Assembly (NCBI GenBank): GCA_037833965.1
Contig: AP031353.1
Location: 5,210,501 to 5,274,500, forward strand
Direction: 5' to 3'
From: Marchantia polymorpha subsp. ruderalis
Taxonomy: Eukaryota; Streptophyta; Marchantiopsida; Marchantiales; Marchantiaceae
Length of the DNA: 64,000 nt
Made by a program: the position numbers and the translations under genes. The stretch's first letter is position 1. Each line of letters starts with the position of its first letter. A model generated the notes under the pieces. That model was not told the DNA's origin. It did not search any database and saw only the letters and a program-made list of their open reading frames with translations. This document shows, in pieces, positions 1 to 64,000 of this stretch.

Positions 1-2340
1 ACGAGTTCATAATTTTGATAGATGCAACAAACTTTTGCATCAATAAAAGCAACAATAGAAAAAAGTCAAAAGAAACAAACTTAACTTCAATTTATCAATG
101 TTAGTATGTTCATGAAAATTTTTATTACTCCATTGACTTTTCTCAATTTTATTTCATCACGATCAAGAATTGATCTCATTGTATCACATTTTATAAATGT
201 GATGGACGAGATACATTGTATAACTGTTTGTTTTATGATCTTGCTATAAATCTATCGTTGAAATGATGCATTTTTAGCATATTCATTTATAATTACACAA
301 GCATTTGCATAATGGTTTAAAAATGTGTCTGAAGAATGAGACATTTTTCTTATAACAATGTAAAGCTTATTAAAAAATACATTTGGATTTCATTTTGATA
401 GAATAGATAATTGCATTACAAATTCAATATACTTTGTTTTGTTTTTAATAATGTGCCATGTGTAACATCATTTGATAAATAAATAAAATATTAGATAAAA
501 AATTGAAAATCAAAATCATAGTATATTAAGCTTATTTCCGCTAGCCAACGATACTACCTTCAATATCAAACAAATCTAAAAGTAAAACTATTTAATCTAA
601 CTCATCTACAATGTTTTTTCAAGTTGAACGGAAGTATTCTAACGGAGAAACCGTAGCCTCATGGCCAAATTACTACCTTAAGAGTACTTGGCACGATAAG
701 TAAAATACTTCCGTCACACTACAATCATCAACTATAGTATTACAAGAATTTGCATTGGAACATGAATGTTAGTGTACTATAATGCGGTTTGAGAATACCA
801 TCTACTAAAATGAATGGTGTTGTCTCAACAAGTGACTTTGCGTTTTGCAACATTTACATCAACTAATAGTAAATAGTTACATTTTTTGTGACATACAAAA
901 AAATCAAAATTCTTAATGATATAAGTTTCTATGTTGATATTTATTTAAATATTTTTTGTAAATAATTTAAAAGTCATGAGCAAGTTAAATAAGTTTGTGT
1001 GAATTAATATTTTTTATAGTAATTAATTGATTTTGATTCACAATCCTACTTTCAATCTAACAAAAAATAATGATAAACTTTTTTATTTGGATTTAATGTT
1101 AAGATCTCATATTTTATTTTGAACTTCAAAAAATTATATTCAAGACAATACACATTTGAGTTTCATGATTGAAATTGGTAATTGAAAATAATATGGTATA
1201 ATCAAAATAGCACTGAAATTAATCATTAATAAAACCCCCAAAAATGAAACTTCTTGTTTTTATTTATAAATTGATAAAATTACATATTAAAGAATGAAAT
1301 AGCTATATTTTGTTCATATTGTGTTTGAAAAATAAAAAAAATAATTTTTGTAAACATAAGTTTTAGGCTAGAAAGGGAAATATTTTTTTGAATTGTAATT
1401 TTTTTATAAACTCACTATTGACAATGATGATATGAGTTTGATGTTATTAACAATATTCATCAGAATTTGTACACAATCAAGTGAAGCAAAGCATTTTTGA
1501 CAAAATCAATGAACAAAAATTTGAATGCATTAAGATGCATTGTATTAATTTGAACACAATAAATCACAAAAATATGTAAAAGCAGACATAAATAAAAAAA
1601 TCATATAAAATATTTTTTAATCTTGTGGCATAATTTCATATTGAAGTAAATTTTACTAATCTAAAATCTAAATCTAAAAATGTACTGTAATCAAATATAA
1701 TGATGAAGAGAATGACTTTACTATTTTAGGTGAGGATGTTAAAAAGTTCATTGTAGAAGTACCATGAATCATTGACAAAAAATCAAAAATATAAAAATTT
1801 TTCTATTGAAATAGCCATTTTTTGTAAAACATTACTTTAAGTATAGTAATTTGATGGACAAAGTAATGTGCAACACTCTTTAGACATCATAAGATTTACT
1901 TCAACTCATATACTAAAAAGATCTAGAGCCTTATGTGATTCAGAAGTAATAGATAATTATCTTTGAAATATTCATAAAAAAAAGATTGAATGATATGAAA
2001 AGCTTGTTAAATAAATAATGCAAAATAATGAAATCTTACCACACAAAATATTGCATTTTCGGATTGTGAACTAGATATGAAATTCTTAAGTTTTTATGAA
2101 GAAAAATGACACTTTATAAAAAGCGGTGTAATGGTGAATTATAAACATGATGCAAAGACTTATCAATCAAATAACTTATGATTGAGATTATTGAACCTGG
2201 ATAGTTTGCGCTTGTTCTGAAGTTCCATATTGTCAAATCAATGTACAGTATTGTAATTGTTAAAATTGTTCAAGAACTCATTATTTCATACAGACTTAGA
2301 TGATGAGTTTTGTATGCACTAGCTAGGTATAATTCTTAAT
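1..2340. other. AT-rich gene-free DNA, probably decayed transposons
   Basis: No reading frame of convincing length or composition and no splice-bounded exon is visible on either strand. The sequence is very AT-rich with many A and T runs, like other stretches of this window where retrotransposon fossils can still be recognised. An 11-bp inverted repeat (628-638 and 704-714) brackets a slightly GC-richer 65-bp segment. I see nothing else that can be named. Confidence 0.5.
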
Positions 2341-2344
2341 AAAA

Positions 2345-2525
2345 AGTTTGTTTGCAAAAGTAAAAATGTGTTATATGACTTAAATTGACTTCCAAGATAA
2401 TGACTTATAAATGTTGACGGTTTCAAGTAGAAGAAATATGTTCATATATATTTTATACATTGAGCATGTATATGTGAAATTATGTTATAACAACTTTATG
2501 TTGATAAATTGCTAGTTATATGTTC
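2345..2525 (+). pseudogene. Ty1/copia reverse transcriptase fossil
   Basis: Conceptual translation with stops tolerated gives a degenerate version of the copia RT block KVCKLKKALYGLKQAPR (here VCKSKNVLYDLN-stop-LPR, about 2348-2395). It is followed about 100 bp later by LYVDKLLVI at 2491-2520, matching the catalytic YVDD block of Ty1/copia reverse transcriptase. Order, spacing and strand are right for the family. In-frame stops and a lost second aspartate show that it is dead. No LTRs, gag or integrase were recognised around it. Confidence 0.5.
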
Positions 2526-4480
2526 ACATCTGAATGGTTTTAAATGCTTGATGATGTAGCTGTTAACAGAATTTGCCATGATTGTTTGTATCCAACAAAG
2601 AGTATTTCAAGTATGCAATTACAAGAGATGAGCATAGAAGGATTTTGTAGTTAGGATTTAGGGTTCCATCAAAAGTGTTTTGTAGATATTCAGATTCTAT
2701 ATGCAATTGACATAGAAAGAACATTAACAACAACGGTTGTCCAAAAATGTAGAGACTCTTGTGTCCATTTTCTCATACTTATGTTATTAGTATGTCTAGC
2801 TTTGTTCAAGCTATGTTCATATCTTACCTAAGCTTTATCTTTCCTCTTTTTTATAATCTCAATGTGTGTAAATGGAACTCTCACTTTTGCTATATTACTT
2901 GACTCCCTTCGTTTGTTATTTGAGACGAGATAAATTGTTCTAGATGTCCTATAGTCTATCAATCTTTGATCATCTGTTTTAGAACACATCCTTCCCGTTG
3001 TTTTCATCCTTCTTGACATGTGTTCCCAAACAACTAAAGCTTCTTTGGCATAGATGTATGTCTTTGTAGATATTGTGGATGTTCACTCTACTTTCACACA
3101 CAAGATACAGTTGTGAAATATATCATTTTTCATCATATATATCATTCATCATGATGGGAGTATTCAAAGGTCAATAGCAGGAGCTGACATATGTACCTCT
3201 GTGATGAATTGATTAGGAATAGCCGCGGGTCACATTCGAACAGATTTTGGAAATTTCATCTTTATGTTGAAGCTAAGAGATGAAGCAAACATGATATCAT
3301 ATTCATCAACTAGTTTTTGTTTCTATGTTTGAACATTACTTGTGTATAGAACATGACAAGTGATAAAAATCCTCTTTTAATCAGGGCATTTGTAACCAGT
3401 GAGTAAAGATATATTGCCAAAAATTTGTCAGTACTATTGAATACATGAACTAGAATTATTGATATGCGACTCAACTTTTTTCATTTTATAGGCCACACAC
3501 TTTTGCATACTTATTATGCCATTCCGATGAATGATTTTTGTGATTTTAAATATCGATTATTGAATGGAAGATATACATCTCTTTGTTAGAAACAAAAGTC
3601 TGGTAACAACACTTCCCATGAAATGTACTAAGCTCATGTTTTCATTGATTATAGCTTGTGCGTATTTTCAATTTTATGAAATTATAATATGTTTTATTTA
3701 TTTGGATTAAATTATATCATAAATTTAAAGAAATATTTTCAATTTTTTGGTATTCATCAATATGATTTTTATCTATATTCTTGAATATGACAGGTAAAAA
3801 TAATTAAAAACTTGATTTGAATATTCGTACCCTTTCAAAATATATTTTAACGCACAAGTTTCTGTTTCTAAAAACCAAGTGATTTTCAGATATTTTATAA
3901 ATATTCTTATTTCAAATCATACAACGTTTTATTTTAGTTTTTATCAATTTTCGGTTATCAGCTTCCTGTGGCCTAAGAGAGTACATGGTGAAGATGTGGA
4001 TGATAAAATCTTAAGAGGTTGTCAATTACTCTTCCATTTATTAATCATGATAAATGTAACCTCTGAATTATAAATTATAAACTAATTTCCTGTTTTAAGA
4101 AGAAGGAAGGTGTTAATTATATGTAATACATTATATGAATATGATATTTAATAGTGCAAACTGTGGCAACATCTTCAACGATGACAAATAGTTTTGCATT
4201 TCAATAAACGACTAGATAGTCTTTAAGGTCATATTACAAATTAAAAGTAACATGATTTTTTATTAGATAGAAAAAAATACATTTGTTACATGAAACCAAG
4301 CCAAATTTATTTAATAAGATTAAAAATATTAAAAATAAGAATAAATAGAAAATTAAATAAAAAATATTTATTATAGATATAAATATTTGTGCGCCACATG
4401 GCAGTGAGCCAGTGCAAATTTTTATATAAAATATTTCATCAATTATATACAATTTTTTTTTCAGATTGCACAGAATGTAC
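2526..4480. other. AT-rich spacer without recognisable genes
   Basis: The stretch contains only short, compositionally biased open frames, none with a family motif. It is probably continued decay of the copia element and its neighbours. Confidence 0.4.
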
Positions 4481-4821
4481 TAAAGTATCATCTCCAGACA
4501 TAAAAAGCATGTTTTAAAAATTTAGAAGTAACCAAGAAAATATTGGATTGAGTATCACTTGATCAACCATAAGTATTCGGACAGATGCAAGCTCCGTACG
4601 TCCTGCCTAGGATGATGTATCACAATGTAATTTTAGGGTGTGACTACACGAATGTCGCTTGACCTACCATCACATGAATAATAGTTTATATACAGACAAT
4701 GACGTTACACTATTAATACATTGACGTATAAAGATGGACAAAGTCTAACATCACCTAAGATTACAAGAAATGGTCAACACTCTAGTTAGTTTGTTACCAA
4801 TTTCGATTAGTAACAATCAAA

Positions 4822-4855
4822 TATCTTGCAGCCAATCGAAATTGGCTGCAAGATA
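4822..4855. repeat. Perfect short foldback (15-bp arms, 4-nt loop)
   Basis: Positions 4822-4836 are the exact reverse complement of 4841-4855, separated by CGAA. The stem would be stable as RNA or cruciform DNA. It is too short for a typical plant microRNA precursor. Similar foldbacks occur elsewhere in the window (12813-12851, 45237-45270, 47735-47814, 52105-52140). Confidence 0.75.
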
Positions 4856-5199
4856 ATTTTCATGACTCCAACCTGAAGCTTGCTGAAAATAAAATGAATG
4901 TAAAATTTTGTACCGAGAACAAGATGGGCTAGCAAGATTCTACCGTCAAACTGAATCCATCTTTGTCTGAACATGAAGGGGCAAAAGTCCAGAACGGGCC
5001 GAAGGAATGATCTTACAATAGGCATGCAACTAAATATACATGGAGTCTTATTGCTTCACAAAAAATCATGGAAGACCCCATCAAGTCGTACATGTATGAA
5101 ACCAAAAGATGAAATAAAAATACAATGGCGACGCAAATTTATTTTCAACCTTCGAGGGATTCCGCTGCTGCCGGTATCAGGACACATGCGTGTTCGAAT

Positions 5200-8100
5200 C
5201 AGGTGAAGCTTATGATTTTGGAGGCATCCTAGCCAACTTTACGAATTGGCCCACCATCAAAGTACTGCTGCGGATGATTATTGCACTATGCTCATGAATT
5301 GATTGGGTTATGCAATCATTTCAGGTTTGTGTTTAGATCCTTCGTGTTTGGGCAGTTCGGTGCTAAGTTAGAGGTCAATTTAATTTAATAAATCCTTCTG
5401 TTAGATCAGAAAATTACTTTCCATTATGGTTTCTATAGTGATGGAGATCGAGGATAGATTTTACAAGGTTCAGATGAGCCCACTCTCAGGTCAACAATAA
5501 ACATCTGGGCGACTTCCTGCCATGACGCCATGCTCAAACTTAATGTTTTGATCCATTACCAGCTTTATGCTAGAGACAGCTAATTTCGGCACCAACCGAC
5601 GAGACCAATCGGTCGCCGCTTTCTCTTAATGGACCAACGCCCTTAGTTTCAGTTGAAGACGTTGGAAGCAGTTGGCACCGCTCGGACCGTGAAGCCACCG
5701 AAATGATAGAAATGAGCGCGTACAGGCCAGTTGATACTTTCACATGCCAATTAATACTTTTTCTTGCAAAGCAGTGTATTATCAATTCTCAGAAGTCAAG
5801 TAATTTCATGAGCACCAACGTTGATACCATATTCATCTAGAATTTTAGTCCTCAAAGGAGAAGAGTGGGAGAATCAAAATAGTCGTCGATGTGGAGGACT
5901 TATATTTCCCTGATGGTACTACATTTCGTGGGGTAGATAAATTAATTCCTGTAGATATTTATTTACCTCGATGTCCACCAGAAGCACTTATATAAGCTAT
6001 GACAAAAAATTCGTAAAAAAATAGCTCAAGAAATATGTGAAGAAAAAAAATCCTGAAGAAAGGAAACAAATCTGGTTCGTTTTTAAAGGCGTACTCTGGA
6101 CATCCGGAAAATCACCAATGGCAAGCTTGAACTATCCTAAAACCAGGCCTTGGTCACTTAATTGGAAACTGGTGCGCGGCGATCACAAGCAAAGCCCTGC
6201 ATCAAATAAAGCCTCATCGGTTGCCTCCTTCAACGGGACGGTGAGGGGAGCGACCACCTGGTTACCACTCCGGTTTGTCCGACGGGTCCTCTCTTCGTCT
6301 CACGGGCAGCAGCCAAGCAGCTCTCCTATAAATAGGAGTGGCGGACGGTGAACCCGCGATCTCGCACCGTGCGACACCTGGCAGAGGGCGAACGCCGTCC
6401 GACGGATGACGTCGTCGTAGACCGAAGCGGTTGATGAACTGAACCGGTGGACGTAGTCCCGGGGCAGGGACTTGATATTAGTAATGTGCCGGAGTAGTTG
6501 CAAGGGCGGGGGCGGGGGTACGTAGAGCGGCTTCGGAGTGGGGGTCGATGAAACGATGGACGCTCTGGGGGGGGGGGACCAAGCGGGGTGGGGAGAGTTG
6601 TTGGAGTCACACCAACACGAGAGAGCAATCCGAAGAGTTCGAGGCCCTCTCTCTTCCCTACAGCGGGAGGAGGAAAGAGAGATGGACTTGAGGATTGCTG
6701 GCTAAGCCATGCAATGCCGACGGCGTGAGCCGCTGTGTTGTGGATCATCGCTGCCACCTTTTTCAGAGCAACACTCTCTCGACCCTCATGATAATTGATG
6801 ATGGTAATGATGACGTTGCTCCAGGTTGACAAGCCCCCAGCCAGACGAAGGGAAGGGAAGGGAAGGGAAGAGCTGAGCACATCAGATCGTCAAACAGTTC
6901 ACTTTCCTCCACTTTCTCCGGAGGCGGAGGAAGTCTTCGGTTTAAATAATGGCCGTATCACCTGAGGGCAACATGAACTCACGGAAAGCTTTGGAGGGCT
7001 ACATCTACACCTCTGTTTGTCCCCATGAATATGACAGTCTTGCGAAGATCCAGATGAGGTAGCATGGTGCAATGAAGCACCATAATTTATACGGTGATAG
7101 GAAGGCCCCCAATTGGGATCAGCTGTATTCAAGGCAGATATCCACCTTAGGAGAAAGGTCATATATGTGGATAGTGGATGAGTTGGCCAGGCCGACGAGT
7201 TATACATCATTGCCTTTTATGAATTGGAGATGAGGTGGTCCCAGGTCCTGGAATCCAGGTCCCGTGTTGGGTTTTGCAACAAGGGAACGAAGCACAGCTC
7301 ATCCATTACTGGGAAAAAAGTCTTCAGGTACGCTATCTTCAGGGTATTGATTGACCTTGCATGACTAGCTCAACGAGGCAAACAAACAGTGATGAGAAGG
7401 TGCTCTTCTCCAAGACCGCAATACATTCTACATACAGTACAGTGGCATACGATACGGAAAGCAGATTCACGTAGCACTACTGTACAGTAGTTACAGAATC
7501 TGATCACTTGACCAATACCTGTCGTACATGTCCAGCTGATATTTATATCTTCATCGTACATGTCAGTAGAATAAGTGGAATCGCATTCTTTAAGGTCAAA
7601 TACTCAAGATGTGACAGCTTGAGTTCTTGGAAAGACACCAGAGTTATCTATATATATATCTGATATTCAAGGAATGGTTATTGTTTTGATGCAGATCCAG
7701 ATAAGAGTTTCGGATCGAGGTAGGATGAAATGATATACGTATGCCATCCGTGGTACACGTGGTAGATAAGAATTATATAGTAACTGTAGAATGTAGATAG
7801 TTCAAGTCGTTGTCTTTGCATACGTTGCTCAGCATAGCAGTCACCATCCACGTGATGGATGAGGAGTTGAGGTGAAGTGCAATGAGAATCACCTCTGAAC
7901 TGCTTGGTCTTCTGCTTGTGTAACTTCATCAAAAGATGTGAATAATTAATCAAAGCGTCTCTAGCTCTTACCATATAGCCACAAGACAAAATCGCCGCCT
8001 TGTTCCTCCTGTTAAACTTAGAAATGGCATCTCGAGCATGGAAACAGTGGCCTGGGATGGTTTAGTCAATTGCTGCAGATGTGACAATGTGTTGATATCG

Positions 8101-8480
8101 AGTATCACTTCCCGGCAAGCCTCGAATCATAATCAAAAGAAATTATCCATAATATCTTAAGTCAAGATGGAACTATATTCGAGCGAAGACATGCTGTAAC
8201 ATTTAGAGTTGAAAGTTGTAAGCTTCAATCACACCTGAAAAATACCTATCTGTAACCATAGAAGCCATCCATCCAATGTCATTTCATTCGAATTTTAACA
8301 GGACGTTGAAAGAGATACATGTGGCTTTACAAAATTACAGTATCTTCTCTGTACATATTTTCATATTAGTCAATGATAAAAACTACCGTAAGCAAATGCA
8401 ATGAGAGTGCCTCTACATGCATCGCTAAAATGTACTCCGGTAGGGAGAAAAATGTTGATATTTACGCCCACTGACGGGGC
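5200..8480. other. Intergenic stretch with a GC-rich island; no supportable gene
   Basis: The part at about 6150-6900 is clearly GC-richer than its surroundings and contains an 11-G run (6567-6577) and a GGAAG-type repeat near 6850. Overlapping open frames occur on both strands, but they have biased composition, no recognisable domains and no splice-supported extension, so I do not call them. The flanking parts (5200-6100, 6900-8480) lack coding signs. The right end probably includes the 3' UTR of the minus-strand WD40 gene. Confidence 0.4.
6327..6334 (+). promoter_or_regulatory. Candidate TATA box of an unassigned promoter
   Basis: TATAAATA lies at the start of the GC-rich island, in a context (CTCC before, GG after) like strong plant TATA boxes. 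ATG codons downstream open only very short frames or a low-complexity frame, so any transcript may be non-coding, spliced, or the leader of a gene I cannot see. Confidence 0.3.
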
Positions 8481-8491
8481 CTAGCTATAGA

Positions 8492-11400
8492 CTAATCAGA
8501 CATTGTTGCAGGCTGTAGCTCCTCACAAAGGGGATGTGTCAACCGCCAGCCACGCGTTGTCTCTCCATGTCTGTTTTCATACAGAACCTGCGAATCATTT
8601 CCAGTTCCAATAGAGTCAGCATAACGAACATTGTCGTAGCCATATGAAGACCCCGAAATTCCACTGAAAGAAAGCCCATAGCCTGGATTCACTTAGATTA
8701 TGTCAGAACTTCAATGCTCTTAAGCGCTCAAGCTACGTAAACTTGAACATAAAACTATATCAAACAGTAGTACTCACAACTTTCTGATCATCGCCGCCGC
8801 TACATATAAATTGGTCATCACGGGAGATAGCCACCTGGAGTTTTTTAAAAAAAGCAGCCAAATGTTACGACGACGAAGGCAAGCCATCATGCTGAATTGG
8901 CGAAAAGTACACAGCAGTGATACATTTCTAAAAAACAGTTTCTCAAGGTCTGAACGAATACACATATCAGCATGAGAAAGTGTACCACCTACCGTATTGA
9001 TACATCGAGTATGACTCGTAAGAAGCCTCACACATGGCCTTCCCAATGTTATGTCCCACATTGCAATACTGCATATGCCAACTGTCTCAAGTCAGCACTC
9101 AAAGAAAGCACTCATGGAGCCACACGGTGCTCCATGAAGATGTGTTCAGAAACAGTAAAGCTTTCAAAAAACAGCAGCTGTCTGCACCAAGAGAACACAA
9201 TCCCGAAGTGCGCTATATATATATATCACATGTATCACAAACCCTTCCAACCCTGGCAAAGAATGTTACATTGTCATTATTGCAGAACTGAAATCCATGC
9301 CAAGTCATTGTGATCGCTTGAAACTTCACGTACCTGCCATTTCCGCTTGCGGTTACAAGTACAGGGGCGCTCTGACACCATCGTGCATCATTCACACCTC
9401 CATCTCCTTCGTCCACATATCTGAAGCCGCATGAAGAAGCCATGCAACACATTACGTCTCCACATCCAATTTTTATTCTCTCACATAGACACAAGAAGAT
9501 TGAGAGCTCATCATCTTGCAGACGTTGCATCAGCCAGTCATAAATCCAACGGTCAATCGAACCGGTTGTCTTTGTTGTGATCTATTCCGAGCCATGAACA
9601 CAGCTCGTCTTAGTTCCTTGGATTATCGTAACAGACGTGTACTATGGCATCTCAATCTCCAGGGCTCCTAAACAAAAACTTCTTCCTGGTCAACCGCGCA
9701 TGGGTTTGGATCTCTAAATTAACTTGACGGCAATTTTAAAGATGTAAAATGTTGCTGAAGAGGCAGATAACTCACCCGGGCAACTGGCCTGCATTTTGAG
9801 TCGTGGGCATGGGCTCACCATGACTTAGACAGTGCAGTGGTCTTGCTGTCCACATATTCGGTTTGGATACTGCTATAGGTCTCTCTCCAGGCCTTTCACC
9901 TCTGTCCATGGGCATCATGCGTGTATCCCACACCAGGGAATGATTCGCTGTGCTGGAGGAGTGGAAAAATGTACCGCAGGCACTGAATGCCACAGATGTT
10001 GCCTAGACATAGCCAAACTTTCTTAGCTAATATCTATATGAGTAAAACAGAGTATTTAACACACAAAGTATTCTGTTGACTTCTAACTATATGCTATCAC
10101 GCATAACAGAGCTCAACAATGTAGCAGGAGTAAGCACAGGTAATTTAAGGTTTTCAAAAACGTACCAAATATCACATTTGCAAAAGAACCCTCAGGTGCA
10201 TTCATGATCAATGGACGCTATATATAGGACCCAAACGGCTAATACTTCACGTCTTACGAGTCACCAATAATTCTCCGCCACTTGTCGAACTAATTTGCCA
10301 ACTCACCTCGCAGCTTATACCCAATGGAAGACGAGAAATAGCACCTCCAGTTCTTAAATCAAAGAGACCTACAGTGCCATCCCCAGCACCTGCAGCAAGA
10401 TTTTCTTCTTGGGTTAGAATGCATGTAAAATCTTGAAGACATACATGAGGTTTGAGCAGGATCAGAATGACGAAGTTCTATCGTTACACAGAATGTATCA
10501 AAACCTTCAAAATAATTATCTCCAGTCGTGAGCTCCCAAGCACATCTCATTACTGGATGCTAATATACCTGTAATGATTGTAGAGCCTGAGGGATCAGTG
10601 TTAAGACACGTGATATACTGCATATATAAGAAGATGTCAGATCATTTGCACATATATGGACATAAATGTGCCACGTCCTAAACATATGATGCTAAAAGAA
10701 AGTTCAAAGGGGAACACCCTTTGCTTTAAGTAGGAAGAAATTCAAACAATGAAACAAGATCCATTTCAGAACCCACTGAATCATTTGCAGGAAACGTCAT
10801 TAGCTCTTTAAGAGCATCCACATCCCATATCTGAACAACTGCAGGTTGTGAATCTGCAGAGTCACTTCCACAAATGAGAAGGCTCTCATGGCAAAACTTC
10901 ATCGCATCCATGGAAGGCAGATTGGATCTCAGTTGTCTGCAACACATCGCGATTCAGACAAATTAGTTTCAGGATATAAACTGCATAATGACATGTCTCA
11001 CTAAGAGAAAAAACATGATCGAACTGAAAGTGACGATGAAGTAATCGCACTTAAGGATATCTCCTCGTTTATTATTTTTGAAAGAGGTCAGTAAAATTGT
11101 GATTCGCGCTCGTCCCACCTCATCTCTGCATTCAAATCGGATGCAAGTTCTCCAGTTCGAACGTTCCATAAAAGTAGCTCACTTTCGCCTTCCCCACCAC
11201 TGGTAGCCACTAGGCCTGAAATCATTCTTACATTAATAATCACTTCAAAATCTGAACTTGAAGCACATATATATATATAATCTTTGGTAAGATCTGATTA
11301 GTCTGAGAATTTGTCTCCAACAAATGAGACAAGAAAGTAAACAACAACAAAAATCGAAATGAACAAAATACGTGAACGAGAGTGATGTAAGACAGATCGG

Positions 11401-14400
11401 AAGTCTGTAATATAGACATCCAAACGTCATCGTGATAGAGAGTGATGACCCGTATCACGTAAACCCTAAATAAATAACTCTATAAGTCGCACACAAAAGT
11501 CAGAGCCTTACAGGATTGTAAATGGTGCACGGACATTGCACTAATCTTCTTCTTATGTCCAGGAGTGCCGTCAGTATCTCCTGGACCCATCGTATGGAGA
11601 CAAGCTCCAGATGAAGAGTCCCAAACCTGTCAAAGAGAACGGATTAGAATACTTGTGAGCTTTAAAAGATGTCATGCAATACACCGAACCTTCATGAAGA
11701 ACTCAACCAACTCCTGCTTACTCTACGTTCCATTCTCATATCAACAGCCTTACCTTCACGATGTTTGTTCCACATGATATAATTCGTTCTCCATCCATGG
11801 CATACTCGACGGCTTGAATCTGGAACAACATATAACTGGTTAAACATTCGGCTTTCAAATTTACTAGGATAGTCATGTGTAAACAGTGCTCGTACTGCAC
11901 TGCCTCCCTTAGGCTATTTATCTAGTCAAACGTGCAACGATATTTCTACAGAAAGGTACCTTCAAAGAGTTGTAACAGAGGCATGTTCAGATCGTTCGAA
12001 AACAAACCTACAAACCTGACAATTATGGCCAACTAGCTCTTTGGCTCTGCCGTTCACCAGATTGTAGGTCAGTAATTCATTCGGTGCCTGCCAGATGAAC
12101 CACATGAAAATGAGAAAATGAGATAATGTTCCTCTAATACAGTATAATTACATCTAGGTACTCTACAATTCAAGCTCAAATGTGAGAGTTGGTAACATGG
12201 ACCATAAGGTGGAGGCGGCAACTCACTGCATTGCAACTGCACACAAGTTGCGGCAATCCACCCGGATGCATTCTAATGTCCAACACTTTTTGCACTCCTT
12301 GCTGATGAACAATAAACCCATAAAATTAGACGGACACAGATGTCTTAATCAGTGAAAACAATAACTGGAAATGTCCAGGTGAAGGAGGATTGAAAGATCT
12401 GTGCAAGATTTTTTATCTGAACTACCTTACAGTGCTACACTGATTATCCCGTGTCTAATTTACAACCGAACGTTCACAATGTTTTGGTATTAGCTTTACA
12501 AATATCGAATTAGTCATTTTCATGCTTCTCTCAACTGAACGCAGAGCCTGTATTGTCAAGGCAGAGTGCATAGGCTGAGCCTTTCAAACTAGTGTTATAG
12601 CTGGTAATAATCATATCAACTTTGTCATTTTAGGAACTCTAAAATTGCCCGAAGCTGCAGACGTATGATTACTACTGAACAGGTCCAAGTTATCGTTTAC
12701 AAATGTACAAGCTCAACACAGTTGTTAAACTTCTGAAATTCTCCACTCTTCTTACCAACCTATTCTCTAACGTACTACTAATATTGTGTATCTAGTAGAA
12801 CCGGTTTCCAACCATGCTACAGACATTGTTCAAAACAATGTCTGTAGCATGAAAGGGCATAATGAGATCCAAACTAAAACAACTTTGTTGGAAACGCTGC
12901 TTAATAGTGTTATTTCAGATAGGGGACAACTTGCACTGATTCTCCACAACCCTCGTGGATTGGTATCTGTATCTTCAGACAGCCTCGGGGAAGATTATAC
13001 TAAGTTAGAAAAGCTGGTTCAAAACAGACAATCATTATGACAGTCTTATAATAAGTTACGTCGTTTACGATAAAAAATAGCATGCAATGATCGGTAGTTT
13101 AGAGCTCCGCGAGATACAACCACGCAGGGGCTCTAATGATTGGCTTAAGTAGACCCGGCATATAAATGGCAGAGCATGGCATGGCAGACTTCAGAAGGGT
13201 CTTAGAGTGCAGTGCTTACGTCCACACGTTCTAAAGGTGCAAGGGCAACACTTGATGTATAAGCACACCAGGTCGCTCGGAAAGAGCTGTAAGCTTGTTG
13301 CTGCAACCATGCTATTGGCCCTTTGAACTGATTATCGAGAGCATCCCAACCTGCAAAACAATGTTTCAATCATATGCAAAACGAAGAGATCATGAGCCAA
13401 TATATATATTAATAGAGGTTGTCAATAATATTAAAAAAGTTTTTTAAACTTACCTTGAACGTGAGTTGTCCATCTCCGACCATGAGTACCTACGTCAAGC
13501 GGCCGCACAGCTACTGTTTCTGAATTTCCACCACTTTCTCGTTCCAAAAGACACCTGAAGATATTAAGATTTTTGTGTCTGCAATTGGAAGAGGTGGACT
13601 CGGAAGCCCTTGCAGCGGGTGTTGCTCTCTCTTTCTTCTCCTCTTTGTTCGATAGGTCCACATCTACATCTGGAGTCATGAGACGATTTTCCACTCTATA
13701 AGATTGAGACTATGATTCCACTATTTAAGGAAAATGAGTCAATTTATGACAACAGGATAATATATTTATGTCATAGTAGACAAGAGGCTCATTCTGCATA
13801 TATACAGAAACACGAAGATTTTTTTAAGGTAGAGTAGAAATTGTATTTAGATGCGCACAAGAGAATTTGGCACCAAGACACTGTGTTGAAGGATACTGAT
13901 TCTTTCAGATCGTGAAAATTGCTCTTTTTTCCATAGAGACTTCTCGATATATATTTGAAATAGTATAGGCATTTGCTTATAATGTTGTTATATTCGAGAG
14001 TTTTACCACAAAGAAACTTTTCAAATGACGTTCATTACCTGGAAATGCACCACTGTAGGACCACGCATAAGACGTCACAGGATCTTGGATTCGCTTGGAA
14101 GATTGAACGCATTTCGCCCTTTCGAAGGGTTCATCAGGCCGTGTACCTGCTGTCTGTTTCTTCAGCTTATCCTCTTCGATCTGTTCTGCAAGTGCTTTGT
14201 GCAACTGACCAAGTCTGGCAATAATATAAAAATTATGATTTCAGTTATGAATTGCATGTGAATTCTCAATCATGTACTTGAAACAAATAACAAATCGTAA
14301 CTCAATATTTCCTTTCATCATGCTTGACTCACAAGTAACCTTAAAATTAAACATATCTGCCCGCAATGCCCTCAAGACCATAGACCCTGCCCACTGGCTC

Positions 14401-17201
14401 AGGGTACTTGTATAACAGATGAAAAGAAATAAGGAGAGAAGGAGAGGGAGGCGAAAAAGGAGAGATTTTCTGAGGAAAAAGGAGAGATTTTCTCTCGTGA
14501 TAGGATATCTTCCCAATGTGGACAAGATTCATTAGAAGCCTCGAAGCCTCGAAGCAAGAAAGCCTTCTCTGATTCACTTATCTGTAGAGTTTCTGGTCCC
14601 AAAAGACAAAAATCAAGAGGGCAATGCCTTCAATCTTTATCTGTTACATTTTCTATGATGGATTGTCACTTTGGATTTCTACTTTTGGCCATTAGCAATT
14701 AATAAGGCAAAATCAGTAAGTTTCAACCGCCATCTCTACCTTGAGAGCCGAGTTTCGGATTTTCTTGTATGTTTGTAAAGAACCAAGAGGAGTCAAATTG
14801 CGTACCGAGTGTCTATATGTTGGAAACGGTTATCTGTTGGAGTTACCACACTCCTGATTATTGAGTTGGTCTCAAATCAGGAGAGGGTGTTGTGTACCTC
14901 AAAGGGGAAGGGGAGTAACAGCAAGCTGTAGCTACACTCGAGGTGTCATACGGTATTAGTGAGAAATCTACAGTCCACCTTAGTCAATTGCAGCTGGTGC
15001 AAGAGTTCAGAAAATCAAGATTATAAATAACCATTTTCTGATGATCATATTTAAACTCCGTTGAAGCAATTATTATGATGTATTCTAGATGTAACATTAC
15101 TAACTGATGACTCTCTTGGTGTAGCCATAGCTTGCTTCCACTCTCTTCACTAAACATTGAGATAAAACTAAGATAAAAAAATCCTAGATGGCACTTCCCA
15201 CCCTGAATTGGACCAACTCCAAATTCAACTTGAGTGCTAACTTCACGCCACTTTCTGAGCAATCCAAAACTAATGACTGCTCGATTAATTTTCATTCTGA
15301 ATTATGTTCTTTACAGATAGCCAGGTAACATATATTTATTCCATTACTCAAACTTCAGCCTCATTCCCTAACCTGAATACTAATGACTGAAACCTACATA
15401 AAACCTAACCCTATATGCAAGGAGAAACTGACTTCGAAAAAAATAACAATTTCATCGAAAGACAATTGAAGTTTTATGAATTTAGTATGACACCAACTCA
15501 CAGTTCTAAGGTTCTCACGGCCTCTTCTCTAGACATTTGTGAATAGTCTCTTTTTCTTACAGACCGCGGACCTGCACAGCAAACAAAAAGTGTTTGCAAA
15601 CTGAACACTTCGAAATATCTACATATACTTTGAAAGTTCGAGTATAGAGCAGGCCGAAATAGAGAATCATCATTTAGACAAAAGAAACAACTCAAATTCT
15701 CATCTACGGTGACCTTTGTAATGTGTGTAGGTCCACCTAGAACTTTCATTTCAACTACAGCCAGTGTTAGTAAAGGACAAACGCAACTGTGACTTATTCC
15801 AGTAAGATCTGGAATCTACTTACCAGAATGATGCTCGATGGTCTGCTTCCTTCGATCTGTAACAACTCTTCTTGTAGTATAACTAGTGAACCTTGCTTTC
15901 TTCTTCTTTCTGCGCTTGATCTTTAAAGCTGCAGATTGGCCCCTCCCAGCTTTATAAGTCTTTCTCAGATTTCCTTCCTTTGCTCCTGAGTCCAGTCCAT
16001 TCTCACGTTTCTGCATTGTGAGAGCAGAGGTATATATAAGTAATGAGATGTTTGAACGATAGTAGGAGAAGAAATTTAGAAAAACTCAACGATCCGCTTG
16101 GAAAGCGTCGTAGTTGTGAGGAGAAATTTGGAATGCAAGAAATGAATAGGAAGAAAAAGACTTTAAACTCCTGCTAGACTTTAACAAGACATATAAAGGA
16201 TGCCAGGGATTCGGTTACTTTGGATTTCCTGTCACGATTCATAGACGTTGTAAGTTGTACATCTCTTGTGTGGCAGAAAGCGAAAGCTGGCACAGCGCTC
16301 CCGATAAGCGAGCCATCTACATCTAGACTTGGGACAAACGCTTTGCTCGGCTACTGGACTGTGCTTATTGTGGTAGGCTTCCAAAAGGGGAGGGGAGGGG
16401 CGACGAACAGAACGTCGATCCAGGACAGAAAGGAGATGAATGTACGCTTAAGCCTACTTCTGAATCGAACAAGAGACCTGATAGGTCCTAGATCGAGGTC
16501 TAAGCTTAGAATCAAAACATACAGTTGTGGAAGCATTCCATATCATGTTGAAGACATCGATGTGTAGAACTCAGTGTAGTTCGAAATCCAAAAATTCGTG
16601 AATTCAAGAAAATATAACATGTGCTAAAGTCCTTAATATCCGAAAAACATAGAGCGGATTCTTGTAGATGCTTACCATTGATCCTTCCATTCGAGGCTGC
16701 AGAGAAAAAAACGTCACAGATATATCAGGTAGCCATCTTCATAACCTCTAAACTTTTAAAACAATTTCTAGATGATTATCAACTGACATGAAACAACAGT
16801 GTGAAAGTGAGACATAATATTACATGTTCAAGACTGCTCCTCCTCCCAGGATCAGCGAGCATCCGAGAGTGACATTTTTGGATGTAGTTGAAAACATGCT
16901 CATGAGTGTGACTGGCATGCAACTTTTTCCCGACATCAGGATGACGCTCCAACCATTCTGAGATCTCAGACCCTTTCACAACCTCTTTATGTTTTAGACT
17001 TTCCAGCCAAACATATACGGGTCGCCATTTCTCAGTAATGGGTTTTCCGTATCGTCGGTCTTTTTTTACACCTGACGATGTCGATGCAGGAGCACCCGAG
17101 GTGACAGCTGTAGAAGGGATAGTTGTGGCAGGCAAAGTCGCTGTCACCTCTGGAAACATTTTTACATCTTCGTTTGTGTTCACCTTTCCAGATGTTCCTT
17201 C
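8492..17201 (-). CDS. WD40-repeat protein, multi-exon, 5' end not certain
   Basis: Exons that join in phase (minus strand): 17201-16824, 16696-16676, 16010-15824, 15571-15502, 14214-14039, 13693-13454, 13350-13220, 12301-12227, 12087-12016, 11819-11754, 11626-11512, 11215-11119, 10936-10777, 10617-10569, 10389-10307, 10217-10176, 10002-9776, 9420-9334, 9068-8993, 8834-8774, 8682-8492 (stop). They encode about 867 residues with no internal stop. The first exon has a P/A/T/S-rich segment, then a helical module beginning PITEKWRPVYVWLESL with a conserved-looking H/C tail. Next come a strongly basic stretch (KIKRRKKKKARF, a likely nuclear localisation signal) and a predicted coiled coil (SREEAVRTLELLGQLHKALA). 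The C-terminal half is a WD40 propeller with VWDSS, LLWNV, QIWDVD, GLFDLR, LVWDTR and AMWDIT strand ends. The tail is Ser/Gly/Tyr-rich and ends in MSD. WD40 propellers are protein-interaction scaffolds; I do not recognise this specific family, so partners and process are unknown. Translation must start upstream, because the first exon is entered in phase 0 from an intron. Confidence 0.8.
12813..12851. repeat. Perfect intronic foldback (18-bp arms, 3-nt loop)
   Basis: Positions 12813-12830 and 12834-12851 are exact reverse complements around CAA. The foldback lies in the 918-bp intron between the exons at 13350-13220 and 12301-12227 of the WD40 gene, so it would form a hairpin in the pre-mRNA. 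It is too short for a canonical plant MIR stem and may be a tiny palindromic insertion. Confidence 0.75.
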
Positions 17202-20200
17202 CTGCAAGAAAATTCAACGCGGCTTCGTCAGCCCAATGTAAGCCAATATTTTCTGAACAGCAAACTGCCATTGTGAATGTAAAAACCGAATAGTTGACAC
17301 CACACCGTAATCAACAGAGAAGAAGACGAAATGTTTAATACTGTCATATCGTGTGATTACTAACCGCTCGCAGTTAAAATGTACAAGGAAGTCTACAGAG
17401 CACTTTGAACTATCATGTAAAGACCTACACAAGGTTCCTTTCTGGTCTTACACGTCAGGGTCGAAATAGAGTTGACAGTGAAGTGCAGAACGGTTTTCTA
17501 AATGAGCAAAAAGAATGGTCTGCATGGCCTAAAAACTGAATTCAGCGAAGCAACTATAATTCCCCTGTCAATAACCTAGAATTCCCCCTATCAACTTGTA
17601 GAACTTGCCAAATTTATTTATAAACAGAGCAGATTCATATAATAGCTTTGGAAACTCCGTATCAGTTCATGGTTCCACCAGCTGAGCGAGGTTGGATCTT
17701 TCACGGAGCCCCCAAGAAACCCTAAAAACGTATATTTGTCTTCCTTTAAAATCAGATTCGGGTTTGCACCTCCGTTTGTTGCTCTTCAGATTGTGAAAAT
17801 GATGAGGCATTCGATAAGTGAGAGTTACTATAAGAGATATAATAACACATGGAGGTGGTGGTCAGAGTGTGCTCGATTAAAGACATAAATATAGGTGAAG
17901 CTATGCACATTGTTTCGCAGAAATGATCCACTACACCAAGGAGCAGGTTTATATCTTGTCCTTAACATTTCTATCCAATGGTTAGTTGATGATTTTCAAG
18001 ACGTTGAAGCATGTAGAAGAATGTTGTTCGATGTAGATCATTCAAGTATGCTGGTTTCTGGATGATATTATTTACGATATTATTTGGCCTAGCCCTAGTT
18101 CCTTTTAAGTTCATCCTTGCTGAGTCTTGTTGGGGTCTTCCCCATCAAGTCCCAAGTACTTTTCCCTCTTTCAACAATTGCTTGAACAAGAAGGTTCCAG
18201 AAATATATCTGTATCAATATATGATAAACATGACTATCTTTGAGTGCAGATATCACTTGTTAGGAAAAGCTCTGTAGGAATAAAAATTTCCATGATCCTG
18301 ATATACAATGAGACAAAAGAAAAGAAGAGATCACTATTCTTATTCCCATCTCAACAAGATCACTCCAGAACACTACGTACCATGTTGTGTAGTTCGTGCA
18401 GTGCCTGTCCTACCCTGATGTGGCATAATAATCATGTATTGATTTATCACGGCGTGCTATCCTTCTTGTACCACAACTAGAACAAAGCACAAATTCCTGC
18501 AGACTCATCTGCTTACGCCTCAGGTCTTAGGATGTTTGAATGTAACAGTACATGTAGTAGTAGGTAGTGGGTTGACGTGGCATGCATTGTTACAACGGAC
18601 TTCGGACATTCTCCACGGCACCAGTCTCAGTCATCAAGGGGGCGTGTCTGGGAGGACTGGGAGCAAACATGTTGTCGACATATTCAGCGAGACAAAATTC
18701 GGGTGCAAGTATGCTCAAGACCAGATGACCATAAATTTCGATACCAATCGTCCATTGCAGGTAGTGCACAAAGGATATGAGCAACTTCCAGAAAAGTCAG
18801 AAACTATCGCTGGTCGTGGCAGTGTTCTCTGCACGAGTCGCCAGAATCGTGTTCAAACTGCTAACAGAGTTGCATTCCTAGTCTTGCTTTCGGGTGCTGC
18901 TTACGAGTTTGAATTGCTCCTCTAGTACGCAGATCCGTTCTTTCAGTTTCTACTTGGGAGGTTAATAAGTAACAGAATGATCTTGGTTCGGATACTCTAG
19001 TCCCCAGAGTCGCAGTTTCTCTGGCAAAAGACGATGTTAAGAATTTGAAGTAGGCACCTTGGCGTCTAACTTATCAGCAAGGAAGTAAAAGTCATATCTT
19101 CGTAAATATACAAAACTTCAGAAGATTCAGTCTTTTGCTGACAACATTAGGCTTATGACAATAGCAATGCACAAAAAGAAGACAACGAGAACAAAACTAA
19201 ATTTTAAAGGAGAAGCTCCAGGGAGTCGGTAATGAAGGAGATCGCAAATGTAAGTAGACCCCGACTTTGAATGAGGTAGATAAGAAGGAGTTCAACAGGT
19301 TCAAGGTGAACATTAAACATTCATTGACAGAAGTGACACTTTGAGAGAAGAAGATGGTCACAGCACTTGCCCATGAATAAAAAATTTGAAAGAACTGTCC
19401 AGCACCATAAGTTCTAAGATTTTTTCACCTTCAGCACTTACTGGTTGAATTCCATCTTGCAAAATGATGAAATCTGCTACGAAGGCAGCATTGTGCTTAT
19501 GAAGACTGTACAGCAAGATAGAGACAAGGAGGACGACGCAATATGAAAGTTGAGAAGAATATGATGACTACCGATCAATCCCCGCAAGACAGAAGGAAGG
19601 TAGACGTGAACAATACAAAAACCAGCCACGGGGTGAAGGCCTTGACAATTTTAGACATCTAAACTAACAAAACAAAACCCACACTCGGGATCAGTAACAC
19701 AACCATGGCATACCAAGAGCCCAAAAAATGTACAATAATGATTGAAACATCCACTCTCATCTCTAGGTGCTAACAAAAATTGTATGGAAGGGAACGAAAC
19801 TGAAATGAACATGATAATTAGGAGTGAACACTTCATCTCCATGACTAGGAAGCATCCAATCATACGTCCTATCTTCATGAAAAGAGATGGAACAAGGTCC
19901 ACTGAAATAAACGAGAGTGAAGAACAAATGGGAGGAAAGAGAATAATGAATTGTCGAGTCCTGAAGACTCTGCTCAAGACGTTAAGACGAGGGCGTTCAT
20001 TAGAGGAACAAGTACTCCTTACCATTCTACAACCCAACGGAAGTTATACGATAGATTAGATTACACACTTGAGCTCGACTTACAATTAAGGTTCAATCAC
20101 GTTGGTAAAGGCAACTGAAGAGAATCTGCAAAAGTTACGGTTCAAGTTTGTCCAAAAATATATAGTGGTATTATCTACATCCTCGTGATTACAAGCATGA

Positions 20201-20216
20201 TAACGCTTCAACTTAC
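17202..20216. other. Probable long intron or intergenic DNA
   Basis: There are open frames on both strands (for example a plus-strand frame over 18536-18925), but none carries a recognisable motif or a splice-supported extension. If the exon at 20369-20217 belongs to the WD40 gene, this stretch is its 3.0-kb intron. Confidence 0.35.
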
Positions 20217-20369
20217 CTCCATACTGTAAGAGCATCCCCGCTTTGGCTTCACCCTTTCACACAAATATGGCGAGAGGGAGATTGGATCTTGAGGATGCAG
20301 ATCCGCAGTCACATTCACAGAAATTTGGTGTCCTGTGATGCACAGCCACAAGTTGTAACTAGACTGTTT
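20217..20369 (-). CDS. Candidate upstream exon of the WD40 gene
   Basis: A 153-nt open stretch (51 codons, phase 0 at both ends) is bounded by an AG acceptor (GATGTCAG) and a strong GTAAGT donor. It starts KQSSYNLWLCITGHQISV, continues with an Asp/Pro-rich segment and ends SYSME. The phase matches both the exon at 17201 and the candidate exon at 23852-23662, so all three could be joined. No family is recognised. A second frame upstream of the acceptor also stays open, so the 5' boundary could differ. Confidence 0.4.
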
Positions 20370-23300
20370 CTGACATCCTTATCAGAGTCCAGATCATTAT
20401 AAGCAACTGTGAGCTGACTTCTCAATAGTACGCCATCGACGAACTGTAATCTCCAGACACAATGGAGACTTGGAGGCACAAAAAGGCACAAAAGAGACTT
20501 GGAATTGGCTTCTACGAGCGCACCAAAGTTCTTGCTTCTCATCTAAAAATTTTTTTTCTCAAAGAGTTGGCCTGAGTCGTTGTTTCGAGCTATCAATCTT
20601 CTTGTCTGAAGGAAACATGTTTAAATATAATTGGGTGAAACAAGGGTACTCGTTATTTGCAAAGAAAACATGATCACTGATGACTCAATGGACCATTCAT
20701 GATGGACGTTTTATACATAAAGAGTGCTCACAACACCACTGCGAAATTACATTACAGCAATTGAACATAAGATTTAGGCACCCTTCTCTTTGGATTTACT
20801 GACGCTTGTTCGGTAAGCCAATTTGAAGGCAGCTCAAAATCTAGGAGCTACTCCAACATGGGACCGAGTCTGCCCAAAAAGGATTCAATATAGAGTGGTA
20901 TTAATAAACAAGTTGAAGGAGATAATTTGTAAAACACTAGAAATCCGTCATAACCCTATACACTACTTGCAAGCCATTGCAAATCCGAAGAGCTTACAAG
21001 TTCTGATCTCGTTTTCTCAGACGCCATGCACTGGCCAACAGCTTTCAGAACATGGTTGTATAATCGGCCTACGTATTTTGTCGATGGAATGCGACATATA
21101 TAATCAAATTGTGCAGTACGTGAAGCCTCGACCGAGTCATCGAATTTTCCATCAATTCCCTTAACCACTCAAGTATGAAATCAGCCCAAACAAGAGAAGC
21201 AACAGCGCATCTCGAAAACTCCTGTCTCAGCAAGCCCGCCCAGAACCAAAATAATTTAGGACAATAGAAGGCTGAGTACTTGATCTGCAAAACAGTACTC
21301 TCGACTGTAATGGAACACATTAAGTTGTTCCTTACATAAAAGTAGAGCATTCATGCAAAAGCAACACAGCGAATACTCCAAGGAGCTTGCGTTGATGCAT
21401 ACGACAACGCGATGGAATAAGGCTCTCATGAGTGAATCTGGTAGACACCAAGGAAGTCAAGTTCAAGCGTTCATTCACGTGGATCTAAACTCCAAGTTAG
21501 TCTTCACACGCTGAATTGGTATGCACATTCAAAGAAATACACAAATAAGGCAATGAATTTCAAGTTTTGGGCTTAAAAGGATGCATGTGGAAAGCAGATG
21601 TGCAAGTAATAAGGTAGAAAAATAAAACTGGTCGACCAAAGAAGGAGCATATATTCCCCTTGTCAATACGTGATCATACATTGATACGACCATTTGACCA
21701 GAGTACATGAAATTGATTTCTTAATTTGATTGATTTCAAAAAAAAGGATTTGAAACCAGCCTCATCTGTCACACCGGTAAGTAAAATGCAATAGTTCTAT
21801 GCCATAGCCAATGAAACACAATGCGGACAACAGCACAGGCAACGTGCATAGAGAGAAGAAATACTGCAAATAAGAGATGATCTGTCATCCTCTGTCTGCT
21901 TCGACTGAGGAGAAGCGAGGACGAAGGAAGAGTCGGATTTAAATGATTTTTCAAATCCGTGGTTCTTCTAATTTCTGTGTGATTCTTTTCACTCGAAAGA
22001 TGAACAATGTTTCTAGCAGATAAGCAATCTAGACAAATAAGATGTGCACACATTCTCTCGCCTCCAAAATAGTTTCAGGTCATTGCAGAGTTTTATAGGT
22101 TAATCATGAGGAGAATATTATTGACTAAATTGGCAGAAATCAAGACACATTCTTCCTGAAAGAAACAGCTTACAAAAGACATCAAGAAATTGAAGAACTT
22201 TTTTGGTTAGATAAAGAAATGACATATTCATTAAATAAAATACAATTACAAGATTTGGAAGGCCTAAAGTAAGAGGTTTTCTTGTAATGGACACCACATT
22301 TCAAAACTGCCAGTTACGTCCGTATTTCCACCTAATCTGCTGCTCAGCTATTCAATGCTCAAAACTTTGTCAAACAAAATGGACCGAGATGGAAATTGAC
22401 AATCAGATCTTGACATATATCTCAGGGCTATGAGATACCTGAAGGGATTCACGGAACTGATCCCAACGATTTTGATATCTGATAGTCGTCAGCATTTTGA
22501 CCTACTTTATCAGAGTAAGTGTGCACGAGACCGAACAGGATTTTGACCTACTTTATCAGAGTTAGTGTGCACGAGACCGAACAGGATTTTGACCTACTTT
22601 ATCAGATTTAGTGTGCAGACCGAACTGCACGTGACCGAACAGGATGCCACTGGAAATATGTTCACATCCTATCACTAATGTAGTTATAGATGTCTCCATG
22701 CTGGAGCTGTAAAGGTCCAACTTAATGCTCGTGGTTTCCCTCTCGCAAGTATTTATCACCACATTTGCATCATCTGTCCGATGCTTGTTATATTATTTCC
22801 TTACTTGTTCAAGTAATCCTTAAGTTCAAGTTCAGGAATTCGAAAAAAAGAAAACTCAATTTTGAGTGACTGATGTCCTAAGGTAACAAGTAATATAGGA
22901 ACTTGAACTGAAGGTCATCTGACAGATTGTAAACCATATTGAGAAACAACATTAAGGCACGGAACTTGTCTTACCATGAGTTAAGAATTAAACAATTTAA
23001 AGCTACGCGCGGAAATGGAAAAATCTGCCTGAAGGAGTGCAGATTTCATTACCTCCTCTTTCAATAGTACTTATAAAGCATAAAACAAAGCGTAACCATA
23101 GCATAAAGTCCTCACGAGCACAAGTTCCAATCAGATAATATAACCCGGTTGTATGTTTATATCCAAAACCCATTAAAAAAACTCTTATCATTGAATCATG
23201 TTGGACTAGAATTTTCATTCTAGACAGGCCGAGAAGATTATTGTTGGATCGTCCAGTTACTTCAAAAGGTTAGTAGCTCTGAACTGGGAAAGGTATGACA

Positions 23301-23661
23301 CATTCATCAAGAAGACAATCTGACCGACATGATGAGTCAGACCGAAAGTAGAGATTTTTTCAGTGGTAGTGGTCTTTTTTATAAAAACGGGGATCAAGTG
23401 GATAAACAATAAGGATGGGTACTTTAGTTTAAATTCGAACAAGCGTCAAGTAATGGTACTCGCACCAATCGCACTTTTACAGAATTTGTTATATAATAAT
23501 ACATTAGTATAATTTTTATCTTTGCGCTTAAGTTCATTTTACATGTGTTAATTTGAATCATCGTCAAATATTACATACCTCCACATAAATCACACAAACA
23601 GAACTGTGTAGTTATTGTACAAAAGCAAGAATGCACAAGGCTCATGCGATCATTTACTGAC
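20370..23661. other. Probable intron or spacer with a degenerate tandem repeat
   Basis: The stretch contains the 46-bp tandem repeat described separately. Minus-strand frames around 21350-20956 look amphipathic and could hold another exon, but the frames change and no clean acceptor/donor pair fits. No exon is called. Confidence 0.3.
22495..22643. repeat. 46-bp tandem repeat, about three copies
   Basis: Units start at 22495, 22541 and 22587, each with TTTTGACCTACTTTATCAGA, then GTGTGCACGAGACCGAACAGGA with small changes. The first two units differ by one base. The third carries an internal insertion or duplication around GCAGACCGAACTGCACGTGA. Probably a recent replication-slippage array in non-coding DNA. 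Confidence 0.8.
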
Positions 23662-23852
23662 CAATATGCTTCTCTCAACTGAGATCATATTTGTCTCCGC
23701 TATCTGAACCCCAGGTGCCGCCATATTCTGAGACTCAAACTCCAGGAGATGCCTGAACGATCTCTTCTTCTTTTGTCTTGTTGATTTGAATCCTTGCTCC
23801 CTTACTCTGTGCAGATTAGCCGCTTCGACATTCACTCTCTTGCAATTCAGGC
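23662..23852 (-). CDS. Candidate 5' exon of the WD40 gene
   Basis: A 191-nt open stretch follows a good acceptor (TTGTGCAG) and ends before a GTCAGT donor. It is entered with one leftover base and leaves in phase 0, compatible with the exon at 20369-20217 or directly with 17201. The product is basic and helical, including KSTRQKKKRSFRHLLEFES, which fits a nuclear or nucleic-acid-associated N terminus and resembles the basic region further along the WD40 protein. An internal Met (MAAPGVQ) could be the start if the upstream part is leader. A different gene is possible. Confidence 0.4.
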
Positions 23853-26500
23853 CTGCACAATCCAACAGCTTCTGTTACAAATCAAATACAATTCACAAAA
23901 CATGGACATGGAATAAAATCTTGTCACTCTGCAAACTGTAGCTTAAAAATTGAGCAGAGAACTCTGGAAGGTCAGCCCACATGAGTCAAGAAGCAAATTA
24001 TTTACAAGAAGAGTTAGTATGCAATGACCAGAAGTAATGCTGGATCCGTGTGGATTATTGTCAACAAATTTGTGAAAATTCGTAACAGGTAATGTGGATG
24101 GACATCAAAACTTGGCCATGTCAGAGGAACACACTACAAACTTCAGTCAGGCATCCTTGAAGTGTTTCTCTAGTGGGGCAACTCAAGTTTCATTGTAGTG
24201 AGGGATGAGAGTGTCGGAACAGAAAGAAAGAACAGGGAAAAAGTTACACTCGCATATGCAGATAGGAAGGAAAATGAAAGGAGAAGACAGAAAACTTACG
24301 GGACAGGTGAAAGGCCAATATAGAATGATAAAATATCAAGAAAAAACGTTGAACAGATGTGTCATACACCACCTTGTACGACACTTTGTTGTGGTGATAA
24401 TCGAACTAAATCACCAAGTAAGTATGTAATTTGACAACATCATGTTTGAAAATGGGAACTCAAATTTACTCAACAATGTATATCGCAAATCTGATCAATC
24501 TTGTGGGCAGCGGCATTAGATCAAGGCCGCTATCCAGTAACATACATTCGAGCAGACAAGTTTCTACATAAACATTGTCATACCAGCTGTACAACAGTCA
24601 TGAGGAAGAGATTAGTGATGCTCATGTAAGAAAGGACACTAGAAGAACTGCTGTAAAAAGAGTGTGGTACATAGAGTCATTCGAAAAATTAAATCAGCAG
24701 GAACGTATCATTTGACAATGAATTACCATTCAATTACGAATATAAGATTCTGAGTTCGTGTAAACAAAGTGAAACTCGAATTTCATGAGTGCGAAAAACA
24801 ATTCAGAAGTTTTAAGAAATTGAATATGTACACCAATCTATGCAGGTATAAAACTAAATGCAGAAAAAAAAGGATAAATAATATTCAAAGAAAACTTTCA
24901 ACAAAACACAGACCAGAGAAACCAAATAGGAGAATCAAACGGTCAACTACTTACAGTAGAGATGAAATACAAAAGGACTGCATTAACCGAAAAAGATGGA
25001 ATGGTGGAGAAGTGATAGCAAAGTTTTGATGATCGAAAAGCTATTTTCGTACACAATCAGAAACAGAAAAACTTGTTTTGATGGAACTGAAAAATGATCG
25101 CCTAAGCCACCTGAACATATCCACCTGTTTGACCGTGACGTTTACATGAAGGTTTTCTCATACTTGGTATGTTCTGGCTGTTCGGGAGAAAAACTTCAAA
25201 ACGTCAACAGCATTCTTCAGTCCTATAGATCATGAACAGCGATTATCGGTATCGAAGTAGTCACGCAATCTCCCACATCCAAAACTTCATTCGCACCCAT
25301 CCCAGAAAATGATTTAGATTCTCTTTGATGTCAAATCACAAGCTTCCCAGTTTTCTGACATTGCTTCGGAATGAACTGTTAATGGTGAAATTACACAGTG
25401 ATCCCCCGGCTTCATCCAGCTCTGGTTAGATGAGGAAGATTTTCATGACGTTTCGATATTTATCCAAGTCTCGACCCTTTGACCTTGAGGCTTCAACTTT
25501 ATAATTTGCGAATTGGGACTACAAATATTACCGATCAAAGAAACTAAAATTTCTTCATCTATTCACTCCCACTGTCTTATTTCCTTCCAAGCTCATCGGT
25601 CATCCCCATCATACTGCAACGAATTGCAGAAACGACGTGACTCAATACATCCTCCTCGCTCTTATCTGTAATTTGTTAACGGGCAAAATTTAAATCGAAG
25701 CTGGTGTAACAGCATATGACTTCGTATTCTTTCAAAAAGAAATGCAACACATCATGTTTCATATTCAAGCTTCCTAAAGTGCCCGGGAATTTTGCTGCAA
25801 ACATAATGAAGTCGTAATTGCACGTAAAAAGTATAATTTTGTGAGCTGATTAGAAGTGCATGCGCATGTTCGCTAAAACCTCATAATTAGCGAAATGTTA
25901 CCTTGATATCCAAATCACCACATTCGCGTAGACGAGAACCCGGCTCCACAAATCACGACCAAGTTCCGTTTTGCAGACGGTCTCCGCAAACTATCCGCAG
26001 GGCAATTTTGACATCGCAAATTTCTCAGAAACCCGACCCAAACATCACTTTACAACGGGTGGGTTGCTTCTTCTGTGGTTGGAAGGAACTTCAGTATGGA
26101 GGGAAGAACCCGGGAAACATTGTTCAAAGAGGACAAAGAAGACATGAATGGGAGGAACAACGTCCTGTGGGAACAAAGTGAGAAAACACCGAAACTTCGC
26201 CAGACACGAGGCACCAGAAAGCTCCACCCTGAAATTACTCCATTACAAATATCATCATCCGCGAGATGACTTTGTTCGGACGTGAGAAAAAATGTGGACG
26301 GTCTATTACAGTAGAGTAGAGTATCACCAACTGCTAAAAGCGGAGTGCCGCGGATTGCGAGGTCCCACTATTGAAATTATTTTGTTGTCAGCCCTGGAGA
26401 ATGTCAAGTGATGCACAGTGGAGGGTTGACAATTGACTGACTTCGGGAGCTCCAGTGAGTGACAAAAGGCTGAAGACCTACAAGTGTCTGTCGCCACAGC
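23853..26500. other. Upstream spacer, possible WD40 promoter and leader
   Basis: No convincing exon was found. A GC-richer block at about 25900-26480 would be suitably placed for a minus-strand promoter or leader, but its overlapping frames on both strands have no recognisable motif. A donor-like GTAAGT follows position 24300 on the minus strand, but no start could be tied to it. Confidence 0.3.
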
Positions 26501-28430
26501 ACTTCCAGAGGAGAAGTTAAAATGAAGTTCACTGAATAGTATAAAATGTTCTCAAATGAAACAACCAACATAAAACAAACATAATTTTAGATCTTTGGTG
26601 TGCAAATTGAAGTTGTGAAAACAAAACACAACTAAACAGTTCATTCATAAAAAAATGTGGTGTTAAAAAACCTATTATAAATGTATTACTCATGTATCAA
26701 AACTTGTTAATATTATTTATTTCAATTTTAAAACATCAACTTAATTTATAAATATATTCAATAATTATTTGTTTACATTGAAAAAATATGGATCAATATA
26801 TTATATCAACATATAACACATCTTACACAGATCAACATGACATATATTAGTACATTACAATTCACATTTTAAACAATTTATATTTCAAATTACAAAAATT
26901 CAATATTTTTTTATTTTTTAATAAATCATATGAAAAAACACGATTATTTTGTATGTAGTATTAAAATAAATATTTTTATAATAAAGATATAATTTGGGGA
27001 CAAATTTATGATTATAGTCGTATAAATTTCATCAAAAAATTTCAATCCTATGATGATATACCTTAAAAAATATACATTTAAGTGTGTATAATAATTATTA
27101 TGTTTATTAAAAATGTGATAAAAAATAAATTCCAATATTTTATAATCGAGAAGAAATAGCAATGTTGAAACATCTAGATGTAGATAACATTTCAATATCT
27201 CATGAATGAAATATATTATTTGAAATATTTCCACCATTATTCATTTGGCTGATTCATAACATTCTACTTCTTTGTTGTAAACACTAAACTCTAATCATCT
27301 TTGAACTAAGATATTTTTTTACACACCAGATTAGGTTATGACTTGTGTGATGATCTGTTTATAATAATAGTGTGATGAAGCAATAATGCTGGTGCGGATT
27401 TTGTTTCATTTTGAAAAATAATAATTTATAATCTTAAAACTCTATCTCTGGTTGTTTATTTGATTTGTTTTCCTGATTCTTCTTCTCATGATATACAATT
27501 TTAATTTTTTAATTTTTTAATTTGCACAAACTCATCATGAAAAGTGTATAATACCCTACAAATAGATTGTACATTTTTTAAAAATTATACGTTTAAAATT
27601 ATTTGTTATATTTTTAAAGACATTTCACAATGTTCATCTTTGAGTTTTAAAACCATTAGGTATATTTAGATTATTATGAAATAATCATGTTTTTCAATCA
27701 TAATTTCAATTGATTACAAAATCTCACACAAAATGTATCAACATCCAAATTTCTTGTAAAAATTTCTTTGTCAAAGAAAAAATCGTAATAAAATTAAAAC
27801 CATTATATTAAACTTATTACTATCTATGTAATTTATTATCTGAACTTAACTCATTAATTTTAAACTAAAATTTTGCATTTTAAATTAATTTATTTGAGTC
27901 AAATCTCATATAAAATACACATTTGAATTATGAGTTCTCTAGTGATCTAATTTAAAAGTTCAAAACCTCTGAGTAATTCTAAAATCATTTCAAATATGCA
28001 TTTCCACTCTCTAACTCTACAACATTAAGAAAGAGTGCGAAATCACTGAATGTTTCTTAAAGTTTTAGCTTTTGTCAATTTATTTTGTAGATTTTTTTAG
28101 TTGGATGGATTTATTTCTGATTCCACATTATAGAATAAAACTATTCATTTAACTCGTTTTTGAGAATCACAAATTACTGTCCCTCGTATCCAATCAATGC
28201 ACTCCTCTCCAAATCAATCTGGTAGTTATCTGTCGTTTCACCCTATTTGATTACCATTTTGATTTTTGGACATTTTAGCTCCTTGGTTTTTCTGACTCTT
28301 TGACACCTTGACTCTTCAATTTTCTACATACTTGGTTAATGTCAACTGTTTGATAACTGGAAATAAAAATTTTGGGTTTTTTCCAATCTATTGACTTTCA
28401 TCTTTTCAAAGTCTTATAAAATTTCATCCA
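26501..28430. other. Very AT-rich spacer
   Basis: Long A/T-dominated sequence with only low-complexity frames rich in Ile, Phe, Asn and Lys. No motif survives well enough to name an element. Confidence 0.5.
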
Positions 28431-28897
28431 GGCATTTCATAGCGGTTACGTGGAAGTAAATAAAGTCGCTTCCTTTCCGCAGCATAGAGTCGTCACCATC
28501 GGAAGCAGCTGCTTTGTTGTTTGGTTGGTCGGCAGGTTTCTTGTTTCCTCCGAAGAAATCTCAGGGGAGCAGAGAAGGTTCCTGTAAAGAAACGATGAAG
28601 TGTCAGCATTCCGCGAGCTGTACAGACCTAGTTCTTGTCTCCTGCTCTTATATCGAGAGCGAGCTGAGCGCCTGTCGCAGGCGTCGATGATCTCGATGCG
28701 AGCGCGAGTGCACAGAGCGAGCGTACGTCATTCCTGTGTCTGGACTGTGGAACGATGAGTACGTAGGGCGGGGACGAGGCTGAGCTTCCTAGTGATCGAT
28801 TGTTTCAGACCTCGGCAGTTCATTCGGATCGTACCGACGAGCAGTAGATTTGGTGATTGATAGCTCGCAGGAAAGACACCGAATACGAGAAGCAGCC

Positions 28898-30809
28898 ATG
28901 GAGGCGTTAGCAGCGTCGTCATTCGCTGAGTGCAGGTTGGTGTCGGGAGTTCCGGCCATTTCGGGCTCGACGTCATCATCCAATGTTGTTTCATCTCTTG
29001 CTTTCTCGAGAAATGCTGTTGTTGCGGGGAAGGCGCGAGGCCTGTTTGTGACGCGGTCTTTGGCTTCAAGGCAGCCGAAGAGACTTCCTCTCAATTGCTG
29101 CGCTGCAGATGGAAATGCAGTCGCTACCGAGAGTGCGACGGCGGAGAGTGCAGCTGACGAAGTGCCGATTGAGAAGCGTAAGCTGATTGGAATTTGAGCT
29201 GCAGTTTGTTAGTATATATCTCTCCGTTTTATGTTTGCAAATCTTTAGCAGCGATTGGGGTGTAACGAAGCTTCAAACGTAAAGGCAGACGGAATATTGG
29301 GTCCCATACTTACAGATGCGTGAAAGAGATTGCGAGACAGAGATGGATGTGTTCCTTTCGTGTAGAAATCCGGTTTGTTGATGCACAGACTTTGAGCCGT
29401 GGACCTGTGAATTTTTCCTGGTGTCAATTTAGATCATCGGATGGTGAGTGATAAGTTCGTATCGTGTATGGATTGTTTGGACGGTTGCAGGATACCCGGC
29501 ATTCCCGTCTGTACTAGATATCAATGCCATCCGAAACATCCTACCTCACAGGTAAATCAACAACTGCCGGGGCCAAATCAGGATCAGGTCGAACCAAACT
29601 TACGTCGTGATTTTCTTTGCTGCTCTGAAAAAAGTGAGTGCGGAGGACTGAAGCCACTCCAAAACCCGGATATCAAGAAAGTGTGAAAACGGGCCGCGTT
29701 GACGTTCGAATTCATGGTCCTGATTTTTACATGCCTGTCTGGTTTGATTTCAGATTTCCATTTCTATTAGTGGACAGAGTGATCGAGTATAACCCTGGCG
29801 TTTCAGCGGTTGCTATCAAGAATGTGACGATCAATGACAACTTCTTCCCTGGTCACTTTCCCGATAGGCCAATCATGCCTGGAGTCCTCATGGTTGAAGT
29901 GAGTAGCCTGTTTTTTTATTTTTTTTGGTGTAATGATTTTCACATTCCATCCAGATGTTTTGCCCCTGGTGTTACCAAACTTCTTGCCTGTGCTTCTCAT
30001 TTTCTTCTTAATTTTATAGCATGTCTGTATTGTTGTCGTCACCGTCAGTATCAGATCTTTTAATCTACGAGTTTTCCGAAGTATTTTAATGGAAACCTTC
30101 GAGAAAGGGCGACTATGCATAATACACATAATCGTCACCTTAAATATAACAGAGGACTTAATGCAGCTCACGGCTGCCTCAAGAGCTCCTGTGTTTTTCC
30201 GAGAAATGTATGGCAACTTACCAGAACATTTATTCTAGCCAAGTAAAAGAAATTTTAAGGACTCAGCAGATTGTGTGCACAAAAGCTTAGCTGGGTGGGG
30301 TCTTTATATTTTCACATCCTTTTTGTTTTCTGAAAAATCCATAAAAGTCTCAAGATGTGTTTCTTAGATCTCAGATTAACTCAAACAAGGTACTTGAGAT
30401 GATGAAGAGAGGTTGAAATCTTTGAGCATATGAGGCAGTTGACAGGAAATCTTAATTGTACGTATCTAATAAGGACAGGGATGCCTGAGACAACCAAAGA
30501 GCCATACTACGGTCTACATTTTATACTTCTCACACGAGGACGGCGTTTCTGCAGGCAATGGCCCAAGTGGGCGGTATTGTTATGCTTCAGCCTGATGTGG
30601 GAGGCTCAAAGGAGACGTTCTTTTTTGCTGGAGTCGACAAAGTGCGCTTCAGGAAGCCTGTCATCGCTGGAGATACTCTTGTGATGCGGATGAATCTTAT
30701 CAAGCTCCAAAAGCGATTTGGAATAGCCAAAATGGAAGGGAAAGCATATGTCGGTGGTGTGGTGGTATGTGAGGGTGAGTTTCTGATGGCTCTAGGAAGC
30801 GAGGAGTAG
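28898..30809 (+). CDS. FABZ: 3-hydroxyacyl-ACP dehydratase FabZ, plastid precursor
   Basis: The four exons 28898-29177, 29491-29551, 29754-29898 and 30555-30809 join in phase to 246 residues, ending at TAG. FabZ removes water from (3R)-hydroxyacyl-ACP to give trans-2-enoyl-ACP in the plastid type II fatty-acid synthase. Residues 1 to about 90 are Ser/Ala-rich with few acidic residues early on, typical of a chloroplast transit peptide. The mature hot-dog domain begins near [20 protein letters not shown]. The active-site block [20 protein letters not shown] is complete, with catalytic His148 and Glu162 spaced 14 apart as in bacterial FabZ. The intron after Glu162 splits the catalytic helix from AMAQVGG. 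I chose the ATG at 28898 because it opens the transit peptide and has G at +4. A single-copy-style housekeeping gene; no break seen. Confidence 0.95.
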
Positions 30810-33800
30810 TGTTACTGTGATTACTGTAATTTTGCCAATTCTCATTACACCTCTTGCGGTCCGAGCATCTGGAATCCCAAGTTAGAGACCAAGTTATGCC
30901 GTGTGTAGTAATCAGTTCGTAATTCAGAGCAAACCTTCGTCTAAAATCGTTGATGTGAGTTCAAGGAGTATGACTGCACCCAAAATGAGTTTCACGAGCT
31001 AGGCTGACATTAGGGTGGAGATTTATTTTTTCTATTCCTTAGATTCATCACATGCCACCCTCGGCGGAATTAGGTAGCCTTTTCTGTCCATTATGAAAGG
31101 ACCGTATTGTTGAACTCTGCCAAAGACCAATGCGGTCGACCAAAGGTAATTCACGTTAAGCTGACAAGTTTGCCGACCAACAGAGATCTCGTGTTCATCT
31201 TTCTCTTGTTGTATGACATACCGACTTCACAGAATACGGTCAAAGACCGATGGAAAAATGCTATGTCAATCGTACATCTCATTTCCATGTAACTTAGTCG
31301 GCCAATCCTTGACGAGTATTTTTATTTCTATCTTTGTGTGTCCAACATTACGTGCACGTTGCACCGTACCACTATAAGGGTGAGCGTACGGAAGTTTTAC
31401 GACCATTATGTGGCTCCATTTGTGGATTCCCTATTGTACCCCAACAAACATGTCACGTGTGGCTTTCTTCCCGTCTGAACGAAAAGAAGTTACCTGGGAG
31501 CGAAAAGAAGTAAAGCAACTCTTTCTATTCACTGCGTAAATAGAGAAATCTGTACGTGTCGTAACGTTTCCAATGATCACCCGAAATTTTAATTCCGCCA
31601 GAGCTTTTTCCACAGACTCTGTATGCGGCCCCTATCCAAGAAATCGACATAGTCCAGAGCAGTAACAAACGATTCTCACATGTATATGTGCTTGTCTCCG
31701 TTATCGCCAGTTGACCACACGCAATACATGCAGACGCCTGCATCCGTAGAATAATTATGTGCTCGTTTGGAACTGGATTGCCGAGGAGTGACGTCCATTC
31801 AAAGGAAATACTCAGAATTGGGAAGGATCTAAAGTCAGCTTTGGACACACACGACCCTTGCATTTGCGATTTTGTGGTCTCTACCATATGATGCTCTTCA
31901 GACTTCACCTTGCCTATTACGGCGCAATGCTACCGGATGTCGTGGTTGACTGGGGGCCTGCCGAGATGGATCCCTGTCTTGAGCAGCGACTTGATAATAT
32001 GTACCCCGACGCAGCTCGTGCCATCCTGCAATCAATTGACTGAGAGCAATGATTAGGAAATGAGAAGGGCCTGTATTGGATCCCATCATTAGTCTTTCCT
32101 AGCCACACCGTTCCCTGATGAGTGCAGTCGGTGTTTTATATATATTCTTAACTATTTTGTCTTACATGCGTGGTGGTATTTCAACATGCTGGCTACCAAC
32201 TGAGCATGACACATTGATTTTGCATGATGGATCAGTCAAGGCGTTCTTTTTACTCACTAGTAGACAAATCTATTCCTGAATTATGTTAAGCAAAGTAGAT
32301 CTCAGTCCTGAGCCTTAGTTGCTAAATAAGAAACCACACGTGGTATCAGAATCAGGTGGGTAGTGGTATACGGTTTCTTATTTTGCAATATTTTCGTAAA
32401 CTTCCATAATTTCATGTTTTGTAGTTTATTCTATTTCAGATATAATATGCCGATAAATTGCTCATGTCTATTTTTGCTAAGATTATCGTCAGAAATGGGA
32501 TGTAGTCCACCCGAATCTTTCAGAAAATATCCACAGGGAATTTTATTACTCGGACAGTTAGTAGGATACCGAAGGGTTGACATTTGTATCTTCACAATTT
32601 CACATGACTGCGGATATGTTCTACATCCTGTACAAAATATGACATACACTAGACAGTGAACATCTGATTAAATGTATGGAAAAACCTTTTCAACGCTACA
32701 CCGCAAACAGGAACAGTTTCGACTCTATTTATCCAAGTGATCACTTTAGCCCCATGATTACTGAAATTCCCATTTTGTGCTGGAATGATGAGCAAACGAA
32801 AACGAAAGATCTATGTAGAACTAAACGAAGACTAAAAAGAAATATCTTTCTCATACAATCTGTGGTCGGATGGTGGATCCATACAACGTGGCTGCTATCC
32901 TGGCAGTTGCAACACATATACACTGAACTTCATCCGCCAGCTGCCTATGCTCACCAACTATCCTTCCCCTTCAAGACTAAGGAAATTAATTTGACTTTGT
33001 AACAATTAACCGTAATATGAATAAAGGTTTATTATTTAAACTCCTCAGATTACGCATCGAGGTTAAATGAACTGTTTGATATCCTTAATGTGTATTCTAG
33101 AAAGTAACATTCAAACTTTTACCTTCTTTTTCCCCTTCTCACATGGCACTCAATCACATATCGAATCGCCATGCCATCAGTATTTTATTTTTTCTCATTT
33201 ATCAACCTTCGCTTTATCTTTCATTATCTTCGGATTTTCGGTTCTGGTTTCTGGCGTCCTAGCTTTCATGCTGCATCATAATGAATCACATACGTGTCTT
33301 CACAATATATGACGAGTGAGAATATCATGGTATGTCCTTTTCGATGCTTAAGTAGCTAGAAGCATCTTTGATGTGCCTTCGAGTTTCTCGCTTCGACGTT
33401 ATAAACAAAAAAACTCGCTTAATTTTTCGCTCATCTGGATAAGACTACCCAGAAACTCCGTCTTTTCTTTATGTCTTGTGATTTTTCAATAACCTTGTGA
33501 ACGTGTAAATCCCAACATAGTTTCTGGTACAAATGCTGATCATCACGTCATGATATGTTTCAGCATGTAATTCTACCACGGATCATATTCAGGAATAAGA
33601 GTTCGGATATTACGTCTAGAAGGTGTTTCTATGACCTCACCGAATCCTTTTCCAAAAAAATAATGAAGCCAGATAGGGCTGCATCCCAGGTGTGAACATG
33701 GATCATACGATGTGACCGAGGTAGAAAATGGACGAGGAAATCCTAAACAGGGGTGCCTAATCGGAGACCATCGAATACTTTCTCGCACTGACGCAATTCT

Positions 33801-34870
33801 TCACCACCTAGCCACGAGAATGAGAATGAGACACAACTGTTCCACAAATTGGCACAAATTTGCAGAGCTTCGTGGAACAACAGTGTGATTCTCAGACCCT
33901 GTCGTGACTCACCACAGTTCCGTCCACTCCCAAGTAGATTTATTTTACTCCCTCGGTGGGCGAAGGAGGCCGGTTCCAGTGAGCTACTGGCGTCGAGACG
34001 AGGGACAGCGGGTCCACATTACAGCATTGACAAATGCGTCATGGGCGAGAGGTCCGATTGGCCGAGGCCACCAGAGCCCCACCACCGCGCTCTGACAGTT
34101 TGTGACCAAAGCAGAAAGCCGTGGATGTCGGCCGGAGAAGCCCAACTGGCCGAGTCTTAAAGCCTTGACTGTGTAAACGGTCGACAAACTTCCGTGTCTA
34201 CGTGGTAAGAAGTTGGATTGACTACGTAAAAGTCCACCCGAAAGGCATCTGCGGTATGTGGGAAGGTTCAAACCTGTCAGAAGCGTGGCAATCCTTTACA
34301 GTTGGGATATAATATAGAAACGAGTCGGTCCGGCTGTACAGAAACAGTAACTCCCAACACTTGCTGCCTCTAAATTTGGTGACGCGCTCTCGGCCTAAAA
34401 AAAGTCCTTACCCTCTCTGAGTTACCTGAACCCTCCAAGTTTCTAGACTGCCACGCGTGCAGATTCTCGGGTCGAAGGTGGTGACTCCAGCCCATCCGAG
34501 TGCGTTATCGTGCTCTTCGCCTTCGGCCTTTTCTTTCGGTCCTGCCCACTCCAGCTTGATACAAGCACATCCTCGGCACTACGACACTTTTCCTGCTTTC
34601 CAGTAAAGGACAGATGTCGCCATCGAAGGTGATCGATTCGCAGGTATCCTAGTGGCTATAGCTCATGCCTATTATGAGTTCTGGAGAATGTACGAAGGAA
34701 AGTAAGCAAAAGATGAGAAGTGGTACATGTTGATACCAAATGACGACTGTGGGGTAATACTCCGATAGAATGACAAAATCTCCAACTGCACTTCATATTT
34801 TCACACTATTTACTTCTAATGGCAATAACGGGATATTTTTTTGTTTCAAATTTTGAATAAAAATTCTAGC
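30810..34870. other. Intergenic, no supportable gene
   Basis: The first part is the 3' flank of FABZ. A plus-strand frame ending at 32043 (61 codons, with acidic YGAMLPDVVVDWGPAEM) has coding-like composition but no family, partner exon or clear splice site. A GC-richer block at 33550-34650 contains overlapping frames on both strands without motifs. I see no RNA gene. Confidence 0.4.
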
Positions 34871-37800
34871 TACCTTAATTCATGTGTAAGGATGCAGAGA
34901 TTTCTGTTGTCCGTCAGGACGGAAAATTTGTATTACTTGTTGACCAGCCGTCCAATCAATTGGGATTAGTGAATATTTATGGTTAGCAATGAGTATAATT
35001 TCAATGTACAAGAGATGTGATAACATATATACTACATTAGATAGTTTCAGAAATTTTCTATCCAAAATCCTGGATGGAGTATGTATAATAATACAACCAA
35101 CCAATTTATACAAGTTAACCGATTATCCCAATTCTTTAACCGTAGCATTTGAGATCCATAGAATATTTGGATCAAACTTTATTGCTAATGCTTGCTTTAT
35201 TTATCATTTTCGTTTCAATTCTGAGTTTTTTTTTGAATTCTTTAAAATAAATTTTTTTAAAAATAATAATAAATGATTTTAAAATACATGCAATTGAAGA
35301 ATTTGATGAAAAAAAAAAACACAATGCTGTTAGTCTCATGAGAATTAATTTAGCAAAATTCTATTTTCAGATAAAAAAAAATTGAAAATTGGTAAAGTGA
35401 TATTCAAAATTATTGAATATAATATGACTATAACCAAAAAAATACTATTGTTTTATTAAGGTATTTTTTAACTTAAAATTTTCATGAACAAAAAAATATA
35501 AAAAAAAATTGAAGATATAATTTTAATTTTTAATATGAATAAAAAAATGTATACATGTTCTGTGTGACATTCTTGAAATCAACCGTCTTTATGAATCTTG
35601 ATTTTACAGATGAATGATTTTATAAACAAGTATTAATTATAAAATGCTTCTGAAACATTATAAAGGTTTTCAAAAATATACAACTGTCAATTGTTAAGCT
35701 ATTCAAACCATATGATTGCTTTACTTTATACAATGTGATTACAAAACAAATCTCAACTCAAATGAGGTATATTTTGTTGATAAAATAAAATAAATTTTAA
35801 AACACAAAATATAAATAAGTACATAGTTTTTGAAGCCTAAATTATTCGACTATAATATTATTACATCTAATATGATAACACGTGAATAGAAAAGAGAAAT
35901 ATGTATATGAGTTCAATAAATTCACACTAAATCTGAATGCTTTGTAATTAAAAAAAGAAATAAAATATTAAAATCAATACTTGTGTATTTTTTATATAAA
36001 GACATTAAATCAAACCTGTTACATTTTTGAATAAAAATCCATCAGTACGTTTTTACATTATATCCAATTGATACTAGTTTTGTGATGATTTGACTGGATT
36101 TAACTAACATTTTTTTAGATTATTACTGAAATTTTTTCTGAATTGTGTAAACTCTTATTGTATATACAAGGCTTTTATGACTCCAATTCATCCATATTAT
36201 TGCATATTTTACACAATAAACCAAATTTCAAACTGTATTAAAATTTTTCTTAAGAAGTAAACTTTTTTTTATTGCTACTTAATGACTTCTTTGGATAAAA
36301 ATATGATTTTATATTAATGTATTAACCAGCAACGTATTTTAGTTATATAAAGAATGCAAAGTGATTTTTTTTATAAAAATTACAACTTCCCCGAAAATTG
36401 ATTTCTCTACTTCAGAATTAGAAGTACATCTAGTCAGAATATTACAAGCAAAGCTCATGAAACTTTTGCGCAATCAAATGCCATGAAAACAAGATTACAA
36501 AATTCTACAAATCAAATACACGCTTATATGAAAATGATGTCTATCAGTGGATTCACTTACTAAGAATAAATAACAGAAAATACAATTTTTATAATTTCTT
36601 TTTAGAAGACTAAATTTAAGCACATTATTCAAAATATGCTTTATATGTCACAAAAAATAATGAATAACTAAAATGTGCATTCAAAATAATTGTACAGTAT
36701 AAAGTGAAAAAATTAAAAAGTATTTCTTATCTTTCAAATTTTACATAGGTTTTCCTCAAGCTTACAAAATTTCATTGAACATACTACAGATATAGTAAGT
36801 TTTTATAAATAGTCATATTCACTTAATTTTTTCCAGAAGTTATGATGACGTTTTAGATACATAGATTAGCAAATCAAAAATAAAGCATAAATCATGATTT
36901 TAACATTCTTTTAATTAAACAATATATTTCACGGAATATGAATAGATTTCATGTTAGTATAAATTTCAAATTTTTGAAGCTGCGATCAAGTTGGAAAAGA
37001 AGAATGATAAAATACCTAACATATAAGACCGATGAAAATTTAATGAAAATTTAATATATTTTTCAGTATTTCCAATAAAAGCGAGTAATGTGGATTTATT
37101 TATATTTCCAAAAAAAATAATCTGTTTCAATAACAATTTGTAGTGGATTATATACAATCTTTAATAAGTAAATTCTGTGAAGAATAATTGAATTATATCG
37201 AATAAAGTATCAAAATAAAAGTAGATTCATATTTCTTTTATTGATATATCTAAAATATTAATTTATTAGCTTGCTGGTTTTTTTACTAAAATTGAAAAAA
37301 ATTATAAGTTTTCATGAATCTCACGCTGGATGAGTATATTTATTTATTGTACTGTATATTATTCTTTTGAAACAAGATCATGAAACCCATGCTGATTTAT
37401 GCTAAAGTAAAGCATGTAATTAATAAAATATATCTTTATATAAAATAGAAAAATAAAATAAACTATACAAGATAAAATTTTTATATCAAAATAACAATAT
37501 TTTGAAATTCATCAACCAAGTAAAAAATTATTCTTTATCAGATATTTGGATAGAGCAAAATCTATTAAAATAAATGTTCATAAAATAAACAAGAGTCAAA
37601 TTGCTATTAAACTATCTTATCAACATTAAAATTGAATTTAATTTTGTGACTAAGCATCTTTAAAACATGTAACTCAGCTATACAGCGCTTTAAGATAACA
37701 AAACATCAGATTGCACATTTATCATAATTATATATCTTAGCTTTAAAATATAGTAACACATTTTAGATAATCAACAAATAAAAACTAAAGAATGAAGAAA

Positions 37801-39300
37801 AAGTTCTTTGACTTTTTGTACTAATCCTACATTTCCATCACTTGTAAATGATAGCCATTTTTTCAAAACAGCAATCTTAAATTGACTTATTATAAAGGCT
37901 CAATTAAAAAATGAAGCCAAGTTTTATTTTTTAAAATGCTGTGTTTAAATCTGACATGAATTGTAATTAAAAAAGGGATGGGCTAATTATCCCTCACCCT
38001 ATGCTAATGTGCATGAATCCTCCACTCTTTCTGTGCTTGCGAAGACTATATTACACAACTATAGTAAACATAGGGATAGCTCTGTATAGTATAGTAGGGT
38101 GAGTGATAATTAGCACAAACTGAGGTATAACTAACACCTTATTTAAAAAAACTGTTAGTGTAAACAAATGTTTAAATTATGAATGTACATATAACATATT
38201 TATAAAAGTTAAAATTCGTGCTAAATAAATAATGTTATGATAAACACATATAAATTACATATTATTGATAAACACTTATTTTTTAATATATTAATTATTA
38301 CTAGTTTTCAATTTAGTATTATATTTATGCATATATGATAATAGGATTCATTGATAAAAAAACTGACAAACAAAAATTAGCAACTTTTACTTCTCTTTTT
38401 ATAAATAATATATTAAAGGTAATATGACAAGACCCTAAAAGTTTGGTCTACATCTGTTTAAAATTAGCATTCAGTGTTAGTAAAATGAAAAAAACAACTT
38501 ATTTTTTCATCAATTAACAAAATGCTAATGATTTCGTTAAAAATCTTTGTTTTTATCAAATTTAATTTTAAAAACATATTTGAAATTACATTTGTATATC
38601 TATAACCTTTGATATCATCAATATACAAAATTTCGCTTTGCTTTCTGCATAAAAACATGATCACAAATTTATTTGGAATTTTTATCATTATTACATTTTT
38701 ATAATCATTGGATAATAAATATTTGAGGATTGTCATTCAAATTTATATGGAATTAATTTCAAATAAAAGAAATATATCAATCATAGTTACAATTTTCTTA
38801 ATCTCAACTCAATGTGAAATACATATTTGTCCTTGATTAAGGTTTCAAAAAATTTAAACTAATGAAATAATTGTTAGTCTAATTAAATAATGCATATGAA
38901 ATGATGAGGAGAAATTTTGATGTACTCCATTTTTTATCTTAAAAATTGATACTTATGGTACGAGTTATAGAAAAATTTGTATCAAACAAAAAATTTCAAA
39001 AATTATTGTGTTAATCAGAATACACTTTTATTTATGTAGCAATATGTATTTATGTAGTTCATTTATTTAATCAATCACATAGATAAAGACACAAGGTTGA
39101 AGTTTTAATTCGTAATATTGATGCCATTAACCAGTTTTCAGTATAAGCAGATAGTAAGGATAGCATAAATTCAACAAAATCCTACGACTCTTTAATTCTT
39201 GCTTATCTACCTTAGGTCCCAGAATATCAAATCGTATTGAAGAACATGTTAAGGCGAACCATATCGGTCAGGGGTAGTTCTTTGGCATTCTGTCAGATCT
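34871..39300. other. Extremely AT-rich transposon graveyard
   Basis: More than 4 kb is dominated by A and T with frequent homopolymer runs. Open frames are short and rich in Ile, Asn, Lys and Phe. No domain could be read with confidence. The only structured element I see is the inverted repeat at 37982-38114. Confidence 0.5.
37982..38114. mobile_element. MITE-like element with 20-bp terminal inverted repeats
   Basis: The left end GCTAATTATCCCTCACCCTA (37982-38001) and the right end (38095-38114) are reverse complements with one mismatch in 20, enclosing 93 bp. The inside is clearly less AT-rich than the surrounding DNA. Size and symmetry fit a miniature inverted-repeat element or another palindromic insertion. 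No target duplication is obvious, and no coding capacity is possible. Confidence 0.5.
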
Positions 39301-40985
39301 CCAGTTGTGCTGGAGTACTTAATATCTATTGCGACATTAATGCATAAATCATAATGCAAAATTAATGTCCTCCTTGAATCCATTGATTTATATTTCAGTG
39401 CTTGTTCACTATCACAAATTTCTTTACATTTCCATAAATAGTGTATTTTGTATATGTAGATATAAAATATACACTAACTTGGGAAATGTAGGAATATGGA
39501 AAGATAATATTTCAAGGTAGGAGTGCAAATTTTTATACTGAAGGCAAACATTAGACCCGCCCATATGCTAATGTATCAACGCCATTTTATGAAGGCTAGT
39601 TTGTTTTGCTGAAGTACTCCACCCGACAATTCCATCGTCGACTGAAAGATAGTTCTTTACGTGTGGATGATGTCTGCATGAAATAATGGAGATCTACAAG
39701 CGAACCTTGTGTTTGCGATGTGTTCTTCCATCTTCACAGTAGCTTGAAGCGTAAGCCGTACACAAAATTGACGTGGACATAATTCTTCTATAAAGCATTT
39801 GTGGTGAGATTTCTTTGTGGATAGACTTTTACGTGAAATCCCGTAAGGGTCGAAGGGAAATGAGTTTTTGGACAAGGGTGAAGCAAAAAGCAGAATATAT
39901 TCATCAATATTTCGTGATCTTTTGAAAGAGTTGATTGCATCCAAAATCTTTATCCTTTTTAACAAATGATGCAATACTCCTTTATAATGTCGTGTTGAAT
40001 CTTCATATTTTGGCTCCTTTAAAGTTGATTTTTGGAAATGTACGAACGGAAATTTTCTTGTGTTGAGAAAACGGAGAAGTTTGCTAATTTGGAAAGTTGA
40101 TTTCAATATGGAGAAAGAAAATTCAGTATTATCAAATTGTGAATTTAAGTTTGTGCCTTACAAGAACATCGTTCGGTATGCCAGAAGATGTGCTCATCTA
40201 GGTTTTCTCAAGGAGTCGTGCAAGTGATGTAACCAAGGCAACTTTTACCAAAAGCAAGCCACGTACTTGCGAAACAATTATATTATAATTAATAACTAAT
40301 TGACTTCTGTCAGAAGCATCCATGAAATGCATCAAACCCTGATGAATGTCAATGAGATAAGGAATAGAGAAAACAAAACGAAAGCGATAAAACAAGGAAG
40401 GGACGCCCGTCCCTTCCTGGGAGCAGAAAACATAGTCTCACTCATTGGGCAAGTCTTTATAGACTTTTTGCGACGACATAAATGGACACTCATGCATAAA
40501 AATAAAATCAGAACTGGTTTATAACGAAGGATTTTTTAAGCAACTGTATCGACCGATATGACTTTTCTATAAATTTCAGAGGAACACACTTTATTGGAAG
40601 TATCTTAGGATTCCAACCTGGTAAAGAGATCATGTGCTTTTGTCATAGAACCTCCGCATTACAATGTCTGAGCATTCCATCATTGTGTCCAGTAAAAATC
40701 TTCTCGATAGAAGAACAAGTAGATTATACCCTTTCTTAGTATTAAAAGCAAGCCTTTAAACGGAAAAGCTCTGTGTCTCAGAGATGGTTCCATACCACGG
40801 TAGAAGAATAGCTCACCGCACAAGACAATTGTTTCCACAATAACAATTGGAATTGGAATTGAAATATGCTCAGAAATATTCCAAGACAAATGGAAAAATG
40901 ACAGATTGGGCTAGCGGGTGAGCCACCAGCGGCAGACCGACCAGATGGACCTCGCAATAGTTTTGACCTAGTTCGGCGCAATATT
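39301..40985. other. Spacer upstream of the GAUT gene
   Basis: Moderately AT-rich. A minus-strand open stretch at 40106-39657 has no ATG near its 5' end, no recognisable motif and no exon partners. An 11-bp near-perfect palindrome with a 2-nt centre occurs at 40395-40418. Nothing else is named. Confidence 0.35.
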
Positions 40986-40989
40986 TTTC

Positions 40990-43739
40990 GAGGCTGTGGG
41001 CACGATGTGCACTTTTGGTACCACCGCACTTCCGTGCTCGACCGAAATCCTGCTTTGCGAACCATCACGGCGGAGAATGATCAGCGCAGAGGAGGAAAGG
41101 CAGATGCTGCTGCGATCGGGCTCACTCGCTCGCTCACTCCTCGGTCGAATCAACGCAGATCGCTCGGAACTCACTCCCTCGCTCGCTCGTGCGTGCGTGG
41201 GTGTGTGGGTTTGTGCGCGAGGGAGCGAGAGCTCAGAGTCGCGTCGCGTCGAGAGCCATCGTCGGCAGCGAGACCTGGAGGTGCGCAACTTGTTTAATGC
41301 TGGAGACCGAGCGAGATCGGCCGCGAGCCGAACCCATGATCGATCGCTGTGGATGCCATCGCAGCGAACGAGGACCCACAGCACCACCAGCGCCACAAAT
41401 GGCGATCGATCGCTTTTCGCTCCCTCAACAGGACGCGTTCGCAATGTGTTGGCTAATGGCCGAGGGGAGCATATTCGCATCTGCGGCAACGGAAAGGCTC
41501 GCGATCGCGAAAAGGAGGACTAGATGCCATATGCTGCTGGGAGACCAAGGACAACAACAACAAGAGGGGATCGAGGCGCGGCCCGCCAGACCGACCGCAG
41601 CGGATGAGATGGTCAGAGGAGCGGACCGATGTGTCAGAGCGGGTACACCCAGTGGGCGAGCCGAGGCAGTAGTAGTAGTAGTAGTAGTAGTAAACTCCAG
41701 GCGCATCGAGCCACCGAGATTCCTCGGGCCGAGGAGAACCTGCGCGCGCATCCGTTCTTGTAACGCGAGACGAGCAGGCGCGTGAGCTGGCACCGGAGAC
41801 GAGGGAAGAGGAAAATGGATTTAGTAATGCGAGCACAGGGCGAGCGAATTCTGTGGGGTCGGTCCGCTGGCTCCACTAGCTGCAGCTGGAGGTGGAGGTG
41901 CCGCTAGAGGCAGCTAGAGGAGGAGGAGGAGGGCAGGGCAGGGGAGCCCAGCCCGGGGCCTTTGGAGGGAGGGAGGGAGACCGGGAGCTCCGTCTGCCAT
42001 GGCCATGGCTTCCACGCCGACGCGCACTGGAGGGGGTGCGAGTCTGTTATGGGCGGAGCAGCGAGACGAGCAGAAGAAGGAGGAGGGGAGGAGGGAGGGA
42101 GGGAGGGGAGGGGTGGCGGACGGGGCCGCCGAGGGGAGTGGGGGAGGAGAGGAGAGGAGTGGAGAGGAGGCAAGAGAAAGCTCAGATGCTGTGGCTCGGC
42201 CTGCCTCCGATTGCCAACTCTCGGCGCTGCTGCTGCTTCTCCTCTCCTCGTCTCTCGGACTCTCGGCCTGACCGACCCCTCGCTCGCTCGCTCTTCTTCT
42301 TCTACTAGGTTAATAATGACGACGAAAAGTCTGTGAGCAGAGAGCGCTCTGTACCGCTGGCGGGTAGAGATCTCTGCTCGGGCTCGTGGCCTGTGTTCGC
42401 CTGAGTTGAGTGTGAGTGTGGGTGTGTGTGCATGAGTGAGTGAGTGAGGGAGTGAGAGAGAGCGAGGGAGAGAGAGTGTGAAGAAGGCAGGCAGAGGCAG
42501 GGAGGAGGGAGGGAGGGACGGAGGCAGGAAGGCAGGCAGGAAGGAAGGCTGCAGAGCAGGGCCGAGGCAGGCAGCGAGGGAGTGGGATTGGGATTGGGAG
42601 TGGGAGGAGACGAGGAGGAGATTGTTGAGCCCTGCTCATGCTCGGGTAGAGAGAGAGGGAGGGACGGGTCAGATATGAGAAGTGCGGGCGCGGGGAACGA
42701 ATGCTTGGAGAGGATTTGGTGGCTGCTGGATCCGTGCGCGTGGAAGTCACAGAGGCGATTGAAATTGTTACATTTCTGAGCCCGGCATTCTGGAAGCCTG
42801 CTTGTCTGTTTGCGTGTTCGAGGATCCGCATTGCGAACGACGTCGCAGAGACGAGGAATTTGATATTGAGAATTTTGCCCCGTTCCGTCCTACTCTTCTC
42901 GCATCTCCGGTCTGGTGCTTGCTCCTTCTCTGGTTCTCTTCTCTCTCGCCCGGTGCATCTTCCGTGCCTGGTTCGCACTCTTTGAGCCTCCGCCCCGTCC
43001 TACATCGCCCTCCTGAAGGCCGACTTCTGCACAGGGAATGCGGACCTGTGATCTGACTTCTGCAGCTGGAAGAATAAGCTGGAGGCAAGTTTCTCACTGG
43101 AGCCGCGCTCGAGTCAAGGACAGGATTATACCCTTCGGGACCACGCCGTCTCGGCTTTGAGCACATATCCTGGAGTTGGCTGGAATGCCCGGTCGCAGGT
43201 TACATTCCGCCCTCTCGCTGGCCCGCATCCACTGCCCGCTCACTGCCGCAGTTGATGTGCACGGTTCGCCTCCAGATGCCATACTGATTAGTCGAGATTG
43301 AGTTTGGCAGACGCTGGAGGTCGTTGAGGCCGTGCTGAGTAACGTCTGTCACAGGTGTGAGGTACTTCTGTGATGTAGTCCTGGAACATCCGCTGCGGTT
43401 GAGGGTTCAGTTCCTTCAAACTACAGCACTTGCCATCCCAGCAGCGAGCTCATCATGCCAGCAGGAGCTCCCCACCTCCACACGCTCGCCAGGGCGATCG
43501 AAGTTCCTTCTTAATGTCTTGTCACCTGGTTTCTGCCGTACTGTAGATTTGGTTAGCTTCGACTGGAGTGTTTTCTGCGTATATCTGACGGCCCTCGGCT
43601 ATCCCTTTGGTGCCGCTAGGCTGGACAGCAGTTGAACAAGATTGTTGGTGGAATAGGCCCGATGACGGAACACAGGAGATCCAAAAGGCGAAATTTTGGA
43701 AGGCCTTTCGGATAGCAAGCATTCGGCATAGGACTCACA
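40990..43739 (+). promoter_or_regulatory. GC- and purine-rich promoter and 5' leader of the GAUT gene
   Basis: Base composition switches sharply to GC-rich at about 40990 and fades by about 43500, just before the GAUT start codon. The region holds many CGATCG/CGCTCG words, an AGT trinucleotide run (about 41668-41693), GGA/GAG-rich purine tracts (about 41903-42180 and 42440-42680) and pyrimidine runs (CTTCTTCTTC near 42292). Many frames are open on both strands, a by-product of GC-richness; they are low-complexity and mutually overlapping, so I read this as promoter plus long leader, possibly with a leader intron. Leader ATGs would be expected to reduce GAUT translation if transcribed. Confidence 0.45.
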
Positions 43740-46700
43740 ATGCAGGTCCATATATCTCCGAGCATGCGTCGAATTACTATCTCCACCACGAATGGATTTT
43801 TGGACCCCATGAAGTTAAAGGGAGCTGTTCGTTATCTGTCCTACCGATGCCTGTTCTGGACAATTTTGATTCTAGTGTTTTTACTCCCATTTTTATTCAT
43901 CACGACAATGATAGCCACTCTGGAAGGTGCTAACAAGTGCACTTCAATCTGTAAGTACAACTCTATACAGTTCCTCCAAAAGCTTTCTGTTGGGCAGGCA
44001 GATTGCCTTGTTCTGAACGTTTGTACTAGATCTCGAGATAATTCTGGGCTGGACGAGAAATCTTTCGACGGAGAGCTATTGTTACATTGGAGCCTACGTT
44101 GACCTACGGTACTGGGATGGATTAGCATGATCCCTGTAACTTTCACACAGCTATTTGTCTTTGCATTTGTCTCACTACTCATTTGTTTACGTCACTCCCT
44201 CTGTGGATGGGCAGATTGCTTAACAAGGAAGTTTGGACCAGGAGCTCCATGGAGATCGAATAACATTCCTGTAAGCTTAAGATATCCGGAACCATCCTAT
44301 TGTTTTTTGCTTAAAGTTGTGAAGAATTTGAAGCATCATGGTTTGTAATTTTAGCCCGGAGCGAGTGGTTGTATCACAGAAAGTATTTGGAGCTCTGTAA
44401 AGTTGGGAGCGATGGGTTATTCGTGGGTGTTTTCTGCCAGATTAGTTGAGATAGGACGTGAATTGATCGAAATTGCTACTTCGTTTTGTGTGTAGCAACA
44501 ATATTCACGTGAATTCGTGACCGCCCTCGAATTAGCAGCGAAAACTAAGCTACCGAAAGGAGTCGCTGTTCCTGAGACTATACATGCTCTGATTGATGAA
44601 GCCAAAGCTAAAAACTACGATACGAAGACCTTACTGGCGACGCTGAGCGCCATGGTGAGTGTGGACTGTCTTTTATTTGTGGGTCTTCACATCTGATGGT
44701 CTTCACATGGTGGGTTTAGAAAGCGGGTGGGTTTGATGAACGTTTAACGATTTCAAAACATCACTTATTACAAGGAAATCCAGCATAATCATGAACATGC
44801 CTAAGTCCCATCCTTCGATTGTTCTGCATGCTCGACCATAGTTCAAACGGAAGAGTTCTGAGCCATCAGGTGATCTATTCAGTATATTTCTTGTCATGAT
44901 GTTGTCATATATATTTGAGACATCCTGTGCTTGTTGTGGAACCTTCATCAATACTCCAACGGATTCCACCTTTACAATGAGAGAATCTTTTTCTCAAAAC
45001 TATGCTGTCAGTTGTGAGCCATCGAGCAGTTAACGGTCGTGTCTCTATCTGTATGTCAGAACACACTGTCCAACTGTTGTTGGTAACACCTGCAGTCCTA
45101 ATTTTATTTGGTGAAAAATTTGTGTACACCTCTACAATTGCTTTGCCCAATTTCCAGTTTATTCGAGGAGTTGGATGCGTCACTGATTATGAAGCACCTA
45201 TCGGAAGAATTCTAGATCATGACAGCTTCCTCTTAAACCTAAAATGTTGGATACGTCCAACATTTTAGGTCTGAAGGCAACAGGGTTGACTTCTTTTCTA
45301 TTTCCTTCCGTTGAGAGGTTTCTACTTCTCTAGACTGTCCTACATTTCTAATCCCCCTTCCACCTCGTGAGAAATTTCATCATTCAGCTCTACCCCTGGA
45401 GGTTTAATCATGCAACCAGGTTGATATTCGTAGTTGTTACACACTACATTCTTAAGTTGGATAAAGATATAGCGGTAAAGAAACCACGTATTGAAGAATC
45501 CGGAAACGTTGGAGTGTAATCAGGTACAGTCTATGGCACTTGCGCTAGTAACAGACATCGGTTTGTTCACTGAAAGCTTGCATCGCACTCTACTGCCACT
45601 TTAGACTTCACAATTTACCTCTCTGATTCTCGAAAAGGAGAACTGCCGGGAGTGGTAGTTTGTGTTTTGAGGAAAAACTTCTTCATTCATAGACACGGAT
45701 TGAGGGAGAAGTTAGAAGGATTCAACAATGTAGCCTATACAGTTCAAATCTGGGCATAGTCTGTCACCCTTCGGACCGCTTGTTGAATTTGGGCAATGCT
45801 AGATATGAACATTGACCTTGGATTCGGGTTTTGCAGGTGGAAAATAAAGACGAGCAGACAAGGACTGCCAAATTGCAGGAGGCACTTTATCGACATTTCG
45901 CGTCCAGTGGGATTCCCAAAGGGATGCATTGTCTTTCTTTGAAGTTGACATCGGAGTACTCCACCAATGCTCTGGCTCGTCAGGATCTTCCATCTCCTGA
46001 TCTTGCTCCTGGGCTTACGGACAATTCTCTCCATCACTACGTTGTGGCAACAGACAATGTTCTAGCAGCTTCTGTTGTGGTTTCGTCAGCTATAAAAAAT
46101 GCTCTTGAACCTAGGAAGATCGTCTTCCATGTCATCACCGACCAGAAGACATATGCTGCAATGCATTCTTGGTTTTCTTTGCATCCGCTTCCCCCAGCTA
46201 TTGTTGAGGTGAAAGGTGTCCATCAATTCGACTGGTTGACCAAGGACAATGTTCCAGTGCTGGAGGTCTTGGAAAGCTCAGCGGATATACTACGTTACTA
46301 TCACGGTGATCACAGTGCAGGAACTGATCTTTCGGATTCTCCTACCATATTAGCTGCAAAGTTGCAGGCCCGTAGTCCGAAGTATATTTCCATCATGAAT
46401 CATCTGCGTATCTACCTACCTGATGTGAGTTCCTCTGGAGTTTGTTTTTTGGCTTTTATACTACGTCGTGGCAGTTTCGCGAGAGTATTGGACACAACTT
46501 GTTGGTTCCGACATCTCCACCTCTGTACATGGTTGCCAGTTCCGTGTAGACACCTAGTTTACTTCAGACCTTTTCTAACAGAGAAATTGGTTTTATGTTT
46601 TGTTAAAACCGCAGCTTTTTCCGGAGCTCAATAAGGTATTATTCCTAGACGACGATGTGGTTGTTCAGCGAGACCTCGGACCACTGTGGGATATAGACAT

Positions 46701-49700
46701 GCAAGGAAAAGTTAATGGAGCCGTTGAGACTTGCCGGGGCGAAGATCCTTGGGTCATGTCCAAGCACTTCAGGAACTATTTCAACTTTTCGAATCCCGTC
46801 ATCTCGAATACATTCAGCCCCGATCAGTGTGCTTGGGCATATGGTATGAATATGTTCGACCTTCACGAGTGGAGAAAAACAGAAATTACGAAGATATATC
46901 ATCGATGGCAAAAGCTGGTATGTCACTCAGAGCCAAATTCTTACATGTTAGATGTCTAGTAATTGAGCATTAATATTATGGGGTTAGAAATGGCACATCC
47001 ATCTTCCTCCTGTTGTCATGAAGATCAGAGGAGAAAGAAGCCCTGTTCCTCTCTAACCTTCAGTAAACACGAATTTGTCCAAGTGTATAGAAATGTTAAA
47101 GTTGTGTTTATCATGAAGGTCACCGGACTGACTGTGTCCACCAACTTAGAGCGAAGTGCTCTTGGCTGCCTTATATATCACCTAAACTCAGCTCCATGAG
47201 CCGTTGACTTTGTTCTTTAAAACTACAAGGTTTACAAATATTAACTAAGAAGGCAAGGAGACTAACATTTCTCCATTTTGAGATATCTGGTACGTATATG
47301 GTTCGGAAAGCTAACGAGAGAAACTCATGAATACGCTGGCCTGTCATTATCGGGAGTGTGTTGCTGCTCTGAGCTTCTGCTGGTTGTTTGAGTCGAAGAT
47401 ATGATTGTTTAGTCACGATTGGTTTGAGCCTTGTGCAGTCTCACGTGGCCTGAAGTTGTGCCAAGCCAGTTCAAATTTTAGCTCTAGTTTTGGTGGCAAC
47501 TGGGCCCTTCTTTTTATCATTGTTCTGATCGATGTCCCGTCTGGAAATATTTCTACTCTCCTTGTGGTTAGGCTTCTCGTTCTGTCAACTTTTCATTCAC
47601 TCACTTCAACGAATACGATGCCCATTCCGTCTACTCTCGTCATGTTGCTGACTGAATTCCAGGTAGTTTTTGCTGTTACCATATTTCGCAAGGCAGACCT
47701 AGAATGTATAGGAGGGTCGCGAACAGATACACTTGGACCATGAAACAAGTATATCTTGTTTCATGGTCCAAAACTACGTCGTAGGATGGTTAGGAGCCAT
47801 CGTAGTTTTGGACCCATGAAACAAGTATATACGATCTGCTTCCACAGTTTTCAATGTTGACAAACCAGAGACATACAGTTACGGAAATGAGTTTAGACGA
47901 GAGTGGAGCTCATTTGAGTCAATGCTCTCCTTGAAGCGGTCTTTCATTGAAGTCAAGACCCGGAACGAGCTTAAAATAACTTCAGGGCGTAGAGGCTGCA
48001 CAATCAATCTTTTACTTTGTTGGCGAGGCCGTTGATTCGTCTTAGCTGGGGAAGGTATATGCACAAGGAAAAAATAATTCATGTACTTGAATGAAGTCAT
48101 GGATGTTTTAAGTAGGTTTAAGAAATAGGAACCTTTGGTTCTTATATTCGATGAGTACAGCTTACACGAGAAGCAGTTGTAAGCGAGTTAAGTGCAGATG
48201 TCCTGTTCCTGCAATGTTTTGCTCATTACTCAGGCCTAGTGGTTGGTTGTTTAGCTCTTGTTGGGGAACTTCAAACTTCGGTTGCTGTTCATATTATGTC
48301 AGTAGTGTTTCTTGACACGCAGTTGGAGGACTTAAATTTTTGAAAATGTGGTCAGTGTCTTTCAGTCTGTCTGTCAGCCCTTAGAAGTAGACTCTGTAAT
48401 TATTGAAGACGCAGAGCAGATGGCTTACGAAGATGGTTCAGATCTACAGCTGGCGAAAGTTGCCAGATCCGTTATTCTAATGGATCCTTGTGCACCTCCA
48501 CCCATTTGCCATTGTGTTTATTGTATTTCGTTACTTCTTTTCTTGTCTATCTTTGAGGTTGACTAATCGTTGGCTTGTTCACACACGTAGTTTTAGGAAG
48601 CCGTGAAAAACGATTAGAAAGCTTCCCATTGCCCGTAACGTAATTGATGGATTATAGCGATTTATTTGTACTCACCATAGTGTCAATTAAAGACAGTTGT
48701 TTTTGATTACTGAGTTAAATATTTAAATCATTGGTTTAGTGCGTGAAGCACATAAGAAGATATGCAATTCGGTCAATTTTCGCCGTGTTCATTTGAAGAC
48801 TGTTTTCGAGCAGCTTCATGGGAGAGTATGTCAAGCGCGTTCGTCCTACTGAAAACTGCGGCTGAATGACTTTAGAAATTTGTTCCCTAATTTCGTTTTT
48901 TTATTCTTGTCGCTTCCCCCGTCGACGGTAGAGACTAACACTTTCTGTAGTGGAGTTATGCGTAGTGCTTCGTGGACCTATTCTATGTTGTTACCATTTC
49001 CTGTTTGTAGATTCGAAGTTACAGAGGTCAGTCCAAGTTGCCCTACTGTTTGAGCGTATTGAGTTGTTATTTTCTGAAGCTTGTGTTCTGTAATTTTCCA
49101 AAATAACTAATTGGAAACGCCAAGGTTCACCTGGTGTAAATATATAATCGCCCCACTGTCTTAATATGGAATAGAAATACTACAAGTTGGTTGTATCAAC
49201 GTTTGACTTGATAACATCTGTAGTATGCAGTCAGCTTGAACGAAGCCGTGACAAATGTCCAAGAAATACATGGATCATTTACTTTTTGAAACTTTTACCT
49301 CTACCTGTTAAGAGCCTTCATTTCATGTATTTGCCTGTAATTCTTCTGTCAGCTAAACTCATCCTTAAGGGCATCGAAGAACGTTGATTCAGTTTTTTCA
49401 CATCATCACTCCGAGATCGTTCTATGACCGGAGGAAGTTTGTGTTCTGTAAAATTACACATATGTTGTTTATGTACCAAATATACCAAATATATATAATG
49501 GATTGTATAATTTTGTATACAGTTATAATACACAGTAATACAAAGTATATTTTTGTATTTTGTATTCAGTGATAGTTGTTATTCAACACGCTCATTCTTG
49601 TAGTGATGCAAGTTTTGTATTGCAGTCATATATACATTGGGTGTGTTTCCTTGTCTCCGTTGTTCTCTTATAAAACTGTTGTGTTTCCTTTTGCAGAATC

Positions 49701-49981
49701 TCAGGTCTAATTTGACTCTTTGGCGGCTGGGTACCTTACCTCCGGCCCTTATTGCTTTTGATGGTTATGTGCATCCCATCTCTTCATCGTGGCACATGCT
49801 GGGTTTGGGATACCATGCGAAAAGCAATATCGAAAATATAAGAAAGTCGGGCGTCATCCACTACAACGGGCAAGCAAAGCCCTGGTTGGAAATTGGATTC
49901 CCAGAGTTGAGACCGTTTTGGGCCAAGTATGTGAACTATTCCAATGAGTTCATTAGGCATTGTAACATCCTACAACATTGA
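43740..49981 (+). CDS. GAUT13/14-like alpha-1,4-galacturonosyltransferase
   Basis: The six exons 43740-43950, 44215-44270, 44496-44654, 45837-46424, 46615-46917 and 49697-49981 join in phase to 533 residues, the usual length of GAUT13/14. The family (GT8) builds pectic homogalacturonan from UDP-galacturonate in the Golgi lumen. The start is fixed by family-typical MQVHISPSMRRITIS. One signal anchor spans residues about 37-60 (type II membrane protein). The stem leads into KGMHCLSLKL, then the GT8 domain: VATDNVLAASVVVSSA, HVITDQKTYAAMHSWF, the metal-binding acidic run LFLDDDVVV (Asp350-352), KVNGAVETCRGED, CAWAYGMN, LGTLPPALIAF, WHMLGLGY and VIHYNGQAKPW. All key blocks are intact. The 2.8-kb last intron contains unusual inverted repeats. 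GAUT12 (IRX8) is the closest alternative, but the N terminus favours GAUT13/14. Confidence 0.95.
45237..45270. repeat. Perfect intronic foldback (15-bp arms, 4-nt loop)
   Basis: Positions 45237-45251 and 45256-45270 are exact reverse complements around TACG, within intron 3 of the GAUT gene. Arm and loop lengths match the foldback at 4822-4855, but the sequence differs. Confidence 0.75.
47735..47830. repeat. Interleaved inverted repeats in GAUT intron 5
   Basis: The segment GGACCATGAAACAAG (47735-47749) is inverted at 47755-47769. The end of that copy starts a second inverted pair, GGTCCAAAACTACG (47765-47778) with 47801-47814. A third copy of CATGAAACAAGTATAT follows at 47815-47830. The two stems share GGTCC, so alternative folds compete. 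Probably the product of repeated template switching or a foldback insertion. Confidence 0.75.
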
Positions 49982-52104
49982 TTTTCTTCCTTTTTTCTTC
50001 AATTTTTTTTTTGTTCAAAGGTACATTTGTAGCTTACAATATTTTTTTTTAATGATTTCTCCATTTCCAACCCTGGCCCACGAAGGTTGAGAAGAAGGTT
50101 TGTTATGACCAGATGGCTCACTAGCCTCCTTGTCATAGTCTTCTTCTGCTTTTTGTCATTTGGTTCGGTACTGCACTTGATGATGGGAGAGCTACAGAAG
50201 GCAGGATCTTGCTTAGGGTGTAGGGGTAAGGCATTGGCTCAAATTGAAAGCTTTCGATACTCTTGATTGAAATTAGCTGGTGATTTTAAGAAGTACATTA
50301 TTTCATCCCAATCGAACTCTTAATTGGATGGATAGAAACTATTTGCAAAAGGAGAGATTTGGGTCTAGCAAGAGCATTTAATCTGAGATTAATAGGACTT
50401 TGGGATAACCGAACTCTAGTCCTTGTACACAGTACGGTGGTGACATTCATGTCTCAAATCTTTAAAATAAATCAATTTTGTTATTGTTGAGAAGCAACTC
50501 AATCGATGAAGATGTCTTCGGACCTTCTAAGTAAGCCAATGCAGTGTCGATTATCTATCCTCTGAGCTTCCAGTGTTTCATCTGGAAAACTGTATGCACT
50601 CGAAAGGCCTTACGTTTTGGATGCTATCATTGATTAAGCATTAGCACTGTAGGATGATGGGGCTTTGTCATGTTATGCCATGCCTTCCTTAAGTCTCAGT
50701 GAGAGCTGGACCTACACAGCTAATGTGTAGGTTCTCCCAACTCATGTGAGTGTGTTCGAATGCGTTACTTTAATGCATGCTTTTCATGTGGGCGAATTTT
50801 AGAATGAATGGTGATGCGAGGCTGGGAATGAAAGTGAACGAGTACTTCATATGATGGTGCAAGAGAGCAGGAAGTGGTAGTATTAGAGACACACATAGAA
50901 CGAGATTAAATCTAAGCGGATTTTGACGAAGTCTCTCAAGACTAACGAAAGCAGTCGTGCTGATTATCATCAAAAGAAACTAAATTGAGAATCTGTATGA
51001 TTCAATCTCAATAACTACATCATATCACGTCAGTTTCGATTTATTAGTTCCAACACGATGATTGCTGACAGTCTTGGACTGTTTGTAAGTCGCTTGATTT
51101 GGATAGTCTCTGGAGTCCTCGTCAACCATCTGCATTACGAGCATTGCAGTCATTGGCAATCGTGTGAGTGTTCGACCCTAAGCGGTTCCTATGATGCTCG
51201 GTTCTCTGGATTTATTATTTCCTGTCTGGCATGCTGTTGACCTTCATACTTAGAAATTTTTTGGCAGTATTAGACAGAAGTATGGCTACCCCCCATTGTT
51301 GGAATTCTAGTTCTTCTTGGTCGAGTGCAACCTTTGCACCTTGATACTGATTGATTATGCAACAGAGTCCTTGTAAGGAGAATTATCATTAGTTCAAATA
51401 TCGACAGTCGTTAAGGTTACCGAAGACCTGTCTTGGTTCGAACTGACTCCTCTATACTGCCCACGAAGTGTTTCCAATGATATTGTTGGTACATGATATC
51501 ATTGTTACCCGGTGTAATTGCACTAGCCTCTACTGTCATCAACTCCACATGTATATTTTCAGATTTGCTTTCATTTGACTTAACTCGTTTGCCATGATTT
51601 CTACTGGTTTATCGGTCTTGTCTTCATGGTTCTTTCACTGTGATATCATTTGTTGGCATTTGTTGGCACCTGTGAGATTTTTTAGCTAAACTTGAGATGC
51701 TTTGGTTCCCTTATATGCTAAGACTGTGGTGTTGGTTAATATCTGAATATTTACAATGAACAGTATTTGATATGACTCCTTGCAAGAAAGTTTAGAAAAA
51801 GCTAATTGTAAGATGCGATCTTTGATATTGACAAAGTTAATAAAAGTAGAAAGAGTAGAATTTGTAACAAGGAAACCTATTCAACAAAGATAGATACTCT
51901 TACTTTTTTTGTTACAAACTCTTCTTGGTGGGATGCCTCTCTAACCGAGGTGGGACCCGTTTCTTGTGTACTTCTCCTCAGTTCTTAGGCTCGCCCCGGA
52001 GCTACAAGGGCGAGCTTTTGTTTATAAATATTATATTTTTACATATGTGTGACAATCTTTTTTCCTGCAACATATATATTACTTCTAGAAGAAATATAAA
52101 TTCA

Positions 52105-52140
52105 ATTTTACCTTGGATCGTTTTCAATCCAAGGTAAAAT
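52105..52140. repeat. Perfect foldback (14-bp arms, 8-nt loop)
   Basis: ATTTTACCTTGGAT (52105-52118) and its exact reverse complement (52127-52140) are followed by further partly matching bases. Another member of the class of short foldbacks in this window. Confidence 0.7.
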
Positions 52141-52258
52141 CGAATTTTATATGTCACATGTAAACGCGCACGATGTAGCCCATAATGCGGATACATATGC
52201 TATAAGTCGTAATAATCAAATTACTCAATATGGGAGGAATAATGATTTACGTGCACAG

Positions 52259-52422
52259 ATATCAATCTTTGATTGTACTTCTTACCCCTAGTAGGAGATA
52301 AGAAGGTAAGAAAGAGAAGGCAGTGTATTTTCCTGCCTAGATATCAATCTTTGATTGTACTTCTTACGCCTAGTAGGAGATAAGAAGGTAAGAAAGAGAA
52401 GGCAGTGTATTTTCCTGCCTAG
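52259..52422. repeat. 82-bp tandem duplication
   Basis: Two copies (52259-52340 and 52341-52422) differ only by a C/G change near the middle (CTTACCCCTAG versus CTTACGCCTAG). Each unit itself contains a CTTCTTAC ... GATAAGAAG imperfect foldback. The near-identity points to a recent duplication. Confidence 0.85.
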
Positions 52423-52819
52423 AGATGAGACTATATTCTAGTAAAGTTCTATATTCCATCTGCTGAAAAGCATACAATTAATGAGATGTAATATTGTGGT
52501 TAGGGATTAATGAAAAGACAATACAAGGATGAATAGGATCTGCCCGATCAACATTTCACAATCCCTTCAAAATTGAAGAAACCAAGCGGTGTGAGACAAG
52601 AGAGAAAAAATAGAAAAATATATAAAAGATCCATCTAACTCAAGATGCATTAGGAGAAAAATATTTTTCAAAATGATTGTTGCACATATGACTCATATTA
52701 TCTAGACATTGCACGCAATAAAGTTAAGAAAAAAAGTTATCAAAGATTCCAATTTTACATGATAATATGTTATTGAAAAATAGAGTTTCAGATAAATCAA
52801 CTAGTTTTTAATTATTTGT

Positions 52820-53420
52820 TTTGTTTTGTTGACAAGCAATATAATTTTGATCGAAATATTTCACATTTTTTTGTATCTTGAAACAATAATGTATTTGTTG
52901 TATGCTTCTCATGATTTTCTCCATTGCCACATAACTTGCAATGCCTACGTTATGACTTTTGGACAAAATCATTGTGTGCGTTTTTTATATTGTGAAATTT
53001 GTATGCGTTGCTTGTAGAACATCAACCTCAAGACTTCTCCGACTTTCCACTTTGTGATGCTCAAGTGATATCTTCATTTGATTTTGTGTCTTGTATCATC
53101 TTACTCCATCAATTAACTTGAATTTTCACTTTTTGAACATGATTTAAACAAGACATGCGTTTGAAATCATCCGCAATTTTCTTCTTGTCGTTCACATACA
53201 CAATTTTCATGTTAAAGCATTAGCATGGAATAGAATTTTTTGATTAATTTTTTGATTTTGATTCATAATACTGTAGTATTCAAACTTTTCATTTGAATAA
53301 ATATTTTTGAATTTTCAAATAAACCAAGGATTTATGATTGATATACATTACAAGCTCTCTATCATCCAAGTAATGCTTCTAATGTTTTGTTGCTAACACA
53401 ATAATTAATTTTTCTTGTTC
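52820..53420 (-). pseudogene. Ty3/gypsy RNase H-integrase fossil
   Basis: On the minus strand a decayed pol can be followed in the right order. It starts with IIVLATKH-stop-KHYL and the RNase H segment HKSLVYLKIQK, then MKIVYVNDKKKIADD and the CLNHVQKVKIQ linker. The integrase zinc-binding block then reads TMILSKSHNVGIASYVAMEK and ends YIACQQNK. These correspond closely to the same blocks of the intact element at 54128-60189, so the fossil belongs to a related lineage. Stops and many G-to-A/C-to-T changes show long inactivity. It lies opposite in strand to the intact copy. Confidence 0.8.
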
Positions 53421-53819
53421 AGTCATCTAGAATTTTTGTTTATTCGCCACCAATTTTCAAGAATGAAAAAAAACTGAATGTTATTCATACTCCCATTTTA
53501 GTCGTGGTATGCTATTCATTGTTACACGTGATGTGTTAGTAGTCAATTTGACAAAGCGATTATGATCATATCACTTGAGTTTAGATGCGTGTAGGGGAGA
53601 GAAGTAGAGAGTTCTTCAGCTCCGTGTACTAACAAGAAAAAATCAACAGATGTTGTTAAGTGAAAGATTTTTTTTTTTTTTTGACAGTCTCCTTGAGGTT
53701 TTGTTTGACAGTCCACCCCTAGGGGTCATATCAGCCAATCCCCGGTCCCTTGCCCTTCGGACCCACAAAGTATCTCGTGTTCTTTGGGCCGTTTGACCAT
53801 ATTGTGATTAATGATGTGA

Positions 53820-54127
53820 CAGAACAAGAAGAAACTCCGATATAGATGAAGATAATTCTTGAGGAACAACAATTGAATTAGCAGGTTATCGTTGGTGAGA
53901 CTCAAGTATTTGCACCAGACGTTAGAGATTAACCTTAATCTTCTACTAGGAAATTATCAAATAAAATTAATAAAGCTACTCCAAGATATGGATTTTGGGC
54001 TGATTCATCCATTCTTGAAGATCGTGACATTGATTTAGAGTATGTTGATATTATTGCATTGACATTGGAAGAATAACCTTTTTCCAAAAGAGAAGCGCAA
54101 TCTTTTGTCAATAAGTTTGAGTAAAGT
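53820..54127 (+). pseudogene. Left part of a decayed Ty1/copia element
   Basis: The sequence reads as a degenerate copia linker and start of reverse transcriptase (YVDIIALTLEE, then PFSKREAQSFVNKFE). It is cut by the insertion of the intact gypsy element after 54127. Skipping that element and one copy of AAAGT, the frame continues at 60195 with the copia RT start (...ATMK-stop-MM, TWKLVEL-like). Confidence 0.6.
54123..54127 (+). repeat. Target-site duplication, left copy (AAAGT)
   Basis: AAAGT directly precedes the 5' LTR and is repeated at 60190-60194 directly after the 3' LTR. Five-base duplications are standard for Ty3/gypsy integrase. Confidence 0.9.
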
Positions 54128-54212
54128 TGTAACCATCTTTAGTTAGTTAGAACTAAAGTAGAGGTTACTCTGAATATTGATGTAGATACTTTAGTGTGCA
54201 CTAGTCATAGCT

Positions 54213-54385
54213 GCCACGTCAGCGATCCGCGCACTTGGTAGGTACAGAGTGGATGTGTTAGTTGACAGTGCCACGTCAGCAATCCGTGTGCTTGTAGCTA
54301 AGGATTGAGTGTGTTAGTTAGTGTGTTAGTTAGGTGCGCCACGTCAGCGATCCGTGTGCTTGTTAGGGTTATCCGCCACGTCATC
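54213..54385 (+). promoter_or_regulatory. Four ACGT-core motifs in U3
   Basis: GCCACGTCAGC occurs at 54213-54223, 54270-54280 and 54338-54348, and GCCACGTCATC at 54375-54385. The reverse complement core TGACGTGGC is a C-box/G-box hybrid known as a binding site for plant bZIP factors. Three copies are embedded in a larger degenerate repeat ending in ATCCGTGTGCTTGT. The array lies 60-240 bp upstream of the TATA box. The same array is present in the 3' LTR (59855-60027). Confidence 0.65.
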
Positions 54386-54451
54386 CATCCACTATGAGAG
54401 GTATGGATGGTGGGGATTAGATCTTATCACCTTGTACTTGTTGGTGAGAGC

Positions 54452-54458
54452 TATATAA
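54452..54458 (+). promoter_or_regulatory. LTR TATA box
   Basis: TATATAA within GAGCTATATAAGGGAG, about 90 bp before the LTR end. This would place the transcription start (U3/R boundary) near 54485 and give an R-U5 of about 60 bp. Inference from position and sequence only. Confidence 0.7.
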
Positions 54459-54548
54459 GGGAGAGGATAACCATTGTTGGTATCTCTCATCTTCAGAGTT
54501 TACGTTTCTATCTTCGAGTGAACTTCTCTCTAAACCCTAGTGTTACAA

Positions 54549-54560
54549 TGGTATCAGAGC
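54549..54560 (+). other. Primer-binding site for initiator tRNA-Met
   Basis: TGGTATCAGAGC begins two bases after the LTR end and is complementary to the 3' end of plant initiator tRNA-Met, the commonest primer of plant LTR retrotransposons. An ATG overlapping it (54548-54550) opens an 18-codon uORF. Confidence 0.95.
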
Positions 54561-54711
54561 GACCTTGCTCTTTCCTTGAGTGTGGATTACCCCTCATGGA
54601 ATAGCAAGTGAGTGATGATGGAGTGTAGTCTTGAGAGTGTATAGAGGCTGGCAGAGGTCATTCATCTGCATGTAGAGAGAGGTGGAAGGGGGACATTGTG
54701 TTTTTGCAGAT

Positions 54712-54930
54712 ATGGACGGGATTGACAGGAATCCAGTACCGCACTGGCCAATTCCTAACCTATTCGATATTCACCTTCGTTGCATGGAGAAACATCATTT
54801 TCGGATGTACCTTGTGGCTTGTTGGGGTGCAGATTTTATGACTAGAGTGATGGAGTCAAGAGTGCCACTGATTCTTCCAATAGTTACTTATGGAGAGACT
54901 TGGGATTGTACTATATACATTCTATACTGA
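54712..54930 (+). CDS. Leader ORF1 of the gypsy element (72 aa, unknown)
   Basis: A 72-residue frame between the primer-binding site and gag, starting MDGIDRNPVPHWPIPN and ending CTIYILY. The ATG has G at -3 and G at +4, a strong context. It aligns without gaps over about 40 residues with leader ORF2: both share R-x-x-x-LV-x-x-x-G, then RVMESRVPLILP in ORF1 against AVIESPAPFVTP in ORF2, and both end I-x-x-LY. No known domain recognised. Plant chromoviruses usually have an untranslated leader here. It may be an accessory protein or a regulatory uORF. Confidence 0.55.
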   Translation: MDGIDRNPVPHWPIPNLFDIHLRCMEKHHFRMYLVACWGADFMTRVMESRVPLILPIVTYGETWDCTIYILY

Positions 54931-54937
54931 TTGTTTC

Positions 54938-55144
54938 ATGGATTTGAATCGCGAACCACCTGTCCCGGTTCGATTCAGCACTTATGTAGAGATTAGAACA
55001 GTATATAGACAGAAGAGGATATGGAGAGATTTTCTTGTGAGGAATTATGGAGAGGAGTACTATAGAGCTGTGATAGAGTCACCTGCACCTTTTGTGACTC
55101 CTTTGTTGAGAGGTCACATAGTGATTATACTCACTTTGTATTAG
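54938..55144 (+). CDS. Leader ORF2 of the gypsy element (68 aa, unknown)
   Basis: A 68-residue frame starting MDLNREPPVPVRFSTY and ending IVIILTLY, 7 nt after the ORF1 stop and in another frame; its stop lies 17 nt before the gag ATG. It appears to be a diverged duplicate of ORF1. The basic, aromatic middle (YRQKRIWRDFLVRNYGEEYY) could be a helix. The ATG context is weaker (T at -3, G at +4). Translation would need reinitiation or leaky scanning, so it could also serve mainly to tune gag translation. Confidence 0.55.
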   Translation: MDLNREPPVPVRFSTYVEIRTVYRQKRIWRDFLVRNYGEEYYRAVIESPAPFVTPLLRGHIVIILTLY

Positions 55145-55161
55145 AGGGAGTGTGAAAAAGC

Positions 55162-56325
55162 ATGGGAACATCAATTGATATGGGTGAGGTTCTCAATGCA
55201 ATCATGGCAGAGATGAAGGAGTTGAGAAAAGCGATAGTAGATGGGCATACCAAGCAGCAAGCCATGGAAGATAAAATCTTTGCATTAGAGAGTGAGAAAG
55301 TAGAGAGAGAGAGAGTTGGAGAGATGGAAGTTGAACCTCAAGTTCAAGCTTCCCAAGTTCAGCCAGAACCAACTCCTATTGATGCAGCAGAGGCAAATAG
55401 GAGACGTCTTCAAGAGATTGAAGATCAAGCAAATCTTTTGCTTCGAATGGGAAAATCCTGTAAGGTGGAAGCTTACAAAGGGAGTAGAGCAATGGGAGTG
55501 TTAGAGGGATGGATTATGAGGATGAATATTCATTTATCCCATTTTCATGTTTCTGATTATATTGCAGGAATGTTCATGAGATCTTATCTTACGGATAAGG
55601 CTCTCACATGGTACACAACATGGGAGAGAATGCTTTCAGAACGAGGTGCTACCATTTCGTGGAGTGGAATGCAGGAAGGACTTCTGCAAAATTTTCAAGC
55701 GGTGGATTCTCTTCAAACTGCAAGAATGAAGTTGTGGGATCTGAAGCAGAAAGGAGGTATTCATGAGTACATTGAAGAATTTCGTGATCTTCAAGTATCT
55801 ATCATGGATATGAGTGGAGCTGAAGCCTTGGACGTGTTCAAACGAGGCTTGAAAGATCGAATTCGAAAGGAGGTGATGGTAAGCAATCCATCTACTGTGA
55901 ATGAAGCAATCGCAATTGCTCAACGAATTTCAGGTGCTTTTGGTGTCACACACGGTGAGCCAGTGAGCAATTTTAGAGATCCATCTGGTCCAACACCGAT
56001 GGAGTTGGGAAACCTTCGACGTAGAGAAGGTTTTGCACCAACAAGAGGACCACCACCAAGATTTGGAGGTGAGATTAGGCGACCAGGAGTTCCAAATTTG
56101 CAAGAAGGTTATGCAAATAATGGAATGGTTCGAGGAGGAGCTGGAGTTCGTGACAATCGCCAATGCTATGCATGTGGACGAATGGGCCACATAGCCAAGT
56201 TTTGTCGAGTTCGGCCGACACAACAAGGAGGACGGCCCATGCAGCGACGACCGTTCAACAATATGGAGGGGATAGAGTATGAAGAGGTGGAGGAAGCAGT
56301 TTCGGGAAACGAAGATCACCAGTAA
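55162..56325 (+). CDS. gag: Gag polyprotein of the gypsy element
   Basis: 387 residues, capsid-forming structural protein. The N-terminal part is a coiled-coil-like Glu/Lys-rich helix (to about residue 65). It is followed by the retrotransposon Gag capsid domain (typical ALTWYTTWE and the [20 protein letters not shown] region) and a Gly/Arg/Pro-rich RNA-binding segment. A CCHC zinc knuckle [14 protein letters not shown] lies at residues 335-348. The tail is acidic. The ATG has A at -3 and G at +4. The last codons overlap the frameshift signal, and the stop TAA (56323-56325) lies inside its predicted first stem. Confidence 0.95.
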
Positions 56326-59300
56326 TCTTGCCTCGCGGCCTTACTGGTTCTACAAAGCGAAGAAAAGGCGAGGTTGGAAGAAAGCAATGGTTGGGAGCTC
56401 ATGGAAGGAGTAAGAAGCAAGCTCAACTCATTGTCACTGATGGTTTCATGGAAGGACACAAGGTGAGAGTTTTAATTGATCCTGGAGCAACTGAGAATTT
56501 TCTATCAAGGAGTGTTGCTATGAAGTTAGGTTTGATGTTGATGAAGGACGTGAGTGAAGAAGTTGAATTGCCAAACGGGCAAACTGAAGTGATAGAAACA
56601 CTACCACGGAGTGTAGAATTATCCATAGGTAGATACAAGGAGAGCATTGAATGGAGAGTAATTCGTTTAGCTCGGTATGATGTCATCCTTGGAATGCCAT
56701 GGATGGAACAATATAATCCGAAGGTAGATTGGAGAAGAAAAGTGATTACAAGTAGTGGATGGAAGATCTATGGAGATAGAATTAGATCTCAGAATAGGAA
56801 TTTACCCCTCTTTGTGATGGGTACAGCATCCATTTCTAGAGATGATGTATGTTTCCTTGGACTTATAAGAGATATTGGGTCCACGGACAAACCTTACATC
56901 CCGGAGTCCTTGAACGACATTTTTATGGAGTATAAAGATGTTTTTCCAGATGATCTACCTGCAGGATTACCACCAAAGAGGCGAGTTGATCACAAGATTG
57001 AGGTGATACCTGGAAGTACACCAACTTGCAAAGCTCCATATCGTTTGGCTCCAAACGAATTGGAAGAATGCAAGGCTCAAGTGGAGGAGATGTTGAGCAA
57101 GGGATTCATTCAACCAAGTGTTTCACCTTATGGAGCTCCAGTACTCTTTGTGAAGAAGAAGGATGGATCCATGAGACTATGTATTGATTATCGCGGGTTG
57201 AATCAGCAAACGGTGAAAAACAAATATCCATTACCTCGTATGGATGATTTGTTTGATCAACTTCAAGGAGCGAAGTACTTCACCAAGCTAGATTTGAGAA
57301 GCGGCTACAATCAAATTCGAATTGCAGATGAAGATGTTCACAAGACAGCTTTTCGTACTAGGTATGGACACTTTGAGTATCTGGTGATGCCTTTTGGTCT
57401 CACTAATGCACCAGCTACATTCATGGGATTGATGAACGATATCTTTCGCCCTTATCTAGATAAATCTGTCATTGTTTTTCTAGATGATATATTGGTGTAT
57501 AGCAAAACTTTGAATGATCATAGAAGTCATTTACGAGAGGTACTTCAAGTTTTAAGAGACAATCAATTGTATGCCAAAGCTTCAAAATGTGAATTTGGCA
57601 AGTCAGAAGTAGATTACTTGGGTCATAGAGTTACAGCTACAGGAATCCAAGTGATGAGTGAGAAGATAGATGCCATTCAGAATTGGATAGCACCTGAGGA
57701 TCAAACTCAATTGAAGAGTTTTCTAGGGCTCACTGGATTCTATCGTAGATTTGTGAAAGGTTTTGCTCGACTAGCTCAGGCCTTGACTTCCATGTTAGGG
57801 AAAGGTCAAAAGTGGAGATGGGGAACAGCTCAAGAGTTAGCTTTTCAAGCATTGAAAGATGCTTTGTTACACGCACCTATTCTCAAGTGGTATGATCCTA
57901 ACCGTTCTATCAAGTTGGCCACTGACGCATCAGGTACAACAGTAGGTGGCATACTTCAACAAGAATGGGAGGATGGATGGCATCCAGTTGCTTTCTATTC
58001 TCGAAAGTTGGTGGCGGCGGAACAAAATTATCACACGACAGAACGGGAGGAGTTAGCTATCGTGTTGGCAACCAAACATTGGAAGCATTATTTGGGTGAT
58101 AAGGAGTTTGTGGTGGAGACTGATCATAAACCCTTGGTTTATTTGGAAACTCAGAAGGATCTGTCCAAACGACAAATTCGATGGGCAGAGTGGCGTCAAC
58201 GCTTCAACATGAAGATTGTGTACGTGGAGGGAAAGAAGCAACTTGCAGATGCTCTCACACGCATGCCTTGTTTGAATCATGTTGCAGAAGTGAAAATTCA
58301 GGCGGATTGGTGGAGCAAGATGTCACAAGCCACAAAGGAGGATGAAGAGATCACTCGAGCACTACAAACTGGAAAGGCAGAGAAATCTCGAGGTTTGGCG
58401 TTTTACAATCAGCGTATATGGATTCCACAAGATCAGGATTTGCGCACAATGATTTTGGCAGAAAGTCATGATACAGCCATTGCAGGTCATGTGGGAGTGG
58501 AGAAAACCGTGGAGAGTATACAACGAGTGTACTATTGGCCCAAAATACGTGAGGATGTGGAGTCTTACGTTCGAAGTTGTGTTGCTTGTCAACAAAACAA
58601 GGCAAGTAATCAAAAACCAGCGGGTTTATTACAACCTCTTCCTATTCCCGAACAGCGGTGGGAACATGTCACCATGGATCTTGTATGTGAGTTACCAAGG
58701 ACTTCGTTAGGACATGATTCAGTGGTGGTTTTTGTGGACAAATTGAGCAAGATGATTCACATCAGGCCAACCACAAAAACAGTAACAGCTCCACAACTAG
58801 CTCAATTGTATCTAGATGCAGTTTTTGTGAATCATGGCTTAAGCAAAGTGTTAATCACGGATAGAGGTACTCACTTCACTAGTTTATTTTGGAAAACTTT
58901 GTTTAGTTTTTTCAAAACAAAACTAGCAATGTCAACGGCCTATCACCCTCAAACTGATGGACAAACTGAGAGGGCAAATAGAACCATAGAGGATATGCTA
59001 CGAGCATTCACATTAGAAGAGCAAGAAGAGTGGGACAACCTTTTGCCACTTGTGGAATTTGCATATAACAATTCTGTTAATGCATCCACAAAAGCGTCTC
59101 CATTTTTTCTTATGTATGGAGCTCATCCGATAACTCCTTCAAGTTTGATAAGACTTCCGAAAGGAGAGGAGTTTTCGACCAAAGTTGCAGCAGTCAACGA
59201 ATTCGTGGAGCATATTCACCGAGGACTACATCAGGCCAAGGAGAAGTTGGTGATAGCTCAAAATCGGCAAAAGCAGCATGCCGATGCTCATCGTAGAGAA

Positions 59301-59756
59301 GTGATTTTTGAGGTTGGAGATCATGTTTGGTTATCTACAACGAATTTGTCTCTTGTAGGAACATCAAAGTTAAACCCTAGGTTCATTGGTCCATTTTTGG
59401 TTTTGAAGCGTGTTGGTGAAGTGTCATACAAGTTGGAACTTCCGTCACATATGAAAATACATCCAGTATTTCATGTGTCACGATTGCGAAAACATGTACC
59501 ACGACCAAAACAATTCACCAACCAACCAGCACCACCTCCTCTTCCAACCTTGATAGCAGATCATGAGGAGTTTGAGGTAGAAAAGATACTCAAGAAACGT
59601 ATTCGAGGTCATAAATATCCCAAAGTAGAGTATTTGATTCAATGGAAAGGCTATCCATCGTATGAATCAACTTGGGAACCAGCTAAAAATTTAGCAAATG
59701 CACCTTTGATAGTTCAGGAGTTTGAACGTATGTGCAACGAGGACGTTGCATCTTAA
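56283..59756 (+). CDS. pol: Pol polyprotein of the gypsy element (via -1 frameshift)
   Basis: The frame is open from 56283 to TAA at 59756, with no ATG near its start; expression is expected as Gag-Pol by frameshifting at 56304-56310. Numbering residues from 56328 (1142 codons), the aspartic protease has [13 protein letters not shown] (Asp51; D-P-G rather than D-S/T-G, a variant also found in plant gypsy elements). RT has [34 protein letters not shown] and catalytic LDD at 385-387. RNase H has [10 protein letters not shown] (Asp533) and ETDHKP. Integrase has the zinc site His714, His721, Cys751, Cys754 and the catalytic triad Asp784, Asp845, Glu881 (D-x35-E). The C terminus (about 1081-1133) is a chromodomain ([10 protein letters not shown] ... 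YLIQWKGY ... STWEP). All catalytic residues are present. Confidence 0.95.
56304..56373 (+). promoter_or_regulatory. Candidate -1 ribosomal frameshift signal with pseudoknot
   Basis: The heptamer GGGAAAC (56304-56310) sits in the gag frame as G GGA AAC, the canonical X XXY YYZ register. After a 7-nt spacer comes an 8-bp stem, ACCAGTAA (56318-56325) with TTACTGGT (56341-56348). Loop bases CCTCGC (56331-56336) can pair with GCGAGG (56368-56373) to give an H-type pseudoknot with an A-rich 19-nt third loop. Pol is in exactly the -1 frame, open from 56283. A fraction of ribosomes would slip and make Gag-Pol. Structure is by inspection only. Confidence 0.75.
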
Positions 59757-59769
59757 AAGGAGGGAGGTT
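59755..59769 (+). other. Polypurine tract
   Basis: AAAAGGAGGGAGGTT lies directly before the 3' LTR, the expected primer site for plus-strand DNA synthesis. It overlaps the end of the pol stop codon. Confidence 0.85.
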
Positions 59770-60189
59770 TGTAACCATCTTTAGTTAGTTAGAACTAAAG
59801 TAGAGGTTACTCTGAATATTGATGTAGATACTTTAGTGTGCACTAGTCATAGCTGCCACGTCAGCGATCCGCGCACTTGGTAGGTACAGAGTGGATGTGT
59901 TAGTTGACAGTGCCACGTCAGCAATCCGTGTGCTTGTAGCTAAGGATTGAGTGTGTTAGTTAGTGTGTTAGTTAGGTGCGCCACGTCAGCGATCCGTGTG
60001 CTTGTTAGGGTTATCCGCCACGTCATCCATCCACTATGAGAGGTATGGATGGTGGGGATTAGATCTTATCACCTTGTACTTGTTGGTGAGAGCTATATAA
60101 GGGAGAGGATAACCATTGTTGGTATCTCTCATCTTCAGAGTTTACGTTTCTATCTTCGAGTGAACTTCTCTCTAAACCCTAGTGTTACA
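59770..60189 (+). repeat. 3' LTR (420 bp)
   Basis: Identical to the 5' LTR over all 420 bases by line-by-line reading, including the four ACGT motifs and the TATA box. It should supply the polyadenylation region for the element's RNA. Confidence 0.97.
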
Positions 60190-60194
60190 AAAGT
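60190..60194 (+). repeat. Target-site duplication, right copy (AAAGT)
   Basis: Matches 54123-54127 exactly. Confidence 0.9.
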
Positions 60195-61310
60195 GCTACT
60201 ATGAAGTGAATGATGTAGTTGTTCACTTATAACAAGACCTAGAAGCTAGTTGAGCTTCTTAGAAATCAAGTTTTAATTATAAGTGAATGTTCAAGTTGAA
60301 AGACAATCTAACAAGTAATAAGAAGAATATCTTCAAAACCAAGTTAATGACAAGAGGTTTCAAAAAAAAGAAGTGTGGATTATAATTTTTTTTTCATCTT
60401 TAACAAAATATGCTACAATTTGTCTAATATGTGCACTTGCTACTATATTTGAATTAATTATCGATGAGATGTGTGTAACTATATCATTTTTTTAATGAAT
60501 TTCTAGACTAATGAATCTACATGAACCAATCAGTTAGATTTGAGTAGAAAAATCAAGAAAAGTTTGTTTATAGATTGCTAAAAACCTTGTATGCACTAAA
60601 ACAAGCTCACATGCAATGAAATACAAAATTTACTAAGATCATGAAAACAAAAAGTTTTTCAAATAGAGTGTATTATTTTTGTGTATACATGAAGAAGGTT
60701 AATAATGAGATCTATTATTTCATACGTGGATGACATGCTTATTTTGGCAAAGAAACAATCCGACATTCATAGATGCCATAATCAATTAAAATCTGCATTT
60801 AAGATGAAACTTATGAATAAGTACAAGAAAATCTTAGAGAAAAAAGTTGGTAGAAATTTCATAAAGAATTTGGAATTTGGAATTTCATAGTAATTTGATA
60901 AAGAATAAGTTATGATTGAATCAAGATAAATATGTCAAGTGTTTATATGATATATGTTTATATATGATAGTTTCAAAATAGTAAAATACATAAAGTAGTA
61001 TAAATTCCGTTGACATCACATTTTAAACTTTTCTCAGTTTAATGTTCAATTGATGCCATCAAGAAAGTAAAAATTCTATTTGTTTCCTATGATAAAACTG
61101 TATGCAGCCTCATGTATTTAATAAAATGCATAAGATTTGATATTGCTCTAGCAATGAACAAGTACACGTCAAATCCAAGTAAATTGCACTGGGAATTAGT
61201 GAATAGGATTATCATATATTTCAAAAGTGCAGCGACTAGTATTCCCTTAGTTTATGTTGATTACTCCTCACTCTACGGAATAAACCTTTGTCATTGGTCA
61301 AAATGAATAT
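60195..61310 (+). pseudogene. Right part of the decayed Ty1/copia element: RT to RNase H
   Basis: With stops tolerated, copia RT can be read in order: VDYN, an IRLICALAT-like segment (YNLSNMCTCYYI), IYMNQPVRFE-like, LYALKQA-like and the catalytic block YVDDMLILAKK (60720-60755, inside a 61-codon frame). Then RNase H follows at 61112-61270 (CIRFDIALAMNKYTSNPSKL HWE region, then VYVDYSS). Decay is advanced. Together with 53820-54127 it shows that the intact gypsy element inserted near the start of copia RT. Confidence 0.8.
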
Positions 61311-62085
61311 ATTAAATAGAGTAGGGCTAGTACTTTGTTAAAAGGTGTACTACGATGCTGCTAATGACTAGGATTTATTGCGGGTTGTAGATCAAATCTT
61401 CTTTTTACTCCAAATGTGAATCTTGGAGGCTCTCGTTTTTTGCGCTCGTCAACGGCACCGAGGAATTACTCCCTCTTGTCATTGGCATCCACGACCGGAT
61501 TAGTGTTGCACACATGAACTCCCCGCCAAGTTTGTTCAATTTCTACAATGTTGCAACCGCTTGAGTTTATGCCAGATGATGAATTGCACATCGATCGATA
61601 GTGCATCTTTTGTACAAGAAATTGATCCATGGACCGCGAGATTGCGGAACATACTCTCCACCTTCTTCGTAGTTTTGTAACTAGCACCGAATCGATTTGA
61701 TTTGTCTCGATCCTCACCTTCCTATGCTTCCATGCACGATGAGATGAAAAACAACAGTGGCATAAAATCTATTTGCAGAATTGTAGAAGAAAGGCAAAAT
61801 TTCCATAAATATATAGCAAACAAGACAACTCTTTCGTAGAATACGATGACGGATACTTAACTTCAACTGAGAGATTACTAGCCGCTCCCTTGAAAAATAC
61901 TAAGTATTATGATATTTTTTGCATGATTTATTTTATAATGTCAAATGTTTGTTAGTTTACATTTTTCTTGACTATGTACAAGATGTGTACAAGAATAAAT
62001 TTACAATTGGATATGTGTTTACACTTTATATTGAATGCATGAGTTGGAGATCCATCTTGCAAAAATGCATAGTTTAGTCTAGTTT
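61311..62085. other. Unidentified insertion inside the copia RNase H
   Basis: Between the copia blocks VYVDYSS (about 61262) and EFEYVT (about 62095) the family normally has some 40 codons, but here there are about 830 bp. The middle part (about 61430-61740) is clearly GC-richer than both flanks. It may be another nested element or a solo LTR; no ends, inverted repeats or duplications are clear. Confidence 0.4.
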
Positions 62086-62089
62086 AGTC

Positions 62090-62290
62090 TAACTCAGAAT
62101 TTGAGTATGTAACGAGAGTAGAAACAATAAAGTAAATTATTTGGTTGGATAAACTTATCAATGAGATGGAATTGAAATATGAGTATATCAATTTTCATTA
62201 TGAAAATCAAAATGCATTACATTTTGCTACAAATCAAATGATGAATAAAAAAATAAATCACATCAATATTATATAAAATTTTGAATAAAA
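62090..62290 (+). pseudogene. C-terminal RNase H fossil of the copia element
   Basis: The translation EFEYVTRVETIK, then IIWLDKLINEMELKYE, HYENQNALHFATNQM and INHINI matches the end of copia RNase H (EYVAL ... IWL ... DNQSAI ... KHIDI). Same strand as the RT part, so it completes the split element. Confidence 0.7.
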
Positions 62291-62405
62291 ATATTATACT
62301 AATCAAAATTAACAATAAATCTAATAAAATTAAAATTTTGATCATAATTATTATTTAATGTTAATGCATACACATTATATCATGAAATCTCACAAGGAAT
62401 TTAAT

Positions 62406-63437
62406 TTTGATGTTAATGAAAAATATAACTGAAGAAGTAAAATTGCCCAGCGGACAAACTAAACAATAAAGACATAATCACAGGTTGTATAGTTTTCTAT
62501 AGATATATACAAAAAAACATTTAGTGAAGACAAAATTTGTTTAGTTCGATATGATGTCATTCTATGAATAACATGAATGTAGCAATGTCATTTGGAATTA
62601 GATTGAAGAAGAAAAAAAAATGGTTGGAAAATTTATGGATTTAAAATTAGATTTCAGATTAAAAATTTAACTCTTTTTATGATTACAAATATAAAATCTT
62701 TAAAATATGATATATTTGTTTTAGAACTTATAAAAAACACAGTTGTATCCATAGACAAACTTTAAATTTTGGATTTCTTTTACAAAACTTTTATGGAATA
62801 TCTAGATGTATTCATAGATGATCTAACTACAATATTATTATTAAGAAATGCGTAAATCACAAGGTTGATGTAATTTTTGAAAGTACATCAATTTGCAAAA
62901 TTTCATATTTTTTAGCTCCAAACAAATAAGAAGAATAGTATGTTGAGCAACAAATTTATTCAATGAAATGATAATATGCAATTATCCATTGATTATCTAG
63001 TATGAATCACTTATTTGATCAACTTCAAATATCAAAGTAATTCATCAAATTGATTATAAGGAGAGATTATAAATGTATTCAAATTGTGTATGAAGATATC
63101 CACAAGATTGCAATTACTACATTCATGAGATTAAAAATGAATTTTTTTACCCCTATCTAGACAATATTGTTATTATTTTTAAGATATACAGCAAAATCTT
63201 GAATGATAGTATGTATCATTTAAGTTACTTCAGAGATTAAAAAATAATAAATTAGATATCAAAGTTTCAAAATATGAATGTGGCAAATCACGAATAGGTT
63301 ATTTGAATCATAGAATTACATTAAAAAAAACCCACGTGATGAGTGAGAAGATAGAATTAATTAAAAAATCTACAACGACTGAAATCAATTTTAAACTAAA
63401 TTTTTTAACTTAGATTTGTGAAAAATTTGACTCGTTT
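62406..63437 (+). pseudogene. Ty3/gypsy protease-RT fossil related to the intact element
   Basis: Nucleotide reading follows the intact copy from about 56525 to 57780, with deletions. Examples are the ACTGAAGAAGTAAAATTGCC block, the LVRYDVIL-encoding block, TATTTGATCAACTTCAA, CCCTATCTAGAC and GTGATGAGTGAGAAGATAGA. Most differences are C-to-T or G-to-A. Frames are broken and no LTRs are recognised. A decayed relative on the same strand, 2.2 kb from the live-looking copy. Confidence 0.85.
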
Positions 63438-63656
63438 GTAATCATTTAAAAAATTTCTATAATCATATTAACATTCAACTATATATCAATCAATCAATTT
63501 ATTCAAGAATCATCTCAATCATTGAATTGGAGTAGATATTGTCTTGTTTGCGTCTTATTGTTAATCAAAAGATAAAACAAACTTGCATGTATATTTCATG
63601 TGGTTCAGCGTGGAGAGACATAATCCGTACATTTGGATATACGAGTGTGATACTTT

Positions 63657-63760
63657 CAGTTTTCTATCACATTACTTGGGGATTTACCGATTTACTTGGA
63701 GATATTTTCAGTTTTTCTATCACATTACTTGGGGATTTCCCGATTTACTTGGAGATATTT
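63657..63760. repeat. 52-bp tandem duplication
   Basis: Units start at 63657 and 63709; each reads CAGTTTT(T)CTATCACATTACTT, then GGGGATTT, CCGATTTACTTGGAGATATTT. They differ by one inserted T and an A/C change. It lies in AT-rich non-coding DNA at the window end. Confidence 0.8.
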
Positions 63761-64000
63761 CTGACCAACTTTGAATGCACTTGCTAAAAATAATGTAATT
63801 TGATATATCCAAGAATAACTAGACATAGACAACATACATGTATAGTGTCATATTAGTTCACTTTATTAAGTAAACATAAATTAAATTACTAATTATGAGT
63901 TCAAAGGAATGAATACTTAGAAACAAAAATTAATAGTTACAAAAATTTTTTGTTGTATATATGTATTGTAACTTTGAGGAAGAAATGCAGTGAGAGTACA

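Follow-up and report, generated by a model that had tools for sequence, protein, structure and literature searches.

A predicted -1 frameshift signal at the gag-pol border of a liverwort chromovirus

A long terminal repeat (LTR) retrotransposon of Marchantia polymorpha subsp. ruderalis carries gag and pol in two overlapping frames, which raises the question of how ribosomes that have read gag come to make Pol. The window analyzed here is a stretch of 64,000 nucleotides (contig AP031353.1, positions 5,210,501 to 5,274,500), and all coordinates are positions within it, on the + strand unless noted. We favor, with a probability of roughly 0.85, the reading that programmed -1 frameshifting sets the ratio of Gag to Gag-Pol in a liverwort chromovirus lineage.

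Two overlapping frames and a candidate signal between them

The element spans 54128 to 60189 and is, by its domain order, a chromovirus (Ty3/gypsy). Its 5′ LTR (54128 to 54547, TG...CA) and 3′ LTR (59770 to 60189) are each 420 bp long and identical to one another, and the element is flanked by the target-site duplication AAAGT at 54123 to 54127 and again at 60190 to 60194 (no strand assigned). A primer binding site, TGGTATCAGAGC, is located at 54549 to 54560 and is presumably of the tRNA-Met type, and a polypurine tract region is located at 59751 to 59769, such that the LTRs, primer site, polypurine tract, and target-site duplication expected of a chromovirus are all present. Membership in the Tcn1 clade is disfavored because the primer site appears to be of the tRNA-Met type and Tcn1 elements are mostly self-primed, according to the portions of the literature available.

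The gag open reading frame (55162 to 56325) encodes a Ty3 capsid and a CCHC zinc knuckle, with Pfam matches to PF19259 and PF03732 and a match to PF00098 slightly below the cutoff, and it ends at the TAA of 56323 to 56325. In the window copy, pol has an uninterrupted frame of 3.4 kb (56283 to 59756), positioned exactly -1 relative to gag, as had been claimed in the first-pass annotation. Open reading frame and Pfam analysis (PF08284, PF00078, PF17919/PF17917, PF17921, and PF00385) assigned to it a protease, reverse transcriptase (RT), RNase H, integrase, and a C-terminal chromodomain; a pattern search for protease motifs returned nothing. Both frames are open together over 43 nt, from 56283 to 56325.

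The overlap contains the beginning of an arrangement that resembles a retroviral frameshift site, every part of which was confirmed in the sequence as the first-pass annotation had described it. The slippery heptamer GGGAAAC (56304 to 56310), read in gag as (TC)G GGA AAC, is followed by the 7-nt spacer GAAGATC (56311 to 56317) and by the 5′ arm of stem 1, ACCAGTAA (56318 to 56325), which holds the gag stop codon and forms 8 perfect pairs out of 8 with the 3′ arm, TTACTGGT (56341 to 56348). Between the two arms lie loop 1 (TCTTG, 56326 to 56330), the 5′ arm of stem 2 (CCTCGC, 56331 to 56336), and loop 2 (GGCC, 56337 to 56340), and the 3′ arm of stem 2 (GCGAGG, 56368 to 56373) is reached after a 19-nt, A-rich loop 3 (56349 to 56367; 10 of 19 bases are A). 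Stem 2 thus has 6 bp, with its arms 31 nt apart. The 4-nt interstem loop, running from stem 2 to stem 1, is longer than is usual in an H-type pseudoknot, and no known RNA family was matched in Rfam up to an E value of 5 across 56200 to 56500.

A signal of this kind would work as follows. Gag would be made by normal translation to the TAA at 56323, and a minority of ribosomes would be paused by the RNA structure 7 nt downstream while GGA and AAC occupied their P and A sites, respectively. The paused ribosomes would slip one base back onto GGG and AAA and from there read pol, yielding a Gag-Pol protein with a junction such as V-S-G-N-R-R-S-P-V-I-L.

Chance is a poor source for such an arrangement. 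Five heptamers of the X XXY YYZ form occur in frame in gag, four of them outside the overlap (including a second GGGAAAC at 56007), and GGGAAAC at 56304 is the only one within it. The coding DNA of the element outside the overlap has in-frame heptamers of this form in 10 of 1513 slots, and an 8-bp stem 5 to 9 nt downstream together with a 6-bp second stem arose in 99 of 400,000 first-order random sequences. The hand-computed product over approximately 14 slots gave a chance origin of about 2 in 100,000, or about 5 in 100,000 if the heptamer density of gag itself was used.

The junction in other copies of the family

The 70-nt signal was found 310 times (149 plus 161) within 3 mismatches in the 241-Mb, nine-contig genome, the matches listed being all exact, and the reversed-pattern control gave 0 matches. 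The family is young and successful, as indicated by the 310 near-identical signal copies and the identical LTRs of the window copy, and therefore pol is presumably expressed somehow.

Variants of the RT motif, together with older copies, served as queries to fetch 77 loci, of which 58 yielded 59 junction alignments, 49 of them under 99% identity. The frame relation could be scored in 55 junctions; the remaining four did not have both anchors covered. Pol was retained at -1 in 44 of the 55, a net -1-type shift was present in 7, and a net shift placing pol in the gag frame was present in 4 (L015, L050, L054, and L066), each through a different indel. Recurrent deletions were observed at 56271 in a G-run (three copies) and at 56303 (two copies), all five among the 7, and none of them fused gag to pol. 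The 44 frame-keeping junctions extend to 83% identity, with the addition of L017 at 64% (several indels), and L017 was the only one of 4 scorable junctions under 83% identity to keep the frame relation. Separately, the oldest relic copies are too decayed to be informative on the layout.

A fused gag-pol sister family was seen neither among the 55 scored junctions nor among the matches listed for the length of the gag frame (part of 296 matches; 148 of 1443 candidates scored), in which the longest open frame through gag was 444 codons and the usual one 389. The first-pass annotation had pointed to sister copies with one fused frame as the sign that the layout is an indel in a single copy; sister copies gave no fused frame and mostly a -1 relation. 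In the Gag record P0001, which is 99% identical and lies on a 3370-bp contig, the protein stops at the residue where the window gag does, and M. polymorpha Gag models match the window Gag at 81 to 94%. A single-copy indel or an assembly error is ruled out by the 310 copies, by P0001, and by the 44 of 55 junctions at -1. We conclude that the two-frame layout is a property of the family.

The copies were also compared for signs of selection on the signal. Covariation of the stems, which the first-pass annotation had proposed to look for in genomic copies, was not found: pairing in the in-genome copies was 0.911 against 0.910 by permutation for stem 1 and 0.880 against 0.867 for stem 2, a value reached by 23 of 500 permutations. 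Stem mutations were largely C-to-T or G-to-A and independent of one another. In 38 copies of 75 to 97.5% identity, the signal evolved no more slowly than flanking coding DNA, with mismatch of 0.087 and 0.096 in the stems and 0.124 in the heptamer against 0.089 overall. GGGAAAC was read in 22 of the 49 diverged junctions (under 99% identity) and GGAAAAC in 6 of the 49 (5 loci). We conclude that the in-genome pattern is the one expected from neutral decay of dead copies, and that it attests ancestry and is no evidence for selection. The genome also holds a second abundant Ty3 family, two members of which (L078 and L079) are heavily decayed at the gag-pol border.

The junction in Riccia sorocarpa and rival accounts of Pol expression

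Relatives in Riccia sorocarpa were available as annotated proteins. Over the aligned part of the query, the pol of P0013 is 77% identical and that of P0106 is 70% identical, and in both models the zinc knuckle is truncated or missing, as if an annotated intron ran across the border. The gag models P0006, P0129, and P0007 continue in the gag+1 frame, with P0006 and P0129 reading through the gag-pol border and P0007 ending within it. A codon-compatibility scan placed the tails in the +1 register relative to the P0013 gag (27 of 33 for P0006 and 29 of 33 for P0007), and it matched the tail of P0006 to the P0013 pol (24 of 28) and to the P0106 pol (25 of 28) in a register that puts pol at gag-1; the top-ranked values of six shuffled controls were 0.41 to 0.52. 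The scan confirms, through these protein models, a predicted gag-1 position for pol in Riccia as well.

Because the annotated proteins overlap in different frames, Riccia bases could be deduced from them rather than read from DNA, in part on the assumption of pol residues common to P0013 and P0106 (PRNF.G). P0006 combined with the shared pol residues returned the CCTCGC arm of stem 2 and, for the stem 1 arm that is TTACTGGT in the window, TTGYTGGT, at equal spacing. Fixed deduced bases matched the window at 4 of 5 positions in the heptamer, 4 of 4 in the spacer, 10 of 11 in stem 1, and 9 of 9 in stem 2, but at 0 of 3 in loop 1, 1 of 4 in loop 2, 4 of 13 in loop 3, and 2 of 9 in the flanks. The stems thus agree at 19 of 20 deduced bases with no indel, and the stems, heptamer, and spacer together at 27 of 29, against 5 of 20 for the loops (Fisher P of approximately 1e-6, in which neighboring bases are not independent). 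The third-frame protein alone, with no assumption about pol, gave 14 of 15 for the stems, 8 of 9 for the heptamer plus spacer, and 4 of 18 for the loops. Moreover, silent third positions of pol were identical at 6 of 6 fixed sites in the stems and 2 of 7 in the loops. No consistent DNA resulted from P0006 with the full pol piece of P0106 or P0013 or from P0129 with either pol set, which is expected because the models come from different copies. Protein coding alone would hardly account for this deduced pattern of stems kept and loops diverged.

The heptamer behaved differently. All three Riccia copies that could be read (P0006, P0129, and P0007) have the deduced sequence G N A A R A C; therefore the heptamer would not be GGGAAAC, the XXX triplet would be broken, and the third X would be A, with GGAAAAC or GAAAAAC as examples of what the heptamer might be. 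Thus, of the conservation that the first-pass annotation anticipated, the stems, the spacer, and the spacing appear to be kept in Riccia (and the loops are not), but one base of the heptamer is changed, and this finding weighs most against a textbook slip site conserved in full. Because the -1 layout is kept in the copies and the stems and spacing are conserved in Riccia, we regard the signal as a lineage feature and not an accident. We conclude that it is a real, lineage-level -1 frameshift signal of a plant chromovirus and that its function, predicted from sequence, is very likely. From it we infer slippage itself, its rate, a pseudoknot rather than a plain hairpin as the stimulator, and the setting of the Gag:Gag-Pol ratio.

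One alternative keeps the slippage and replaces the H-type pseudoknot by a nested stem-loop. Energies by simple rules lean that way: a crude estimate with a simple penalty gave -15.1 kcal/mol for the pseudoknot, and nested folds ranged from -13.9 to -20.6 kcal/mol depending on the stretch (-17.6 for 56318 to 56380 and -20.6 for 56318 to 56400). The hairpin formed by stem 1 alone (56318 to 56348) had a z score of -3.34, and longer stretches were unremarkable (-0.65 for a 64-nt fold and -0.84). The comparison with Riccia points the other way, as deduced bases make 6 of the 19 pairs specific to one nested fold impossible (7 certain) and leave every one of the 14 pairs in stems 1 and 2 possible (7 certain), and for this reason the pseudoknot is favored as the conserved form. 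Thus, the complementarity described by the first-pass annotation is real and its stems are conserved in Riccia, but nested folds are equally or more stable by simple energy rules, and we consider a nested stimulator unlikely.

The other alternatives dispense with slippage. Pol might arise by reinitiation or internal initiation at the ATG of 56448 once Gag terminates. The first-pass annotation overstated the case in granting pol no usable ATG, as this codon shares the pol frame and precedes the protease motif DPGAT by ten codons. However, three out-of-frame ATGs intervene (56387, 56401, and 56440), the pol frame is already open well upstream, and initiation there would leave the heptamer, the stems, and their conservation unexplained; we consider this route improbable. 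More improbable still is expression of Pol from a spliced message lacking the gag stop codon. Ogre elements offer a precedent in the available text of PMC6317226, and the Riccia models P0013 and P0106 join gag to pol with the zinc knuckle cut, but introns that remove part of a zinc knuckle look like gene-finder artifacts bridging two frames, and conserved stems are unnecessary for a splice. Finally, a neutral or disabling frame difference, with Pol supplied in trans by another element that could in principle mobilize hundreds of near-identical copies, is scarcely credible given the 3.4-kb open pol frame of the window copy and a -1 arrangement and stems common to Riccia.

Programmed slippage may also be older than the divergence of these hosts. 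The Gag proteins P0130, from Calypogeia fissa, and P0003 end in ENEENL-stop, with their E-N as far from the stop as the G-N of the window gag. One reading of the protein ends is that G GAA AAC is the older form, compatible with such Calypogeia-type ends, and that G GGA AAC is derived; another is that the slip site moved in Calypogeia. We tentatively raise, as somewhat short of an even chance, a liverwort-wide chromovirus lineage in which -1 frameshifting and one pseudoknot framework would predate the split of Marchantia/Riccia from Calypogeia and in which the slip site turned over, for example, from G GAA AAC (Riccia) to G GGA AAC. Three scans of viral contigs found no relatives.

Relation to known recoding signals

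Retroviral -1 sites at gag-pro and gag-pol borders that combine GGGAAAC with an H-type pseudoknot include simian type D and lentiviral examples. The window signal is like them in its heptamer, in a spacer within the usual range, in the pseudoknot predicted downstream, and in a gag stop codon soon after the slip site. It is unlike them in that the element is of the plant Ty3 type, the interstem loop has 4 nt, and frameshifting is predicted from the sequence. Sireviruses, a further point of comparison, belong to the Ty1/copia superfamily.

Among LTR retrotransposons, a 2003 survey, as summarized in the accessible part of PMC5009743, recorded -1 frameshifting LTR retrotransposons of animals (28 of 51 surveyed) and, in plants, only two element types with separate gag and pol frames, both +1. 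The window element resembles the animal -1 elements in the position of its pol and its classical tandem shift site and differs from the plant types then known, in which pol was at +1. As described in the same part of PMC5009743, Sireviruses conserve a stem where gag meets pol, and the window element shares with them a recoding-type signal in a plant retrotransposon; unlike it, they have pol at +1 and a different structure.

The first-pass annotation's view that plant chromoviruses mostly have one fused frame agrees with the available portions of three sources: most plant groups have one open reading frame and some have two (PMC6317226), Selaginella elements have one (PMC3350952), and Beta chromoviruses have a single gag-pol frame (PMC3605345). 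With the chromoviruses of Beta and Selaginella, as far as those texts extend, the window element shares the Ty3 domain order and, in most, a chromodomain, and with those of Selaginella a tRNA-Met-type primer site (PMC3350952), but its gag and pol lie in two overlapping frames. A further likeness is the Riccia sorocarpa chromovirus (P0013, P0106, P0006, and P0129), in which pol at -1, stems, and spacing are conserved as deduced, and in which the third base of the heptamer differs and the loops have diverged.

No plant LTR retrotransposon with a -1 shift between gag and pol turned up in the open-license literature searched, which does not prove absence, and a -1 case could sit unremarked among the two-frame groups of PMC6317226. 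The accessible text of PMC3735527 describes plant retrotransposons as mostly of a single open reading frame and most Gypsy elements as +1 frameshifting, and that of a December 2025 review (PMC12786077) treats frameshifting as a general strategy, with detailed plant examples that are spliced. We conclude that the mechanism is known from retroviruses and that the new part is the host group and the element class.

The excess of Gag over Pol has been explained for only a few plant LTR retrotransposons, by splicing or by a single open reading frame, in the accounts available from PMC12786077 and PMC3735527. If the lineage-wide reading is true, no earlier case of -1 recoding would be known among plant LTR retrotransposons. 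For annotation, the junction counsels caution, as gene models may bridge or overrun such junctions, as the Riccia models appear to do. With a retrovirus-like -1 signal in a liverwort close to a laboratory model, plant ribosomes could be tested directly on a native signal, and plant Ty3 elements would be seen to use the retroviral solution too.

A second abundant Ty3 family

A second abundant Ty3 family in the genome was seen as 288 matches to an RT-motif pattern, and the rows shown were mostly alike. At one locus of this family, L079, a frame upstream of RT matched the C-5 cytosine DNA methylase domain (PF00145; E = 1.2e-7) at L079:1230-2240 on the minus strand. The frame tested at another locus, L078, gave no match.

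Tandem copies of the chromovirus

Among the matches listed, four copies of the chromovirus were found at a constant spacing of 5635 bp on one contig of the source genome (G000:C3:30250917-30267891) and three at a constant spacing of 5822 bp on another (G000:C8:10763349-10775478). These evenly spaced copies are tandem arrays, which perhaps share LTRs. The junction region occurs twice, in tandem, in one decayed copy (L036).

Initiation codons and a second heptamer

The heptamer GGGAAAC is also present in the gag frame at 56007-56013, within gag and outside the overlap with pol. An ATG at 56448 is in the pol frame and lies ten codons upstream of the DPGAT motif of the protease; it is a possible start site for Pol synthesized without Gag. 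The leader region upstream of gag (54480-55161) contains 15 ATGs, and short open reading frames of 72 codons (54712-54930) and 84 codons (54890-55144) lie in this region. With this leader, gag may require a special mode of initiation.
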